A stretch of 64,000 nt of DNA from Chitinophaga lutea (GTDB taxonomy: Bacteria; Bacteroidota; Bacteroidia; Chitinophagales; Chitinophagaceae). The notes beneath the pieces are model-generated. The model had not been told where the DNA came from. It searched no databases and worked only from the letters and a program-made list of their open reading frames with translations. The position numbers and the translations under genes were made by a program. Below, piece by piece: positions 1 to 64,000 of this stretch (the stretch's first letter is position 1; each line of letters starts with the position of its first letter). The stretch is from positions 1 to 64,000 of the forward strand of contig NZ_RPDH01000003.1 of assembly GCF_003813775.1 (NCBI RefSeq), read 5' to 3'.

Positions 1-72
1 CGTGTCACCCTTCTTCAGCCGGCTGGCTGCCTGCTTCTTAAATGCTTCAAAATCGAATTGTTGTTTGTCCAT
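1..72 (-). CDS. IS256-type transposase, N-terminal fragment cut by window edge
   Basis: Reading leftward from an ATG at 70-72 gives 24 residues beginning MDKQQFDFEAFKKQA, with no stop before the window edge. This opening resembles the start of IS256/Mutator-type transposases of Bacteroidota (inferred from memory of the family, not from a search). A perfect 12-bp inverted repeat (78-89 and 94-105) sits directly upstream, consistent with an element end. The catalytic DDE region is outside the window, so family and activity cannot be confirmed. Confidence 0.55.
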   Translation of the reverse strand, partial: MDKQQFDFEAFKKQAASRLKKGDT

Positions 73-77
73 ATGGT

Positions 78-105
78 CAGTTTAAAGTTAAGCAACTTTA
101 AACTG
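78..105. repeat. 12-bp perfect inverted repeat upstream of transposase
   Basis: The arms CAGTTTAAAGTT and AACTTTAAACTG are separated by 4 bases and lie just upstream of the transposase start. They could be part of the element's terminal region or a hairpin controlling its expression. The exact insertion-sequence boundary is not visible because only one end is in the window. Confidence 0.6.
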
Positions 106-124
106 ACACACTTTTTGTAATAGT

Positions 125-218
125 CTCCTGAAAACCCAGCTACACCTCCCATAATCATCCCCTTCTGGATTTTTTGACGGGAATCAGCGTACAGAAGAGC
201 TACATCGAAGGTACCCAT
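125..218 (-). pseudogene. N-terminal stub of an unknown gene cut by the IS end
   Basis: From an ATG at 216-218 about 31 codons run leftward (MGTFDVALLYADSRQKI...) before the frame enters AT-rich sequence that looks like the insertion-element end. The reading frame continues by chance to a stop at 15-17. I do not recognise the protein. The layout suggests a host gene disrupted by the element; the break point near 110-125 is estimated. Confidence 0.35.
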
Positions 219-590
219 GCTGATTTCTCCGATTTAAACTCTTGCAAATCTTCTAACATAATTATTCTTTTTGGCATCAGCTTCGCACATATTACAAATT
301 TTCAGTTTCCTGCGCATATATTTTTAAACCAATTATGGTGGCAATATGCCTAATTAAAGCCATCAAGTTTCACAAAACCGAATACAAGCTGAAACTTCTA
401 TTAATTAGGTTAAAAGATTAATGTCTACAAAAACGAACACAAATCAACCAATTCCATTATTATACAACAAGTTATTTTTCAAATATTTATACACTGTAAT
501 AATTGTATATCCTTTATAAAATGGTTCGAGAAAAGTCCACTTAGGTGCACCTTAGTGGACAAATCGGAAATTCTTCTGGTTTGTCCACTT
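219..590. other. AT-rich gap without a recognisable gene
   Basis: This 370-base stretch has frequent stops in all frames and a markedly lower GC content than the main window. The only structure I see is the imperfect palindrome at 535-560, described separately. No promoter can be assigned with confidence. Confidence 0.6.
535..560 (-). terminator. Palindrome downstream of the kinase-like pseudogene
   Basis: A 26-base imperfect palindrome (one mismatch per arm, outer sequence GTCCAC/GTGGAC) lies about 30 bases past the stop of the leftward pseudogene. On the minus strand it is followed by a short T-rich run, as expected of an intrinsic terminator. The hexamer GTCCAC recurs at 583-588, so a protein-binding site is also possible. 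Confidence 0.4.
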
Positions 591-1165
591 TCATTTTTTA
601 GCAATCAACTTTATGCTTTCATGGTAGTACTTATTTGGAATATCCGAGTTTGGAATTAATCTGAATTTTAGCTCCCGCTTTTTAGCTCTGACTTCAAAAA
701 GTTTAGTTAGCTTGTGAGTTAGTTGGTATAGATTGCTTTCTCTTTTTGAACCCTGTGTTATGGCGCTAGAATTAACCATCACATCAATTAACTCCAATTG
801 AGAATTTACTAAATCTAAACTTTCATATAGGTCAATAATTTTCCTACTGCATCGCTGCAGTTTAGCATGAAAATCTTTTCCTTCCTGCTCAAATACTATT
901 GATTCTAATATTGAAAATGCAATTGCATAAGAAGTTCTTACATCATGAAACAATGTAAAACTTTCTGTAATTCCTTTGCGAATTTGATTTTCAACTAAAT
1001 CAGATATTCCATTTATTTCGTTGATAAAATCCTCTATCTAAGTTCTATCAAAGCAATATTCCGGTCGCGCTTGTACACGAGTTTTTTTTATTATCATTTA
1101 GAATTAATCCATTTATAATTGCAACCTCATCATTTAGTTCTATAGTAAAATTATCATAACCTTGC
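591..1165 (-). pseudogene. Broken sensor histidine-kinase-like gene
   Basis: The open part (591-1036) contains FHDVRTSYAIAF, which looks like a HisKA phosphoacceptor region, followed about 70 residues later by a stretch resembling the start of an HATPase domain (LFEVRAKKREL). The frame is closed upstream by a TAG at about 1037-1039. Beyond it, coding-like sequence resumes in another frame (GYDNFTIELNDEVAIING) and can be joined through a run of eight A residues near 1085. The ATP-binding N, G1 and G2 boxes are missing, so the C-terminus is lost as well. I read this as a decayed fragment; the kinase assignment is an inference from weak motifs. Confidence 0.4.
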
Positions 1166-1167
1166 TT

Positions 1168-1393
1168 ATATAGATGAATATCTCGCCGAACTGGAAAAAC
1201 TGAAAAAAGCTGCTGCGAAAAAGAAAGAATAGTAAAGGGAGCCGAAGCTCCCTTTTTACATACCCTAAGCCGCGATTTTGTAACGCTTATAGAGTTCCCG
1301 CAACTTCGCAACCCTAAATTCCCCTTTACCTTTAAAAAGGATCTTTTCAAGCCCATCCATATTTACACTGATGTTTCGGCGGGTAACGCGAGC
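1168..1393. repeat. 226-bp direct repeat, copy 1
   Basis: This segment is nearly identical to 5642-5868, differing only around the hairpin loop and in one base of the lysine-rich tail. It contains the last about 20 codons of an HTH gene (plus strand, stop at 1230-1232), a hairpin terminator, and the end of a tyrosine integrase gene (minus strand). To its right the integrase continues, whereas to its left the HTH gene is missing. Confidence 0.9.
1234..1257. terminator. Bidirectional hairpin between HTH and integrase 3' ends
   Basis: The inverted repeat AAAGGGAGC/GCTCCCTTT is followed by T residues on the plus strand and preceded by A residues, so it can end transcription from both sides. The same hairpin occurs in the second repeat copy at about 5708-5732. 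Confidence 0.6.
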
Positions 1394-1513
1394 GTAAATC
1401 TGTGTCGTTCGTAAATTTGTATGCCCCAGCATCCGACTTACCGTTTCTAACGGAACGCCGTTATCCAGACAAATGGTTGTAGCGAACGTATGGCGCGCGG
1501 TGTTGGCAGGTGC
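1265..1513 (-). pseudogene. Tyrosine recombinase (integrase) C-terminal fragment
   Basis: Translating leftward from 1513 gives 82 codons starting APANTARHTFATT and ending KRYKIAA. It holds the catalytic core of the family: the H-x-x-R-like ARHTFAT box, the LGHTN box, and the nucleophile tyrosine in TTQIYARV. The upstream frame closes at 1514-1516, where the sequence changes to an unrelated gene start, so the N-terminal and central domains, including the first catalytic arginine, are gone. The site-specific integrase identity is clear; activity is not possible. A shorter copy of the same 3' end lies in the second repeat (5748-5868). Confidence 0.8.
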
Positions 1514-1713
1514 TCATCGGCCAAAGCGGGCGTTGTTTTAGTGGCATATTCAACCGCCTCGATGCAGGTGGCCTTGTCGGCCGCCTTTTGCTTTTCGGCG
1601 AATGCCAGCAGTTCTTCCACGGGTAATTCGCCATTGGCTAACCATTGGCCGATGGTGGATACTTTGGCTTTAGCTTTGATGACTTTGTCCTGGAAAATCT
1701 GTTCGATGGTCAT
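1513..1713 (-). pseudogene. N-terminal fragment of an uncharacterised protein fused to the integrase stub
   Basis: An ATG at 1711-1713 opens 67 codons (MTIEQIFQDKVIKAKAK...) that are helical and alanine/lysine rich. At about 1513 the sequence changes to the integrase fragment in another frame, so the protein ends with about 20 chance residues. The fragment resembles the start of helical-repeat hypothetical proteins of Chitinophaga-like bacteria (memory only, low certainty). The fusion marks a recombination junction. Confidence 0.4.
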
Positions 1714-1750
1714 GTTTAGCGTATTGATGGTACCTAAATATCAATCATTT

Positions 1751-2146
1751 TCAAAAAGCCGCCAAATACATAAATGGGTGAGGGAGGGGATGGTCCTTAC
1801 TCTGGTATTTCCCTTTAGCGTCCTTTCTGAGGCACTTGGTGCGGTTAAACGCCTGCTGGTAGTAATGCCGGGTGAGCATAAGCTCCACGAAGTTGAAAGA
1901 GGGGTGTTTCTCGCGTAATATATGCAGGTCTTCCACATGCAGGGCGATACATTCCGTTTTTTCAAGCGTTATTAGACGCTCGCGGCTGCGGTGCTGCATG
2001 AAGAAGCTTTCGATGGCTATGATCACATCGCCGTCGGACATGAACCAGCAGTTATACTCCTTGCCGTCTTCCTTTTCCAGGGAGGTGACGAGGCCGGTGA
2101 TGGTGAAATAGATGTATTCGCAGACCTGGCCGTAGTCGAGGATGAC
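1751..2146 (-). pseudogene. Degenerate Crp/Fnr-family regulator
   Basis: The frame encodes the second half of a cyclic-nucleotide-binding-like domain (YIYFTITGLVTSLEK, then MSDGDVIIAIESFF) and the linker helix, as in Bacteroidota Crp/Fnr proteins. The N-terminus is closed by an in-frame TAA at 2147-2149. The C-terminus breaks within the helix-turn-helix: MYLAAF is followed by a stop, and a +1 shift would add only LKMIDI. It therefore lacks a working DNA-binding domain. It lies next to an intact Crp/Fnr gene but is not an obvious duplicate of it. Confidence 0.65.
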
Positions 2147-2289
2147 TTAGTGGGGGAGGAAGTATCTCAGTATTGTTGGGGCACAGCTATTGAATATATT
2201 CGGGAAAAGGGCATTACCCCTTTGGGGCATTTCGCTTCGCTTCTCTTTCAGCAAGGAATTTGGCTTTCATGTTAATACCTTGCATCAGC

Positions 2290-2871
2290 TCAAAGTATAG
2301 TACCCTTGCGTACCCTGCTCAGTGTTTCCTTGGTAATCCCAAGATAGGATGCAATGATATGCAGTGGAAATCGCTGCAGGAAATCGGGATACTCCCTTAC
2401 AAAATCTGCATATCGGGAGTCTGCGGCAAGGCTGATCGTGGAATTCAGGCGCTTCTGGTTGGCGATGGAGTTTCTCTCTTCCATCATCTGCAGCATCTTC
2501 CTTATCGAGGGTACCTGGTCGAGTAAGCGGATGGTATCTGCATAACTAATGATGAGCAGCTCGCAATTTTCCCAGGCATCGATGTTGTATTTTGATGGGG
2601 TGTGCATGACTATGCTTTCCCTATCGCCCATCCACCACGTTTCTATGCCCAATTGTATAACATGCTCGATTCCCTTCTCATCAACGCTGTACTGCCTCAT
2701 TGCCCCGCTTACGATGAAGCAGAAATGTTTGCAGACATCTCCCTCTTGGAGTAGATATTGGCGTTTTTTAAGTCGCTTGGGGGTGAAGGTCGTTCGGACA
2801 AGTTCCTCTTCCTGGGATGTCAGGGGGCTACCTGCGTACCTATTGATATATGAAATCAGTGAATCATGCAT
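2290..2871 (-). CDS. Crp/Fnr-family transcriptional regulator
   Basis: This 193-residue protein has an N-terminal cyclic-nucleotide-binding-like beta roll (about 25-115, with YLLQEGDVCKHFCFIVSG) and a C-terminal winged helix-turn-helix (about 150-190, FPLHIIASYLGITKETLSRV). The size and layout fit the single-domain Crp/Fnr regulators common in Bacteroidota, which usually do not conserve cAMP-contacting residues. It points away from the NTF2-like gene at 3132, with 260 bases between the two starts, so it may control that divergent pair; this is inference from position. Confidence 0.85.
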   Translation of the reverse strand: MHDSLISYINRYAGSPLTSQEEELVRTTFTPKRLKKRQYLLQEGDVCKHFCFIVSGAMRQYSVDEKGIEHVIQLGIETWWMGDRESIVMHTPSKYNIDAWENCELLIISYADTIRLLDQVPSIRKMLQMMEERNSIANQKRLNSTISLAADSRYADFVREYPDFLQRFPLHIIASYLGITKETLSRVRKGTIL

Positions 2872-3131
2872 AAAGCGAAATTTAAGGTCCTGGCTAGATT
2901 GCCCTTGGCGATGCTTGAGCCAACGGACACGTTATGGTATCAACCATTAACTAATATACGACAATTGGATTGTTAAAAAGGGTCCGTAAGTACGATTTCC
3001 TCTGTTGACAGTGCTGAAATAGATATCCTTTGACATTTATCAACGTTATTTTTTATCAATTGTCGTCTTTGCGGCGTGCCGCACTGGACTACTTTTGACT
3101 AAACAATTTTTAAATCTAAAATATAGAAATC

Positions 3132-3557
3132 ATGAAACAATTAAAAAATGTCATTCCGGTAAATTCAACTGAGTCAAACAAACAAATCGTATTACAGGCC
3201 TACGCCTCTCTAAAGGCAGACAATGTTGAGGGCTACTTCAACGCCATGGCCGACGACATCACGCTTACCTACTTTGGCAACCACCTGTTCACCGGGACCT
3301 ACCATGGCAAGAAGGATATCCTGGACAACTACGTGCCTGTGTTGCTCAACCGCCTTGCCGGCCCGATTAGGATCACCGTTACCAATGTGATTGCAGAAGG
3401 TGATCAGGTCTTCGTCGAGGCAGAGGGCGAATCAAAAACCCAGGATGGATTGGATTACAATAACAAGTATGGAATAATACTCCGCTTAAAGGATGGAAAG
3501 ATCACCCAGGTCCGTGAATACATGGACACAGAGCTCGTTAAAACCATCTTCGGATAA
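3132..3557 (+). CDS. SnoaL/NTF2-like protein
   Basis: This 141-residue protein without a signal peptide fits the SnoaL-like, ketosteroid-isomerase-related NTF2 fold: an N-terminal helix (IVLQAYASLKADNVEGYFNAM) followed by strands with DDITLTYFG and a closing KDGKITQVREYMD. Such proteins bind or isomerise small hydrophobic molecules, and their substrates cannot be predicted from sequence. It is followed after 37 bases by a secreted alpha/beta hydrolase on the same strand, suggesting an operon, perhaps controlled by the divergent Crp/Fnr protein. Confidence 0.8.
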   Translation: MKQLKNVIPVNSTESNKQIVLQAYASLKADNVEGYFNAMADDITLTYFGNHLFTGTYHGKKDILDNYVPVLLNRLAGPIRITVTNVIAEGDQVFVEAEGESKTQDGLDYNNKYGIILRLKDGKITQVREYMDTELVKTIFG

Positions 3558-3594
3558 TTATCTTATCATTTAATCAGGTAATAAAGCAAAAAAA

Positions 3595-4494
3595 ATGAAA
3601 AAATTAATTTTAGCAATCTGTATTGCGATAGGCCTTGGCCAACCGGTTTGGTCACAGGGGAATAGAATGCCTGCATCATTGCAAAGGCAAGAGTACATCG
3701 AGGTGGAAAAGAATGTACGCCTACACGTGACAGACCTTGGGGAAGGCAGGCCAATTGTATTGGTGCATGGCTGGCCCTTGAGTGATGCCATGTATGAATA
3801 TCAATATCAATATCTTTCCCGAAAGGGGTTTAGAGTGATAGGGATTACTCTCAGGGGCTTTGGCAAGTCTGATAAGCCCTACGGAAAATATGACTTTGAT
3901 GTTTTTTCAGATGACATAAAGGTGGTCCTTGAAAAACTAAAGGTCCAGGATGCCGTGTTGGGCGGATTCTCGATGGGTGGGGCGGTGGTGATCCATTACC
4001 TGATCAAATATAATTCGGCCCATGTTAGTAAACTTGCCCTGTTTGCTGCCGCCGCACCATCTTGGAAACAGCGGGAAGGTTTCCCCTATGGGATATCTGA
4101 TGCCGATGCAGCAGGTTTGATCAAGCAGACAATGACAAGCAGGCAGGACCTTATTGCTGGTTTTGGAAGCGCCTTTCCTGCAAAGGCCGATGGTTTAACA
4201 AAAAATGAGGAAAAATGGCTGGAGAGCATCAATTTAGAAGCATCACCTTATGCCACGACGGAATCCATCATTGCGTTGCGTGACCTTGACCTAAGGCCGG
4301 GTCTATCAAAGATCAAGGTTCCCACGGCCATATTCCATGGTACCCAGGATAAGTTGTGCGACTTCGCATTTGCAGGGATATTGCAAAAAGGTATCAAGGA
4401 TTCATACATAGTGAGGTTTGAAAAAAGTGGCCATTCATTGTTTTTGGAGGAACGGGATAAGTTCAATGAGGAACTTGAAAAATTTGCAAGGTAG
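3595..4494 (+). CDS. Secreted alpha/beta hydrolase (chloroperoxidase/esterase type)
   Basis: This 299-residue protein starts with a clear signal peptide (about 1-21, ending VWSQG). The alpha/beta-hydrolase fold shows the oxyanion-hole HGWPL, the nucleophile elbow GGFSMGG, an acid candidate in HGTQDKLCD and the catalytic histidine in KSGHSLFLEE. The family includes non-haem chloroperoxidases, arylesterases and lactonases; the substrate is unknown. It forms a likely two-gene operon with the NTF2-like gene and is followed by a strong terminator. Confidence 0.85.
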   Translation: MKKLILAICIAIGLGQPVWSQGNRMPASLQRQEYIEVEKNVRLHVTDLGEGRPIVLVHGWPLSDAMYEYQYQYLSRKGFRVIGITLRGFGKSDKPYGKYDFDVFSDDIKVVLEKLKVQDAVLGGFSMGGAVVIHYLIKYNSAHVSKLALFAAAAPSWKQREGFPYGISDADAAGLIKQTMTSRQDLIAGFGSAFPAKADGLTKNEEKWLESINLEASPYATTESIIALRDLDLRPGLSKIKVPTAIFHGTQDKLCDFAFAGILQKGIKDSYIVRFEKSGHSLFLEERDKFNEELEKFAR

Positions 4495-4643
4495 TAAGGA
4501 GGGGATATCTTCAGGCCCTTGTATGGCCAACAGCTTGTTGCCCGAAGCACAGAGAGAAGATTTCGAAGAACAGGATTTTGCCAACAATATGCGGAAGAAT
4601 AAAGAGATGTTGAAATGGATAGTATTAGAGGTATTTATATTAT

Positions 4644-4680
4644 AAAAAAGTTGTAGCTATAAAAAGCACAACTTTTTTTT
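4644..4680 (+). terminator. Intrinsic terminator after the hydrolase operon
   Basis: The inverted repeat AAAAAAGTTGT/ACAACTTTTTT with a 13-base loop ends in a run of T residues. It lies 150 bases past the hydrolase stop. The stretch 4495-4643 is short and contains no gene I recognise. Confidence 0.7.
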
Positions 4681-4712
4681 GATATAGTGCCTGAGAAGGC
4701 ATAGTTTTTCTA

Positions 4713-5355
4713 CTAATAACCTATCCCAACCACCGCTCCCACCAACATCCGCACAAACTCCCCCGCCTTACCATAATCCAACTGCTCATACTTCAAACCC
4801 AGCAAACGGATATTATCGTAATACGCCTGATGGTGCTCGTAATAATACTTTTCCGATTGTACAAACCATGCCTTTTCCCCAACTTCACCGCCAGAAACCA
4901 CTTTTCCAGCAATCTAGCGCTTCGCCCATTGCCATCTGCCCGGGGGTGGATCTTTACAAACACCAGGTGTATCATACTGGAAAAAAGAATGTTTCGGCAA
5001 TCGACAACGGCGTATCCTGCAATGTGGTGATATCAGCATATAATTTCTCCATTTCGGTAGCCACTGAGAAGGGAGACGCGGCCACATATTCAATCCGCCC
5101 GTCACTGGTCGTTACGTACATATTTTGGTTACGAAATCTACCCTGGGAAGATAAGGGAAGGATGTGCCGGGTCAGCAATTTATGGGCTTCAACTAACGTT
5201 TGCCGGTCAAAGGGCGCGTCTTTTACATATTGATAGGCTGTATACAGATCATCGATCTTTCGGGTATAGTCGGGCAGGCTTTCACTACCACCATCTCGGT
5301 TACTGAAAATTCGCGGTTTTCGAGCGAGATAAAGCGATATAGCGAAATCCTTCAA
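4713..5355 (-). pseudogene. Fic-family (Fido) protein, frameshifted
   Basis: The leftward sequence reads as a Fic protein only if several frames are joined: 5355-4972 gives the N-terminal helical part (SLYLARKPRIF, TLVEAHKLLTRHIL, FRNQNMYVTTSDGR), the active-site helix appears in a second frame (VKIHPRADGNGRSARLLEKW) and the tail in a third (4901-4713). The motif should be HPFx(D/E)GNGR; here the F is R. Fic enzymes transfer AMP or related groups to target proteins. Two frameshifts make this copy very probably inactive. Confidence 0.75.
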
Positions 5356-5433
5356 ATCCTTTTTGAGGAGGATCGCAAAAGTAATAAATATTGGAGAAAT
5401 CGCTTTTCAGCCATTTCTCTCATTTAAATATAG

Positions 5434-5706
5434 GAAAAATTTCGTTTTGACGTATGTTCGTACGTCATAATTAAGAGCTTCCGAAAGCTGGCAACTTTAG
5501 CAGGGATGGAAGCTGCACACGTGCAAAAACTTTCGCGTGGAAAAATAGATGCCGCACTCACTACAAACATTGCCGTAGCCAAAGCGCTGGGCATTTCATA
5601 CACCCAGTTGGCGGCATATTTCGATGGGGTCACTCAACAGGATATAGATGAATATCTCGCCGAACTGGAAAAACTGAAAAAAGCTGCTGCGAAAAAGAAA
5701 AAATAG
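5434..5706 (+). pseudogene. N-terminally truncated Xre/HTH DNA-binding protein
   Basis: The frame from 5476 encodes the second part of an Xre helix-turn-helix (KLATLAGMEAAHVQKL, then SRGKIDAALTTNIAVAKALG) and a lysine-rich tail, ending at 5704-5706. The first helices expected before KLATLAG are absent and no ATG precedes them, so the gene is cut near 5470; the ATG at 5506 lies inside the recognition region. Its 3' end is duplicated at 1168-1232. In many mobile elements such a regulator lies tail to tail with the integrase, as here. Confidence 0.6.
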
Positions 5707-5868
5707 TAAAGGGAGCCAAAAGCTCCCTTTTTACATACCCTAAGCCGCGATTTTGTAACGCTTATAGAGTTCCCGCAACTTCGCAACCCTAAATTCCCCT
5801 TTACCTTTAAAAAGGATCTTTTCAAGCCCATCCATATTTACACTGATGTTTCGGCGGGTAACGCGAGC
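5642..5868. repeat. 226-bp direct repeat, copy 2
   Basis: This copy of 1168-1393 includes the end of the HTH gene, its hairpin terminator and the last about 40 codons of the integrase (minus strand, stop at about 5748). Here the HTH side is longer and the integrase is cut at 5868, where an rsgA fragment begins. The two copies are thus reciprocally truncated. Confidence 0.9.
5708..5732. terminator. Bidirectional hairpin terminator in repeat copy 2
   Basis: AAAGGGAGC and GCTCCCTTTT form a stem with a 5-base loop and a T-run, directly after the HTH stop codon. It matches the hairpin in copy 1 apart from the loop. Confidence 0.6.
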
Positions 5869-6122
5869 ATCACCCGCTGATAGATGAGCTGGCACCGCAA
5901 TGCCGGTTTGGCGACTGCACCCATCAGCATGAGCCCGGTTGCGCCATTATTGCAGCTGTCCAGAACGGCACATTGCCTGAGCTGGTATACCGCAGCTACC
6001 TGAAACTATTGCGGGAGCAATACCATTTCCAGGCCAGCGAGGCGGATAAGAGGCGAAATGAAAAGCAGTTCACTAAAATGGCCAGGCAGGTATTCAAACA
6101 CCGCAAAGACAGCAAGTATTGA
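5868..6122 (+). pseudogene. rsgA: rsgA (ribosome small-subunit GTPase) 3' fragment
   Basis: Read from 5870 to the TGA at 6120-6122, the plus strand encodes LIDELAPQCRFGDCTHQHEP and onward, ending KHRKDSKY. The C-x6-C-x-H-x5-C zinc-binding pattern (CRFGDCTHQHEPGC) followed by YLKLLREQ matches the C-terminal zinc-finger domain of RsgA/YjeQ, a GTPase acting in 30S ribosome maturation. The OB-fold and circularly permuted GTPase domains are absent: the sequence starts at the break with the 226-bp repeat. It has no start codon and no obvious promoter. The intact gene presumably lies elsewhere. Confidence 0.75.
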
Positions 6123-6136
6123 TACCTGTAATGATA

Positions 6137-6174
6137 AAACATAGCGGCCTGTATACTTACAGGCCGCTATGTTT
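6137..6174. terminator. Perfect 17-bp stem hairpin after the rsgA fragment
   Basis: AAACATAGCGGCCTGTA and TACAGGCCGCTATGTTT pair perfectly around a TACT loop, ending in T residues. It starts 14 bases past the rsgA stop and probably moved together with that gene end. Confidence 0.75.
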
Positions 6175-6418
6175 CATCATACGTATTAAAATATGGTTAT
6201 GAAATTTACTGCCAGTTACAACATCGCCAATCGTCTGATCGAATGCCGTTACGTTGATATTCTTCGCGACGATCTTCCCATCAGGATCAGGCAGCAGTTC
6301 CTGCGGAATAGGGATTGCCGGAAAAACAGGTACGAGAGATCCCAGGCTCGTCAATGGGGCGTGGGACTGAAGGAAGTTGTATATAAAATTCCCTCTCCGA
6401 TTATAATCGCACCACAAT

Positions 6419-6459
6419 AAAAAACAGCCCGCCCTGTCCGACAGGGGAGCTGTTTTTTT
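6419..6459 (-). terminator. Terminator for the C25-like peptidase gene
   Basis: AAAAAACAGC and GCTGTTTTTT enclose an inner stem CCTGTC/GACAGG. The structure lies 20 bases beyond the stop of the leftward gene at 6478 and can work in either direction. Confidence 0.7.
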
Positions 6460-6477
6460 GTTGTCATCCACGTTGCA

Positions 6478-8160
6478 CTAGATGGTGAAGCGGAAGTAGC
6501 ACCAGCAACTCCATGCGCAATACCGGTCGCCGATCTTGGCGCGTACACGCCAGCGGCCCGGTTGTGCTCCCACGAAATTGTGATTGAACGTAGTGCCGGT
6601 GATGCCGTGATAGACGGCGAAGCTCCGGAACGACTGTGCGGCCCACTGGCCTGCATTCACCGCGCCATGCGCATCGATCTCGATGCTGTAGGTGGCGCCG
6701 GGGATGTTCACGGGCGCCCATTTGAAGGTCATGGTGCGCGGGAAATGATGGAATACGCTGCCTTCTGCAGGCTCCAGCGGACGGGGCACCGCGCCTTTCC
6801 ACCAGGTGAGGGTGGGGTCCCCTAATATGCTCATGCCGTAGAACCATTGGCGCTCGCCGAGGTCGTGGTCGCTGCCCCGGGCTTTCCACCAGTCTACCAT
6901 CGCATCGCCGATGCATTTCCCTTTCCCGATCGGGTCGTAGAAGTCTGCAAAGAACAACATGGAGCCGGTTTTGGTGCTGCCTACCGCCGTAAGGCCGTAG
7001 TTGGTTTCGCCGCCGGATTTGTCGAAAATGTACCAGCCGCCGAGGTAGTCGCTTTCCGTGAACCTCGCTGTGCTGCAGCAGAAGAGGTTATAGAAGTGCG
7101 CATTGGGGGCGCGCTCGTCGCGGAAGTACGCGGTGTTGATCCATTCGGTGCTGCTGGTGGACGGGATGCGGAATGAATGGGAGTGGGGAGAAGAGTGCGA
7201 ACAAAGCTGCACGAAGGAGCGGGTTTTGTTCACTTCCACTTTGTACAGATCGGCGTCGGTGATGTCGGGATTGGTGTATTTGGTGATATAGGAAGCGGGG
7301 GTCATCAGGTCCATCTCGCAATCGTCGAAACCGGTCCAGTCGTCTTCCACATACGCCAGCGCCGAACGGGAATGGCCGAGATTGCCGGTGCGGAAGAGGT
7401 GGTTACGGTCGAAGTAGTTGTTGATGAGGGCGGGGTCGTTGCCGTTGAGTGTGGGCGTCCAGATGCGGCCTACCCAGATCTCGGGTATCACGTCGCCGGT
7501 AACGGCGTTGTATTTTCCGTCTGCGTCGGAATCGGTCCAGGTGCCGTTGGTGTCCATGTAAAATAAATCACAGGGGAATTCGGTGGACGCGCCGTAAAAG
7601 TCGTCGCTCATTTCGAACCAGGCCGGCGGGATGGCGCCTACCATCACAACGCCAACAGGGTTTTTGCCTTTGATGTAGTTGCGGATGTAAGACGGTTTGC
7701 CGCCTTTCACCACGTGTACGGTAGCCCAATAGCCGTCGCGGCCGAGGTCGAGCACATAACGTTCCACTTTGTCTTTGGTGGCGGTATATACGTCTGTATG
7801 CACGAGCACCAGCACCTTGCCGCGCGGGTGGCGGAGCCAGCTGTAGGTGTTGAGGTAGGCCTCGTTAACGGGGTAGGAAGGGCGTGGTTTTTCCTCGATG
7901 AGGGGGAGCAGGTCGAGGAATTTTTTATTGATGGTAAGGTAATCGGCGAAGCTTTTCAGGGCCAGGTTGTTCTGGTCCATCAGCTTCAGGTTTCGCACGC
8001 TTTTGTATGCCTGGGCCAGTTTGTAGTTGCGGCCCACGGCCTGCATGTTAAAAAGGGTACGGTCTTGCAGCACCTGCGTACGGATGGTCTGCAGGTTGGT
8101 GATGGATTGTTTTTCTCCGGCAACAGGGCTGCCGTTGAGAGGTTTTTTTTCGGTAGACAT
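6478..8160 (-). CDS. Gingipain-like (C25, clan CD) cysteine peptidase
   Basis: With the ATG at 8158-8160 the protein has 560 residues; an upstream TTG would add nine. Features of family C25 are visible: the segment DLFYMDTNGTW, then DSDADGKYN, and PEIWVGRI, followed by a histidine in QLCSHSSPHSH (about residue 322) and a cysteine in NLFCCSTARF (about 361). The C-terminal 100 residues look like an all-beta fibronectin-type domain (TMTFKWAPVNIPGATYSIEI). Unusually for this family there is no signal peptide, prodomain or type IX secretion C-terminal domain. Substrate unknown; clan CD peptidases cleave after specific single residues. Confidence 0.7.
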   Translation of the reverse strand: MSTEKKPLNGSPVAGEKQSITNLQTIRTQVLQDRTLFNMQAVGRNYKLAQAYKSVRNLKLMDQNNLALKSFADYLTINKKFLDLLPLIEEKPRPSYPVNEAYLNTYSWLRHPRGKVLVLVHTDVYTATKDKVERYVLDLGRDGYWATVHVVKGGKPSYIRNYIKGKNPVGVVMVGAIPPAWFEMSDDFYGASTEFPCDLFYMDTNGTWTDSDADGKYNAVTGDVIPEIWVGRIWTPTLNGNDPALINNYFDRNHLFRTGNLGHSRSALAYVEDDWTGFDDCEMDLMTPASYITKYTNPDITDADLYKVEVNKTRSFVQLCSHSSPHSHSFRIPSTSSTEWINTAYFRDERAPNAHFYNLFCCSTARFTESDYLGGWYIFDKSGGETNYGLTAVGSTKTGSMLFFADFYDPIGKGKCIGDAMVDWWKARGSDHDLGERQWFYGMSILGDPTLTWWKGAVPRPLEPAEGSVFHHFPRTMTFKWAPVNIPGATYSIEIDAHGAVNAGQWAAQSFRSFAVYHGITGTTFNHNFVGAQPGRWRVRAKIGDRYCAWSCWCYFRFTI

Positions 8161-8308
8161 TGTCTCGCTTTTTTTGAGGTTAAACAATTTGATACCTCAA
8201 AGCTACGCCGCCGTGGAGCGGTTGAACAGGTAGCATCTACCTGAATTTAAGCGTATTTATACGCAGGCCTCCCGCTGTATATTGTACCTGTCGCCTGAAA
8301 TGCGGAAA

Positions 8309-8330
8309 GGCGCCCCTTTTTGGGGGCGCC
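8309..8330 (-). terminator. Hairpin after the cytochrome-like lipoprotein gene
   Basis: GGCGCCCC and GGGGCGCC pair around a loop of T residues, about 110 bases past the lipoprotein stop. On the minus strand only a short T-run follows, so termination strength is uncertain. Confidence 0.5.
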
Positions 8331-8439
8331 GCTTGTTTTCCGGTGGCCATACTGTTGTTGACAATGCCTGCACACCGCGCCATCCGGCGGATGTACAGGC
8401 ATAGTGATGATGCATGAAGCAATGCTGAAGAGCCTGCGC

Positions 8440-9024
8440 CTAGTCGGAGTAACGGCCGCCGGCGGTTACCCAGGCCGTGATCTTGTCTTTTTCCGCCTGG
8501 GTCAAAGAGCCACCCACGGGCATGGTGCCAAGGTCAACCGCTCTTACCTTTATTCTGGCAGCAGCGCTGACGATGTTGCAATCGCCCTGGAGGTTGCGGC
8601 CCCCGCTTTGGTTGGTGTTGTTATGGCAACCCTGGCATTTCGCGGCCACCAGCGTTCTTACTTCGGCGAACTTGGGGCCGGCTGCTGCCGCAGCGATGGT
8701 AGCCTGTGCGGTTTTCGTGCAGCCGTCCGCGTCCTTTACCGTAACGGTGTAATTACCGGCGGCTTTGGCGCTGAAAGTGTTCGCTGCCGCGAAAGTGGTG
8801 CCGTCGATGCTGTAGGTAAAGCCGGAGCTGCCTGTGGCGGTAACGATGATGGTGCCGGTGGGGGCGCATGCATCAGAGGCGGTGACGGCGGCCGCCACCA
8901 CGATCGTTTTGCTGGCGCAGGGGTCGGTGTTTTTCGGTCCGTCATCGCTTTTGGAACAGGCTGCCAAAGCAACGGCGAAAAAAGACATGGCTGCAAGTGC
9001 AGGAACATTCGGTGATTTAAACAT
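8440..9024 (-). CDS. Cytochrome c-like lipoprotein with SprB-type repeat
   Basis: The start at 9022-9024 gives a 194-residue lipoprotein with lipobox ALAAC (Cys23). The longer frame would run through the cyclase gene. Residues about 45-110 resemble one SprB-type beta repeat (GFTYSIDGTTF, then AAGNYTVTVKDADGCT). The C-terminal third carries one haem-binding motif KCQGCHNNTN and a likely axial methionine in GTMPVGGSLTQAEKDKI, as in single-haem c-type cytochromes. It probably sits in the outer or inner membrane by its lipid anchor and transfers electrons or serves as a haem-containing accessory. No partner oxidoreductase is nearby. Confidence 0.75.
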   Translation of the reverse strand: MFKSPNVPALAAMSFFAVALAACSKSDDGPKNTDPCASKTIVVAAAVTASDACAPTGTIIVTATGSSGFTYSIDGTTFAAANTFSAKAAGNYTVTVKDADGCTKTAQATIAAAAAGPKFAEVRTLVAAKCQGCHNNTNQSGGRNLQGDCNIVSAAARIKVRAVDLGTMPVGGSLTQAEKDKITAWVTAGGRYSD

Positions 9025-9128
9025 GCAATTGGATTGAGTTAGGTGAAAATTTCCTTTAATACCGGAATTCTCCGCGCATGGTTGCCTTGCTGCTGCAGGT
9101 TTTTCAAAAAATAATTTTAACGGGCCCG

Positions 9129-9896
9129 TCAATGCTCCAGTATCGCCACTACCCTTGCCGGCGCCGCTGAAGCGCCAACGATCTTCAGCGGGAACACGCA
9201 TACCTTGAAACCGGAAGGCGGCAGTGCATCCAGGTTTACGAGTTGTTCCATATGGCAGTATTCTTCCCGCTGCCCGACCAGGTGCGCTTCCCAGAACAGT
9301 TCCCGGTTGCCGGTCAGTTTTGCCTGGCTGATCATGTAAGGAAGCGGCAGGTCCCAGCCCCATTGATCGATGCCCATCATTTTGATGCCCTGGCCGATCA
9401 GCCAGCTGGTAGCCTCTTTGCTCATGCCGGTCCCTTTTTTATGAAAGTCAGGCGTGCCGTTAAAGCGGTCCCGCCCCGTTTTGATCAGTACGATCATGCC
9501 CGGTTGCAGGGTAACGTTGATCTGCGCGAGGCTTTTTCGTACATCGTCTGCCGTGATGGGATCGAAGTCCGCTTTGTGGGTCATGTCCAGCACCACCCCG
9601 TTGCCGTAGCACCAGTCGAGCGGTATCTCATCGATCGTTTTCGCTTTCTGGCCATCTACCACGGGACTGTAGTGCCAGGGAGCGTCCACGTGCGTGGTGG
9701 CGTGAACGCCCATTTTTTGAATGGTGTCATCCGCCCAGCCGGAAAACCCCGAAGGGAATAATCTGAAAGGAAGGCCCACCAGCCTGATGAGCCATTTTGC
9801 CTTGTGATGCGGTTTGTGTTTGATTTTTACGCGCATGAACCAGGGATCGGAGCGGTTGTAGCGGATAGGTTTCGACAGATCGATGATGGTTGCCAT
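9129..9896 (-). CDS. Cyclase-family (kynurenine-formamidase-like) metal hydrolase
   Basis: This 255-residue protein has the metal-binding motif HATTHVDAPWH typical of the cyclase family (HxTHxDxPxH), which includes bacterial kynurenine formamidase and isatin hydrolase. The family uses bivalent metal, often Mn or Zn, to hydrolyse amide bonds. Supporting parts are the DWCYGNGVVLDMTH segment and the catalytic-type HME motif at EEYCHMEQL. No tryptophan-degradation genes are nearby, so the substrate is not assigned. It lies upstream of the lipoprotein gene on the same strand with about 100 bases between. Confidence 0.8.
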   Translation of the reverse strand: MATIIDLSKPIRYNRSDPWFMRVKIKHKPHHKAKWLIRLVGLPFRLFPSGFSGWADDTIQKMGVHATTHVDAPWHYSPVVDGQKAKTIDEIPLDWCYGNGVVLDMTHKADFDPITADDVRKSLAQINVTLQPGMIVLIKTGRDRFNGTPDFHKKGTGMSKEATSWLIGQGIKMMGIDQWGWDLPLPYMISQAKLTGNRELFWEAHLVGQREEYCHMEQLVNLDALPPSGFKVCVFPLKIVGASAAPARVVAILEH

Positions 9897-10002
9897 GGTG
9901 ATGCCGGGAGATTAGGATGTATTTGATGCCGCAATGATAAATATTTATTCCGGATGTCGTGTTTGTACAATTAAAGGAACGCAGGCTTTGGTAATTTTAA
10001 GT

Positions 10003-10383
10003 ATGATTTCCGTTGAAACATTTAAGGCGATGTGCCTGGCCCTGCCTGAAGTGCAGGAGGTGACGCACGGGGGTTCCCCGGCTTTCCGGACAAAGCGCCG
10101 CATTTTTGCCACGCTATGGCCGGACCAGAACCCGGCGAATGCCGCCATTACCAAACCCAGCGCCAATTTCGGCTTTACGCCGGAGGAGCAGGCGGCCTTC
10201 TGCAATTCCGCGCCTGACAGTTTTTTACCGGTGCCCGGCGGATGGGGCCGCCAGGGATGGACTACGGTAAAACTCTGGAAGGTCAAAAAGAAAATGCTCG
10301 AAAGCGCCATTCACAGCGCGTGGTATGGCGCCGCTCCACCCAAACTGCAGGAGCAGTACCGCCTCGAAAACGGGCTGGAGTAA
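10003..10383 (+). CDS. YjbR/MmcQ-family protein
   Basis: I chose the ATG at 10003, giving 126 residues starting MISVETFKAMCLALPEV; the longer frame from 9934 adds an unlikely cysteine-rich leader. The pattern of an N-terminal helix ending in ALPEVQEVTHGGSPAFRT, followed by IFATLWPDQ and a C-terminal GWTTVKLWKVKKKMLESAIHSAW region, fits the CyaY-like YjbR/MmcQ family, thought to bind DNA or act in stress but of unknown molecular function. A small hairpin (10385-10413) follows the stop. Confidence 0.8.
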   Translation: MISVETFKAMCLALPEVQEVTHGGSPAFRTKRRIFATLWPDQNPANAAITKPSANFGFTPEEQAAFCNSAPDSFLPVPGGWGRQGWTTVKLWKVKKKMLESAIHSAWYGAAPPKLQEQYRLENGLE

Positions 10384-10887
10384 GTGCCGGTAAATGCCTT
10401 GGCGGTACCGGCACATGGCTGCGTTGGCTGGTATAAATATTTTTATTACTGCCGCTTTACGATTTGGCGCACCATGACAATCGGGTCGTTTGTCCTTCGG
10501 TTTGCTTGTCTCATCCTTCTGCCATCCTCCTGTCATCCTCCTGTGATCCTCCTGTCAAACACCGTCAAACTCGCTGTGGTATTGAAAGCGGTAGGAGAAT
10601 CGACGGACAATCGCTATAGGATGACCGAAGGATCGCAGGAGGATCACAGGTGTTTGGAGGATGTTTTTGGGTGTGATCCGGGAAAATGATGTTTCGGGCC
10701 GAAATTTCAGATGATGTGATAAAGCGGGGGAGCGTTGTGTATTTATAAAAAAAGGGGCGGGAAGGGGTTGGAAAATGGTGCTGTGAAAAAGTACGGCCGG
10801 CATTTATACCCCGATTGCGGGTGAAATGCCGGCCGCATTGTTTGTTGTAAATATTACGCCCGTGCAACGTTGTGCACGCGAGACGAT
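10384..10887. repeat. Convergent gap with short degenerate repeats
   Basis: Between the convergent YjbR and DeoR-type genes lie 504 bases without a gene. A hairpin with arms TGCCGGTA/TACCGGCA follows the YjbR stop. From about 10510 to 10670 the core ATCCTCCTGT is repeated three times directly and reappears inverted (AGGAGGATCACAGG) about 110 bases on, so the two halves could fold together. I see no promoter or coding signal. Confidence 0.5.
10794..10835 (-). terminator. Terminator for the DeoR-type regulator
   Basis: CGGCCGGCATTT and AAATGCCGGCCG form a 12-bp stem, and on the minus strand the stem is followed by a T-run. It lies 50 bases beyond the regulator's stop. Confidence 0.75.
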
Positions 10888-11676
10888 TTATAATATCGTG
10901 AGATTTTTCGCTTTGTAAGGCTGGAGGTCCGCACTGTCTGCCGGCAGTTCCGTGATCAGGTAGTCGATCTCCTGGAGGTCGGCTATTTTCATTTTCATGG
11001 AAGAGTTCAGCTTCTCCGAAATGGCGAGTATCGCCACTTTATCGGCCGCCTTGATCATCGCCTTTTTCACCTGTATGGTTTCCCAGTCGGAATCGGTAAG
11101 CCCGTTGGCCGGGTCGATGGCATTGGTGCCGATGATGCAGAGATCCGCCCGGATGTTCGACAGGTATTCAAATACCTCGCCGCTCACCGTCATCTGGCTG
11201 TAGGTGGAAATCTGCCCGCCGATCACGATGGTTTTGATCATGGGTTTGTCGAGCAGCTCCACGGCGCTCAGCACGTTGACCGTAATAAAAGTGGCGCGCA
11301 GGTTAGCGGGTATTTTTTTGATGAATTCGCGGATGGTGGTGCCGCCGCCGATCAGCACGATCATATCGTCGCGCAGCAGCTGCAGGGTTTTGTCCGCAAT
11401 GGCCACCTTGTTGTTCTGCGCATAGGTCTGCGAGTCGTGCCCGTAATGATAGGCAATAGACATCGCGCCGCCCTTGATTTTTACCACCTCTCCGTCGTCC
11501 GCCAACTCGTTCACGTCCCGGCGGATCGTATCCTCCGAAACATTGATCAGGCTAACCAGGTCTGCGTAAGTAATCCGGGTGTGGATGTTTACCTGTTTGA
11601 TGATCAGTTCTTTACGTGCTTTTTTGGTCAGCGAAACAGGGGGTAACTGGTCCTGTGTATTAATATCCATAGTCAT
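10888..11676 (-). CDS. DeoR-family transcriptional repressor
   Basis: This 262-residue protein has an N-terminal DeoR winged helix (about 18-75, RITYADLVSLINVSEDTIRR) and a DeoRC sensor domain (about 90-245) with the phosphosugar-binding loop IGGGTTIREF and conserved GTNAIDPANGLTDSDWE. DeoR proteins usually repress sugar catabolic genes and are released by a phosphorylated intermediate. It is divergent from the SusC/SusD-GntP-RidA-kinase genes, so the inducer may be the phosphorylated product of the kinase at 18826. This is inference from layout. Confidence 0.88.
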   Translation of the reverse strand: MTMDINTQDQLPPVSLTKKARKELIIKQVNIHTRITYADLVSLINVSEDTIRRDVNELADDGEVVKIKGGAMSIAYHYGHDSQTYAQNNKVAIADKTLQLLRDDMIVLIGGGTTIREFIKKIPANLRATFITVNVLSAVELLDKPMIKTIVIGGQISTYSQMTVSGEVFEYLSNIRADLCIIGTNAIDPANGLTDSDWETIQVKKAMIKAADKVAILAISEKLNSSMKMKIADLQEIDYLITELPADSADLQPYKAKNLTIL

Positions 11677-11801
11677 CTAGCGGTTGATGTTAAGAAAAAT
11701 ACCCGGTATATGCAAATCGCCTCCTCCGCAATGCCCGGTCTGCGCTATCCTCAAAATTAGAACTTATGCCTGAAATTTGCACTTTTTGACGAATTAAATA
11801 A

Positions 11802-11927
11802 TAATTATGCAAAAAATAGGTGCTTAGTGTACGGTTGACATATTTTCAATTAGCTGATAAATAGTATGTTATTTAAAATCATCGTCAACTTATCTTGCGT
11901 ATAGTGCAAATTAATTATGCAAAAAAT
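11802..11927. promoter_or_regulatory. Direct repeats in the DeoR-susC divergent region
   Basis: The 16-mer TAATTATGCAAAAAAT occurs at 11802-11817 and again at 11912-11927, 110 bases apart, within the AT-rich 320-base divergent control region. The second copy lies inside an imperfect palindrome (GCAAATT ... AATTTGC, 11906-11931). These are the best candidates for operator sites of the DeoR-type regulator. Confidence 0.5.
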
Positions 11928-11997
11928 TTGCAGTTCTCGCTGGAATACCTAATTTTAGGACAACGATTTTAAACTCCTTATCAACCAAACCACAGTG

Positions 11998-14900
11998 ATG
12001 AAAACAATAACACACGTGGCTTTCCGTAACCTGCTATTGCTGCTGTGCAGTGTGCTGTTTTTCATGGAAAGTACCGCTCAGTCTCCCAATCCCGTACAGC
12101 TCTCCGGTACGGTCACCAGTGCAGCAGACGGACAACCCGTCATCGGCGCCACCATCACGCTGGCCAACGCAAAAAATGTGGGAGCCGTCACCGATCCGCA
12201 GGGGCATTTTACCCTCCGTGTACCCGCCTCGCATGGCCCCGTTCAGCTCATTGTCACTTTCATCGGTTATGAACGCAAAACGATCAATGTACCTGCGGGT
12301 CAAACGCAGGTGGACATTGCCCTGGGTGAGAACACCAAAGCGCTGAACGAAGTGGTGGTGACCGCACTCGGCATCAAAAAACAACGCAAGGCCGTGACCT
12401 ACGCCATGACGGAAGTGAAAGGCAGCGAATTCACGCAGGCCCGTGAAATCAATGTGGCGGACGCCCTCACCGGAAAAATCGCCGGGGTCAACGCGTCGAG
12501 CCTTGCCGGCGGCCCGGGCAGCTCCAGCCGCGTGGTGATCCGCGGCAACGGCTCCTTCGGGAGCGACAACCAGCCACTGTACGTGATCAACGGCATGCCC
12601 ATCGACAACAGCACGCCCAACGTGCCCGCCAGCGGCAACGCTTCCATCGGGCTGAATGCGGACCGTGGCGATGGCATCGCGGGCATCAACCCGGACGATA
12701 TCGAGTCCATCACCGTACTGAAAGGCGCGACCGCTTCGGCGCTGTATGGTTCCCGCGCGGCGAACGGCGTGATCATGATCACCACCAAAAAAGGCGTGAA
12801 ACAAAAAGGCATCGGGGTCGATTTCAACTCCACTCTCACGGTGGAAACACCTTCCATCATCCCGGACTGGCAATATGAATACGGCCAGGGACAGAAAGGC
12901 CTCAAACCGGTTACGCAGGCAGACGCCATTGCGTCGGGCCGGCTTTCATTCGGGCCCCGCATCGACGGCGCCAACTCCATGCAGTTCGATGGCGTGAGCC
13001 GCCCGTACACCGCGCAGAAAAACAATATCAAAAACTTCTACAGAACGGGCACCACGTTTACCAATACCATCGCCGCTTCCGGCGGCGGTGACTTTGGTAC
13101 CTACCGCCTGTCGCTGTCGGACATGAATAACTACGGCCTCGTGCCGCATCAGCAGCTCAATAAAAAGATCTTCTCGCTGTCGCTCACCGGCAACCTGCAC
13201 AAACGGGTAACGGTGGAAGGATACGCGCAGTACAACATCGAAAAGGCGGTGAACCGCGCCAACGTATCCGATGCGCCGGGCAACCCCAACTGGGGCACTT
13301 ACATGCTCGCCAATACGGTGGACGTGCGCAACCTCGCGCCCGGTTACAATACGCTCACCGGTGCGGAAACGCTGTGGAACCCCTCCGGTTTCGCCAGCAA
13401 CCCGTACTTCGTGGTGAACCGGTTTGTGAACAACGACGACCGCCGCCGTTTCATCGGGAATGTGAGCGTGAAGTTCAATATCCTCGACAACCTGTTCCTC
13501 CGCGGCCGCGTGAACCACGACTTCACGGACGTGGGCTGGACGGGCATTGTGCCCACCGGCACGGCATATGCGCCAAAAGGGTTTTTCCAGCAGCAGACCA
13601 ACGGCATCACCGAAACCAATGGCGAACTGACGCTGAACTACAGCGGCCGTCTTGGCAAAAACTTCACGCTCGATGCGATGGCGGGTGGCAACCAGCGCAA
13701 AGCCAAAACGAACAACGTGATTTTGCTCGGCACCGATTTTTCCGTGCCCAACTTTTATGACCCTTCCAACGTGGTGAGCCTCACCACCACCAACCAGAAT
13801 ATCCGCTCCGCCGTGAACTCGGTATTCGGTTCGGTGGACCTGGGGTATAAAGACATGTTGTTCCTCACCGCCACGGGCCGCAACGACTGGTTCTCCACCC
13901 TCGACCCACGCGACAACAACATCTTTTATCCTTCCATCGGCGCCAGCTTCCTCCTCTCCGAAGCCGTCAAATTACCGGGGTGGATCAACTACGCCAAAGT
14001 GCGCGCCTCCTGGGCGCAGGTAGGCGGCGGCACGCCGGCGGCGTATGTGCTCACGCAAACGTACAGCCTCGTGCCCGGTGGCGGCCACCTGGGCCAGCCG
14101 CTGCAAACGCCCACCCAAACCGTGGGCACCACTTCCGGTTTGCTGAACGCGCCCAACGCCTCCCTCAAACCGTATACTTCCACCACGTACGAAGCCGGCC
14201 TGGAAGCGCGTTTCCTCGGCGGCAGACTGAGCGCCGACCTCGCCGTGTATAACCGCCGCACGACGGACGACATCGTGCAGGTGAGCATTTCACCGGCATC
14301 CGGTTATAACACCACTTTCCTCAACGTGGGCGAGATGAACAACAAAGGCATCGAACTGATGCTGAGCGGCACGGCGGTGAAACAACCGGACTTCAGCTGG
14401 GATGTGACGTTCACCGGCTCTTACAATAAAAACGAAGTGCTGAAGCTGGCCGACGGGCTCGACCGCATTCAAATGGACGTAGCGGTAAACAGCTACGCGT
14501 TCATCTTCGCGGAAGTAGGCAAACCTTACAGCACCATCAAAGGATATAAAGTGAAGAAGAATGCCGAAGGCAAAACCATGTACAACAAAGCCAACGGGTT
14601 CGAGCTCACCACCGGGCTGGAAGATCTCGGCACCGGCGTATCGCCCTGGTCCGGCGGGATCAACAACAGTTTCAGTTATAAACGTTTTAACCTCAGTTTC
14701 CTGATCGACGGGAAATTCGGCGGGCATGTGTATTCCGGCACCAACCTCTACGCTACGCGTTTCGGGCTGCACCGGATCACGCTGCCGGGGCGTGAAGGCG
14801 GGCTGACCGTGACCGGCGTGGACGACGAGAACAAACCCTTCACCAGAACCTTTACGTACAACAACGATCTGCAGGCGTATTACGATAACTACAAGTTCCA

Positions 14901-15165
14901 GTCGGAGCGTTTCATCTATTCCTCCGATTTCATCAAGCTGCGACAGGTGATACTGGGTTACAGCCTGCCGGCGAACCTGTTTTCGTTCGCGAAGTTCCAG
15001 TCGGTATCGCTTTCACTGGTGGGCCGCAACCTGCTGATCCTGCACAAAAAAGCGCCGAACATCGATCCGGAGTCTACGTTCAACAACTCCAATGCACAGG
15101 GCTTTGAAATGTTCGGCGTGCCGCGTACCCGCAGCTTCGGCCTGAACCTGATGGTTAAATTGTAA
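11998..15165 (+). CDS. SusC/RagA-type TonB-linked outer membrane transporter
   Basis: Starting at the ATG at 11998 (a GTG precedes it), the 1055-residue protein has a signal peptide (about 1-29), a carboxypeptidase-regulatory-like domain (about 33-115, LSGTVTSAADGQPVIGATIT), a TonB-box-like NEVVVTALG, a plug domain and a long beta barrel. The SusC hallmarks IRGNGSFGSDNQPLYVINGMP and ASALYGSRAANGVIMITTKK are present. It imports a ligand captured with the SusD protein encoded 11 bases downstream. The neighbouring GntP and kinase genes suggest a sugar-acid substrate. Confidence 0.93.
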   Translation: MKTITHVAFRNLLLLLCSVLFFMESTAQSPNPVQLSGTVTSAADGQPVIGATITLANAKNVGAVTDPQGHFTLRVPASHGPVQLIVTFIGYERKTINVPAGQTQVDIALGENTKALNEVVVTALGIKKQRKAVTYAMTEVKGSEFTQAREINVADALTGKIAGVNASSLAGGPGSSSRVVIRGNGSFGSDNQPLYVINGMPIDNSTPNVPASGNASIGLNADRGDGIAGINPDDIESITVLKGATASALYGSRAANGVIMITTKKGVKQKGIGVDFNSTLTVETPSIIPDWQYEYGQGQKGLKPVTQADAIASGRLSFGPRIDGANSMQFDGVSRPYTAQKNNIKNFYRTGTTFTNTIAASGGGDFGTYRLSLSDMNNYGLVPHQQLNKKIFSLSLTGNLHKRVTVEGYAQYNIEKAVNRANVSDAPGNPNWGTYMLANTVDVRNLAPGYNTLTGAETLWNPSGFASNPYFVVNRFVNNDDRRRFIGNVSVKFNILDNLFLRGRVNHDFTDVGWTGIVPTGTAYAPKGFFQQQTNGITETNGELTLNYSGRLGKNFTLDAMAGGNQRKAKTNNVILLGTDFSVPNFYDPSNVVSLTTTNQNIRSAVNSVFGSVDLGYKDMLFLTATGRNDWFSTLDPRDNNIFYPSIGASFLLSEAVKLPGWINYAKVRASWAQVGGGTPAAYVLTQTYSLVPGGGHLGQPLQTPTQTVGTTSGLLNAPNASLKPYTSTTYEAGLEARFLGGRLSADLAVYNRRTTDDIVQVSISPASGYNTTFLNVGEMNNKGIELMLSGTAVKQPDFSWDVTFTGSYNKNEVLKLADGLDRIQMDVAVNSYAFIFAEVGKPYSTIKGYKVKKNAEGKTMYNKANGFELTTGLEDLGTGVSPWSGGINNSFSYKRFNLSFLIDGKFGGHVYSGTNLYATRFGLHRITLPGREGGLTVTGVDDENKPFTRTFTYNNDLQAYYDNYKFQSERFIYSSDFIKLRQVILGYSLPANLFSFAKFQSVSLSLVGRNLLILHKKAPNIDPESTFNNSNAQGFEMFGVPRTRSFGLNLMVKL

Positions 15166-15176
15166 AAACAACTTTT

Positions 15177-16724
15177 ATGCAACGAATTGCCAGATATACA
15201 TATGCACTATTGCTGGGAGTGGCCATGAGCCTCACTGCCTGTGATAAAGGCTTCACCGAGCTGAATACCAACCCGAACGCACCGGTGGTGCCGGATGTGG
15301 ACTACATGTTTTCCCAGAGCATCCTGAAAGGGAACTACGTGTATGACCGCGCGTATTTTTATACTTCCTACATCACCTGCGGTAACTATGTGCAGCACTT
15401 CGCCACGGCCAAGGAAATTTCCGTGGCGGGCTCGGGCGATAAATACGGGGTGTATGATTTTTACCAGAGTTTTTATTTCCGCTATACGTACACCAACGTG
15501 CTGACCACGCTGCGTGAATTGATCGAGGCGGCGCAGTCGCCCGAACTGGTCAACAAAAAATCCGCCGCCCGTATCTGGCGCGTGCTGATCATGCAGCGGA
15601 TCACCGACCTGTATGGCGATGTGCCGTATTCCGATGCGAACAAGGGTTTGCGCGAGGCCATCCTGCTGCCGAAATACGACCCGCAGGAGCAGATCTATGC
15701 GGACCTGCTGAAGGAGCTCGACGAATCCATCGCCGCTTTCGACGAAAGCAAGCTGAAGTTCGGCAAGGCCGATTTCCTTTACGAAGGCAGTATCCCGAAA
15801 TGGAAGAAGTTCGCGTATTCTTTAATGCTGCGCGTGGCGATGCGGATGACGAGAAGGGATCCCGCCAAGGCGCAGCAGTGGGCGGCGAAAGCCATCCAGG
15901 GCGGTATCATTCTGGATGAGGCCGATCAGGCGGTGGTGAAATACTCCAACGGCCCGCAGATCTACAACAACAACCCGGTGGCCTGGGAAATCGTGAACCA
16001 GGACCTGCAGCGCGGCGCCAACGGGGTGAATAATACCGAGTGGGGCAAGTACAGCAAGACTTTCATCGATTATCTCAAAAATAATAACGACCCGCGGCTG
16101 AGTGTGGTGTCGGTAGTATGGAACGGCGCTACGCCCGACAATACACCCGCCCTGCAAAAAGGTATGCCCAACGGCACCGATGGCAAGCCGGCCAATTTCG
16201 GCACCTTCTCAGAGCCCAACCCGGCCACCATCCTGCAATACTCCGCGCCGCTGATCGTATTATCGAGAGCGGAAACGCATTACCTGCTCACCGAAGCGAT
16301 CATTCGTGGCTGGGCGAGCGGGAATGCTGCCGCTGCTTTCAAAACAGGCATGGAGGCGGCCATGAAAAACTGGGCGCTGTTCGGCGCGGCCGGCGTGATC
16401 CCGCAGGCCAGCATCGATGCCTATACCGCAGCCCATGCCCTCAACACAGGTGGCACACTGGATGCGCAGATGAACCAGATACATACGCAGTTCTGGGTGG
16501 CTTCGCTGCTGGACGAGCAGGAGGCGTACGCCAACTGGCGCCGTACCGGTTACCCCGTGCTCACGCCGGTGAACTTTACCGGCAATGCTACCGGCGGCAC
16601 CATCCCGCGGCGGCTGCCGTATTCCGTTCCGGAGCAGGGCATCAACAAAAAACATTACGACGACGCGGTGGCGCGGCAGGGACCGGATTTGCTCACCACG
16701 CGTATCTGGTGGGATAAACAATAA
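15177..16724 (+). CDS. SusD/RagB-family ligand-binding lipoprotein
   Basis: This 515-residue lipoprotein (lipobox SLTAC, Cys22) has the SusD-like opening CDKGFTELNTNPNAPV and the helical TPR-like fold with WRVLIMQRITDLYGDVPYSD, typical of the second SusD-like subfamily. It caps the SusC barrel at the cell surface and binds the substrate before import. It follows susC by 11 bases in the same operon. Ligand specificity cannot be read from sequence. Confidence 0.92.
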   Translation: MQRIARYTYALLLGVAMSLTACDKGFTELNTNPNAPVVPDVDYMFSQSILKGNYVYDRAYFYTSYITCGNYVQHFATAKEISVAGSGDKYGVYDFYQSFYFRYTYTNVLTTLRELIEAAQSPELVNKKSAARIWRVLIMQRITDLYGDVPYSDANKGLREAILLPKYDPQEQIYADLLKELDESIAAFDESKLKFGKADFLYEGSIPKWKKFAYSLMLRVAMRMTRRDPAKAQQWAAKAIQGGIILDEADQAVVKYSNGPQIYNNNPVAWEIVNQDLQRGANGVNNTEWGKYSKTFIDYLKNNNDPRLSVVSVVWNGATPDNTPALQKGMPNGTDGKPANFGTFSEPNPATILQYSAPLIVLSRAETHYLLTEAIIRGWASGNAAAAFKTGMEAAMKNWALFGAAGVIPQASIDAYTAAHALNTGGTLDAQMNQIHTQFWVASLLDEQEAYANWRRTGYPVLTPVNFTGNATGGTIPRRLPYSVPEQGINKKHYDDAVARQGPDLLTTRIWWDKQ

Positions 16725-16949
16725 ACACGCGACCATTTCTCCTGATTATATATTTCCTCACTAGTGTGTACGGTGGACAGGCACAGCGGGTCGGCGCTAC
16801 GGCGCCGATCTCCGCTTCTGTGCAGGAGGGTGGGGGGGTACGACATGTGGCTGAGCATCACAGCGGCCCGCCAATGCCCGGCGAACATGCAGCCGTCCGC
16901 CACAGACGGCGATGGGCTGCTATGGAAAGGTGAATTAATCGTAGCATAA

Positions 16950-18251
16950 ATGGCTTTTGTAATCGTAGTCTGCTGTATCGCGTTGCTGGTGCTGTTGTTG
17001 ACCTGGGCCAGGCTGAACGCTTTCCTCGCATTTTTACTGGTGTCTGTCGTAGCCGGCGTCTGGCTGGGTTTGCCGCTGCAGCAGATTCCCGCGTCGTTGC
17101 AGAAAGGCATCGGCGATACGGTGGGTGGGCTCATCATCATACTTTGCCTCGGCGCCATGCTGGGCAAGCTCGTAGCTGAAAGCGGCGCCGCGCGGCAGAT
17201 CGCCAACGCGCTCATGCGCACGTTCGGACCGAAGTACGTACAATGGGCATTGCTGCTTGCCGGTTTTATCATCGGCATCCCGCTGTTTTACGGCGTTGGA
17301 TTTGTGCTGATGGTGCCGCTGATTTTCTCCGTGATCTATCAATACAAATTACCCGCAGTTTACATCGGTCTGCCCACGCTGGCGGCCCTGTCGGTCACCC
17401 ACGGTTTCCTGCCGCCGCATCCTTCGCCGGTGGCGCTCGTGGGGCAGTTTAAAGCCAATATGGGCGTTACGCTGTTGTACGGATTAGCCGTGGCCATTCC
17501 CGCCATCGTCATCGCCGGCCCCGTATTTGCGACGCGCCTGAAACGGATGCGCACCGGGCCTTTGCAGTTGTTCCAGCTGAAAGAAGACGATGCGGCGCCT
17601 TTGCCCGGCGCGACCAACAGCTTTCTCACAGCTTTGCTGCCGGTGCTGCTGCTGATCGTGACGACCGTGATGCAACACGTGTGGCCCGGAAGGCCCTTGT
17701 TGCAATTCGCCGGCGACGCGCAGGTGGTGATGCTGTTCTGCCTGCTGGCAGCCACTTACACGCTGGGTATCCTCCAGGGCACAGCGGTGAAAAAAGTGAT
17801 GCAGATCTATACGGAAGCGGTGAAAGACGTGGCCATGATTTTGCTGATCATTGCCGGCGCGGGCGCATTAAAGCAAATTTTATCGGATAGTGGTGTAAGT
17901 TTGCAAATTGCGGCCGCCATGCAAAGCTGGCGGATGCACCCGCTGATACTGGGCTGGCTGATGGCCGCCATCATCAGGGCCTGTGTAGGGTCGGCCACCA
18001 TTGCGGGCATTACGGCAGCGGGCATGATCGCGCCGCTGGTATTGGAGGGGCATGCCGACCCGAACCTCATGGTATTGTCGGTAGGGGCGGGCAGTCTGAT
18101 GTTTTCGCATGTCAACGACGCCGGCTTCTGGATGTTCAAGGAATATTTTTCCCTGAGCCTCAGAAACACCCTGCTCTCCTGGTCGGTGATGGAAACCGTG
18201 GTAGGCATTGCCGGCCTGGCGGGCGTATTATTACTGGATCTGATCGTTTAA
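16950..18251 (+). CDS. GntP-family sugar-acid/proton symporter
   Basis: This 433-residue very hydrophobic protein has about 12 membrane segments. The GntP features include GIGDTVGGLIIILCLGAMLG, the loop PPHPSPVALVGQ and ACVGSATIAGITAAGMIAPL. Family members import gluconate, idonate, glycerate or related acids with protons across the inner membrane. It lies after susCD and before a RidA-like gene and a KDG-type kinase, pointing to uptake of a sugar acid delivered by the SusCD pair. The start directly abuts the stop of a doubtful upstream frame. Confidence 0.9.
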   Translation: MAFVIVVCCIALLVLLLTWARLNAFLAFLLVSVVAGVWLGLPLQQIPASLQKGIGDTVGGLIIILCLGAMLGKLVAESGAARQIANALMRTFGPKYVQWALLLAGFIIGIPLFYGVGFVLMVPLIFSVIYQYKLPAVYIGLPTLAALSVTHGFLPPHPSPVALVGQFKANMGVTLLYGLAVAIPAIVIAGPVFATRLKRMRTGPLQLFQLKEDDAAPLPGATNSFLTALLPVLLLIVTTVMQHVWPGRPLLQFAGDAQVVMLFCLLAATYTLGILQGTAVKKVMQIYTEAVKDVAMILLIIAGAGALKQILSDSGVSLQIAAAMQSWRMHPLILGWLMAAIIRACVGSATIAGITAAGMIAPLVLEGHADPNLMVLSVGAGSLMFSHVNDAGFWMFKEYFSLSLRNTLLSWSVMETVVGIAGLAGVLLLDLIV

Positions 18252-18264
18252 AAAACATCTCAAT

Positions 18265-18735
18265 ATGAAAAACATCACAGCAGAAGAGCAACTGGCAAAA
18301 TCAGGATTAACCCTTCCCCCGGCCCCGGCGCCGTTGGGCGTTTACAAACCCTGCCTGATCGACGGCAAGTACCTGTACCTCTCCGGTCACGGCCCGGTGC
18401 AGAACGATAAATCGCTGATCATCGGCCGCATCGGCCGGGAGCTCGATATGGAGCAGGGCAAGCTCGCCGCCCGCCAGGTGGGCCTCACCATGCTGTCGAC
18501 CATCAAAACCAACCTGGGCAGCCTCGACAAGGTGAAGCGCGTGATCAAAGTGCTGGGCATGGTGAACTGTGTGCCGGAGTTTGAACGCCACCCATATGTG
18601 ATCAACGGTTGCAGCGAACTGTTCGCACAGATCTGGGGAGAAGAGAACGGCATCGGCGTCAGAAGCGCCGTAGGGTTCGGTTCGCTGCCGGACAATATCC
18701 CGGTGGAAATCGAGGCGCTCTTCGAGTTGTATTGA
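18265..18735 (+). CDS. RidA/YjgF-like protein, extended form
   Basis: This 156-residue protein is longer than standard RidA (about 128). It retains the YjgF fold signals YLSGHGPVQ, the VIKVLGMVNC strand and a C-terminal GVRSAVGFGSLPDNIPVEIE with an arginine in the position used by RidA to bind the imine carboxylate. RidA deaminates enamine/imine intermediates released by PLP ammonia-lyases. It starts 13 bases after gntP, so the two are cotranscribed. Its presence hints that the pathway substrate carries an amino group. Confidence 0.8.
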   Translation: MKNITAEEQLAKSGLTLPPAPAPLGVYKPCLIDGKYLYLSGHGPVQNDKSLIIGRIGRELDMEQGKLAARQVGLTMLSTIKTNLGSLDKVKRVIKVLGMVNCVPEFERHPYVINGCSELFAQIWGEENGIGVRSAVGFGSLPDNIPVEIEALFELY

Positions 18736-18825
18736 CGCAACAGGTGACGAGCGCCTTTCTCATGCATGTTTGAAAGTGCGGTTTAACGGATGAAAATATT
18801 TACTTTTCCGTCAAAATAGGGATTC

Positions 18826-19842
18826 ATGGGTTACCGCCTTGCCGCTTTCGGGGAATTTTTATTGCGCCTGCACAGCAACGGCCACCAGCGTTTCGGACAA
18901 ACGGATGGATACACGGCTTATTATGCAGGTGCGGAAGCGAATGTATGCGTATTGCTGGCGAGGCTGGGCATGCAGGTGGATTATATCAGCCGCGTACCGG
19001 ACAACGACCTGGCGGCCGCGGGCTTGCAACAGCTCCGGGGCCACGGCGTAGGCACTGCGCACGTGGCGCTGGGCGGCCAGAAACTGGGCCTCTATTTTTC
19101 GGAACCGGGCAACCAGCTGCGCCCCATCCGCGTGATCTACGACCGGAACGGCAGCGCCTATGCGGAACTGGAACCGGGCATGCTCAACTGGAACAGCATC
19201 TTTCAGGAACATCAATGTTTTCACTGGTCGGGCGTGGCCGCCGCTTTGTCCGCCTCTTCGGCGGCAGTTTGCGCGGAAGCCATACAAACCGCCCGCGATA
19301 AAGGGTTGCTCATTTCCTCCGACTTTAACTACCGCGCCACCTTATGGCAATACGGTAAAAAGCCGGCGGAAGTGATGCCTCCCTTGCTCTATCACAGCGA
19401 CGTAGCCGTAGCCGACCTCGACGCGGTGGAAATTTATTATGGCATCACCACCGATGCCTCTCTTCCGCTGGAAGAACGCTTCCGGCAAACCTTCACCACC
19501 CTGCAACGGCACATGCCCCGCCTGAAAACGCTGGCCATGAGCTTCCGCAAAACACAGGGCGCCGCACCGGTATATTCCGGCGCGCTGGCGCACGAAGGGG
19601 GATTTTATTTTCATGACGGGTTCCCTGTTCCCATGGTGACCGATGCTATCGGCACCGGCGACGCGTTTACGGCGGGCATGCTCTACGGCCTTACGAATGG
19701 CCATGCCCCGCAGGATATCATCAACTTCGCCACCGCCTGCGGCCTGCTGAAACAAAGCATTCCGGGCGACTGGGCCATTCTCTCTCTCAAAGACATCGAG
19801 TTGCTGCTCAAACAGGGCATTTCAGGGCGCATCGCGCGCTAG
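18826..19842 (+). CDS. PfkB-family sugar kinase (2-keto-3-deoxygluconate kinase type)
   Basis: This 338-residue protein has the PfkB signatures: an N-terminal GEFLLRL with substrate-binding GAEANVCVLLARLG, DFNYRATLW in the centre (as in KdgK) and the anion-hole motif TDAIGTGDAFTAGM holding the catalytic aspartate. KdgK phosphorylates 2-keto-3-deoxygluconate to KDPG. No aldolase lies in the window. It completes the DeoR-SusCD-GntP-RidA-kinase locus. Its TAG overlaps by 2-3 bases the TAG of the convergent NTPase gene. Confidence 0.82.
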   Translation: MGYRLAAFGEFLLRLHSNGHQRFGQTDGYTAYYAGAEANVCVLLARLGMQVDYISRVPDNDLAAAGLQQLRGHGVGTAHVALGGQKLGLYFSEPGNQLRPIRVIYDRNGSAYAELEPGMLNWNSIFQEHQCFHWSGVAAALSASSAAVCAEAIQTARDKGLLISSDFNYRATLWQYGKKPAEVMPPLLYHSDVAVADLDAVEIYYGITTDASLPLEERFRQTFTTLQRHMPRLKTLAMSFRKTQGAAPVYSGALAHEGGFYFHDGFPVPMVTDAIGTGDAFTAGMLYGLTNGHAPQDIINFATACGLLKQSIPGDWAILSLKDIELLLKQGISGRIAR

Positions 19843-22800
19843 AAGGGTACGCCCAGTTCCTTTTGCCGTTGCCTGCTCAGCTCCCGCTTGATGGGCGACC
19901 TTTCCTGCTCCAGCAGTTTCCACACCCGCTCCGCATTGAACACATTCAGGTAATCGAGGTTATTGGGGAATGCGCATAAGAACTGATCGCGCACGTAATA
20001 CAGCACGGAACCATTGGCGGACATGCCGTACAGGTCGTTGGCCGTTACCTGCAGGCCGGTTTTTACCTGCAGCCTGCTGTTCAGCACCAGCAGTTTGTTT
20101 TTCTTGGTCAGCACCACCAGTTCGTCGGCCGCGCGGTTATGCCGGATGGTTTCGATACCGTCCGGGTGGGTGAAAATGAGGGGTGCGGCATTGCCGTCGA
20201 GGTCGCGGCGGAAGATGGTGTCTTTCTGTTCGTCGTATGGGGCTTTATAGGTGATGATGGCGTTTTTATCGAACACGGGCGCAATCAGCTGTTCCCGGAA
20301 CAGCAGGCGTGCGTTGGTTTTCAGGTCTATCACCTCCACCATCTGCGCGTATGCGCTCAGTTCCATTTTCGCCACCAGTTTGTTGCGCGCGAGGTTGCCG
20401 TAACCGTAGGTGTAATACTGGTCGGTGGTGAAGGAAAGCGTATCGTTGTTTTGCAGCACGTTGATCTTGTCGAAGGTGCCCCATACCACGGCGCCGTCTT
20501 CCGTAAAGTCCCCAAAGAGCGCGTTTGTGATGCGGTGCAGCCGTTTCCCGTTTTCATCGTACACATCCAGCTGGTACACATCGTCCGAAACAGGATAGAG
20601 CGTAAGTAATTGTTTCATGTCGCGGGAACTGGTGATGGTAGCGTCAGACGGCACGTTGCAGATAAACTGTTTCTGCGGATCGAGTATCTGCACCTTCTGG
20701 ATCAGCTGGTCGCTGGGCGCCAGCTGCACATACGGTATCACGAGGTTGCCGGAGGCGGTGAACCGGACGCGGTACGAATCGAACTGTGAAAAAGGCCCGT
20801 CGGCGATGTTTTCCGCCGGGTGCAGGTAACGGTTGGGACCGCCGAGGGTGACGATCTCTTCCGTTTGCGCGGCACAGTCGTAGAGGATGAATTCATCGGG
20901 CAGCGCCGATTCCCGGCTGTATTGCCAGATGGAGCGCGGGTCGGCGGGTTTCGATTTCCGGCAGAGCAGCAGCACATTGTCTTTGTTGGTGAAATACATG
21001 TAGGCGATCTCCCGGAAGCTGCGCAGCACCTCGCCGTTCTCGTTCAGTACGAGATAGTCCTGCACATTGGGATTGGTGGCGTCGCCTGAATTGTCCACCA
21101 CCATAAACCGCCCGCTGGCCGAGATATCGAACCGGTTGGCCTGCTGGATGGAAGAGGAAAGCGTATCGGTGTAGAGGGCGAAGAGCGACTGGATATCCTG
21201 CCGCTGCATGTACTCCATCAGTTTGCTGTTGATCTGCAGGGTGTCTTCCTCGTATACTTTTTTCCGCAGGGGCGCAAACAGGTTCAGCGCTTCTACCGGG
21301 TGGATGTGGCCGAGCTGGTAACTCATATAGGCCAGCGCCTTGTTGCGGGCCATTTCGCCTTTGACGTAGGTGAAATAGAAGATGGCGGTGTAGGCCAGCA
21401 TCAGCCCGATGAGCGCCCAGATCCATTTCCAGTTGCGCTGGCGGAACTTCAGCTTTTCGAGCCGTTCTTCTTTTTCTTTCATCACCCGCTGTTCGCGGTC
21501 CCGGGCGCTGATACTGTCGGCGAAGAATTTCTGGATATCGGGTGACAGGTTGAGCTGGCCGATGTAAGGCCGGTATGCCTCGATCTCTTTCGGGGTGAGG
21601 TAATCGCTGGTTTTATTCTGGAAGCCGGTGAAGCGGCTTTGCAGCTGCTCGTTGGTGTAGTTGGCGCGGCGCTGTTCTTCGGTACGGCGGCTGTCGATGA
21701 GGCCGGCCAGCACGTCGTGCGCCAGTTCGTACGTTTGTCCGTCGGTGCGGAGGATCTTGTTTTTTTCGAGCTCCTGCAGGCAGCGCAGCATCAGGTTGCC
21801 GGGCCTTTTTTGCAGGTAGGGCGCCACCTGCCCGGTAAACCAGATGCTGCTGGTTTTGCCGTCGGTAATGCGGTAGTAGGCGAGTGGGCGTTTGGTGCCC
21901 TCCGGGGTCACGAACGCGTCCAGCACGTTGCTCACAAAGTCGCCGGGGATGCCCGGGAATTCCTTTTCGAGCACATCCTGGATCACGTCGAGGCGTTCGC
22001 GGATGAAGCGGTTCAGTACCTCGGTCATTTTCCCGAATCGCTGGATGATCTGCGAATCGAATGTCAGCGGAGGGTAGGCCTCTTCTCCGTTGGTGCGCCG
22101 GTCGCCCGTGCTCATGTACACGCTGCGCCACAACTGGTCGAGGTAGATCTGCAGGTAGGGCAGGGAGATGCTGTTCTTTTCCGTCAGCACGCTGATGATC
22201 TGCTGGGCGTTGGCCGCGCCTTCCTTGAGGGTGATGGAGAATTTTTCGCAGGAGCGCATGATCACTTCTTCCACGTTCCGGGCGTTCATGGGCTCGATGC
22301 GCAGGCGGCGGTCGCAGAAATCGGGGATCTCCCTTTCGAATTCGCTGAGGCCGGCGAAAAACTCTTCGCGCATGATGAACAGCATGCTGCAGAACTGCAG
22401 GTCGGGCGAGGATAAAATGTGATCGATACCGGCGATGAAAGCCTGCTTCTCTTCCTGGCTGCCCATGATGAGCAATTCCTCGAACTGGTCGAAAATCAGG
22501 TACACCGGCCGCAGGTAACGGAGGTTGATGTTCTTCAGCGACTCGTATACCTGTTCGCCGTTTTCGGCCTGCTGGGCGCCGGGTCGTTTGACGATGAGGG
22601 TCTGCGCCACATTGGTTTTGCCGCTTACCATCGTTTCCGCCGGTTCCCTGTTTGCGAGGGCTTTCTGGAGGATGTTTTTCAGGGAATCGTTGATGTTTTC
22701 GCTGCGGCGGATGAAGAAGGGCGTCCAGTCCGTGTCTTCCATCCTGTTCATCAACCCGCACTGTACGATGCTGGTTTTGCCCGTGCCGCTGGTGCCGTAC

Positions 22801-22925
22801 ACCAGTACCAGCCTGTTTTTGTGGATGTGCTGGTACAGCTGCCGGATCTCCTCGTCGCGGCCGAAGAAAATATTGTAGTCGTCGCGCCCGTAAGGATCCA
22901 GGAATTTAAAGGGGCTGTTGATCAT
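19839..22925 (-). CDS. nSTAND-type NTPase with membrane anchor
   Basis: This 1028-residue protein has a STAND P-loop module: GRDEEIRQLYQHI, Walker A in YGTSGTGKTS (44-52), and the signature Walker B VYLIFDQFEELLI (141-153) of the novel STAND subgroup. A winged-helix part follows, ending with YELAHDVLAGLID (about 399-411). A coiled, charged stretch (470-498) leads into one membrane segment (about 500-520). The last 500 residues are beta-rich and could form a propeller, but I see no clear WD or Kelch motif. STAND proteins oligomerise on sensing a trigger and activate effectors. It lies 9 bases after the CHAT gene in the same operon. Confidence 0.85.
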   Translation of the reverse strand: MINSPFKFLDPYGRDDYNIFFGRDEEIRQLYQHIHKNRLVLVYGTSGTGKTSIVQCGLMNRMEDTDWTPFFIRRSENINDSLKNILQKALANREPAETMVSGKTNVAQTLIVKRPGAQQAENGEQVYESLKNINLRYLRPVYLIFDQFEELLIMGSQEEKQAFIAGIDHILSSPDLQFCSMLFIMREEFFAGLSEFEREIPDFCDRRLRIEPMNARNVEEVIMRSCEKFSITLKEGAANAQQIISVLTEKNSISLPYLQIYLDQLWRSVYMSTGDRRTNGEEAYPPLTFDSQIIQRFGKMTEVLNRFIRERLDVIQDVLEKEFPGIPGDFVSNVLDAFVTPEGTKRPLAYYRITDGKTSSIWFTGQVAPYLQKRPGNLMLRCLQELEKNKILRTDGQTYELAHDVLAGLIDSRRTEEQRRANYTNEQLQSRFTGFQNKTSDYLTPKEIEAYRPYIGQLNLSPDIQKFFADSISARDREQRVMKEKEERLEKLKFRQRNWKWIWALIGLMLAYTAIFYFTYVKGEMARNKALAYMSYQLGHIHPVEALNLFAPLRKKVYEEDTLQINSKLMEYMQRQDIQSLFALYTDTLSSSIQQANRFDISASGRFMVVDNSGDATNPNVQDYLVLNENGEVLRSFREIAYMYFTNKDNVLLLCRKSKPADPRSIWQYSRESALPDEFILYDCAAQTEEIVTLGGPNRYLHPAENIADGPFSQFDSYRVRFTASGNLVIPYVQLAPSDQLIQKVQILDPQKQFICNVPSDATITSSRDMKQLLTLYPVSDDVYQLDVYDENGKRLHRITNALFGDFTEDGAVVWGTFDKINVLQNNDTLSFTTDQYYTYGYGNLARNKLVAKMELSAYAQMVEVIDLKTNARLLFREQLIAPVFDKNAIITYKAPYDEQKDTIFRRDLDGNAAPLIFTHPDGIETIRHNRAADELVVLTKKNKLLVLNSRLQVKTGLQVTANDLYGMSANGSVLYYVRDQFLCAFPNNLDYLNVFNAERVWKLLEQERSPIKRELSRQRQKELGVPF

Positions 22926-22934
22926 GTGCTGCGG

Positions 22935-24770
22935 TTATGGCTGTAAGGTGGTGGCGTGCATGGCAAAATCCCTGAAGGCATTCAGCTGTTTGCACACAGC
23001 TTCGTACCGGCTTTGCTCCTGTTGTTCCGTCCGTCCGAACTTGCGGTCTATATTGATTTCCACGTGGTTCATATCGTCGTCGGGTTTGCTCACGTTGCGG
23101 AACACGTACACTTTGTCCGCCTCGCGGTATTGCCCGTAAAATACCAGGTTGGAACGGTCGGCGCGGCTTTCGAACGCGTTGATGTCTATCACCAGCGGCG
23201 ACAGGTTCAGGAATTCGAGGGCTTCGCCTTTATACTGCCGTCTTTCCACGTTGAACACGCTGAGGTTTTGTTTGGTGAGGATCACGCCGCTATTGTCGAG
23301 GTGCTTGGCCAGCAGGTAATAATTCACTTCGTGGCTGGCGTTGGAGTTCATCAGTTTCACCACCTGGTGGTCGAATTCCGTGAGCACGTCGTGCCGGTAT
23401 TTGTTGATGCGGATGTTCTGGATGCTGGTGAGGGTGTAGCGGTGCAGGAAGCCCAGTTTTTCAAAGAAAACGGAGAGCATCGATTCCGCGGTGAGACAGA
23501 GGTCGCCCACTTCCGCTTCCTGGATGCCGACGGGTTTGCCGGGATAGGTGGCGTTGCGGATATAAGCCAGGTACTCGCAGGCTTCGCCGAACTTTTTATT
23601 CTGCTCGTCTTCTTCGCGCAGCGTTTCCAGTTCGGTCACGAAATAGTCCACTTTATCGAGGGTGTCGATGTATTTGCGGATACCTTTGATCAGCGTGCTG
23701 TAATTGTATATGGCGCGTTCGTCTATGTTGAGGTTGAAATAACTTTCCAGGAGCTGCTCGATTTCGTCCGGCAGCTCTTTCACCCGTTGGGTGATCTTCA
23801 GTTCCCACAGCTGGCTGATCATGATGATGCCCATGAACTCCGTGGTGATCTGGAACACCCGGGCGATCTGCTCGAGCCGTTTGATGCTGGGCTTTTTCAG
23901 GGCCTCGGCGCCGTATTCGGCCGCGAACAGCGTTTTCAGCTGGATGGCGATGGGGTGGGGGAATACGTCCATGATCGTTTTCTGGAACACATAATCTTCG
24001 ATGATCTCCATCTTTTTCTTCTCGTCGAGTTGTATGGCGGGCGCATTGCCGTCGTTGACGAGCGCGGTGAAGATGGTCTGCGTCAGTTGGATGTTCGGTT
24101 CGTACAGGGCAGTGGCCGTTTCGGGCGCACTCGGCAGTGGATTCATGTCCACGGCATCGGCGTTTTTATAGAACAGGCCCCAGAAAGGCTCGCGCGGTTT
24201 CTCGCCGGGAACGTGCAGGTCGCGGTTGACGGCATCGTCGAGTCCCAGCGCTTCTTTGGCGGCGGTTTGGGCGGAAGCCAGCGCGGCGTTGAAGGCGTTG
24301 CGGAGGCTCATTCTTTTCTGGCAGACGTTGCGGAAAAACTCCACGCCGAAGATCTTAGCGCTCGTGTCGTTCACGGAGGCGTTGGTGGCGATGACGGCGG
24401 GCACGCCGAGGTCGAGCAGCTTGGTCACCTGCTGCGCGGTGGAGCAGCCGTTGAGTATCACCAGCCGCAGGTTGCCCGCGGCGATGCTGGGTTTTAGCTG
24501 ATAGGCGATGCCGATGCCGTTGGCTTCCTGGTCGTTAAAAAGCAGAGAGGTCTGGCTGGCATGGCCGGCGTAATGAAAAATGGCGATGTTGCCGCTGTAG
24601 GTACCAAGGGCGTTATTGATATTGTCTACCGTGGCGAACGATTCCCGGTGCACACTGTAATTACCGCGGTTGTTTTCTATCAGTATGCGGTGGATATGAT
24701 CGTCTTCTTCAGTGATGGATGCAAGGGGCTCACGCGAGCTGTTTGCAAAAGATATGATGATCGTTTTCAT
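22935..24770 (-). CDS. CHAT-domain (caspase-like) protease with helical partner region
   Basis: Starting at the ATG at 24768-24770 the protein has 611 residues. The CHAT protease domain (about 1-205) shows the catalytic histidine in IFHYAGHA (His70) and cysteine in VILNGCSTAQQ (Cys109), followed by GVPAVIATNASV. The remainder is mostly alpha-helical with a region around YEPNIQLTQTIFTAL and no recognised domain; the end is beta-rich. Stand-alone CHAT proteins with NTPase partners act in bacterial conflict systems. No signal peptide, so it is cytoplasmic. It is the first gene of a two-gene operon with the nSTAND NTPase. Confidence 0.87.
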   Translation of the reverse strand: MKTIIISFANSSREPLASITEEDDHIHRILIENNRGNYSVHRESFATVDNINNALGTYSGNIAIFHYAGHASQTSLLFNDQEANGIGIAYQLKPSIAAGNLRLVILNGCSTAQQVTKLLDLGVPAVIATNASVNDTSAKIFGVEFFRNVCQKRMSLRNAFNAALASAQTAAKEALGLDDAVNRDLHVPGEKPREPFWGLFYKNADAVDMNPLPSAPETATALYEPNIQLTQTIFTALVNDGNAPAIQLDEKKKMEIIEDYVFQKTIMDVFPHPIAIQLKTLFAAEYGAEALKKPSIKRLEQIARVFQITTEFMGIIMISQLWELKITQRVKELPDEIEQLLESYFNLNIDERAIYNYSTLIKGIRKYIDTLDKVDYFVTELETLREEDEQNKKFGEACEYLAYIRNATYPGKPVGIQEAEVGDLCLTAESMLSVFFEKLGFLHRYTLTSIQNIRINKYRHDVLTEFDHQVVKLMNSNASHEVNYYLLAKHLDNSGVILTKQNLSVFNVERRQYKGEALEFLNLSPLVIDINAFESRADRSNLVFYGQYREADKVYVFRNVSKPDDDMNHVEINIDRKFGRTEQQEQSRYEAVCKQLNAFRDFAMHATTLQP

Positions 24771-24954
24771 GACAAAAACACTTCGGGGCATTAAAAAAAG
24801 CGCTCGTATTATTTGGGGTCCTTTCTGAGCGTATACAATATTTACTCACTGTAAGTTACGAATTTTAAATTATATTTGTTACAGGTCGTAAGAACCGTCA
24901 GTAGAGTGTAATCCCAAAAGTCAGTATCTCCCAACCCCGAAAAATTTCGCTTGT
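24771..24954. promoter_or_regulatory. Divergent control region of the protease module
   Basis: These 184 bases drive both protease operons outward. On the plus strand TATATTTG (24871-24878) matches the Bacteroidota TAnnTTTG box, 77 bases before the caspase start. I could not find an equally good box for the CHAT side. No clear operator palindrome was seen. Confidence 0.45.
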
Positions 24955-27900
24955 ATGCAGGAACGTATGTTTTATGCCGCATTTGTGGGCATAAACGCTT
25001 ATCCGCAGGGCGCACTGAGTGGTTGCGTAGGGGATGTGCTGGAGCTTGATCTCCTGTTCCGCGAACAGTGCGCGCAGCAAACCGGCATCCGTTACCAGCC
25101 TGTATATTATCTGGCCCCCAATGCCGCCGACGCATGGCGTATCGAAGCGCATGAAGCGGCCACCGGTGAAAAGCTGCGGTACGAAGCACCCACCTTTTCC
25201 AATCTGTCGACACGGTTATTTACCCATTTTAAAGACGCCGGCGAAGGCGATATCTGTGTATTCTATTACAGCGGCCATGGCTCCCAAACCGAGGCTCCTC
25301 CCGTGTTTGACCGCCTCATGATGGAAACGCTGGTGTGTGTGGACAGCCGCGATGAAAACAATCCCGCCGCACGCGACCTGATCGATAAAGAACTGGCGTG
25401 GCTGCTCTGGAAAACGTTTTCCGGGAAACCCGCACATGTGTTGGTGATGATGGACTGCTGCCATTCCGGTAATAATACCCGCAGCCTGAAGAATGAAGCC
25501 GATGTGCAGTTCCGTTACCTGCCCAGCGACCGTAACAAAATACCTTTTGAGCAATACCTCGGTTATGGCGATGCCGGTTTTTACAGCAGTGAAGGCGGTA
25601 AAATGAGCATCAAAATACCCCGTTACGTGCACCTGGCCGCCTGCCGCGACGACGAGAAGGCGCAGGAAACGATGCAGGGCGGGCTTTTCACTAACCGTTT
25701 GACCGAGGCGCTCCGCTCCGGCGGTGCTGCCGGCAGCTATCGCCAGTTGATGCAGGGGCTCACCATCAGCGTGGGCAACCGTGCCGAAAGGCAGACCCCC
25801 GTTGCGTTTTCGGTGGAAGACGGCGACCTCGACCAGCAGTTCCTTTCCGGCAACATCCGGCCCTACCGTCCATTTTACAACGTGCGCTACAATGCGCGGG
25901 AAAAGCGCTGGAAAATTTACGGCGGGGCGATGCATGGGCTTACAACCGGCGATACGCTTCGTGTGAGCGATGGGGAGAAACAGGCGGACGTGGTGTTGCA
26001 GGAAGTGGCGGCGGCGTGGAGTTGGGTTGCATTGGGTGGTTTTGATGAAGACAGTACAACGGTCACTGCCGTGTTGGTGCGTTCCGCTGCCGCAGTGATG
26101 AAAGTGGGTGTGCAGCCGGCGTTGAAAGACATTATCGCATTGGCGGATATTGAAAAGGCGGACGGGGCAAGCGCATCCCCTTCCCCGGAAAACGCTGCCA
26201 GGAAAACGTATCCTTATTTTACGCTGCTGGAAGAAGGCGCTCCCGGTGTGCAATATGTCATCCGGCAACTGGCGGACGCCGCGTATGTGCTGTTGCCGGT
26301 GAACGGTGATATGCCGTTGTTCAAACGCCAATCCGACGCGGCGGTGTTCCTGGAGAACGTCAATAAAGTTGGCAGCTGGCTGTCGGCGCTGGAATTGCAG
26401 CACCAGGCCGCCGGTCTCTCACAGGGCGATTTTGTGTTCCAATGGGCGGCGGAGCCGGGAGAGGTGCTGCCTGACGGCGTGGCGCTGCGGTATGAAGGCG
26501 AACAGTATCCGTCCTTCGGTTTGAGAATATCCATCAATCCTGTTTCCCCGCTGAAGGAATGTTATATCAAAGCCCTGTACCTCGGCAGCAAATATGGCGT
26601 CAATACCTCCCTTATCCGCGACGACAACAACAAGCTGACCAACACGCCCGGCAGTTACCTCGATTTGTCGCTCCAGTACCAGGGCAACACCTACACCCGC
26701 CTGCCCGTCAGCATCGACGAAAAATATGCGCGGTACAACATCCGCGAAATCACCGATTACCTGAAAATTATCGTGTCCGATACACCCGTGCACCTCGATC
26801 AATATGAACAGGAAGAACTGGAGCTGGACGATGGCACGGTTACGCGTGGACTGGCCGTGCCGGGCGCCGTGCGAGGCGCTGCGGCGGAGCAGCCGCAATG
26901 GTCGGTGTTCACTTTCAGAGTGATGTGTAAGCGGACACCTGCCGAGCAAACATTGCAGTCCGGCGGCAAGGCGGCATTCTATGCCTTCGATATCGAAGCG
27001 CCGGACGGTTTTAAAGGCCGCGTGGTCTTGCAGCCAAAGGAACATACCACCCGCAGTATGGAGCCTGATTTGTGGGGCGCCACGCTCACCGGGGAGGTGC
27101 TCGGCGGGCAGGCGCTGCTGCTGTACCCGGAGACGCCCATTCCCGAAGGCGGCGCGCTTAGGCTGCGGCTCAAGCCACCGGCCGCTGCGGTCCGTTCCCT
27201 GAAAGACGATCAGTTGGAAGAGATCGTGTTGCCGTATGGTTTTGATCCTGCCACCCGGCAATTCGTGCCGCTGGGGTATGCGGACGATGCAGGGAATATT
27301 TTCATCGAACAGTTGCCGGCGTCCGGCGAACGGAGTATTGGCGGGGCGGTGAAGCTGTATTTCAAAAAGATATTCAAACCCAGACAGGTGAACCTGCTGG
27401 TGGCGCCACCCGGCCTCAAGGGTAAAGCCACCTTGCTGATACATGGTTTTACCGGCGAAACGCAGAGCATGCGCGAAGCCTGTGCGAACGGGGATGCGCT
27501 GCTCACGTACGATTACGAAAACCTGGCCACGCCGGTTGCGCGCACTGCCGAATTGCTGCATACTGCATTACTGGATGCGGGCGTGGGCAATGGTGTGGAG
27601 CTGACGGTGGTGGGGCACGGCACGGGCGGACTGGTGGCCCGCTGGCTGGCGGAGCAGCTCAAGGCGCCGTATGTAAAACGCCTCGTGCTCGTGGGCACAC
27701 CCAATGCCGGCGCGAAACTCGCCGCGCTCACCGCATCGGTCACCGGTATGCTCGCAGACGCCCTGAATTTTACGGGCCCCGTTAAATATGCGATCACCGG
27801 GTTGGCATGGTTGCTGAAACATCTAAAACTCCATCCCGCCACCGCTTTTAAGGAAATGCAACCCGGTTCGGAGCTGATGCAGCAAATGCAGGCCTCCGTG

Positions 27901-28131
27901 ATGGCGCCTGGCGTGGAATACAAGATCATCGCCGGCGACGCTTCGCTGATGAAAGGCGGCATCATCGACAAGGCTATTGTACACGTGTTCGGCCAGGAGC
28001 GTAACGACCGTGCCGTGACCGTAGCCAGCATGCAGGCCATTCCCGGCCTCGATCTGCAAAACCAGGTGGCCATCGTGCCCTGTCATCACCTGGGATATTT
28101 CCGGAAAGAAACCGGCATTCAACTGACTTAA
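24955..28131 (+). CDS. Metacaspase-like (C14) protease fused to alpha/beta-hydrolase-like domain
   Basis: This 1058-residue protein starts with a caspase-fold p20-like domain (about 1-275): catalytic histidine in FYYSGHGSQ (His108) and cysteine in MMDCCHSGN (Cys169). A long middle region (about 300-800) is beta-rich, with GGAMHGLTTGDTLRV, and has no clear family. Residues about 815-1055 have an alpha/beta-hydrolase layout: strand and oxyanion TLLIHGFTGET, elbow VVGHGTGGLVARW, then LVGTPNAG. The usual GxSxG nucleophile is glycine here (GHGTG), so the domain is likely non-catalytic. No signal peptide. The next gene follows after 6 bases. An alternative start is Met5. Confidence 0.85.
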   Translation: MQERMFYAAFVGINAYPQGALSGCVGDVLELDLLFREQCAQQTGIRYQPVYYLAPNAADAWRIEAHEAATGEKLRYEAPTFSNLSTRLFTHFKDAGEGDICVFYYSGHGSQTEAPPVFDRLMMETLVCVDSRDENNPAARDLIDKELAWLLWKTFSGKPAHVLVMMDCCHSGNNTRSLKNEADVQFRYLPSDRNKIPFEQYLGYGDAGFYSSEGGKMSIKIPRYVHLAACRDDEKAQETMQGGLFTNRLTEALRSGGAAGSYRQLMQGLTISVGNRAERQTPVAFSVEDGDLDQQFLSGNIRPYRPFYNVRYNAREKRWKIYGGAMHGLTTGDTLRVSDGEKQADVVLQEVAAAWSWVALGGFDEDSTTVTAVLVRSAAAVMKVGVQPALKDIIALADIEKADGASASPSPENAARKTYPYFTLLEEGAPGVQYVIRQLADAAYVLLPVNGDMPLFKRQSDAAVFLENVNKVGSWLSALELQHQAAGLSQGDFVFQWAAEPGEVLPDGVALRYEGEQYPSFGLRISINPVSPLKECYIKALYLGSKYGVNTSLIRDDNNKLTNTPGSYLDLSLQYQGNTYTRLPVSIDEKYARYNIREITDYLKIIVSDTPVHLDQYEQEELELDDGTVTRGLAVPGAVRGAAAEQPQWSVFTFRVMCKRTPAEQTLQSGGKAAFYAFDIEAPDGFKGRVVLQPKEHTTRSMEPDLWGATLTGEVLGGQALLLYPETPIPEGGALRLRLKPPAAAVRSLKDDQLEEIVLPYGFDPATRQFVPLGYADDAGNIFIEQLPASGERSIGGAVKLYFKKIFKPRQVNLLVAPPGLKGKATLLIHGFTGETQSMREACANGDALLTYDYENLATPVARTAELLHTALLDAGVGNGVELTVVGHGTGGLVARWLAEQLKAPYVKRLVLVGTPNAGAKLAALTASVTGMLADALNFTGPVKYAITGLAWLLKHLKLHPATAFKEMQPGSELMQQMQASVMAPGVEYKIIAGDASLMKGGIIDKAIVHVFGQERNDRAVTVASMQAIPGLDLQNQVAIVPCHHLGYFRKETGIQLT

Positions 28132-28137
28132 AAATTC

Positions 28138-30738
28138 ATGCATATGCCTAAAGGTTATTCATTGCACATTGGATTGAACAACGTGGACGCAAAAAATTAT
28201 CCCGGCGTGCCCGCTTTATTCGCAGCTGTCAACGATGCCGTTTTCTGGGCGTCGTTCGCGGCGGAACAGGGATACAAGGGGAAGTCGCTTCACAACGAAG
28301 CCGCCACCGCCGAGGCGGTGCTCGATATTTTATCGGGGTATGCCCGCGATATGCAAAGTGGCGACATCCTGCTGCTCACGTATGCCGGCCACGGCAGCCA
28401 GCTGCAGAATGAAAAGGAAGACGGTTTCGATCGCGAAAGGAACGATCAGACCTGGTGCCTCTACAACCGCGAACTGCTCGACGACGAGCTGTTCGATGCA
28501 TTCCGCGCCTTTGCGGAGGGGACGCGCATCGTGGTGGTTTCCGACAGCTGCCATTCCGGAACCATGGTGCGGGCGCTGCCCGATGGGCTCGACCTGAGCG
28601 CCCTGCTGGAAGAGGGCCTGAGCCGCAGTATGGCCGCGCGGGGCATGCGCTCGCGCAAGCTGCCGCTGGAAGTGGAGCAGGCGGTGGCGGCCCGCTTCGG
28701 TAATTCCGTGTACGCGCCTTTGCAGAAAAAATATCAGAAAACCGCGCAGGCGGAAAACATGAAAGCCTCGGTGAAACTGCTGGCCGCCTGCCAGGATGAT
28801 CAGACCACCTACGACGGGGAAAAGAACGGCGTGTTCACCGAAGCGTTCATGGAACTGTTCAAAAAGCCCGCGTTCAAAAAGGCTACCGCGGAAACGTTCA
28901 TCGACGAGATCCGGGAGCAGTATTATTTCCCGCGCCCGAACTTTTTCCAATACGGGGCCATCATCCCGTCGTTCGACCGGTCGTTCCCGTTTACCATCGA
29001 CATTCCGGATGCGGCGGTGGTGAAGGGACACCGTGCGCCCGAGCTGCAGCCGCAGCCCCTGCGGCGGTCACTCAGTGCGGAAGAGGAGTGGGACCAGGCA
29101 AAGGTGAAAAAGAACGCGCAACTCCTCGTTGAGTTCGATACGCCGTTGACCGGGCCTTTTACCGGCGGCGGCGATATGGTGATACTGGAGAACGACGGCA
29201 GCTCGTTGCTGCTGGAACTGAAAAACACGCCGCACGAACATGCCTGGAGCGCCGCGCATGCCCTGCAGCAGCAGCTGGCGGCCAAAGGCATCCAGGCGTC
29301 CGTAGAGCCCGTGCTGAGCGTAACCCCGGCGCAGGATAAAAGAGCCACGCGCGAAGGAGATATCAACAACCCCGACTATATCCCCGAATGGCCGCCCGCG
29401 AAAGCGGAAGGGCATATCGGCTGGCATCTCGATGATGCGCATTCCCAATTGCTGAAGGCGCAGCGCGCCCTGCAGGAACGGCCGGGCGCCCATGTGCGCA
29501 TTGCCCACCTCGATACCGGTTACATCGCCGGGCATGTGGCGTTGCCACCGCAGCTCGACTACGCCAACCAGCGCAGTTTCGTGAAAAAGGAAGACGGCTC
29601 GCAGGCTGTGGATAAACCCGATTCCGGCCAGGACGGGCACGGGCTTGGAACGCTCATATTGCTCGCCGGCAACAAGGTGACGAAGGCCGATACCTTTGAT
29701 GAATACGAGGGGTATATCGGCGGGATGCCATTTGCCGACGTGATCCCCATGCGTATTTCCGAGTCGGTGGTGATCATGAACGACAGGAATTTCAGCGCCG
29801 CGCTCGACTACGCGATCGAAAAAGGCTGCGAAGTGGTGTCGATGTCGATGGCCGGCAAACCCAGCAACAGGATGGCGCAGGCGGTGAACCGGGCTTACGA
29901 GGCCGGCATCGTGATCGTGTCTGCCGCCAGCAATTGCTGGTACAAGGGCACCGGCGCCCTGTTGCCGAAATGTGTGATGTACCCCGCCGCATTCGAACGG
30001 GTGATAGCCGCCACCGGCGCCATGTACGATCATCAGCCGTACGATGTGGCATACCTGCGTGGCCAGCGGGCTATCAGCACCCAGTATATGCAGGGCTCCT
30101 GGGGGCCGGCCTCGCGCATGACGCGGGCGCTGGCCGCTTACACGCCCAATACGCCCTGGGCGTCCACACACCACACGTTTCTGCGGAGCGGGGGCGGCAC
30201 ATCTTCCGCCACGCCGCAGGTAGCGGCGGCCGCGGCCTTATGGATCGCCTATCACAGGGCCGAACTGGAAGCCAAAGGATATTATCAGCCCGGCCGGCAG
30301 TGGCTGAAAGTGGAAGCGGTGCGCCATGCCCTGTACAAATCTGCATACACCGGTTTCCCCGAATGGAAAAAATACTACGGCAACGGCATCCTGAGAGCCT
30401 ACGACGCATTGCAGGCGGGTGTGGCGGATGAATCGGAACTGAGCATGTCACCTTCCGCCGAAAGCTCGCTGTTCGGCATCGTGGAAACCATCGGCGCATT
30501 TTTCAAAAGGAGGAAACTCTTCCGCAGCAGCGCCCCCTGCCCGCCAGCCAATGCCCTGGGGCTGGAGTTGCTGCATCTGCTGCAGACGGATCCGCAGTTC
30601 TTTGCATTGTTTTCTTCACTCAACCTGCACGATACAACCGCCATGGAAATGCTCCTGAACGATCCTGCATTCCAGGAACAGGTGCTGCAAAGCCCGTATG
30701 CGTCCAATTACCTGAAAGAAGCTGTTTTAGCGGCATGA
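28138..30738 (+). CDS. Metacaspase-like (C14) domain fused to subtilase (S8)
   Basis: This 866-residue protein unites two proteases. Residues about 5-285 form a caspase-like domain: His85 in TYAGHGSQ, Cys138 in SDSCHSG. After a linker (about 300-445), a subtilisin-type domain carries the complete triad: Asp459 in IAHLDTGY, His501 in GQDGHGLGT, Ser689 in GGGTSSATPQVA, with oxyanion Asn599 in SAASNC. The C-terminal 100 residues are helical and unassigned. There is no signal peptide, so both proteases should be cytoplasmic. It is 6 bases downstream of the first caspase gene, almost surely the same operon. Met1 or Met3 could be the start. Confidence 0.88.
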   Translation: MHMPKGYSLHIGLNNVDAKNYPGVPALFAAVNDAVFWASFAAEQGYKGKSLHNEAATAEAVLDILSGYARDMQSGDILLLTYAGHGSQLQNEKEDGFDRERNDQTWCLYNRELLDDELFDAFRAFAEGTRIVVVSDSCHSGTMVRALPDGLDLSALLEEGLSRSMAARGMRSRKLPLEVEQAVAARFGNSVYAPLQKKYQKTAQAENMKASVKLLAACQDDQTTYDGEKNGVFTEAFMELFKKPAFKKATAETFIDEIREQYYFPRPNFFQYGAIIPSFDRSFPFTIDIPDAAVVKGHRAPELQPQPLRRSLSAEEEWDQAKVKKNAQLLVEFDTPLTGPFTGGGDMVILENDGSSLLLELKNTPHEHAWSAAHALQQQLAAKGIQASVEPVLSVTPAQDKRATREGDINNPDYIPEWPPAKAEGHIGWHLDDAHSQLLKAQRALQERPGAHVRIAHLDTGYIAGHVALPPQLDYANQRSFVKKEDGSQAVDKPDSGQDGHGLGTLILLAGNKVTKADTFDEYEGYIGGMPFADVIPMRISESVVIMNDRNFSAALDYAIEKGCEVVSMSMAGKPSNRMAQAVNRAYEAGIVIVSAASNCWYKGTGALLPKCVMYPAAFERVIAATGAMYDHQPYDVAYLRGQRAISTQYMQGSWGPASRMTRALAAYTPNTPWASTHHTFLRSGGGTSSATPQVAAAAALWIAYHRAELEAKGYYQPGRQWLKVEAVRHALYKSAYTGFPEWKKYYGNGILRAYDALQAGVADESELSMSPSAESSLFGIVETIGAFFKRRKLFRSSAPCPPANALGLELLHLLQTDPQFFALFSSLNLHDTTAMEMLLNDPAFQEQVLQSPYASNYLKEAVLAA

Positions 30739-31088
30739 CGCCGCAGACGCGTATTTTCATACAAGGACGAACCGACACGCTCCTGCCCGCAGGCCATGCG
30801 GGCCTATATCCTTTCCTTCCGCTCCGGTATTACCGAAGGGTGGCGGTACCGGATGCCGTAAGGGCCCCTAACCATTATCATCGGGTGGGCTGACTGCGGT
30901 CATAGTACAGGTGGCCGGAAGGCCGCATCTTTGTACTGTTTGTTAGTAACAGCAGTAAGTTTCATGGTGGTGTGTGTAGAGGATATGGTTTAACGGGCGT
31001 CACGGCGAAAGTCGTGGCGCTTATTATTTGCAGGTATTGAATTTGTAACCTATTTTTATACAGGAGTTTTTACTGTATTGGGCATATT
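30739..31088. other. 350-base gap before the hybrid kinase
   Basis: No gene is visible. A hairpin GCCCGC/GCGGGC (30785-30803) without a long T-run lies about 45 bases after the caspase-subtilase stop and may end that operon. A second imperfect hairpin (about 30998-31020, GCGTCACG/CGTGGCGC) lies in the presumed leader of the kinase gene. Confidence 0.45.
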
Positions 31089-34727
<3,639 letters not shown>

Positions 34728-34729
34728 CT

Positions 34730-36718
34730 ATGAAAATTCCGAAACTTCACCTGTGGATACCGGCCTTTAACCGCTTCCTGCTGCTGTCGTGTTTATTGCT
34801 GACCCTGATCATACTGCTGCGGGTCGCAGACCTGGCCAGCATCGGCCGTTTGCCCATACCCCTGGCGGAGTTGGCGGGGCGGGCGCTCTGGGCCGACCTG
34901 CTCACTTTTTTGAGTATCGTGCGCTGGATAGTATTGCCTTTTCTTTTATTGTATATGTTCGTCGGCAGAAGGGCCGGAGATATTTTCTACATCACGCTGA
35001 TCGTGCTGTATGTGATCCTCAGCTTTTCGCTGAACCTGTATTTCCAGCAGACCAATGTGCCGCTTGGCGCCGATTTGTTCGGGTATTCCCTGAAAGACAT
35101 TCAGCAAACGGTGGGTGCGGCCGCAGGCAGCATCCCGAACGGCGTGCTGGTGACGTTGGGAGTGGTCGTAATAGCCGGGGTGGGGGTGATGGTGTTGTTC
35201 AGCCGTGGTACGATCAACGGCGACCGCCGCGGTTTCTGGTTTTCGCTGTGCTGCCTGGCATTGCTGGCGGTGCCCCTTTCCCGGAGCCTCACCCGCAACA
35301 ACCTGCGTTCCGAATTCGCGGGCAACATTGCCCTGAATAAGGCCGGGTTTTTCCTGACCCGGACGCAGCAACACTTTTTCCCGACAGACCTGCCGGAAGG
35401 AGAATTTAACATTCCCATGCCGCCGGCCGATTCGCTGGCCCGCCTGGATTATGTGCAGCCGGATAAATATCCTTTTTTACACAGGCCCCCTGCCGGCAAT
35501 GCGCTGGCGCCCTTTTTCGCCGCCGCCCCACAACGCCCGAACATCGTGGTGGTACTGGTGGAAGGGCTGGGCCGGGCATTTTCCGGACCGGGCGCTTACC
35601 TCGGCAGTTTTACGCCCTTTCTCGATTCGCTGGCCGGGCACAGCCTTTATTGGGAGAACTTCCTGAGTGCGGGCGGAAGGACCTTTGCCGTACTGCCGTC
35701 GATGATGGGCTCATTGCCCTACGCCCGCAACGGTTTTGCGGAACTGGCGCCGCAGCTGCCGCCGTCGCTCACGCTGCTGAACCTGGCCAAACATAATGGT
35801 TACAGCACCCGGTTTCTCTACGCGGGCGATGCGTCGTTCGACAAGATGGATCTGTTCGTGAAAAACCAGGGCGTCGATTCGGTGATAGACAGGGCTGATT
35901 TCGGGGAAGGGTATATGGAATTGCCCGTCAACAGCGCCGGTTTCACCTGGGGCTATGGCGATGCGGAACTGTTTCGCAAGTACCTCGCCGTAACGCCGGA
36001 TTCGGGGCAGCCGCGGCTGGACGTGATGCTGACCGTGAGCACCCACTCGCCGTTTAAAGTGCCGGACCAGGCGCATTACAACCAGCTGGCGGAAGCGCGC
36101 CTGCAATCGCTTTCACTCAAGCCCGAACAACTGGCCACGCAACGGCAGTACCTGCCCGTATATGCGTCGGTGTTATATATGGATAACGCGCTACGGGGCT
36201 TTTTCCGGGAACTGGTGAAACGGGCGGATTACAACAATACCATCGTGCTGATCACCGGCGACCACCGCCTGCCGGAGATTCCCATGCGCTCTAAAATAGA
36301 CCGTTACCATACGCTGCTGCTGGTGCATTCGCCATTGTTGCAGCGCCCCGCGAAATTCTCGTCCGTTTCCTCCCACCTCGATGTGCCGGCTTCATTCGCC
36401 GCGCTGCTGGGTGATACACCGGGAGAGGTGACCTGGGTAGGCAGCGGGCTCGATACGGCGCGTGAATTCAGGAACGTGCACCAGTATCCGCTGATGCAAA
36501 CCAAAAACGACCTGGTGGATTTTGTGGCGGGCACCTGGATGCTGAACAACGGCAGCCTCTTCAGAATACTCCCGAACCTCGATCTTGAACCGGCCACCGA
36601 CGAAGACATGCAGCGCCGGCTGGAAGCGGGCTTCAACAGCTACCGGCAGAAAAACAACCAGTTGCTGCAAACGCGGCAGCTGTTACCGGATTCCCTCTAC
36701 CAGCGGTTCTCGCGCTGA
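34730..36718 (+). CDS. LTA-synthase-like sulfatase-fold membrane enzyme
   Basis: This 662-residue protein has about five N-terminal membrane segments (1-200) and a periplasmic alkaline-phosphatase/sulfatase-fold domain (about 268-600). Metal and nucleophile positions resemble LTA synthase: VVVLVEGLG with the metal-binding glutamate and a threonine in GGRTFAVLPS, then STHSPF and TGDHRLPE. Such enzymes in Bacteroidota transfer phosphoglycerol or phosphoethanolamine to glycans. It starts 2 bases after the kinase stop, so the two are cotranscribed, and belongs with the polysaccharide genes beyond the repeat array. Confidence 0.8.
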   Translation: MKIPKLHLWIPAFNRFLLLSCLLLTLIILLRVADLASIGRLPIPLAELAGRALWADLLTFLSIVRWIVLPFLLLYMFVGRRAGDIFYITLIVLYVILSFSLNLYFQQTNVPLGADLFGYSLKDIQQTVGAAAGSIPNGVLVTLGVVVIAGVGVMVLFSRGTINGDRRGFWFSLCCLALLAVPLSRSLTRNNLRSEFAGNIALNKAGFFLTRTQQHFFPTDLPEGEFNIPMPPADSLARLDYVQPDKYPFLHRPPAGNALAPFFAAAPQRPNIVVVLVEGLGRAFSGPGAYLGSFTPFLDSLAGHSLYWENFLSAGGRTFAVLPSMMGSLPYARNGFAELAPQLPPSLTLLNLAKHNGYSTRFLYAGDASFDKMDLFVKNQGVDSVIDRADFGEGYMELPVNSAGFTWGYGDAELFRKYLAVTPDSGQPRLDVMLTVSTHSPFKVPDQAHYNQLAEARLQSLSLKPEQLATQRQYLPVYASVLYMDNALRGFFRELVKRADYNNTIVLITGDHRLPEIPMRSKIDRYHTLLLVHSPLLQRPAKFSSVSSHLDVPASFAALLGDTPGEVTWVGSGLDTAREFRNVHQYPLMQTKNDLVDFVAGTWMLNNGSLFRILPNLDLEPATDEDMQRRLEAGFNSYRQKNNQLLQTRQLLPDSLYQRFSR

Positions 36719-36721
36719 TCA

Positions 36722-37150
36722 ATGAATGAAGTTTTCGTTGCGGGGTTTTTTCTGCCCTGTCATTAAATAAAATGTACGGTGAGGTGCCATGCATGTGGAT
36801 GAAACTTTTCTTGAGTGCCCTCTGCCGCGTAAGCAGATGAAACGTCCGGCGAGGTGCCATGCTTGTGGATGAAGTTTTTCTTGTGGGTTCTCTGCCGCGT
36901 TAGTAAATAAATTGTCCGATGAGGTGCCATGCATGTGGGTGACGCTTTTTTTTGTGTGCCCTCTGCCGCGTAAGCAGATGAAATGTCCGGCGAGGTGCCA
37001 TGCATGTGGATGAAGCTTTTCTTGCCCGCCTTCTGCCGCGTCGATGAATGAAACGTCCGGTGAGGTGCAGTTCCTGCCGGACGATTTGAAGGATATGGAT
37101 GTTTCCTCCCGCCAGGCCAATAAATAAAACGTCCGACGAGGCGCATGCCT
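36722..37150. repeat. Tandem array of about six 70-bp units
   Basis: The 3'-to-3' gap between the LTA-synthase-like gene and the yaiO gene is filled by a repeat. The core GTCCGGCGAGGTGCCATGCA recurs with GAGGTGC at 36781, 36851, 36921, 36992 and 37062, and a diverged GAGGCGC at 37138. Each unit also has a GGATGAAGCTTTTCTTG and CTCTGCCGCGT block. Period 70-71 bases is not a multiple of three, so this is not a protein repeat, and there are no spacers as in CRISPR. Confidence 0.85.
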
Positions 37151-37182
37151 GCCAGACGCAAATGAATTTGTACCGTATTTCC

Positions 37183-38421
37183 CTAGAACCTCCTCGCAAG
37201 GCTCACTCCCACGTTCACCTGGTTGCCGTAGGTATCCGGCTGGTATTCTTCATAGAACCAGGTGCCGTATACCCCGATGATGTTCTGCCGCGCAAAGGTG
37301 CGCTGCCAGGCCAGGTTCAGTTTGTAGGTCATCAGGTTGGTGTTGATCTTGTAGTTGATGTTGTTCCGCTGATCATCCGGTGAAATACCCGTGCCGATGC
37401 CCAGCGTGAAATAATCGTCGGCGCCAGCCGTGTAATAGCGGGCCGTGAGGTTGAACGATTTGGAGAGGTTGTTGTCTTCGCCCGGTGTAAGATACGTGCG
37501 GAAATTGAACCAGAAATTACTGATGTATTTGCCCAGAGAGGCCGTATACACCCAGGTGGAACTGGAGAAATACAGGTACCGGAAGCCCAGTTCCGCTTCG
37601 AAGCTCCGCGGCAGGTTGGCGTACAATGAAAAGCCCGCGCGGTAGCGGGGGAAAATATCGTTCCCGGAATAACCGAACCCTACATAAGAATAGAATGTAT
37701 TGGAAAAGCGGGGATATGCCTCCACTTCACCCTGCACGCCGCCTTCCCCGAATTTATTGGCGTAGTTCACCCGCCCGATCACGGAGCCCAGCGGCGTTTG
37801 CCGGCCATAGCTGAGGCTCAGCATATGCCACGGCTGATCGAAGCGTTTATCGAAATACGTATAGTCGTAACTGAGATCGACCTTGTTTTTCCGCACCTGG
37901 TCTTTGATCCCATTGAGTAGGGACCGGGCGGCTGCATTGCCGGGATTGATGGCCAGCAGCCGGTTGGCCGTTTCCGCAGCGCCGTGGAGCTGTTTCAGGT
38001 TGGCCAGCACCTTTGCCTTGCGCAGCAGGAGCTCTTCCGATTTGGGGTGGTATTCCAGGCCTTTGTTAACGTGCTGCAGCGCCTCCGCCGGCCGGTCGTT
38101 CCAGTACTCCAGATCGGTAATGGCCACATACACATCTTCGTATGCGGGTTGGCGTTCCAGGATGTACCTGAATTCCGTGCGGGCGCTGTCGATTTTGTCG
38201 CTCCAGGTGTATACCCGGCCGAGGAACACCCGGATGTCCGAATAGTCGGGGCTTTTGGCCAGCGCTATCCGGCAGAGGCGGATGGCCTCCGGGTAATCTT
38301 TCCGGTCGAAAGCCGCTTTCCGGGCTTCCTGGAAGAGCTCGTCGGACGACAGGTTGTCCTGCGCAAACAGGGCGCCGCATAAAAACAAGAGAACAACGGT
38401 GGAGAAGATGGCCCTCATCAT
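37183..38421 (-). CDS. YaiO-family outer membrane protein with TPR domain
   Basis: This 412-residue protein has a signal peptide (1-20, CGALFAQ), tetratricopeptide repeats (about 25-165, e.g. YPEAIRLCRIALAKSPDY) and a C-terminal outer membrane barrel (about 190-412) of the YaiO type with alternating aromatic strands (SYDYTYFDKRF, FRYLYFSSSTW). In E. coli yaiO lies near a family 2 glycosyltransferase gene; here too a GT2 lies close by. A role in export or modification of a surface polysaccharide is the likeliest reading. It is transcribed away from the receiver gene. Confidence 0.82.
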   Translation of the reverse strand: MMRAIFSTVVLLFLCGALFAQDNLSSDELFQEARKAAFDRKDYPEAIRLCRIALAKSPDYSDIRVFLGRVYTWSDKIDSARTEFRYILERQPAYEDVYVAITDLEYWNDRPAEALQHVNKGLEYHPKSEELLLRKAKVLANLKQLHGAAETANRLLAINPGNAAARSLLNGIKDQVRKNKVDLSYDYTYFDKRFDQPWHMLSLSYGRQTPLGSVIGRVNYANKFGEGGVQGEVEAYPRFSNTFYSYVGFGYSGNDIFPRYRAGFSLYANLPRSFEAELGFRYLYFSSSTWVYTASLGKYISNFWFNFRTYLTPGEDNNLSKSFNLTARYYTAGADDYFTLGIGTGISPDDQRNNINYKINTNLMTYKLNLAWQRTFARQNIIGVYGTWFYEEYQPDTYGNQVNVGVSLARRF

Positions 38422-38521
38422 ACGAATAGGATATAGTTATGATGTGCAATATAATTTTATATTTCTTAACCGTTTAGGATTCAATGGAATATTTCTATAT
38501 TTATGCAGCCAATCCTGTGAG

Positions 38522-38881
38522 ATGAAAGTATTAATAGCAGAAGACGACAACCTCATCCGGAAGACTATCGAAATAAAGCTGGCGAAAGACGGATATACGA
38601 TCATATCCTGTGCTGAAGGAAATGAAGCTGTAGATAGCATCCGCACTGAATTACCCGACATAGTACTGACGGACATCATGTTGCCGTCGGTGTCAGGCCT
38701 TGAGATCGTGAGCACCGTAAAAAGCATGGACAAGCCCATCAAGGTAATGGTGCTCTCTACCATGGGGCAGGAGAACATCGTGGAAGAAGCGTTCCGGCTG
38801 GGTGCGGACGATTATATGACCAAACCCTTCAGCCTCACCGAACTGTCCATCCGCGTAAAAAAACTGGTTAAATCAATATAA
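38522..38881 (+). CDS. Single-domain response regulator
   Basis: Using the ATG at 38522, the protein is 119 residues and consists only of a receiver: acidic pocket AEDDN, phosphoacceptor Asp51 in VLTDIMLPS, conserved VLSTMGQ and lysine in YMTKPFS. It has no DNA-binding output domain, so it should act by protein-protein contact, like CheY or Spo0F. It opens an operon with the HEAT protein and the glycosyltransferase, 7 bases before the next gene. The HPt domain of the kinase at 31089 is a possible phosphodonor. Confidence 0.88.
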   Translation: MKVLIAEDDNLIRKTIEIKLAKDGYTIISCAEGNEAVDSIRTELPDIVLTDIMLPSVSGLEIVSTVKSMDKPIKVMVLSTMGQENIVEEAFRLGADDYMTKPFSLTELSIRVKKLVKSI

Positions 38882-38888
38882 CTACTGC

Positions 38889-39986
38889 TTGCAGCTGCTA
38901 TCCTTTATACAACCGACATCCATTCCAGAAGGATCGTTATATGCCTATACGATTTTCTTCGCTGCCGTGATTGCCATTATCCTGGTAGCCACCAGCATCT
39001 ACCTGCGTGTGAAGAAGCGGCGCTTCCTGCAGGAAAAAAAGATCCAGGACTTCTTTGATCACTGGCTGAGCCAGGCGTTGCTCGACGATTTTTCCGGCGG
39101 GGTGGAACTGCAGGTGCCTGAAGAGCTGAAAGACCTGCCGCGCAACAAGATCGGCCGCCAGTACGCCATCAACCAGCTCATCAATACTAAAAAGAATCTC
39201 ATCGGCGTAGCCGCCCGCAACGTCATCTATCTGTACGAGCACCTGGGCCTGCAAAGCGCTTCCATGGCTAAATTCAACAGCGCCGTGTGGCACCGCAAAG
39301 CCAAAGGCATTTATGAACTGTACATGATGGAACAGCAATCGGCGGAGCAGCAAATCCAGAAATATACCAACAGCAGTAACGAATATGTGCGCCTCGAAGC
39401 GCAGACGGCGGTGCTGGCCTTCGGGGGATTCAAAGGGCTGCGTTTCCTCAATACCCTTACACACCCGATGAATAACTGGCAGCAGGTAAAACTGCTCGAC
39501 CAGCTGCTGGCACTCGACCCCGGACACTTTGAAGAGTTGCCGAAATGGCTGCAGTCGCCCGTAGACAGTGTAGTGGAATTTTCGCTGAAGCTGGCCGAGA
39601 TCTACCAGCAGATGCAGGTAAAAGCCGAAGCTACCGCCTGCCTGGAGCATCCCTCTCCCAAAGTGCGGGAGCAGGCCATCAAAACCCTCACCCGCATCGG
39701 CGACGAAGAGTCGGCGGCTACCCTGGCGCAGATGTACCCGACGGCCGGCGATCACCTGCAAAAAGCCATCCTTGACGCACTGGAACACATCGCTACCGAC
39801 AACGAACGGGGCTTCCTGCAACGGGAGTACGAACAGGGCGATCCGGCGAATCAGCTGCAGATCGCGCGCATCATCGCCAACTGCTGCACGGGTGGGCTGC
39901 AGTGGCTGCAGCAAAAGGGAGAGGCCGATGCGGCGCCGTACCATCAAATATTTCTTCACGTTAAATACCAGCTGGCCCGGGAATGA
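38889..39986 (+). CDS. Membrane-anchored HEAT-repeat protein
   Basis: This 365-residue protein probably starts at a TTG (38889); no ATG precedes the membrane segment (about 19-40, AYTIFFAAVIAIILVATSIY). The rest is alpha-helical with HEAT-type repeats (EYVRLEAQTAVLAFGG, KVREQAIKTLTRIGDEESA). Such proteins are scaffolds, plausibly linking the receiver to the glycosyltransferase, whose gene overlaps by 4 bases. The specific partner is inference. Confidence 0.75.
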   Translation: MQLLSFIQPTSIPEGSLYAYTIFFAAVIAIILVATSIYLRVKKRRFLQEKKIQDFFDHWLSQALLDDFSGGVELQVPEELKDLPRNKIGRQYAINQLINTKKNLIGVAARNVIYLYEHLGLQSASMAKFNSAVWHRKAKGIYELYMMEQQSAEQQIQKYTNSSNEYVRLEAQTAVLAFGGFKGLRFLNTLTHPMNNWQQVKLLDQLLALDPGHFEELPKWLQSPVDSVVEFSLKLAEIYQQMQVKAEATACLEHPSPKVREQAIKTLTRIGDEESAATLAQMYPTAGDHLQKAILDALEHIATDNERGFLQREYEQGDPANQLQIARIIANCCTGGLQWLQQKGEADAAPYHQIFLHVKYQLARE

Positions 39987-41422
39987 AAGAAGTAGCCGAA
40001 GTCATTGTATACCTGGTCGTTTCCGCGATTTTCCTGTATTCGGTGCTGCTGATATTTTTTTATGTGTTCATCGGCATCAATTCCATCAATGAAACGCGGG
40101 AATACCTCCATAAAAACGACTTCACCGATTACCGCCTGCTGGCCGCATCGCCGCACGCGCCCACGGTGAGCCTGCTGGCGCCCGCCTACAACGAAGGCGC
40201 CACGATCGTCGAAAACGTGCGGTCGCTGCTGTCGTTATACTACAACAAGCTGGAACTGGTGGTGATCAACGACGGCAGTAAGGACGACAGCCTGCAGAAG
40301 CTCATCGATGCTTACCAGCTGGAGAAAGTGGACTTCTATGTGAACTACCGCATCCCCACGAAGGAGGTGAAAGCCGTATACAAAACGAAACACCCTGCTT
40401 ACAATAAACTGGTGGTGGTAGACAAGGTGAACGGCGGCAAGGCCGACGCCCTGAACGTAGGTATCAACATCGCCAGCCACGATTATATAGTGTGTATCGA
40501 CGCCGACTGTATCCTGGAGCACGATGCCATCCTGAAAATGGTGAAACCCTTCATGGAAGAAGGTGAAGCCAAGGTAATCGCTTCCGGCGGCGTGATACGC
40601 ATCGCCAATTCGTGCGAGGTGCGCAACGGCCGCCTGGTGCGGGTATACCTGCCCGAGAATTACTGGGCCCGCATGCAGGCGCTGGAATACATTCGTGCAT
40701 TTCTGCTCGGCCGTATGGCCTGGGCGCGTATGGATGGGCTGCTGCTGATATCCGGCGCCTTTGGTGCTTTCGACAGGGAGATTGCGATACGGTGCGGCGG
40801 TTACAATACCAATACCGTGGGGGAAGATATGGAACTGGTGGTGCGGATGCGGCGGTATATGCATGAGCAGAACCTGCCGTACAGGGTCACTTACATCCCC
40901 GACCCCCTCTGCTGGACGGAAGCCCCGGAAAATACCAAAATCCTCGGCCGCCAGCGCAACCGCTGGACGAGAGGCACCATCGAAACCCTGCGTTTTCATA
41001 AAATCATTTTCCTCAATCCCCGTTATGATTTGCTCGGTGTGGTGAGTTATCCGTACTGGCTGCTGTTCGAGATGCTGGCGCCGGTCATCGAATTTATCGG
41101 GTTTATCGTATTCCTGGTGATGGCGTTTGCCGGTCTCATCAACTGGCATATGTTCTTTGCCTTCCTGCTTTTTATCCTCTTTTTCGGCTATCTCAATTCC
41201 ATCTTCGCCATTTATATGGAGGTGTACACCTACAACCAGTACCGGCGGAGAAAGGAAATCCGGAAACTGATACTGGCCGCGTTATCGGAGCCGTTCGTTT
41301 TCCATCCTTTCGTGGTATGGTCCGCTATCCGCGGGTACTTCGACTATTTCCGCAAGAAGAAATCGTGGGGCGAAATGACCCGCCGCGGTTTCGGGAAACA
41401 ACCCGAGGGGAAAACTTCCTGA
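39983..41422 (+). CDS. Family 2 processive-type glycosyltransferase
   Basis: This 479-residue membrane protein has one N-terminal and about three C-terminal membrane segments around a GT2 domain. Motifs are complete: PAYNEG, VINDGSKDD, DADC, GED and QRNRW. This D,D,D,QxxRW pattern is that of processive synthases such as PgaC or hyaluronan/cellulose-type enzymes. It overlaps the HEAT gene by 4 bases. With the YaiO protein and the LTA-synthase-like enzyme it suggests synthesis, export and phosphate-group decoration of a secreted polysaccharide. Confidence 0.88.
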   Translation: MKEVAEVIVYLVVSAIFLYSVLLIFFYVFIGINSINETREYLHKNDFTDYRLLAASPHAPTVSLLAPAYNEGATIVENVRSLLSLYYNKLELVVINDGSKDDSLQKLIDAYQLEKVDFYVNYRIPTKEVKAVYKTKHPAYNKLVVVDKVNGGKADALNVGINIASHDYIVCIDADCILEHDAILKMVKPFMEEGEAKVIASGGVIRIANSCEVRNGRLVRVYLPENYWARMQALEYIRAFLLGRMAWARMDGLLLISGAFGAFDREIAIRCGGYNTNTVGEDMELVVRMRRYMHEQNLPYRVTYIPDPLCWTEAPENTKILGRQRNRWTRGTIETLRFHKIIFLNPRYDLLGVVSYPYWLLFEMLAPVIEFIGFIVFLVMAFAGLINWHMFFAFLLFILFFGYLNSIFAIYMEVYTYNQYRRRKEIRKLILAALSEPFVFHPFVVWSAIRGYFDYFRKKKSWGEMTRRGFGKQPEGKTS

Positions 41423-41570
41423 TCAATCCTGGTTAAAAAAGCTGGCGTTATAGGGCAGTGTGCCCCGGCATTTGAGCCGCATCCTGTATTCCGCAAAAAG
41501 CGGCCCGCCTGGCAGCGGCGTATCACCGGTATTCCGTGTACTATACATATGGTTGTACAACGCACAAAAG

Positions 41571-41599
41571 ACCGGCGCGGCTTTGGGAAGCCGGCCGGT
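41571..41599 (-). terminator. Terminator after the universal stress gene
   Basis: ACCGGC..GGCTT and AAGCC..GCCGGT pair with a small bulge. On the minus strand the stem is followed by CTTTTG. It lies about 30 bases beyond the stop at 41631 and may also serve the GT2 gene from the other side. Confidence 0.55.
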
Positions 41600-41630
41600 G
41601 GATTGTTTTATTACCTGACACCTCTGAAAG

Positions 41631-42455
41631 TTATTTATTATGTGCGATAAACAGCGGGCATTTCAATTCCCTCAATAACAAATCCGCCATGCTGCTGCGG
41701 AACCAGCGCGATACGGTGCCGCGCTGGTAAGCGCCGAGCACGATCAGCGTGCTTTCGTTTTCTGTTTTCAGCTTTTCGAGGATGGCCGCTTCCGGTTCGC
41801 CTTTCAGTATGGAGAACATCGCATCGGGGGAATGGCGTTTCATGAACTCCTTCATCAGCTTGTTTTCCGGTAAATGGCTGTCGTCTGCCGGGCCCTTCAC
41901 CGTGATCACTTCCGTGGGCAGCAGTTTGGTGATGGAGAGCGTGGTGGTGAACATCTTGATGGCGAACACCGAAGACGGCGCCCCGTCGTACAGCATCACT
42001 ACTTTTTCCAGTTCGCGGGTCACCTCCGGGGTAATCAGCACCGGGCACTGCACATCCGACAGGAGGTCGCGGATGAAACGGGTAGGAGGCGCTTCTTCGA
42101 AGCGGGTGAATGTTTCATTGGCCGCTATGATCAGCAGGTCGGCGTATATGCTTTCCCGTAGAAGGTCCTGTATCGCGAAATTTTTATCGCGGTGAATGGT
42201 AAAGTTCAGCTTTTGCGCCTGGCACTTTTCTTCAAATATTTTTACTGCCGTATCGCGGAGATGCTGGTCTTTTTTCAGCAGCTCATCCATCTTGTTGTGC
42301 TGGATAGCTTCTTCCACGCTGAAAGTATTGCGGGTGAAATCATCGAGAAAAACGCCTACCAGGTGCGCGTGGTGCTGTTTGCTGAGCGCCACCGCAGTTT
42401 GCATACTGCTGTCTGAGAGTTTAAGGCCGTCCAGGGCTACAATGATCTTTTTCAT
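41631..42455 (-). CDS. Universal stress protein, two UspA domains
   Basis: This 274-residue protein contains two tandem UspA folds: the first opens KKIIVALDGLKLSDSSMQTA, the second carries the late GAYQRGTVSRWFRSSMADLLL, near the ATP-binding G-2x-G-9x-G(S/T) pattern but not exactly matching. Double-domain Usp proteins respond to starvation, redox or anaerobic stress in Bacteroidota. It is monocistronic between terminators and a small gap. Confidence 0.85.
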   Translation of the reverse strand: MKKIIVALDGLKLSDSSMQTAVALSKQHHAHLVGVFLDDFTRNTFSVEEAIQHNKMDELLKKDQHLRDTAVKIFEEKCQAQKLNFTIHRDKNFAIQDLLRESIYADLLIIAANETFTRFEEAPPTRFIRDLLSDVQCPVLITPEVTRELEKVVMLYDGAPSSVFAIKMFTTTLSITKLLPTEVITVKGPADDSHLPENKLMKEFMKRHSPDAMFSILKGEPEAAILEKLKTENESTLIVLGAYQRGTVSRWFRSSMADLLLRELKCPLFIAHNK

Positions 42456-42541
42456 GCTATAAATTTCAGTTATTTATCAATGACCGCTGATGACATGGAT
42501 CAAACATGCCGGTGATGTTCATCAATAACAGCTTATCCGCA

Positions 42542-43513
42542 TTAAAGTTTATGCCGGTCAACTCCCCCGGTAGTGATCTCAACGGGTTTGATATGGCCGT
42601 TTTCGTCGAAATACATCCGGTCTATACAGGTTTCGCGCGAGTTCGCATCCGTTTCCGTCAACGGGCGGCGGTGGTATACGATGTACCAGGTATCCGTTTT
42701 TGTTTCGTGTATCACGGAATGATGTCCCGCGCCTTTCGCGATGGCGGGGTTCTGCTGCAGGATTTTACCTATCCGTTTGAACGGCCCCATCGGCGAATCG
42801 GCAATGGCGTAGGCTACGCTGTAATCCGGGCCCGTCCAGCCGCCCTCGGACCACATAAAATAGTATTTGCCGTTTTTCCGGAACATGAATGGTCCTTCTA
42901 CATATTTTTCCGGGGTGATCTCTTTAAAGGTGCTGCCGTCGTCGAAGGGAACAAAACCGGTGAAATCGTCGTTCAGCCGGGCGATATTGCAGTGGCGCCA
43001 TCCGCCGTAGATGAGGTAATACCGGCCGTCGGCGTCTTTGAACACGAACTGGTCGATGGGCTGCGCCTTGTTATGGAATTTATCGATGAGCGGTTTGCCC
43101 AGATGGTCCCTGTAAGGGCCTTCCGGTTTATCGGCCACCGCCACCCCGATGCCGCCCGTTTCCGCATCGCTCTGGATATCGTTGGCGCCGAAAAAGAGGT
43201 AGTACTTTTTATCCTTCTCAATCACCGATGGCGCCCACATGGCGCGTTTCGCCCATTTGATGGAGGCGGTGTCGAGAATGTGGGGATGTTTGGTCCAGCG
43301 TACCAGGTCCGGCGATGAAAACGCATCGAAAAACACCTGTTTGTTGTACGGCGCGGAATACGTAGGGAATATCCAGTATTTTTTGCCGTAGATGATTCCT
43401 TCCGGGTCGGCATACCAGCCGGGGAAAACAGGGTTGCCGGCTTTCTTTTTTTCCTGGGCCGGCGTTGGGCCTGCCGCCAGTAACAGGGCGGCGCACACGA
43501 TAAGTTGCTTCAT
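42542..43513 (-). CDS. Glycoside hydrolase family 43 enzyme
   Basis: The start at 43511-43513 gives a 323-residue secreted protein (signal about 1-20, GPTPAQ). The five-bladed beta-propeller of GH43 is recognisable: general base in GWYADPEG, the pKa-modulating aspartate candidate in QPIDQFVFKD and the general acid glutamate in YVEGPFMFRK. Members are arabinofuranosidases, xylosidases or galactan-active enzymes; which one cannot be told. It lies about 107 bases downstream of the CBM6-like gene on the same strand. Confidence 0.88.
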   Translation of the reverse strand: MKQLIVCAALLLAAGPTPAQEKKKAGNPVFPGWYADPEGIIYGKKYWIFPTYSAPYNKQVFFDAFSSPDLVRWTKHPHILDTASIKWAKRAMWAPSVIEKDKKYYLFFGANDIQSDAETGGIGVAVADKPEGPYRDHLGKPLIDKFHNKAQPIDQFVFKDADGRYYLIYGGWRHCNIARLNDDFTGFVPFDDGSTFKEITPEKYVEGPFMFRKNGKYYFMWSEGGWTGPDYSVAYAIADSPMGPFKRIGKILQQNPAIAKGAGHHSVIHETKTDTWYIVYHRRPLTETDANSRETCIDRMYFDENGHIKPVEITTGGVDRHKL

Positions 43514-43620
43514 GTCGAAATATAATAAAACTATCGGGGCGGGAGAAGTATGCGTGTTGAGCGGTGATGTTGTGCGGAGACTCCGGTGTAAGGAAACTGC
43601 GAAACTGCCATGCGAAACCA

Positions 43621-44052
43621 TCAGTCCGTCCAGTAATTCGCTATAAAAGAAAACCCTGAAATGTTGAATTCCCCTTCTCCCTTCGCCACGAGGTACAGAT
43701 CGTGCACGCCTGCTGCGTTCCGTAGCTGCCCGGTGAGTTTCAGGGAGAAGGTGGTATCGGCCGTATCCGGTATTCTCAGTGTGCCGATCACTTTGCCTTT
43801 CGGTTTATCGATCCGGAACTCGAGCCGGGGTGATGATTTGCCTTTGATATTGCTGGAAACCAATACTTCGAAACCGATCTCGCCCATGCTGAGGTTGATC
43901 TGGCTGAACCCCAGGAAAGAGCCCTCTTTCATCAGGAACTTTTTGGCGGCATCCGCCGGTCTGGACGGAGACGGGCCGGCAGACTGACCTCTTGCAGGCA
44001 GTGCAATGAACAACAAGATAGCTGCCAGCGCAGCTAATGCAAGAGGCTTCAT
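43621..44052 (-). CDS. Secreted CBM6-like carbohydrate-binding protein
   Basis: This 143-residue protein has a signal peptide (about 1-23) and a single beta-sandwich. The pattern GKVIGTLRIPDTADT, then GVHDLYLVAKGEGEFNISGF matches carbohydrate-binding module 6, which normally appears fused to enzymes. Here it stands alone upstream of the GH43 gene, so it may present substrate to that enzyme. Binding aromatic residues are not obvious. Confidence 0.7.
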   Translation of the reverse strand: MKPLALAALAAILLFIALPARGQSAGPSPSRPADAAKKFLMKEGSFLGFSQINLSMGEIGFEVLVSSNIKGKSSPRLEFRIDKPKGKVIGTLRIPDTADTTFSLKLTGQLRNAAGVHDLYLVAKGEGEFNISGFSFIANYWTD

Positions 44053-44499
44053 AGGTTAGGTCCGTTTCACGGTTTGGGCAAGGAAGTGCCGGGTTTACAT
44101 GCACAATTTCCTGCTGATTACGCTGATTTTTACATAAAGATAAATAATAATATTTAGTTTGGCGGTATCCTTCCTGCATATTAAAAACAATTGTCTTCGC
44201 TTAGCAGGTTCCATGCATGTACTTCAGGAGCCGGGGATTGAATCATGTCTCCCGGAACCCGGAGCAGTGCATGTTTATGCCCAAAGATGAAAAGGCGGCT
44301 GGATTAAAATCGATCCGAAAATCGACGGCGGCATGGGCGGCCGGGATTATTATGATGAGAATAACGGGTATACTTGCCAGTGGCAGCTGATGGTGGCGGA
44401 ACGCTGGAACAGGAGCCGAAGCCGAAGCCGAATAGAAGCCGGGGGAAGTAAATTAAAGACGGCTTTATTCAACTATGATAACCGGGACCGCTCCGGTAA

Positions 44500-44531
44500 A
44501 AACATGCCGCCATTCACAGGACGGCATGTTT
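44500..44531 (+). terminator. Terminator-like hairpin in a divergent gap
   Basis: A 10-bp perfect stem with a 12-base loop is followed by GTTTAT. No called gene ends upstream, hence the possible small RNA or small-gene transcript ending here. Confidence 0.45.
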
Positions 44532-44637
44532 GTTTATATCCCTTTCCATTGTGATAAACAGGCTCCGGAAGAAGGAAATTCTTATATAATTTAATATTTT
44601 ATTTAAAAACACACTTTTAGTTTTTAAATTTAATTAT

Positions 44638-44645
44638 TAAGTTTG
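44638..44645 (+). promoter_or_regulatory. Bacteroidota -7 box TAAGTTTG
   Basis: The octamer fits TAnnTTTG, and TTTTAG about 22 bases upstream could serve as a weak -33 element. It is placed correctly for the secreted protein gene at 44685. Confidence 0.45.
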
Positions 44646-44684
44646 AGGAATCATAACCACGTCAACAGCCAAACTTTATAATTT

Positions 44685-45878
44685 ATGAAGCAACCAAACT
44701 GGAAGCCGTTTCTGATGACCTGTGCCCTGGCAGGCGTGTGCAGCATGCACGCAGGCGCGCAGGCATTGAAACCGGAGCTGGAAAGCGCAATTTTGAAGAC
44801 GCATCAGGGTGGCATTGTATCCCTGCCTGACTTTTTAACAGAAAAACTCCCTGACCTTGGTTACCGGAAAATTATCCTGCCTGGTCCCCAGCATGTGATC
44901 TCCGACGATCCGGAATACATCCGCGTGCCGGAGGCTATCGCTTTGCAGGAGCCAGTACAGCCCGGCGCAGTGCGGCTGTATGTATACAATGTGAACGGGG
45001 TGAAAGAGCCCGCAAAAATAGACCGGCGCATTACCGCGGTTATCCGCAACACCGGTAAGGCAGATATGCACATCCGTATGCTGAAATATTCTTCCCAGCC
45101 GCCGAGTACCAACTATTACCAGATCGGTAAGCAGGGCCTGGCCGATTATTTTGCATCGGAACCGCAAAATATTATCCGTACGGTGAAGCCCGGGCAGGTT
45201 ATTGCCATCGATGAAAAGCTGGAGAAGCATGTAGTGAAGTATGATGAACTGGTGCACGGGTTTTATGAATTTACGATCGACCAGCCGGGAGAGATCAGTG
45301 TGTTGCAGACCGATCTGCAGACCTCCGGTCCCAAAGCGCTGGCCCGCATCAAAACGATTCTGCCGCCCAAAGGCCACAGCGGAGCCGGGAGGGGTGTGTT
45401 CGGCGTGAGCAACTACCGGGTTGTGACCGACAGCGTACATGATACCCGCGACGGTGTGAAAGAGATCATCCTGGCCGATGGCAAGCTTGATCCCTGGGTG
45501 GAAGGAAAAGAAAAGAACACCCCCGGTGTGGCGCATCTCGCAGGTAACTACGGTGTGATGTACAACATCGAAATGAAGTGGAAAAGCAGCGACGGGAAAG
45601 GGCTGGCTTTGGTGACCTGGAACTCCCGAAGCGACAACAACCAGTGGTGCGGCGGTATGGCCAATACCATGGTGGTAAGCGGCGGTAAATTCAAAGAGGG
45701 GATCATCCAGTTGCCCAGCGACCGGCTGATTACCAAAAAAGCGCCTGAAGCCATCCTGATACAGGTATTCAAGCCTGCTCCCAACGGGGAAGAACAGACG
45801 ATCAAACTGACGTATTCTCCGCCCGGGGCATCCTGCTTACCGACGCCGTTGATTTTTATTCCGGTTGACATCAGATAA
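44685..45878 (+). CDS. Secreted protein of unknown function
   Basis: This 397-residue protein has a signal peptide (about 1-25, MHAGAQ). The rest is largely beta-strand, with GAVRLYVYNVNGVKEPAKI, SSQPPSTNYYQIGKQGLADY and a late KWKSSDGKGLALVTWNSRSDN. It resembles N-terminal parts of secreted Paenibacillus-type copper-amine-oxidase-domain proteins from memory, but I do not trust that enough to name it. It is monocistronic, with its own promoter box and a strong terminator shared with the convergent Xre gene. Confidence 0.75.
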   Translation: MKQPNWKPFLMTCALAGVCSMHAGAQALKPELESAILKTHQGGIVSLPDFLTEKLPDLGYRKIILPGPQHVISDDPEYIRVPEAIALQEPVQPGAVRLYVYNVNGVKEPAKIDRRITAVIRNTGKADMHIRMLKYSSQPPSTNYYQIGKQGLADYFASEPQNIIRTVKPGQVIAIDEKLEKHVVKYDELVHGFYEFTIDQPGEISVLQTDLQTSGPKALARIKTILPPKGHSGAGRGVFGVSNYRVVTDSVHDTRDGVKEIILADGKLDPWVEGKEKNTPGVAHLAGNYGVMYNIEMKWKSSDGKGLALVTWNSRSDNNQWCGGMANTMVVSGGKFKEGIIQLPSDRLITKKAPEAILIQVFKPAPNGEEQTIKLTYSPPGASCLPTPLIFIPVDIR

Positions 45879-45882
45879 ATTT

Positions 45883-45917
45883 AAAAGCCCGCTTCTCTGA
45901 CGAAGCGGGCTTTTTTC
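45883..45917. terminator. Bidirectional terminator
   Basis: AAAAGCCCGCTTC and GAAGCGGGCTTTT form a perfect stem with a 6-base loop and T-runs on both strands, between the convergent stops at 45878 and 45921. Confidence 0.85.
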
Positions 45918-45920
45918 TTT

Positions 45921-46193
45921 TCAGCGTTTTGCCTTGATTTCTTCGCGCAGCAGGCGTATTTCCGTGATCAGCGCCTGGATGCCGAAAATTTCCTGTTCCC
46001 TGAAATTAAGAATGGTGGCCGCATCCGTGTCCAGCGCAGCTGCAATCTGGCGGAGCCGTTTCAGGCCGATGTTGGTCCGGTCTCTTTCTATCCTGCTGTA
46101 AGCTGCTACTGTAATGCCCAGCTGGCGGGCGACGTAGCTTTGTGTGAGGTTCTTCAGCTCGCGCACTTTGCGGATGTTTTGTCCGACGCTCAT
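45921..46193 (-). CDS. Xre-family helix-turn-helix regulator
   Basis: From the ATG at 46191-46193 the protein is 90 residues: an Xre HTH (about 3-60, IRKVRELKNLTQSYVARQLG, then YSRIERDRTNIGLKRL) and a short helical tail. The longer frame is rejected because MSVGQNIRKV is the normal start. It is divergent from two small double-glycine-leader genes, so it may control them, for example through the palindrome at 46304; this is inference. Confidence 0.85.
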   Translation of the reverse strand: MSVGQNIRKVRELKNLTQSYVARQLGITVAAYSRIERDRTNIGLKRLRQIAAALDTDAATILNFREQEIFGIQALITEIRLLREEIKAKR

Positions 46194-46288
46194 AGTTAAC
46201 AATTTAAACAATGGTGAATGTTGAAAAGATAGTACCTGCGCTATCATTATTTCAACCAATTTAATCTTATTCAACCTCAAAAAGAAAA

Positions 46289-46315
46289 TAAGTTTGCTTC
46301 ACTGTTTGCGCAAAC
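46289..46315 (+). promoter_or_regulatory. Promoter box and 12-bp palindrome before the leader-peptide genes
   Basis: TAAGTTTG (46289-46296) fits the TAnnTTTG box 78 bases before the first peptide gene. Eight bases on lies the perfect palindrome GTTTGCGCAAAC (46304-46315), well placed to act as an operator just past the transcription start. Confidence 0.5.
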
Positions 46316-46373
46316 ATTACGGGAATGCTGAAAACCGGCCAATGAACAGAGTAGGCAATAAAAGCAGCATAAT

Positions 46374-46514
46374 ATGCGACCATTAAATGAGCACGAAATG
46401 CGCGACATCAACGGCGGAGAAATTATCATCGAACCGCACACGCTGGGTGGCCTCCATTGCATGGGGGCGGTGATGAAACGATTTTTCAATGGCGTTTTAG
46501 AAGATTTTTCTTAA
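46374..46514 (+). CDS. Small double-glycine-leader peptide 1
   Basis: A 46-residue gene below usual size limits. The leader MRPLNEHEMRDINGG fits the bacteriocin/pheromone consensus exactly: Leu at -12, Glu at -8, Met at -7, Ile at -4, Gly-Gly at -2/-1. Cleavage after Gly15 would free a 31-residue peptide with one cysteine and a hydrophobic middle (LGGLHCMGAVMKRFF). Such leaders are cut by the C39 peptidase domain of an ABC exporter, which is not in this window. Start is the only ATG after the promoter box. The 5' region lacks a strong ribosome site, as usual in Bacteroidota. Confidence 0.6.
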   Translation: MRPLNEHEMRDINGGEIIIEPHTLGGLHCMGAVMKRFFNGVLEDFS

Positions 46515-46584
46515 GGCTGGGGAAAAGACGTCGCCGCGATGCCGGCCAAATGAAACCAATTGTTTTGTTAACCAAATTTCAACT

Positions 46585-46779
46585 ATGAAAACACTCGATT
46601 TGCAAGCTTTGCAATTAACGGAACTTCATCTGACGGAACAGGCAGAAATCGGCGGGGGAATGGATGGCTCGCTGGCATATGATGTCGGCCAGGCTGTTGG
46701 GCGTACCGCGGAACAGATTATCGGCGGCACCTGCGCGGTGCTTGGTAACTGGGCGATGGCCGCTTTGAAATGGGACTAA
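46585..46779 (+). CDS. Small double-glycine-leader peptide 2
   Basis: This 64-residue protein has a leader ending LHLTEQAEIGGG, with Leu at -12, Glu at -8, Ile at -4 and Gly-Gly at -2/-1 if cut after Gly25. The mature part would be 39 residues (MDGSLAYDVGQAVG...) with several small-residue spacings like GxxxG (GQAVG), a feature of two-peptide bacteriocins. It lies 70 bases after peptide 1 and is followed by a terminator, so both probably share a transcript. Function may be killing, signalling or an unrelated secreted peptide. Confidence 0.65.
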   Translation: MKTLDLQALQLTELHLTEQAEIGGGMDGSLAYDVGQAVGRTAEQIIGGTCAVLGNWAMAALKWD

Positions 46780-46786
46780 GGTCCCG

Positions 46787-46812
46787 GAGGCCGGTATAAC
46801 CGGCCTCTTTTT
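46787..46812 (+). terminator. Terminator after the leader-peptide genes
   Basis: GAGGCCGGT and ACCGGCCTC pair perfectly around ATA and are followed by TTTTT, 8 bases past the stop of peptide 2. Confidence 0.85.
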
Positions 46813-46907
46813 ACCCGTCATGATCAGATATTTGATATCATGCGAATACGGGCCGGAGGGAGCGATGATATTTTTTCAACTTACATTTGTGTTTTATATT
46901 GACAGAT

Positions 46908-47750
46908 ATGGCAGACAGATTTTTTACGCCCGGCCAGTTCGCCGGCAAATTCAACCAGGAAGCCCTGCTGGCGGAAGAAGTGTACAAACGGATTCTGGGT
47001 AGCGGTTTCAAAGAGTATGCATATGCGGAATTTGATGCGGTGTTTATCACCGACAAAAAAGAAAAGGCGGAAGCATTCGGCACTTTTCTGACCGGCGTAT
47101 ATGAAGCCAAAGTGACTGGTGTGGAGGAAAAAGATGGTCGTTGGGAATTGTCTGCCGATTTTCCCCGTTTCCCTCTCAACCAGGAAAACCTGCTCTGCTG
47201 GGCGATAGATCTGCTGCTCAAAGGGTATCAGTTCGATTGCAGGCTGGATGGATACGGCACTTTTGCAAACGCCTCCAATGATGAATTCCCGGATGAAGAC
47301 GGCGGCCGCCTGCCCTGGTATTTCGAAGAGGCGCTGAAAGCTTATAACAACGGGAATTACAGCACCTCTATTATATACTTTACCTCCGCCATCCGGATTT
47401 TCCCGGAGAATCCTAACGCCTGGTATTCCAGGGGGACCGCTAAAGATGGTATTTATCTGCAGCAGCTGGCGCGACAGGACTATGATAAAGCGATCGAACT
47501 GGCGCCTGTTTTTGTGGAAGCCTATATCAACCGCGCCATCAACAAAGATATCACAGAAGAGTACGATGCCGCGCTGGTGGATTTCAGCAAGGCGATCGAG
47601 CTGGATGGGAACAACGCTACCGCTTATTTCAACCGGGGTAATACCCTGCATAATATGGGCAATACAACCGGGGCCTGCGCCGACTGGCGGAAGGCCAAAG
47701 AACTGGGTGCGGCATATGCAGCTGAACAGTTGCAGCTGCATTGTAAATAA
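46908..47750 (+). CDS. RraB-like domain plus TPR protein
   Basis: The ATG at 46908 gives 280 residues starting MADRFFTPGQF. The first about 125 residues resemble the RraB ribonuclease-E-regulator fold (AEFDAVFITDKKEKAEAFG, WELSADFPRFPLNQ, then GYQFDCRLDGYG). Residues about 135-275 are tetratricopeptide repeats (YFEEALKAYNNGNYSTSIIY, AIELAPVFVEAYINRAI). No signal peptide. Probably a protein-binding adaptor; the RraB link rests on fold-level likeness and is tentative. Confidence 0.7.
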   Translation: MADRFFTPGQFAGKFNQEALLAEEVYKRILGSGFKEYAYAEFDAVFITDKKEKAEAFGTFLTGVYEAKVTGVEEKDGRWELSADFPRFPLNQENLLCWAIDLLLKGYQFDCRLDGYGTFANASNDEFPDEDGGRLPWYFEEALKAYNNGNYSTSIIYFTSAIRIFPENPNAWYSRGTAKDGIYLQQLARQDYDKAIELAPVFVEAYINRAINKDITEEYDAALVDFSKAIELDGNNATAYFNRGNTLHNMGNTTGACADWRKAKELGAAYAAEQLQLHCK

Positions 47751-47809
47751 TACTGTTTTGTATTGTACGAGCCTGGTCTTCATGCAATCAAACGCGTAAA
47801 GAAACTTCT

Positions 47810-48577
47810 ATGCGCCAGTTACCAACGCTGCTGTGGGCAGTTTTCCTGATTCTTCATTTGTCATGCCGCCCTGCCGGCCGGCCGCGCTTCCGCGTGCTGG
47901 TGCTGGCTGAAGCGGGAGGGCATCATGTCGCATACACGAAAGCGGCTACCGAATGGTTGAGCCAGCTGGCGAAAGACAGCGGTTTTGCAGTGGATTATAT
48001 TCAGCATACGGCATCCATCAATTCTACGATGCTCTCAGCATACCGGCTGTTCATTCAACTCGACTATCCGCCTTACGGTTGGAATGATACGGCGGCGAAA
48101 GCTTTTGAGGAGTATATCACTCAGGGAAGGGGTGGCTGGATAGGTTTTCATCATGCGACGCTGCTCGGCGAATTCGACGGTTACCCGATGTGGCAATGGT
48201 TCTCGCAGTTTATGGGGGATATCCGCTTTTCGGATTACATCGCGGATTTTGCCAGCGGTAAAGTGGTGATTGAAGACAGACAGCATCCTGTCATGAAAGG
48301 GATTCAGGATACATTTTTGATCGAAAAGGAAGAATGGTACACGTATAACCGGAGCCCACGGCAGGATGTGCACGTGATCGCCAACGTAGATGAATCCACG
48401 TATTCACCGCCCAGCGCAAAAAAAATGGGAGACCATCCGGTGGTGTGGACGAATCTCCGCGTCAAGGCAAAAAACGTATACATATTTATGGGTCATTCGC
48501 CGCTGTTGTTTACGAATGATGCCTATAAGAAGTTATTCCGGAATGCGATATGCTGGGCGGCGGAAGACGCCCGTTAG
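47810..48577 (+). CDS. ThuA-like lipoprotein
   Basis: This 255-residue protein has a lipoprotein signal (LILHLSC, about Cys19) and a glutamine-amidotransferase-like ThuA domain: RVLVLAEAGGHHVAYTKAA, IQLDYPPYG, GWIGFHHA and HPVVWTNLR near the end. ThuA proteins are linked to trehalose and other sugar use. Enzyme activity is not established for the family. It follows the RraB/TPR gene by about 60 bases. Confidence 0.85.
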   Translation: MRQLPTLLWAVFLILHLSCRPAGRPRFRVLVLAEAGGHHVAYTKAATEWLSQLAKDSGFAVDYIQHTASINSTMLSAYRLFIQLDYPPYGWNDTAAKAFEEYITQGRGGWIGFHHATLLGEFDGYPMWQWFSQFMGDIRFSDYIADFASGKVVIEDRQHPVMKGIQDTFLIEKEEWYTYNRSPRQDVHVIANVDESTYSPPSAKKMGDHPVVWTNLRVKAKNVYIFMGHSPLLFTNDAYKKLFRNAICWAAEDAR

Positions 48578-49062
48578 ACGCGGCATCTTCGAAATGTATG
48601 CAAGTTGTATGTTTGATTTGCAGTTTGTGGAAACGCACATAATGGAGCCTGTTGACCTGTGGTGTCGTTAGATAGAGAAGGTCCTCTTCAGTAGTTCTCC
48701 CAGGTATTCCGCCCGGCGTATCCATTTCACCCGAACGGGCGCACCATACGTGCGGATGCGGTTCCTGTGGCCGGAATATTGAACCGCTGTTTTTCCCGCC
48801 GTATGGAACCAGAATAGCCGGGAAAGAAGACCGGGCTTGAGCGCCCGGTCCTTACTCTTTGGGATTAGAACATGCGTGGATGTAAGTATCTTGTGAGACA
48901 TGCTGCGTTTGTTTACCGGTTCAAAATTAAACAGGCGGTGGAAAGACAACGGGTGTTTGCGGCTCAACTGCTGAAATCCGGGGTTGAACTGTAGTTTTTG
49001 ATCGAATATTTGCCCCGCCTGCACATAAATCTTAACTTAACAGGAACAAAAAAAACATCGTT
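48578..49062. other. 485-base gap with a GC-rich hairpin
   Basis: A leftward 118-codon frame (48668-49024) ends with protein-like sequence but has no support and overlaps a hairpin, so it is not called. The hairpin GACCGGGC/GCCCGGTC (48829-48850) with CTTA following could end transcription rightward. Nothing else is recognised. Confidence 0.5.
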
Positions 49063-49428
49063 ATGGATACTCCCCAAATCGCTGCGCGCCTGGTTGAACT
49101 CTGCCGTGCCGGCCAGTTTGAGCAGGCACAAAAAGAACTGTTCGCTGAAGACGTAGTGAGCATCGAAGCATTTGCCACACCCGGTTTTGAGAAAGAAACA
49201 AAAGGGCTCGCAGCCAATATCGAAAAGGGCCGCCAGTTTGAAGCCATGTCTGAGGCAACCCACAGCATTAAAGTGTCGGAACCGCTGATCAGCGGCAACA
49301 TCATCGCCTTTGTACTGGAAATGGACATGACGATGAAGGGCCGCGGACGTACAGCCTTTAACGAACTATGTGTGTATCATGTAAAAGACGGGAAAATCAT
49401 CTCCGAGCAGTTCTTTTATGAAGGGTAG
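49063..49428 (+). CDS. SnoaL/NTF2-like protein, short
   Basis: This 121-residue cytosolic protein has the NTF2-like pattern: helix QIAARLVELCRAGQFEQAQKE, LFAEDVVSIEA, and late strands AFNELCVYHVKDGKIISEQF. It belongs to the SnoaL-like family with unknown ligand. It is monocistronic; downstream begins a tandem repeat array. Confidence 0.8.
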   Translation: MDTPQIAARLVELCRAGQFEQAQKELFAEDVVSIEAFATPGFEKETKGLAANIEKGRQFEAMSEATHSIKVSEPLISGNIIAFVLEMDMTMKGRGRTAFNELCVYHVKDGKIISEQFFYEG

Positions 49429-49524
49429 TGATCTCGATACTTTGATTGATACAATGAGATTTTGGTTTTTTCTGTAAAACGGGCGGCTGCTGCGCAGGTT
49501 ATCCCGTTATGCATTGCGTCCTCG

Positions 49525-49867
49525 CGATACCCGGATAACAACACCGGACCTGTATGAGTGCATTTTCGTAACGGAGCGTAGTTTACTAGCGCGATAGCCG
49601 GCATGATGCACGGACCTTATATAGTGTGTGCGCATGCCAGGGGGTATGTCTCCATCGTTGGTAAAACAATACCTGCCCTTATGGTGCATTTCTGTAGCCG
49701 GAGGTTATTCACCTTCGTAGTACCCGGCATAACAACACCGGACCTGTATGGTGTGTATACGCCAGGGAGGCATGCCTTCATCGCCAAAGCCGGTAAAACA
49801 GTATCCGCCTTTATGGTGAATTTCTGTAGCGGGAGATTGTTCACCATCGCAATACCTGCAATAACAA
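49525..49867. repeat. Degenerate tandem array of about 128-bp units
   Basis: The phrase ATAACAACACCGGACCTGTAT occurs at about 49535 and 49730 with related partial copies at 49610 and 49861. Two full units (49610-49737, 49738-49867) share GTATACGCCAGGGAGGCATG-type, TTATGGTGAATTTCTGTAGC-type and TTCACC-type blocks. The rightmost unit runs into the 3' end of the convergent gene at 49841, whose last codons (LLLQVLRW) are the source-like copy of the repeat. This suggests stepwise duplication of that gene end. Confidence 0.7.
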
Positions 49868-50857
49868 CTTCCATCCTGCATTGGTGTAGGCCCATACACG
49901 GAGATAGTTTTCCTTTTTACCTGCGAGCAGGGTGTGCCCGTACACGTAAGCGAGGTCGCGACTGTCTGCCACAAAACCAGCCAATGGCTCGAAGTCAAGG
50001 CCGGCAGGTATTTGTTGCAGGGTTGCCATAATACCGGCGGTTGTTTGTACCGGGTGCTGGCCATTGAAGTTGAGCCAGGTTTCGGGGAGCAGAACCTGTT
50101 TGAAAGCATCGGTTGGTTCCCGCCGGAAGAGCGCGATAAAATTACTGTCGATCGCAATAGCCGTGGCATGGTTCGGGGAGGGAAGATGCGGGGTATACAG
50201 CCGGAGCGGCTTTTTATTGAACAGCGAACCGTGGTATCCGATACCGAGATCGGCAAAGAAATGCCAGTCGCCGTTTTCGTCTTTTTGCCATACCGTGGTG
50301 TATTGCCCGCAACTGAGGGCGCTGTCGGCGGTCGTTCTCCGCCACTCAAAGGGGCCGGTGGTAAAGCCGGATTGCCCGTCTGCGGCGGTACAGGCGAATA
50401 CCGGCTGCCAGTATAGTGTCGCCGCCGGCTCTTTGGCTTTTTCCCAATAGCGCATGCCATTCGTGACACGCCCGTTATTGAAAATCACGCTGCTGGTGTC
50501 CATATACCGTAGGAAGGCCGCTTTCACGCCACTATCGACTGCGTGTCTGGCAAAGGCGTACTCTGCCTCGGCCACTGGGTCGGTCGGCTGTTCGGGGGAT
50601 TTGATGGCTGTGTCGGGCAAATGTCGGATGTAAAGACATTCAGGTTGCGCCGTGATGCTTTGAGTTGTTCCGGGATGGGATTGCGGGAAAGGGTGACCTG
50701 GCGTCATTCCCGTGCCATTAGGTTGTGCTGTAAAGCCTTGTTCCGTACCGGGGCGGAATTGCATGCCGGCGCCAGGAGTTGTTTCGCCCCCCGCCGGTAA
50801 CCCCGCCATCACCGGAAACGCCCAACAGGAAAGCAATAACCCAATAAAATGTCTCAT
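49841..50857 (-). CDS. Secreted protein with two NTF2-like domains
   Basis: This 338-residue protein has a signal peptide (about 1-18, CWAFPVMAG), a low-complexity proline/threonine/glycine stretch (about 20-70), and two NTF2-like domains, the first about 90-205 (YAFARHAVDSGVKAAFLRYM, YTTVWQKDENGDWHFFADLG), the second about 225-338 (LAGFVADSRDLAYVYG, YLRVWAYTNAGWKLLLQ). It resembles DUF4440-type secreted proteins. Function unknown. Its last codons overlap the 128-bp repeat array; it is divergent from the LytS-type kinase. Confidence 0.75.
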   Translation of the reverse strand: MRHFIGLLLSCWAFPVMAGLPAGGETTPGAGMQFRPGTEQGFTAQPNGTGMTPGHPFPQSHPGTTQSITAQPECLYIRHLPDTAIKSPEQPTDPVAEAEYAFARHAVDSGVKAAFLRYMDTSSVIFNNGRVTNGMRYWEKAKEPAATLYWQPVFACTAADGQSGFTTGPFEWRRTTADSALSCGQYTTVWQKDENGDWHFFADLGIGYHGSLFNKKPLRLYTPHLPSPNHATAIAIDSNFIALFRREPTDAFKQVLLPETWLNFNGQHPVQTTAGIMATLQQIPAGLDFEPLAGFVADSRDLAYVYGHTLLAGKKENYLRVWAYTNAGWKLLLQVLRW

Positions 50858-51080
50858 TTTTTTTTTCTGCTAAATGTAGGCATCCCCCTTACCCGGCCGT
50901 TGGCCCCCACTCCCGAATGACGGAGCAGCACCCCTGAAATAACAAAATTCCCTACCGAAAAGATGCCGTCATTTCAGTGGCCGTTTTTGTCATTTCAGCG
51001 GTTTATTTGAACTATTTGGCCGGGAGGGTTTGAAAGTAGCCCGCTAATCCTGAATTTTACAGATTGTAATCTGTCGCACC

Positions 51081-52136
51081 ATGAACATACCGGAGCAAAA
51101 ACTGCGGATCTACGGTTATCTGGCCCTGAGCGCATTCTTTTTCATCTTCTTCATGCTGGAGATGTTCTTTTCCCCATGGAATGTACAGCACCTGGTGCCC
51201 AAAGCCGTCGTTTTTACCCTGCTGTTCACCGCCGCCGTATGGGAGCCCACCCGTTTTGTGATACTCTGGCTCCGCAAACGGACGCCGGACCTCACCCGGT
51301 CGTGGTACCGCATGCGCACCGCCATGCTGGTGCTCGTGCCATATGGATTGACGCTCACCTGGGTACGGGTTTTCATTGAAAACTATACGCTCATCTGGGG
51401 TACCCAGATCAATTTTTTATGGTATTACTTTTGGACGGCCAGCACCGTGCTGCTGTTCATCATGCTGCAGGTAGCGATCTACGAAGCCATCTATTATTTC
51501 CGGGAATGGAAAAGCGCAATGACGGAAGCCGAAGAGCTCAAGAGACTCCATGTCGAAATGCAGTTCGATGCCCTTAAAGTACAGGTGCAGCCGCATTTCC
51601 TGTTCAATACCCTGAACACGCTCATCGGCCTGATGGAGCTTGATAAAGCCCGGGCCCGCAAGTTCACGGAAGAGCTGGCCTATGTGTACCGCTACCTGCT
51701 CGAAGCGAACGAAAATGTGCTCATCAGTCTGGAAGATGAACTGAACTTCACCCGGGCATTCTTTTTCCTGCTGAAGAACCGCTACGACGAAGGCCTGAAC
51801 CTCAATGTGAGCGGAGGCGAAGAGATCGGCCGCCTGAAGGTGCCCCCGCTGAGCCTGCAGATGCTGCTCGAAAACGCCATTAAACACAACGTCATCACCA
51901 AAGCCAGCCCCCTCTTCATTACCGTCAAAATAGACGCACAGGCGGGCCGGGTGGTGGTGGCCAATAACCTCCAGCGCAAACGCGGAGCGGTCAGCACCGG
52001 CAAGGGCCTTTCCCATCTGAAGGAAAAGTTCCGCCTGCTGGAGCTGCCGGATATGCAGATACACGAAACAGATCAGATTTTTTCAGTCACCATCCCTGTT
52101 TTAAGACCCCTTGCGTATGAAAGTATTAATCATTGA
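51081..52136 (+). CDS. LytS/YehU-type sensor histidine kinase
   Basis: This 351-residue protein has four membrane helices (about 10-150) and a His_kinase module with the phosphoacceptor in QVQPHFLFNTLNTL, followed by an HATPase with LLENAIKHNVI. It lacks a periplasmic sensor domain. This is the Bacteroidota LytS class, paired with LytTR regulators. Its stop overlaps the regulator's start by 20 bases, so the two are translationally coupled. Confidence 0.9.
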   Translation: MNIPEQKLRIYGYLALSAFFFIFFMLEMFFSPWNVQHLVPKAVVFTLLFTAAVWEPTRFVILWLRKRTPDLTRSWYRMRTAMLVLVPYGLTLTWVRVFIENYTLIWGTQINFLWYYFWTASTVLLFIMLQVAIYEAIYYFREWKSAMTEAEELKRLHVEMQFDALKVQVQPHFLFNTLNTLIGLMELDKARARKFTEELAYVYRYLLEANENVLISLEDELNFTRAFFFLLKNRYDEGLNLNVSGGEEIGRLKVPPLSLQMLLENAIKHNVITKASPLFITVKIDAQAGRVVVANNLQRKRGAVSTGKGLSHLKEKFRLLELPDMQIHETDQIFSVTIPVLRPLAYESINH

Positions 52137-52884
52137 AGACGAAGCCATCGCCGGCCGCCTGCTCAAGAGCACCATCACAGCCATCGATCCGGATATTGAA
52201 GTGGTCGATATCATCGACAGCATCGAAGCCAGCGTGGAATATCTGAGCACCCGTCCTTCGCTGGACCTGATATTCCTCGACATCGAGCTGGGCGACGGCC
52301 AGACGTTCGAGATTTTCAAAAAAGTCAAAATTGAAGCACCGCTCATATTCGTAACCGCCTACCAGGAACATGCCCTGCGCGCATTCAAGCTCAACAGTGT
52401 GGATTACCTGCTCAAACCCGTCAACAAGGAAGAGCTGGCCGCCGCGCTCACCAAATACAAACGCCTGCACCGCGATCAGCAGAAAGCGGTCACGGATAAC
52501 ATCTATCATTTTCTTCACCAGTTCAGGGAAGGGGGCGACACGTACAAAGACCGTTTCCTCGCCCGTAACGGCACCCGCCTGATTTCCATCCCGGTGACCG
52601 ATATCGCCTACTTCTACACTCGCGAAAAGATGCAATACATCAAAACGGTGAACAACACTGATTTTATCATCGATAAACGGCTCGACGACATCGAGGCAGA
52701 CATCAATCCCAAATCGTTTTTCCGCCTCAACCGCCAGTTTATCGTAGGCTATCGTTTTATCGATAAAGTACAGACCTGGTTTAACGGGAAACTCAAAGTG
52801 CAGGTGAAGCCCGCGGCATATGAAGATATCATCGTCAGCCGCCTGAAAGCCAACGATTTTAAGAGATGGCTGGGAGGGGAGTGA
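52117..52884 (+). CDS. LytTR-family response regulator
   Basis: With the ATG at 52117 the protein has 255 residues: a receiver (about 1-120, IIEDEAIAGRLL, LIFLDIELGDG, DYLLKPV) and a LytTR DNA-binding domain (about 145-253, FLARNGTRLISIPVTDIAYF, FFRLNRQFIVGY). It is phosphorylated by the kinase encoded upstream. Targets are unknown; the nearby NTF2-like gene and the downstream SusC locus are candidates. Confidence 0.92.
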   Translation: MKVLIIEDEAIAGRLLKSTITAIDPDIEVVDIIDSIEASVEYLSTRPSLDLIFLDIELGDGQTFEIFKKVKIEAPLIFVTAYQEHALRAFKLNSVDYLLKPVNKEELAAALTKYKRLHRDQQKAVTDNIYHFLHQFREGGDTYKDRFLARNGTRLISIPVTDIAYFYTREKMQYIKTVNNTDFIIDKRLDDIEADINPKSFFRLNRQFIVGYRFIDKVQTWFNGKLKVQVKPAAYEDIIVSRLKANDFKRWLGGE

Positions 52885-53009
52885 GGTTGTTGTCATGAAG
52901 CAGCTGCCAGCGAGGTGCTCAACAGGCCTATTGATAGGGAACTGTATTACTGCATCGTTCCATGTGGAGCCTTTGCGGCGGCGGTTCCTGTTCCATTGAT
53001 GTTAAAGAT

Positions 53010-53520
53010 GGAAAGAGTATCATCTCCACTTTGAGGTCTGCGAATTTGCGATCACGTTCCGGAGGCGGATTCCTGCATAATCGTCACCACTTTGAGGTCT
53101 GCGAACCCGCGATCACGTCCTCAGGGTCAGTTATTCCTGCATAATCATCACCATTTTGAGGTCTGGGTATCCGTGATAATCTCCCGAAGCCTGTTATTCC
53201 AGCATAATCATCACCATTTTAAGATCTGCGTACCCGCGATCATGTTCTGGAGCCGGTTATCGAATAATCATCACCATTTTAAGATCTGCGTACCCGCGAT
53301 CATGTTCTGGGGCTGGTTATCGAATAATCATAACCATTTTAAGATCTGCGTACCCGTATTCATGTCCCGGAGCCGGTTATTCGCATAATCATCACCATTT
53401 TGAGGTCTGCGTATCCGCGATAATCTCCCGAAGCCTGTTATTCCAGCATTATCTTCATCATTTTGAGCTCCTGCCTATCCACGATAATATCCCGAAGCTG
53501 GTTATTCCTCCGAATATCGG
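53010..53520. repeat. Tandem array of about eight 60-bp units
   Basis: A core ATAATCATCACCATTTT, then (G/A)A(G/A)(G/A)TCTGCGTACCCGCGAT repeats at about 60-64 base spacing: TTGAGGTCT or TTAAGATCT at 53031, 53092, 53156, 53219, 53279, 53339, 53400 and 53463. The units at 53221-53280 and 53281-53340 differ at only three of 60 bases; outer units are more diverged. Because the period is often 60, a 98-codon frame with NHHHF repeats arises on the plus strand, but I consider it non-coding. Confidence 0.88.
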
Positions 53521-53692
53521 CTGCTGTAGGTTCGCTTCCCCAAAAACTTAGCGTTGAAGAAGGGACGGTGGGGCGCTTCACCAGTTCTCATAAGGGATAG
53601 ATGGGCCCATCATACCACGCCAGCAGAGCATAAACAAGTAAATAACCAATCCCGGGAACAAACCGCCCATTCTTAGATATTACAAAATTAAA

Positions 53693-53704
53693 GCAAACGT
53701 TTGC
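53693..53704. promoter_or_regulatory. LacI-type palindromic operator, copy 1
   Basis: The perfect 12-bp palindrome GCAAACGTTTGC has the central CG typical of LacI/GalR-family operators. An identical copy occurs at 54111, 418 bases downstream. A looping repressor would fit. No LacI gene is in the window. Confidence 0.65.
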
Positions 53705-54110
53705 TGCCTCCCTGTTTTCTCTCCTCACTATTCAATGATAAACGTAAAAAGTACGCGATATACTTTTTTTTGAAAATGATTAAATAGTATTATTTTGTGG
53801 TAAGATGATGAAATAACAATCGATTGAAATGCTAAATCGGGTGTTTTCGGGAACTGAATGACACGTTAAAAACTGGTGGTAATAAATACCAAATCTAACA
53901 TCTGGAGACGGATCCGTACAAAAATGAATTCCATGGCTAACATTGTAATCTCCGATTACGTGAAGACTATCAACCAAGCGGATTTTTTCAATGGTAAACT
54001 TTAATAGCAGAGCTTTCTTGAAATTGATTTCGTAATTCAACTAAAAACTAAACTTATTATTCTTTCCGCGTGCACGTGTAAACTGACAGTACAGAAAACA
54101 ACAATGTAGT

Positions 54111-54122
54111 GCAAACGTTTGC
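54111..54122. promoter_or_regulatory. LacI-type palindromic operator, copy 2, in the susC leader
   Basis: The second GCAAACGTTTGC lies 88 bases before the chosen susC start at 54210. It supports that start: the first in-frame ATG (54126) would place the operator only three bases from the codon. Confidence 0.65.
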
Positions 54123-54209
54123 CGCATGGAGACATGCCGCACCGTACCGCCGTTCCTCCACGAACGGAACGGACCTCCTTTTTCTTGCCTTACTCAAAAA
54201 ATAAGCGTT

Positions 54210-57200
54210 ATGTTCAATTGTCTACCACTTTCAATATCCCCGCGGCGCCTCGGCGTCAGGTGGATATTCATGGCCTGCATCCCACTGGCGGGACCATTGC
54301 AGGGAACCGCCACAGCCGCATCAACGGCCGTGTATTTCCAGGAAGAACGCGCCGTCAGGGGCCGCGTAACAGACGAAACCCAGTCCCCCCTCCCCGGCGT
54401 CAGCGTCTCCCTGAAAGGAACGTCTTTCGGCACCGTGACGGATGCCAACGGCAACTTCTCCCTTAAAACATCCGCCACACAAGGCGTGCTGGAATTTTCC
54501 TTCATCGGCTATACCAAACAGGAAGTCGCATTTTCGGGCAACAGCGCCGTGAACGTGCAGCTGAAATCGGACCAGCGTGCGCTGGGCGAAGTAGTTGTAG
54601 TGGGGTATGGCACCCAGAAAAAAGTAAACCTGGTGGGCGCCGTATCGGCCATCAAAGTAGATGAGGCCATCACCAACCGCGCCCTCCCGAACGCTTCTTC
54701 AGCGCTCTCGGGGCTCGTTCCGGGGCTCGCGGTATCGCAGTCAACGGGCATGGCGGGCCGCAACGGCGCGAGCCTCATCATCCGCGGCCTCGGCACCGTC
54801 AACAACGCCAACCCGCTCATCGTCATCGATGGAATGCCGGACGGCGACATCAACCGGATCAACATCAACGATATCGAAAGCATCTCGGTGCTGAAAGACG
54901 CGACCTCTGCGTCTGTGTACGGTTCCCGCGCGGCGAACGGCGTTATCCTCATCACCACCAAATCGGGGAAGGGCCAGCAGAAAACACAGCTGAACTTCAA
55001 CGGCACGTATGGGCTCACCAAACCGACCAAGGCATACGATTTTATGGCCGACTATCCCCGCGCGCTCACCCTGCACCAGCGGCAGGCCGCGGTGGGACAG
55101 CTTAAAACCAACTGGCTCTTCAAAGACGGCACCATCGACCAGTGGATGGCGCTCGGCATGATCGACCCCCTGAAATATCCGAATACGGACTGGTGGGAGC
55201 TCATCACCCGCGACGGGCAATTGCAGAACTACAACCTCTCGGCTTCTGGCGGCGGCGATAATTCCAACTTCTTTTTCTCCATCGGGGTGATGGATGAAAA
55301 AGGCCTCCAGATCAATAACGATTACAAACGTTATAATGCGCGCTTCAACTACGATTACAAGCTCCGCAAAAACATGAACATCGGGGTGCGTTTCAACGGC
55401 AACTGGTCTAAATTCCAGTATGCGCTGGAAGACGGGTTTACCGACGATAACAGCAGCAATACCGCCGGTTTCGACCTCCAGTTCGCCATTGCGGGCATCC
55501 AGCCTTACGACCCGAAAACCGGGTATTTTGGCGGCGTGATGGCCTACAACGAAGACGCACAGGCCTATAATCCCTATACGGTTTACGTGAACACCCTGAA
55601 CCGCCAGAACCGGCAGGAAGCGAACACCATCGCTTACATCGACTGGTCGCCGATCGAAGGGCTCACCGGCCGCATCGATTATTCGCTCAACTACTACAAC
55701 CAGTTCCGCTGGAACGCGAACATGCCGAACCGCGCCTTCAATTTCCAGACGGGCAACTTCGGCAGCCGCGTGTATGTGGGGGAGAACGCCGGGGTGAACA
55801 ATTACACCAACACCGGGTACAAAACCATGCTGAACGGCCGGTTGACGTACCAGAAAAAAATCGCGCAGCACCACGACCTGAGCGCGCTGTTTGTGTACAG
55901 TGAAGAGTTCTGGTACGACCGTTACCAGGCCAGCGGCAGGAACGACCGCATCCACCCTACGCTGCGTGAAATCGACGCGGGCCTTACCTGGATCCAGATG
56001 ACGGCGGGCAATTCCAACACCGAGGGTTTGCGTTCCTACATCGGGCGTATCAACTACACGGCGTACGACAAATACCTGCTTGAGATCAACGCCCGCTATG
56101 ATGGTTCCTCCCGCTTCCTGCCCGGCAGCCGTTACGGCTTCTTTCCCTCTGTGGCACTGGGCTGGCGGTTTACGGAAGAGAACTTCATCAGCGCCTTCAC
56201 CAAAAACGTGCTGAGCAGCGGCAAGCTCCGGTTTTCCTACGGCGGCCTGGGCAACAACAGCGGCGTGGGCCGGTACGAACAGCAGGAAACGCTCGACGCC
56301 AGCCACTACTTCGTGGATAACTCCATCGCAAGGGGCATCGTCTACAAAAAAATGATCAACACCGCACTGTCGTGGGAAACCACCACGGTCATGAATATCG
56401 GCCTCGACCTCGGTTTCTTCGATAACCGCCTCACCGCCGAGCTGGATTATTACAACAGGTTGACAACGGGCATGAACAGGCCCTCGGAAATGTCGAACCT
56501 GCTCACCGGCGCTTACGATGCGCCCCGCAAAAACATCGGCAACCTGCGGAACAGGGGCGTGGAAGCGAACATCACCTGGGGCGACCGCGTCGGTGAATTC
56601 AATTACAGCATCAACGTGAACGCTTCCTATAACCAGACGGAACTGGAAAAATGGAACGAGTTCCTCGGGAAAGGCAACATTTTCCTCGGCCTGCCTTACC
56701 GCTTTGTATACGCTTACCAGGACGCGGGCATCGCGCAAACCTGGCAGGACGTGTATAACGCCACACCGCAGGGCATTTCTCCGGGCGACCTTATCCGTAA
56801 AGACCTGAACGGCGACGGCAGGATCACGGCGGAAGACCGCAAGGTTTATCCCAACGCGCAGCGCGAACGGCCCACCACTTTCTTCGCCCTCAACGGCAAC
56901 GTATCGTGGAAAGGGATCGACCTGGGCATCCTGCTGCAGGGCAGCACCGGCCGTAAGGATTTTGTGACGAACAACTACAACAACACCAACCCCTCGGCCG
57001 CGCGTTACGCCTGGACCTGGAACCACTGGAACAATGCCTGGTCGCTCGATAACCGCACCGGCCCATGGCCGCGCCTGGCGGGCAGCGGCGGCAACCGGGA
57101 GGAAACAGCTTACTGGCTCGACGATATGAGTTACGTTCGCCTGAAGAACATCCAGCTGGGATATTCCGTGCCGTCGAAAATTCTGAGAAGGCTGCACATC

Positions 57201-57344
57201 AATTCCTTCCGCATTTTCGGTTCCGCCGAAAACCTCGCGACCATCACAAATTACCGCGGCCTCGATCCGGAACTGACGGGTAACAGGAGCAATGCCTACC
57301 CGCTGAATAAATCTTATTCCGCAGGCATTAATGTTGGGCTTTAA
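54210..57344 (+). CDS. SusC/RagA-type TonB-linked transporter of a glycan locus
   Basis: Using the ATG at 54210, the protein has 1044 residues: signal region (about 1-43), carboxypeptidase-regulatory-like domain (VRGRVTDETQSPLPGVSVSL), TonB-box-like GEVVVVGYGTQKK, plug and barrel, with the SusC hallmarks IIRGLGTVNNANPLIVIDGM and SASVYGSRAANGVILITTKS. It imports oligosaccharides produced at the surface. Genes for SusD, two lipoproteins and a lyase follow. Control by the LacI-type palindromes upstream is likely. Confidence 0.93.
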   Translation: MFNCLPLSISPRRLGVRWIFMACIPLAGPLQGTATAASTAVYFQEERAVRGRVTDETQSPLPGVSVSLKGTSFGTVTDANGNFSLKTSATQGVLEFSFIGYTKQEVAFSGNSAVNVQLKSDQRALGEVVVVGYGTQKKVNLVGAVSAIKVDEAITNRALPNASSALSGLVPGLAVSQSTGMAGRNGASLIIRGLGTVNNANPLIVIDGMPDGDINRININDIESISVLKDATSASVYGSRAANGVILITTKSGKGQQKTQLNFNGTYGLTKPTKAYDFMADYPRALTLHQRQAAVGQLKTNWLFKDGTIDQWMALGMIDPLKYPNTDWWELITRDGQLQNYNLSASGGGDNSNFFFSIGVMDEKGLQINNDYKRYNARFNYDYKLRKNMNIGVRFNGNWSKFQYALEDGFTDDNSSNTAGFDLQFAIAGIQPYDPKTGYFGGVMAYNEDAQAYNPYTVYVNTLNRQNRQEANTIAYIDWSPIEGLTGRIDYSLNYYNQFRWNANMPNRAFNFQTGNFGSRVYVGENAGVNNYTNTGYKTMLNGRLTYQKKIAQHHDLSALFVYSEEFWYDRYQASGRNDRIHPTLREIDAGLTWIQMTAGNSNTEGLRSYIGRINYTAYDKYLLEINARYDGSSRFLPGSRYGFFPSVALGWRFTEENFISAFTKNVLSSGKLRFSYGGLGNNSGVGRYEQQETLDASHYFVDNSIARGIVYKKMINTALSWETTTVMNIGLDLGFFDNRLTAELDYYNRLTTGMNRPSEMSNLLTGAYDAPRKNIGNLRNRGVEANITWGDRVGEFNYSINVNASYNQTELEKWNEFLGKGNIFLGLPYRFVYAYQDAGIAQTWQDVYNATPQGISPGDLIRKDLNGDGRITAEDRKVYPNAQRERPTTFFALNGNVSWKGIDLGILLQGSTGRKDFVTNNYNNTNPSAARYAWTWNHWNNAWSLDNRTGPWPRLAGSGGNREETAYWLDDMSYVRLKNIQLGYSVPSKILRRLHINSFRIFGSAENLATITNYRGLDPELTGNRSNAYPLNKSYSAGINVGL

Positions 57345-57356
57345 AAACGTACGAAC

Positions 57357-59204
57357 ATGAAAAAATCAATTGCAAAAATATATCTGATAGGCATGCTGGC
57401 GGGCTGGGGAGTATTTTCTTCCGGTTGTGTGAAAAACCTGCTCGACCAGGATCCGACTGTTGACCCGCAACTGGTCAACCTCTGGAAAACCGAATCGGAC
57501 GCCACGCTGGCCATGATGGGCTGTTACGCGGACGTGCGCTCCGTATTCGACCGCGATTATTTAATGGAAGGCCATGGGGAGTACACCCGCGTGCGCGGCA
57601 GCGCCGTGAGCAGCACCGACCTCCGGTTGGGGGATGCGTACAACGGAGCCGGCGGTATTTACGACCCCACCGGTTATGCCGACAAATGGGATGAAATGTA
57701 CCGCTACCTCTACGGCGGCGTGAACCGTTGCAACTATGTGATCGACAACGTAAACAAACTGATGGAGAAAGAAGGCATCTCCCGCACCAATATGGAGCGC
57801 CTGCTCGGGGAAGCGCACCTGCTGCGCGCCATGTGTTATTTTAAACTGATCTCCATGTGGGGCGACGTGCCGTATTTTTCCAGGACGGTGACGAGCAATG
57901 ACCAGGTAGCCACCCTGGCCCGCCTGCCCATCGGCCAGGTGAAAGATTCCATCATCAGCGATCTGAATTATGCTTTCGAGAAGCTGCCGCAGAAATCGCC
58001 CGAGCTGGGCCGCGCTTCCAAGCCGGCGGCGCTCGCGGTGCGTGGCAAACTGCAACTGTACTGGGCCTGCTGGAATGAATTCGGCTGGCCGGAACTGGCA
58101 GGTTTCCAACCCAGCGCTGCTGCCGCTACTACGGCGTACAATGCGGCCGCGGCCGACTTCCGCAGCGTGATCAACGACTACGGGCTTACGCTTTTCAGGA
58201 ACGGCGACCCCGGCGCGATCGACGGGCCGGGTCAGGCGGATACGCTGCCCAACTACTATTACCTGTTTCAACCCGTCGCCAATAACAGCCCGGAAATGGT
58301 GATGTCGTTCCCCCATGGCGGTACCAACACCGGCCAGGGTGAGGAACTGATGCGTGATGTAGCTGGCCGTTCACACGAAGGCTCGCAGCTGTGGGTGATG
58401 CCGCGCTACGAGATTGCAGACCGTTATCAGAGCACCGTTACCGGCGACTTTGCCACCAAACTGATCCCCCTCAACCCGGCGGATGTGCCGGATGCCAGAA
58501 CAAGGGCCAACTCGGCGCTGAACCCGCAGAGCTACCAGAACCGCGACTATCGCATGAAGGCGTCCATCATGTGGGATTACGAAATGAGCATCGGGCTCAA
58601 CAGCCTGAAATCGACCGGCTGGTGCCCCTTCATCTACAAAAACTGGGGCGGCAGCGTCACCATCGACGGTATCCGTTATATCACCTACAATACCGATGGT
58701 AACAACTCCGGTTACGTGTTCCGTAAATTCCTCCGTAATTACCCGGGCCAGGGCCGCAGCGACGGCGATTATGCCTGGCCGGTGATCCGGCTGGCGGATG
58801 TGTTCCTGATGTACGCGGAAGCCACCAACGCGGTAAACGGTCCGCAGGCCGATGCCATCGAACTGGTGAACAAAGTGCGCCGCCGAGGCAACCTGCCGCC
58901 GCTGGCTGCTGCTAAAACCGCCAGCAAGGCCACCTTCTTCTCCGCCATCGAGCAGGAGCGTATCATAGAACTGCTGGGCGAAGGTCATCGTGGTTTTGAC
59001 CTCCGCAGATGGAGAGCGCTCGAAAGAGTGTGGGGCGTACCCGGCAGCGCCGGCATATGGAGGATAGACACCCATGGCGCCAACCAGACGCGCTATTACC
59101 AGAACGTGCCCGAGAGAACGTACCAGCAGAACTATATTTTCAGGATTCCGCCATCGGAGCGCGACCGCAACCCGAACCTGACGCAAAACACGCCCTGGCT
59201 GTAA
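57357..59204 (+). CDS. SusD/RagB-family glycan-binding lipoprotein
   Basis: This 615-residue lipoprotein (FSSGC, about Cys24) has the RagB/SusD fold with an N-terminal NLLDQDPTVDPQ, TPR-like helices (LLGEAHLLRAMCYFKLISMW) and the C-terminal RRRGNLPPLAAA, then ELLGEGHRGFDLRRW typical of SusD. It forms the surface lid of the SusC transporter encoded 12 bases upstream. Confidence 0.93.
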   Translation: MKKSIAKIYLIGMLAGWGVFSSGCVKNLLDQDPTVDPQLVNLWKTESDATLAMMGCYADVRSVFDRDYLMEGHGEYTRVRGSAVSSTDLRLGDAYNGAGGIYDPTGYADKWDEMYRYLYGGVNRCNYVIDNVNKLMEKEGISRTNMERLLGEAHLLRAMCYFKLISMWGDVPYFSRTVTSNDQVATLARLPIGQVKDSIISDLNYAFEKLPQKSPELGRASKPAALAVRGKLQLYWACWNEFGWPELAGFQPSAAAATTAYNAAAADFRSVINDYGLTLFRNGDPGAIDGPGQADTLPNYYYLFQPVANNSPEMVMSFPHGGTNTGQGEELMRDVAGRSHEGSQLWVMPRYEIADRYQSTVTGDFATKLIPLNPADVPDARTRANSALNPQSYQNRDYRMKASIMWDYEMSIGLNSLKSTGWCPFIYKNWGGSVTIDGIRYITYNTDGNNSGYVFRKFLRNYPGQGRSDGDYAWPVIRLADVFLMYAEATNAVNGPQADAIELVNKVRRRGNLPPLAAAKTASKATFFSAIEQERIIELLGEGHRGFDLRRWRALERVWGVPGSAGIWRIDTHGANQTRYYQNVPERTYQQNYIFRIPPSERDRNPNLTQNTPWL

Positions 59205-59232
59205 AAGAATCCTCACCTAAAAAAAGAACAAG

Positions 59233-59637
59233 ATGAAAAGATATATCTCCATCACCGCCGCCGTGCTCCTGGCCGCTATGACGTGGCTCGGCTGTAAGAA
59301 AGACCAGCCGGTGGATGAAGACGGTTTACTGATCACCACCCGTGCGGAATGTTACGTGAGCAACTTCGAATTGCTCGGCGCGGATTTTCAGACGGTGCGC
59401 ACCAAAAACGCCGTGATCGACACCACGGCCTGCACCATTAACGTGGAAGTGTTTTTCGGGACGGACCTGAAGAACCTCTGGCCGCAATTCTCACTGGTAA
59501 CGGACGCCAAGCTCGATCCGAAGATTACCGGCAAGGTTGATTTTTCCGATCTGGCCAATCCCAAACAATACACCGTGGTGTCCGGGAACCGCCAGGTAAG
59601 AAAAACGTACAAAATTTTTATTACCGTAAAGCCTTAA
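59233..59637 (+). CDS. Small surface lipoprotein (DUF5018-like)
   Basis: This 134-residue lipoprotein (MTWLGC, about Cys17) has one beta-sandwich-like domain with a closing KQYTVVSGNRQVRKTYKI, a pattern seen in DUF5018-type domains of Bacteroidota polysaccharide loci. Likely a surface glycan-binding protein of the locus. It is 28 bases after susD. Confidence 0.65.
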   Translation: MKRYISITAAVLLAAMTWLGCKKDQPVDEDGLLITTRAECYVSNFELLGADFQTVRTKNAVIDTTACTINVEVFFGTDLKNLWPQFSLVTDAKLDPKITGKVDFSDLANPKQYTVVSGNRQVRKTYKIFITVKP

Positions 59638-59647
59638 ACGAATAATC

Positions 59648-60631
59648 ATGTCAGCAAAATATCATCAGCATACAGTGTTCCTTTTTGCTTTGCTGCTGGC
59701 CATGGCCGGTTGTAAGGAAAAAGATTACGCCATCCCCGAACCGAAAGGCGTGATGCAGAACGATGCGATCAAACGTTCGATCGGGCCCAACCTGGTAGGC
59801 CAGCGCATTGAATTCACCTACGCCATGGCGCTGCCGGCGGCAAGAGGTAAACTCGTGTCGGCCCAGGTGGATGCGTCCATCGCGGGGGCGCCGGCCACTT
59901 TCCTGGAGCACCGGTCGTTTTATACCAACTCCAGCGGGGTGGATGTCGGCGTGGAGGTAGGCTCGCCATCCGTGAACAAAGACAACGCCACTACCGTGAC
60001 CTTCACCAAAGACACGATGGCGGCCACCCTCCGTTATTACTACGTGGTGCCGGAAGAAGCCCGCGGCAAGTCCGTGAAATTCACCTTCACCGGTAAAAGC
60101 AGCAACGGCGAAACGGTGACTTACAATCTCGGGCCGTACAACATTTCCGTGCAGGATATGAAACTCGACCTGAAACCGGTAGATGCCGCGGCCTGTTACA
60201 TTTCCATCGAGGACATGGCGGTGTATACCGCCGCGGAGGCCGCCACCCGGCCCGATAAGATCGATCTCGTGTACGTGTACCGCACCACCTCCAACTACCT
60301 GCATTCATTCGTAGCGCCCAGCGCCAATGCCCAGTACCTGCCGGGCGTAACGCTGCCGAATGGCGTGAACAGGGCCACCAAACTGATACGCACCTGGAAC
60401 CTCCGCGATCAGCAACTGGCGCGGTTGCAGTTCGGGGTGTTCATCGACGATGCGGATTTTGAAAAACAGCGTTTTGATGCGGCTACCGACGCGGCCATCA
60501 ACACCAAAGCGGAAGCAGGGCTGTGGGTGCTCACGGCCGACGGCAAATACAAAGCATATGTATTTGTCAACGCCGTCAACAACACCGCCAAAAGCGCTAC
60601 CGTCAGCATCAAACGGTACCGTTTGAATTAA
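59648..60631 (+). CDS. DUF4466-like lipoprotein
   Basis: This 327-residue lipoprotein (LAMAGC, about Cys22) has PKGVMQNDAIKRSIGPNLVG, then FTYAMALPAARGKL and TNSSGVDVGVEV, which fit the DUF4466 family associated with SusCD operons and uronic-acid lyases. It probably binds the glycan on the surface. It starts 10 bases after the small lipoprotein gene and ends before a strong hairpin. Confidence 0.7.
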   Translation: MSAKYHQHTVFLFALLLAMAGCKEKDYAIPEPKGVMQNDAIKRSIGPNLVGQRIEFTYAMALPAARGKLVSAQVDASIAGAPATFLEHRSFYTNSSGVDVGVEVGSPSVNKDNATTVTFTKDTMAATLRYYYVVPEEARGKSVKFTFTGKSSNGETVTYNLGPYNISVQDMKLDLKPVDAAACYISIEDMAVYTAAEAATRPDKIDLVYVYRTTSNYLHSFVAPSANAQYLPGVTLPNGVNRATKLIRTWNLRDQQLARLQFGVFIDDADFEKQRFDAATDAAINTKAEAGLWVLTADGKYKAYVFVNAVNNTAKSATVSIKRYRLN

Positions 60632-60638
60632 TATCCGG

Positions 60639-60665
60639 GGGCCGTGGACAACACGGCCCTTTTTT
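60639..60665 (+). terminator. Intrinsic terminator inside the glycan operon
   Basis: GGGCCGTG and CACGGCCC pair perfectly around a 5-base loop and are followed by six or seven T residues. It lies 8 bases after the DUF4466-like gene and 14 before the lyase gene. Partial read-through would lower lyase relative to transport and binding proteins. Confidence 0.8.
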
Positions 60666-60678
60666 ACAATATTACGTT

Positions 60679-62709
60679 ATGAGGAAACTGCTTATTATCC
60701 TGTTATCATGCATCAGTGTCGCCGTTTCGGCGCAACCCTTCCAACATCCCGGTATCAACCAGTCGGCCGCCGACCTCGCCCACATGAAAAAACTTGTATT
60801 AAGTGGCGAAGAGCCTTACGCCGGTGCCTATCAGCGGCTTAAACAGTCGATCGACCTGCAGGCGCCCGCCAGGCCGGTTACCTATGTGCTGCGGGGGCCT
60901 TCGGGCCGGCCCAATATCGGCGCCGGTGAGCTGATGGGTGGTGCGGCCACGGCTTACAATTGTGCGCTGGTGTGGTACATCTCCGGCGACCGGGCGTATG
61001 CCGGCAAAGCGATCGAAACGCTCAATGCATGGTCGGCTACCCTATGGGATTTCGATTACAACGACGCGAAACTTTTTGCCGGGTTAAGCGGACACGTGTT
61101 CTGTAATGCCGCCGAAATCATGCGGCATAGCAACGCCGGCTGGAAACAGGCTGACATGGACCGTTTCGCCGGTATGCTGATGAACGTCTATTACCCGATC
61201 ATCAGGTATTACTATCCTTCCGCCAACGGCAACTGGGACGGTGCTATTATTCATACCATCATCGCCATGGGCATTTATCTCGACAACCGGGAGATGTTCA
61301 ATAATGCCATCGGGCATTACCTGCACGGGCCGCTCAACGGCAGCCTTTTCAAATATATTTACCCCAGCGGCCAGTGCCAGGAAAGCCAGCGTGACCAGGG
61401 GCATGTACAACTGGGCATCGGTGAATTTGCCGGAGCGGCGCAGATCGCTTATACGCAGGGAGTGGATCTTTTTTCCATCGCCGGCAACCGCCTGGCTTTG
61501 GGATATGAATACACCGCCGGTTTCCTGATGGGCCGTACACCCCACTGTTACGGCACGCTGTCGGAAAGGGTGAAAGAACTGCGCGATAATTTCGAGGCGG
61601 TATACCGCCATTATGCCGCGCACGGCATGGTATTGCCCTACACGAAACAGGCGGCGGATTCGGTGCGGCCGAAAGCTTCCCGCAGTGTGCTCACGGCCGT
61701 GCGCGCGCCCCAGGGAAAAGTTACGCCGCAATCGCCGCCCACAGCTTCCACCATCGGTTATATCGCCGGTGCCACCGATGCGCCGGCCATACCTGCCGGG
61801 GCATTGACGGTGCAGCCGGGCGAAAATATCCAGCAGGCGCTGGATGGCGCCAATGGCCGTTGGGTGGTGCTGAAGAAAGGCCTTCACATCCTGCCTGCTA
61901 CGCTTAAGATCCCAAGCAATATTACGCTGGCCGGTGAAGGCGTGGGCACGGTATTGTTTCTCGACACGGCGTCCGGCATGCGTGAAGCGATGCTCAATGC
62001 AACGCCCGACCTGCATGATGTAACGATCCGCGACCTGGTGATCGAAGTGGCGCAAAGCGCCGTTCCCGGCCGGGATCCAAATGGTAACCGTTCCCACAGC
62101 CGGAAAGCCGGCAACAGGGCCGGCATCGTTTTCCGTACCGAAAAAGAAGGCGGAATGAAGAACCTGCAATTCAACCGGGTGACCATCCGCAACGGCACCT
62201 TCAATGGCCTGCTTATCAGCGGCGCTACGGGCATCGTTATCAACCGCTGCGACTTTAACGAGAACGGCAGCTATATCGTGCCCGGCCCGAAATTGCAGCA
62301 CAATGTGCGGCTCACCCATTGCAGCGATATCCGGATGGACGATAGCCGCATGGCCGGTTCGCCTCACGGCAGCGGCATTGCGCTGGATGCCTGTACGGAC
62401 GTGGCGGTGAGCAAATGCGAAATCACCCGCAACGCCTATTATGGTGTGCAGGTGAATGCCTGCCAAAAGGTAAGCGTGACCGGCTGCCTCATCGAAGGCA
62501 ACGACCGCAGCGGGGTGATGCTGGAGTTTTTACACAGCGGTTCTGAAAGCGTGACGGTTAAAAATAATCTCATTCACTACAACGGTGGATTTGGTGTGGA
62601 AGCCTACGCCGCCAAACAACTGACGGTTGGCGGCAACACTTATGCCGGTAACGGCAAAACCGCAGCGCAGGAGAAACTGAGCAGCGATAAGTATGTGGTG
62701 ATGGAATAA
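60679..62709 (+). CDS. Alginate-lyase-fold enzyme fused to a right-handed beta-helix
   Basis: The ATG at 60679 gives a 676-residue secreted protein (signal about 1-19, VAVSAQ). Residues about 60-370 form an alpha/alpha-toroid of the alginate-lyase superfamily, with SANGNWDGAIIHTI and YPSGQCQESQRDQGHVQLG holding likely catalytic Asn, His, Arg and Gln, close to the PL38-type. Residues about 410-665 are a parallel beta-helix with NITLAGEGVGTVLFLD and repeated xxVTxxx turns. Both folds cut or bind acidic polysaccharides. The substrate is probably a uronic-acid polymer (alginate, glucuronan or similar). Confidence 0.75.
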   Translation: MRKLLIILLSCISVAVSAQPFQHPGINQSAADLAHMKKLVLSGEEPYAGAYQRLKQSIDLQAPARPVTYVLRGPSGRPNIGAGELMGGAATAYNCALVWYISGDRAYAGKAIETLNAWSATLWDFDYNDAKLFAGLSGHVFCNAAEIMRHSNAGWKQADMDRFAGMLMNVYYPIIRYYYPSANGNWDGAIIHTIIAMGIYLDNREMFNNAIGHYLHGPLNGSLFKYIYPSGQCQESQRDQGHVQLGIGEFAGAAQIAYTQGVDLFSIAGNRLALGYEYTAGFLMGRTPHCYGTLSERVKELRDNFEAVYRHYAAHGMVLPYTKQAADSVRPKASRSVLTAVRAPQGKVTPQSPPTASTIGYIAGATDAPAIPAGALTVQPGENIQQALDGANGRWVVLKKGLHILPATLKIPSNITLAGEGVGTVLFLDTASGMREAMLNATPDLHDVTIRDLVIEVAQSAVPGRDPNGNRSHSRKAGNRAGIVFRTEKEGGMKNLQFNRVTIRNGTFNGLLISGATGIVINRCDFNENGSYIVPGPKLQHNVRLTHCSDIRMDDSRMAGSPHGSGIALDACTDVAVSKCEITRNAYYGVQVNACQKVSVTGCLIEGNDRSGVMLEFLHSGSESVTVKNNLIHYNGGFGVEAYAAKQLTVGGNTYAGNGKTAAQEKLSSDKYVVME

Positions 62710-62710
62710 T

Positions 62711-62755
62711 GTGTCGCCCGGCCGGGTTACCTGCACCAGCCGGACATTTTTTTAT
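62711..62755 (+). terminator. Terminator after the lyase gene
   Basis: TGTC(GCC)CGGC pairs with GCCGGACA and is followed by TTTTTTTA. It separates the glycan locus from rpiA. Confidence 0.55.
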
Positions 62756-62771
62756 TCTGTATTTTTAATCC

Positions 62772-63437
62772 ATGCAGGCAAACCTCGAAAAAGAAAATGC
62801 CGCCCTCGAAGCGGTGAAACTCGTCCGGCAGGATATGACCGTGGGACTGGGTACCGGTTCCACCGCCGAATATGCGATTCATGCAATCGGCCGCATGGTA
62901 CGGGAAGGACTGCGCATCAAAGCGGTGGCCACCTCGGCCCGGACCGCCGCACTGGCGGCACAATACGCCATCCCGCTCATGGCCATCAACGAGGTGGAGA
63001 TGATCGACCTCACCATCGACGGGGCCGATGAATTCACCGCCAACCTGACTTTGCTCAAAGGTGGCGGCGGCGCATTGCTGAAAGAAAAGATCGTGGCCGT
63101 GAAGTCCCGGCAGGTGGTAATTATAGCGGATGCTTCCAAATATGTGGAACGCCTGGGGAAATTCAGGCTGCCGGTGGAAGTGATCCCCGACGCGGCGAAT
63201 TATGTGCTGAGAGAACTGACGGGCAAAGGCGCCGTGCGGATGCAGGAAGGCAAACCCTTCGTGACCGATGAAGGCCATCATATCATCGACGTGGATTTCG
63301 GGCTGATCGCCGATCCCCATCGCATCGACACGCAGCTCAATAACATCGTGGGCGTGGTGGAGCACGGCCTGTTCATCGGCATCGCTTCCCGCGTGATTAT
63401 GGGGGTAGGAGAGGAAGTGAAGATTTTTAACGGCTGA
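62772..63437 (+). CDS. rpiA: Ribose-5-phosphate isomerase A
   Basis: This 221-residue protein has the RpiA signatures: GLGTGSTAEYAIHAIG (phosphate loop), DLTIDGADEFT (catalytic aspartates), KGGGGALLKEKI with the catalytic glutamate and GVVEHGLFIG near the C-terminus. It interconverts ribose-5-phosphate and ribulose-5-phosphate in the pentose phosphate pathway. Length is normal. It seems unrelated to the glycan locus upstream. Confidence 0.95.
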   Translation: MQANLEKENAALEAVKLVRQDMTVGLGTGSTAEYAIHAIGRMVREGLRIKAVATSARTAALAAQYAIPLMAINEVEMIDLTIDGADEFTANLTLLKGGGGALLKEKIVAVKSRQVVIIADASKYVERLGKFRLPVEVIPDAANYVLRELTGKGAVRMQEGKPFVTDEGHHIIDVDFGLIADPHRIDTQLNNIVGVVEHGLFIGIASRVIMGVGEEVKIFNG

Positions 63438-63454
63438 ATAGTACATTTACAATC

Positions 63455-63760
63455 ATGAAACCAGATATCACCATCTCATATTGCCCGAAATGCGGATGGC
63501 TGCTGCGCGCGGCCTACATGGCGCAGGAACTGCTCACCACATTTGAAGAAGACCTCGGCGGCATAACCCTCCGCCCCGCGGCCATCAACGGCAGCTACCA
63601 GATCCTGCTCGATGGGGAAGTGATCTTCGACCGCAAAAGGGAAGGACGTTTCCCTGAAATCAAGGAACTGAAACAGATCGTGCGCGACCGCGTCAACCCC
63701 GGTAAAAGCCTGGGCCATGCAGACCGGAAGCCCGATGATTCAGCGCCCGCCCAACCATAA
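63455..63760 (+). CDS. SelT/SelW/SelH (Rdx)-family protein
   Basis: This 101-residue protein has the Rdx thioredoxin-like motif YCPKCGW (Cys10, Cys13; no selenocysteine) followed by LLRAAYMAQELLTTF and the family's DGEVIFDRKREGRFPEIKEL. Members are thought to act in redox control. It starts 17 bases after rpiA. Its last 21 bases overlap the end of the convergent ThuA gene. Confidence 0.9.
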   Translation: MKPDITISYCPKCGWLLRAAYMAQELLTTFEEDLGGITLRPAAINGSYQILLDGEVIFDRKREGRFPEIKELKQIVRDRVNPGKSLGHADRKPDDSAPAQP

Positions 63761-64000
63761 CAGCGCATCGGCAATCAGCTTTGATTGTATGGCATTCCCA
63801 AAGGTATAAGAAAGCGTCGCTTTCGTTTGATGTTCGTAATCGATATCGTTGTGCCCCATATTCATGTACAGCATGCGGTACTTCGTGTTCGTCCAGGCCA
63901 CGGGGTAATCGCCGCTGCGCCATATTTCGTGCGGTTTGGGGCCGGTGCCTAAAGGAAAGCTCGCCGGGTGAACGGAGAGCAGTATGTTGATATCGGGGTT
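63740..64000 (-). CDS. ThuA-family protein, C-terminal part (cut by window edge)
   Basis: The minus strand from the edge to the TGA at 63740-63742 encodes 86 residues without a start in the window: HPASFPLGTGPKPHE, DYPVAWTNTKYRMLYMNMGH and LSYTFGNAIQSKLIADALLW. This matches the end of ThuA-like proteins (Pfam ThuA), more classical than the one at 47810. The stop lies within the tail of the Rdx gene, an end-to-end overlap of 21 bases. Confidence 0.85.
   Translation of the reverse strand, partial: NPDINILLSVHPASFPLGTGPKPHEIWRSGDYPVAWTNTKYRMLYMNMGHNDIDYEHQTKATLSYTFGNAIQSKLIADALLWLGGR

Follow-up and report, generated by a model that had tools for sequence, protein, structure and literature searches.

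A divergent four-gene array of Chitinophaga encoding a putative membrane nSTAND receptor, a CHAT protease and two caspase fusion proteins

The window (the whole stretch of DNA analyzed, 64,000 nucleotides from Chitinophaga lutea) contains a divergent array of four genes at positions 19839 to 30738. The coordinates, strands and order of its ORFs are those first described: 19839-22925 (gene 1) and 22935-24791 (gene 2) on the minus strand, and 24955-28131 (gene 3) and 28138-30738 (gene 4) on the plus strand. A Pfam scan identified nSTAND1, CHAT, caspase C14 with DUF7379, and caspase C14 with S8 subtilase, respectively, all above the cut-off. The features of the locus are the following:

19839..22925, minus strand: gene 1, nSTAND1 NTPase of 1028 aa, with a STAND domain, one membrane segment and a C-terminal half
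21486..22925, minus strand: STAND domain, residues 1-480 (68% mean pairwise identity, 11 genomes)
21369..21425, minus strand: predicted membrane segment, residues 501-519 (KD 1.66)
19842..21338, minus strand: residues 530-1028, the C-terminal half, with a predicted extracytoplasmic location and a putative sensor role
22935..24770, minus strand: gene 2, CHAT protease from the shared start (the ORF can reach 24791), with catalytic His and Cys
24771..24954, no strand: divergent control region, 184 bp
24955..28131, plus strand: gene 3, 1058 aa, caspase, middle region and lipase-like alpha/beta hydrolase
27412..28119, plus strand: hydrolase region, GHGTGG with the nucleophile Ser changed to Gly, probable pseudoenzyme
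28138..30738, plus strand: gene 4, 866 aa, caspase, propeptide, subtilase and helical tail
28147..29004, plus strand: gene 4 caspase domain, residues 4-289, near 3bij (GSU0716)
29110..29310, plus strand: pro-subtilisin-type propeptide, residues 325-391
29311..29412, plus strand: propeptide-subtilase linker, residues 392-425, candidate processing site at about R405
29413..30426, plus strand: subtilase catalytic domain, residues 426-763, with D459, H501 and S690
30995..31022, plus strand: terminator-like stem-loop with a 12-pair stem, between gene 4 and a histidine kinase at 31089

The gaps inside the two operons (9 bp between the nSTAND and CHAT genes, 6 bp between genes 3 and 4) agree with the initial annotation, as does the 184-bp control region if CHAT starts at the Met common to its orthologues (24770). 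This region holds one TATATTTG box, oriented to gene 3 and without a corresponding upstream element; the pattern TAnnTTTG is what we take to be the Bacteroidetes -7 box. The complete two-part promoter pattern was present in two of 12 control regions (G003 and G389) and absent from the window's copy. Promoter- and terminator-like sites showed no clear excess over shuffled sequences, terminator-like ones (15 versus a mean of 13.8) being overall no commoner than in shuffles.

Joint recurrence in the same divergent order, proposed earlier as a check, was found in 16 of 79 genus genomes (14 whole arrays, one split over contigs and one riddled with frameshifts), which ruled out chance neighbours; a CHAT of the same family occurred in 17 of 79. 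A first rpoB tree was built from 75 of the 79 genomes and then extended with G394 to 76 species, leaving out G006 (no rpoB match) and the fragmented G397 and G402. All 14 whole arrays fell inside one 15-member clade (support 1.0). The four gene trees had 8/11, 9/11, 7/8 and 8/10 splits in common with rpoB. Among five supported conflicts, four concerned the placement of G039, whose position also shifts between the 14-taxon and the larger rpoB trees, and one concerned G000/G390. Since gene trees mostly agree with rpoB, a mobile cassette was rejected, and by this comparison inheritance of the array looks largely vertical. Such descent, together with the low dN/dS of the module genes (nine chosen pairs) and the metabolic neighbours, would suit a non-lethal housekeeping pathway of regulated proteolysis or envelope stress. 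We consider that explanation improbable, as the four-gene set was found in none of the 61 tree species outside the clade (G020 carries a three-gene relative), clade member G032 had no match for genes 2, 3 or 4, and effector genes were damaged in three of 14 arrays (G012, G025 and G035), although some of these damaged copies are perhaps assembly errors.

The nSTAND gene lay directly downstream of CHAT in 73 of 76 testable loci, mostly of Bacteroidota. Judged from gene order, CHAT-nSTAND is the core of the module, and the caspase-hydrolase and caspase-subtilase behave as attachable effectors. Among 69 non-Chitinophaga CHAT loci, 54 had no caspase-hydrolase and 69 no caspase-subtilase within the stretch covered, partner counts being lower bounds because many wider loci are cut by contig ends; a relative, L217, carries an endonuclease. 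Both caspase proteins were present without CHAT-nSTAND in G384 and G380. For these comparisons, neighbours were sampled as 48 of 92 candidates and 10 of those, and separately as ten chosen by eye; several named loci denote organisms that also appear among the numbered genomes, and the two were never summed. The initial annotation had regarded homologues scattered without their partners as evidence against it, and this was half the case: outside the clade CHAT-nSTAND often occurs without the caspase proteins and these without nSTAND, whereas inside it they are linked. Because the effectors are separable from CHAT-nSTAND outside the clade, the four genes may be two units with a common promoter region, namely STAND and CHAT as a signalling pair, and the caspase-hydrolase and caspase-subtilase as an effector pair that is activated separately. 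This arrangement is unlikely given that the four genes stand together in 14/14 whole arrays, that genes 2, 3 and 4 alike gave no match in G032, and that the effector pair has a CHAT beside it in L214 and L215 as well, where the locus is rearranged.

Gene 1 belongs to the STAND NTPases, with an nSTAND1 (PF20703) match of 5.2e-36 (125.5 bits versus a gathering score of 27.1) and Walker motifs GTSGTGKTS and LIFDQFEEL that were kept across 13 aligned sequences; PF20703 also matched 33/33 wider nSTANDs, chosen from 73 paired loci. The membrane segment claimed in the initial annotation was predicted by hydropathy at residues 501-519, with values below 1.6 in half of the clade members, down to 1.13. 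It is flanked by six K/R on its N-side versus three on its C-side, and an N-side excess occurred in 14/14 clade members (5 versus 4 in G035). This basic N-side would place the STAND domain in the cytoplasm, so that, as newly proposed here from hydropathy and charge, the protein appears to be a receptor that spans the membrane once, its divergent C-terminal half being predicted to lie outside the cytoplasm. That half had the lowest mean pairwise identity among 11 regions (42%, 11 genomes), barely below two parts of gene 3, its middle region (44%) and its hydrolase region (47%), and its rapid change is therefore no proof of a sensor. A WD40 identity is not claimed for it in the window's protein, because the hhalign probability was weak (11). 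The nSTAND profile had no PDB sequence relative at E<=0.01.

The CHAT protein (PF12770, 1.4e-8) is a CHAT peptidase with a caspase-like fold and the catalytic pair H77/C116 in long-ORF numbering, equivalent to H70/C109 from the shared Met. Both residues were invariant across 61 aligned sequences (60 of 72 usable loci were taken, 8 of 80 having been set aside because they were damaged or partial, were cut off or lay close to the end of a contig). The solved structure nearest to it, as established here, is SAVED-CHAT (PDB 8tl0). The C-terminal region of the module's CHAT, about 390 aa, had no Pfam match; residues 225-618 were included in the model and barely tested by the fold search, whose rows cover 4-224.

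Gene 3 matched C14 (1.2e-17, 64.8 bits versus 21.4) and DUF7379 (1.4e-11), and its PDB profile matches include metacaspases and lipases. It is a C14 caspase with the dyad H108/C169, invariant in alignment A2. The elbow motif of its hydrolase reads AHSMGG in seven of the 11 intact copies (the window's included) and GHGTGG in the window, where the Ser nucleophile of an active alpha/beta hydrolase is absent. Correcting the first reading, we consider the window's hydrolase probably inactive; by alignment, which adds this point here, it has lost its serine nucleophile, as has that of a second lineage.

Gene 4 matched C14 (3.5e-15, 56.8 bits versus 21.4) and S8 (2.7e-20). Its caspase dyad, H85/C138, was invariant in alignment A7, and an Asp-His-Ser triad and the fold assign its second protease to the S8 subtilases; the catalytic residues of all the proteases, earlier said to be present, were thus located. 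In the AlphaFold model (mean pLDDT 86.7) a propeptide is predicted to pack on the catalytic domain, and pro-Tk-subtilisin entries align over residues 325-763, propeptide and catalytic domain being scored together. This pro-subtilisin-like propeptide makes the caspase-subtilase probably a zymogen, which is also new here. The linker has pLDDT<50 at residues 395-404, and K/R occupies position 405 in 47 of 65 homologues (the alignment took 64 of 120 listed homologues), R405 lying in a candidate processing site. The propeptide could also be self-removed as in ordinary subtilisins, without any cascade. As peptide-maturation proteases were considered mycosin (84.6 bits versus 278.75) and PatA (20.4 versus 421.05), and both fell below the cut-off. 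The earlier claim that signal peptides are absent, judged by hydropathy alone, held for CHAT and for gene 3, both low, and less clearly for gene 4, where hydropathy rises moderately (KD 1.43 at residue 24) in a stretch inside the caspase fold of the model.

Comparison with known systems gave partial likenesses. As PMC11229360 describes it, the SAVED-CHAT of type III CRISPR (Steens et al.) starts a proteolytic cascade. Its CHAT resembles that of the module, which differs in its C-terminal region, lacks a SAVED match (CHAT is the sole Pfam match in protein P0002 at E<=0.01) and is partnered by a membrane nSTAND. Canu, as far as the available text describes it, defends against phage via programmed death or growth arrest, a caspase-family protease activating a co-encoded pro-enzyme, a gated nuclease (PMC12799240). 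The module shares the protease and a predicted pro-enzyme; the latter, however, unites a subtilase with a caspase in one protein, and no nuclease match was found by Pfam among the four module proteins and five neighbours. The conflict systems of Kaur et al., in the available parts of PMC7159879 and PMC8195603, combine STAND NTPases (nSTAND1 is named), caspase effectors and a pairing of caspase with alpha/beta-hydrolase, and in their System 3 a NucA-type endonuclease goes together with trypsin domains and in some cases subtilisin (S8) domains, which L217 resembles. By these accounts the module shares nSTAND1, caspases and the caspase-hydrolase pairing, and differs in that its proteins have no MoxR, vWA, trypsin or effector-associated-domain Pfam match, its constant partner is CHAT and its pro-subtilisin shares a polypeptide with a caspase. 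A Thiohalocapsa STAND NTPase likewise adjoins an S8 peptidase, with WD40 repeats and a retroelement that diversifies the sensor, in the text available (PMC10907252); the module's peptidase is caspase-fused and accompanied by CHAT. GSU0716 (3bij) shares its fold and 37% identity with the gene 4 caspase domain, but is a protein of 285 residues without propeptide or subtilase.

The same machine might specifically be an anti-phage abortive-infection system of NLR type, which is possible but doubtful. Antiphage caspase homologues are listed, in the available text of PMC12799240, for type III CRISPR, gasdermin/CARD, NLR and Thoeris systems, and both caspase domains of the module score against PADLOC 'caspase' (3.5e-20 for gene 3 and 1.4e-7 for gene 4). 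Against this, none of 104 flank proteins scanned (108 listed, 12 genomes) matched PADLOC at E<=1e-15, a test of limited power because gene 3 alone of the four module proteins would pass, and three matched singly and weakly at 1e-5 (PDC-M43B 5.5e-9, HTH_VI 1.3e-8, SduA 5.4e-7). The defence-island setting suggested in the initial annotation, with known defence genes flanking, was therefore rejected. Most flanking Pfam families tallied are metabolic or signalling, the distribution is clade-bound and largely vertical, and an extracytoplasmic sensor would meet phage at the envelope only. Avs4 (AVAST type 4; NCBIfam model 15.7 bits versus a cut-off of 1500) and EACC1-caspase (caspase_w_EACC1, 32.7 and 24.1 bits versus 140) did not reach their thresholds.

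Our favoured reading, to which we give an even chance, is that the module works as a proteolytic cascade set off by a receptor and directed at its own cell, causing death or arrest. For the trigger, the direction of signalling and the outcome we infer the following course. The nSTAND would be a single-pass membrane receptor with a cytoplasmic NTPase that, once the divergent outer half senses a trigger, oligomerises and activates its partner CHAT as initiator. CHAT would then process both caspase-fused proteins of the divergent operon: the caspase-hydrolase, whose lipase-like part probably does not work in this species and has an intact active site in others, and the caspase-subtilase, a pro-subtilisin fusion that would have to lose its propeptide before the subtilase acts. 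Broad proteolysis, i.e., cell death or arrest, would be the end result. The order CHAT, caspase, subtilase is proposed by analogy. Recurrence, the predicted membrane segment and the model-based zymogen give partial support to the NTPase-CHAT-caspase-subtilase cascade of the initial annotation; its defence-island setting was not supported. More tentatively, a transmembrane NLR-like receptor with a divergent extracytoplasmic half and a three-step cascade (CHAT, caspases, subtilisin zymogen) may form a vertically inherited programmed death system in a single clade of Chitinophaga. The lipase arm would in two lineages have become a pseudoenzyme or disappeared, with its caspase kept in intact copies.

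If the favoured reading is true, the module would be a compact bacterial counterpart of signalling from receptor to initiator protease to executioner protease, with the receptor in the membrane, and since caspase and subtilisin zymogen share one polypeptide a test of the order of the cascade would need just these four genes. The module would also be an example of a death-type system that is maintained through descent and not in a defence island, its CHAT-STAND core occurring in many Bacteroidota and adjoined there by differing effectors: caspase-lipase, caspase-subtilase or endonuclease.

The four-gene module (positions 19839..30738) comprises two divergent gene pairs, and its ORFs were recovered at the positions assigned in the initial annotation. 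Pfam matches, each above the curated cut-off, named the products as an nSTAND1 NTPase, a CHAT protein, a caspase with DUF7379 and a caspase with an S8 subtilase:

within 19839..24770, −: nSTAND1 NTPase gene and CHAT protease gene (P0002)
24955..28131, +: gene 3, caspase-hydrolase
28138..30738, +: gene 4, caspase-subtilase

The 184-bp control region proposed between the pairs was confirmed using the CHAT start at 24770, since this start is common to the orthologues. The claim that the protease catalytic residues are present held for the caspase and CHAT dyads and the subtilase residues. One point is corrected: the gene 3 hydrolase lacks the nucleophile serine (GHGTGG). Downstream of the module, separated from it by a terminator-like stem, lies a gene for a GAF/PAS hybrid histidine kinase (31089-34727), similarly located in G058, G055, G025 and G035; it could be either a regulator or merely a case of conserved gene order.

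The nSTAND protein has a hydrophobic segment (residues 501-519) with lysine and arginine commoner on its N-side in all 14 clade members carrying the array, features that together predict a cytoplasmic NTPase with the C-terminal half outside. The segment's KD is 1.6 or higher in 7 of the 14 proteins, and 29 of 33 wider nSTANDs have such a segment, counted anywhere after residue 300. Identity in the C-terminal half was 42%, the lowest of 11 regions compared (STAND domain, 68%); the gene 3 middle (44%) and hydrolase (47%) regions, compared in fewer genomes, came close to it. Foldseek, VIA and the sequence profile all placed the CHAT protease nearest to SAVED-CHAT 8tl0. The predicted model of gene 4 contains a caspase, a propeptide-like region (325-391), a subtilase and a helical tail; its residues 325-763 align with pro-Tk-subtilisin entries, the linker past the propeptide is poorly predicted, and position 405 is K/R in 47 of 65 homologues. 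Caspase motifs of gene 3 were intact in 12/12 aligned copies. Of the 11 intact clade copies, seven retain the hydrolase serine and four (G000, G058, G055 and G396) have lost it; these losses fall in two rpoB groups (G000 and G012; G055, G058, G035, G396 and G025; support 1.0 each).

When 99 relatives were searched with P0002, P0003 and P0004, matches fell at adjoining positions, and mapping of the fetched regions revealed the same divergent order. CHAT of this family (E<=1e-40) occurred in 17 of 79 genus genomes, and the whole array in 14 (G000, G012, G021, G052, G003, G058, G055, G025, G039, G035, G389, G390, G393 and G396). Regarding the other three, in G006 the contig breaks off after genes 1-3, with gene 4 on a separate contig; G402 has all four genes as fragments in unchanged order, its rpoB being likewise fragmented; and G020 has co-directional caspase-hydrolase, CHAT and nSTAND genes without a caspase-subtilase alongside. 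Damage is seen in three of the whole arrays: gene 3 has a stop and no hydrolase region in G012 and is in three pieces in G035, and both gene 3 and gene 4 are interrupted in G025.

In an rpoB phylogeny covering 76 of the 79 genomes (75 in an earlier tree), all 14 whole arrays fell within one 15-member clade (support 1.0), a clustering with a hypergeometric value of 2e-14, which ignores relatedness; G032, the fifteenth member, had no match for genes 2, 3 or 4. Most splits in the module gene trees are shared with rpoB (nSTAND 8/11, CHAT 9/11, gene 3 7/8, gene 4 8/10), and four of the five supported conflicts involve G039, whose own rpoB placement is unstable. dN/dS was 0.01-0.15 in the STAND, CHAT and subtilase domains and went up to 0.31-0.32 for the C-terminal half of nSTAND and for a decayed hydrolase pair, with dS often saturated.

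Among 80 CHAT loci taken from a wider set of named genomes, most of them Bacteroidota and a few from other groups, 76 were long enough for a partner test, the other four stopping at a contig edge. An nSTAND gene lay at most 600 bp downstream of CHAT in 73 of these 76; among the three unpaired loci, a contig end is 614 bases away in one, and another has only part of the gene. The same stretch contained a caspase-hydrolase in 26/80 loci (Chitinophaga 11/11, others 15/69) and an intact caspase-subtilase in 9/80, every one Chitinophaga. WD40 proteins made up 15 of 48 chosen neighbours, and WD40 was present in 7 of 33 chosen nSTANDs; ten further neighbours, inspected singly, were mostly metabolic, repair or two-component genes. 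In a Flavilitoribacter locus (L150, 8159-9832) a thiol-activated cytolysin-family protein adjoins the CHAT-nSTAND pair. G055 and G058 also carry a second kind of CHAT module (L108, L109), in which the gene for a 1534-aa protein points away from caspase-hydrolase, CHAT and three other genes.

Elsewhere, 167 of 7998 candidates scored above threshold for caspase-subtilase, nearly all of the 120 listed having both domains; named sources among those listed included Chitinophaga, Chryseolinea, Niastella and Saprospiraceae. Matches occurred in 16 of 294 sampled family genomes, with a near full-length fusion in eight besides the window. A caspase-hydrolase-type gene adjoins the fusion in four of these (G380, G305, G168 and, without a hydrolase match, G384), CHAT is nearby in three (G305, G168, G247), and the module's nSTAND family was found near it in none of the eight, the G192 contig stopping after 6 kb; a weak match in G384 (2e-5) was to a kinase-AAA-cyclase protein. 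The partners thus recur in other orders and not always together, which is evidence for association and separability at once. Related arrangements were also observed. In L209 (6195-13462) a caspase-hydrolase-type/caspase-subtilase pair is transcribed away from genes for a kinase-AAA-GAF-cyclase protein (1696 aa) and a lipoxygenase-like protein. A set recurring in L110 (8716-13821), L221, L226 and L227 joins a ~365-aa gene, which Pfam identifies as a caspase in L110, with a caspase or caspase-subtilase and a protein of 490-530 aa; the two copies of the latter that were scanned gave no Pfam match. In an effector-enriched relative in G366 (L217, 3-10298), CHAT, truncated where the stretch ends, and nSTAND are accompanied by a DNA/RNA non-specific endonuclease and a caspase-hydrolase, with a subtilase gene in convergent orientation.

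L217 recalls a system in Kaur et al. (PMC7159879) that joins a NucA-type nuclease with trypsin and subtilisin; there, caspase domains of VMAP systems are accompanied by an alpha/beta-hydrolase neighbour. No description of the four-gene set was found in the open-licence literature, a scope with few subscription papers and no bioRxiv preprints, and 'subtilisin' and 'peptidase S8' are absent from the main text of a survey of prokaryotic caspase homologues (PMC3501461).

We infer a cascade, in both order and outcome, in which the nSTAND receptor would sense an outside cue, its NTPase would assemble, CHAT would be switched on and process the caspase proteins, and the subtilase would be released from its propeptide. 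Occurrence in defence islands had been suggested as a check, and the module may serve phage defence. A PADLOC search of 104 flank proteins from 12 genomes, a test of limited power, failed to support that setting, the flanks looking metabolic or signalling. Descent within one clade shifts weight from a mobile phage-defence island towards a pathway of that clade for death, arrest or recognition.
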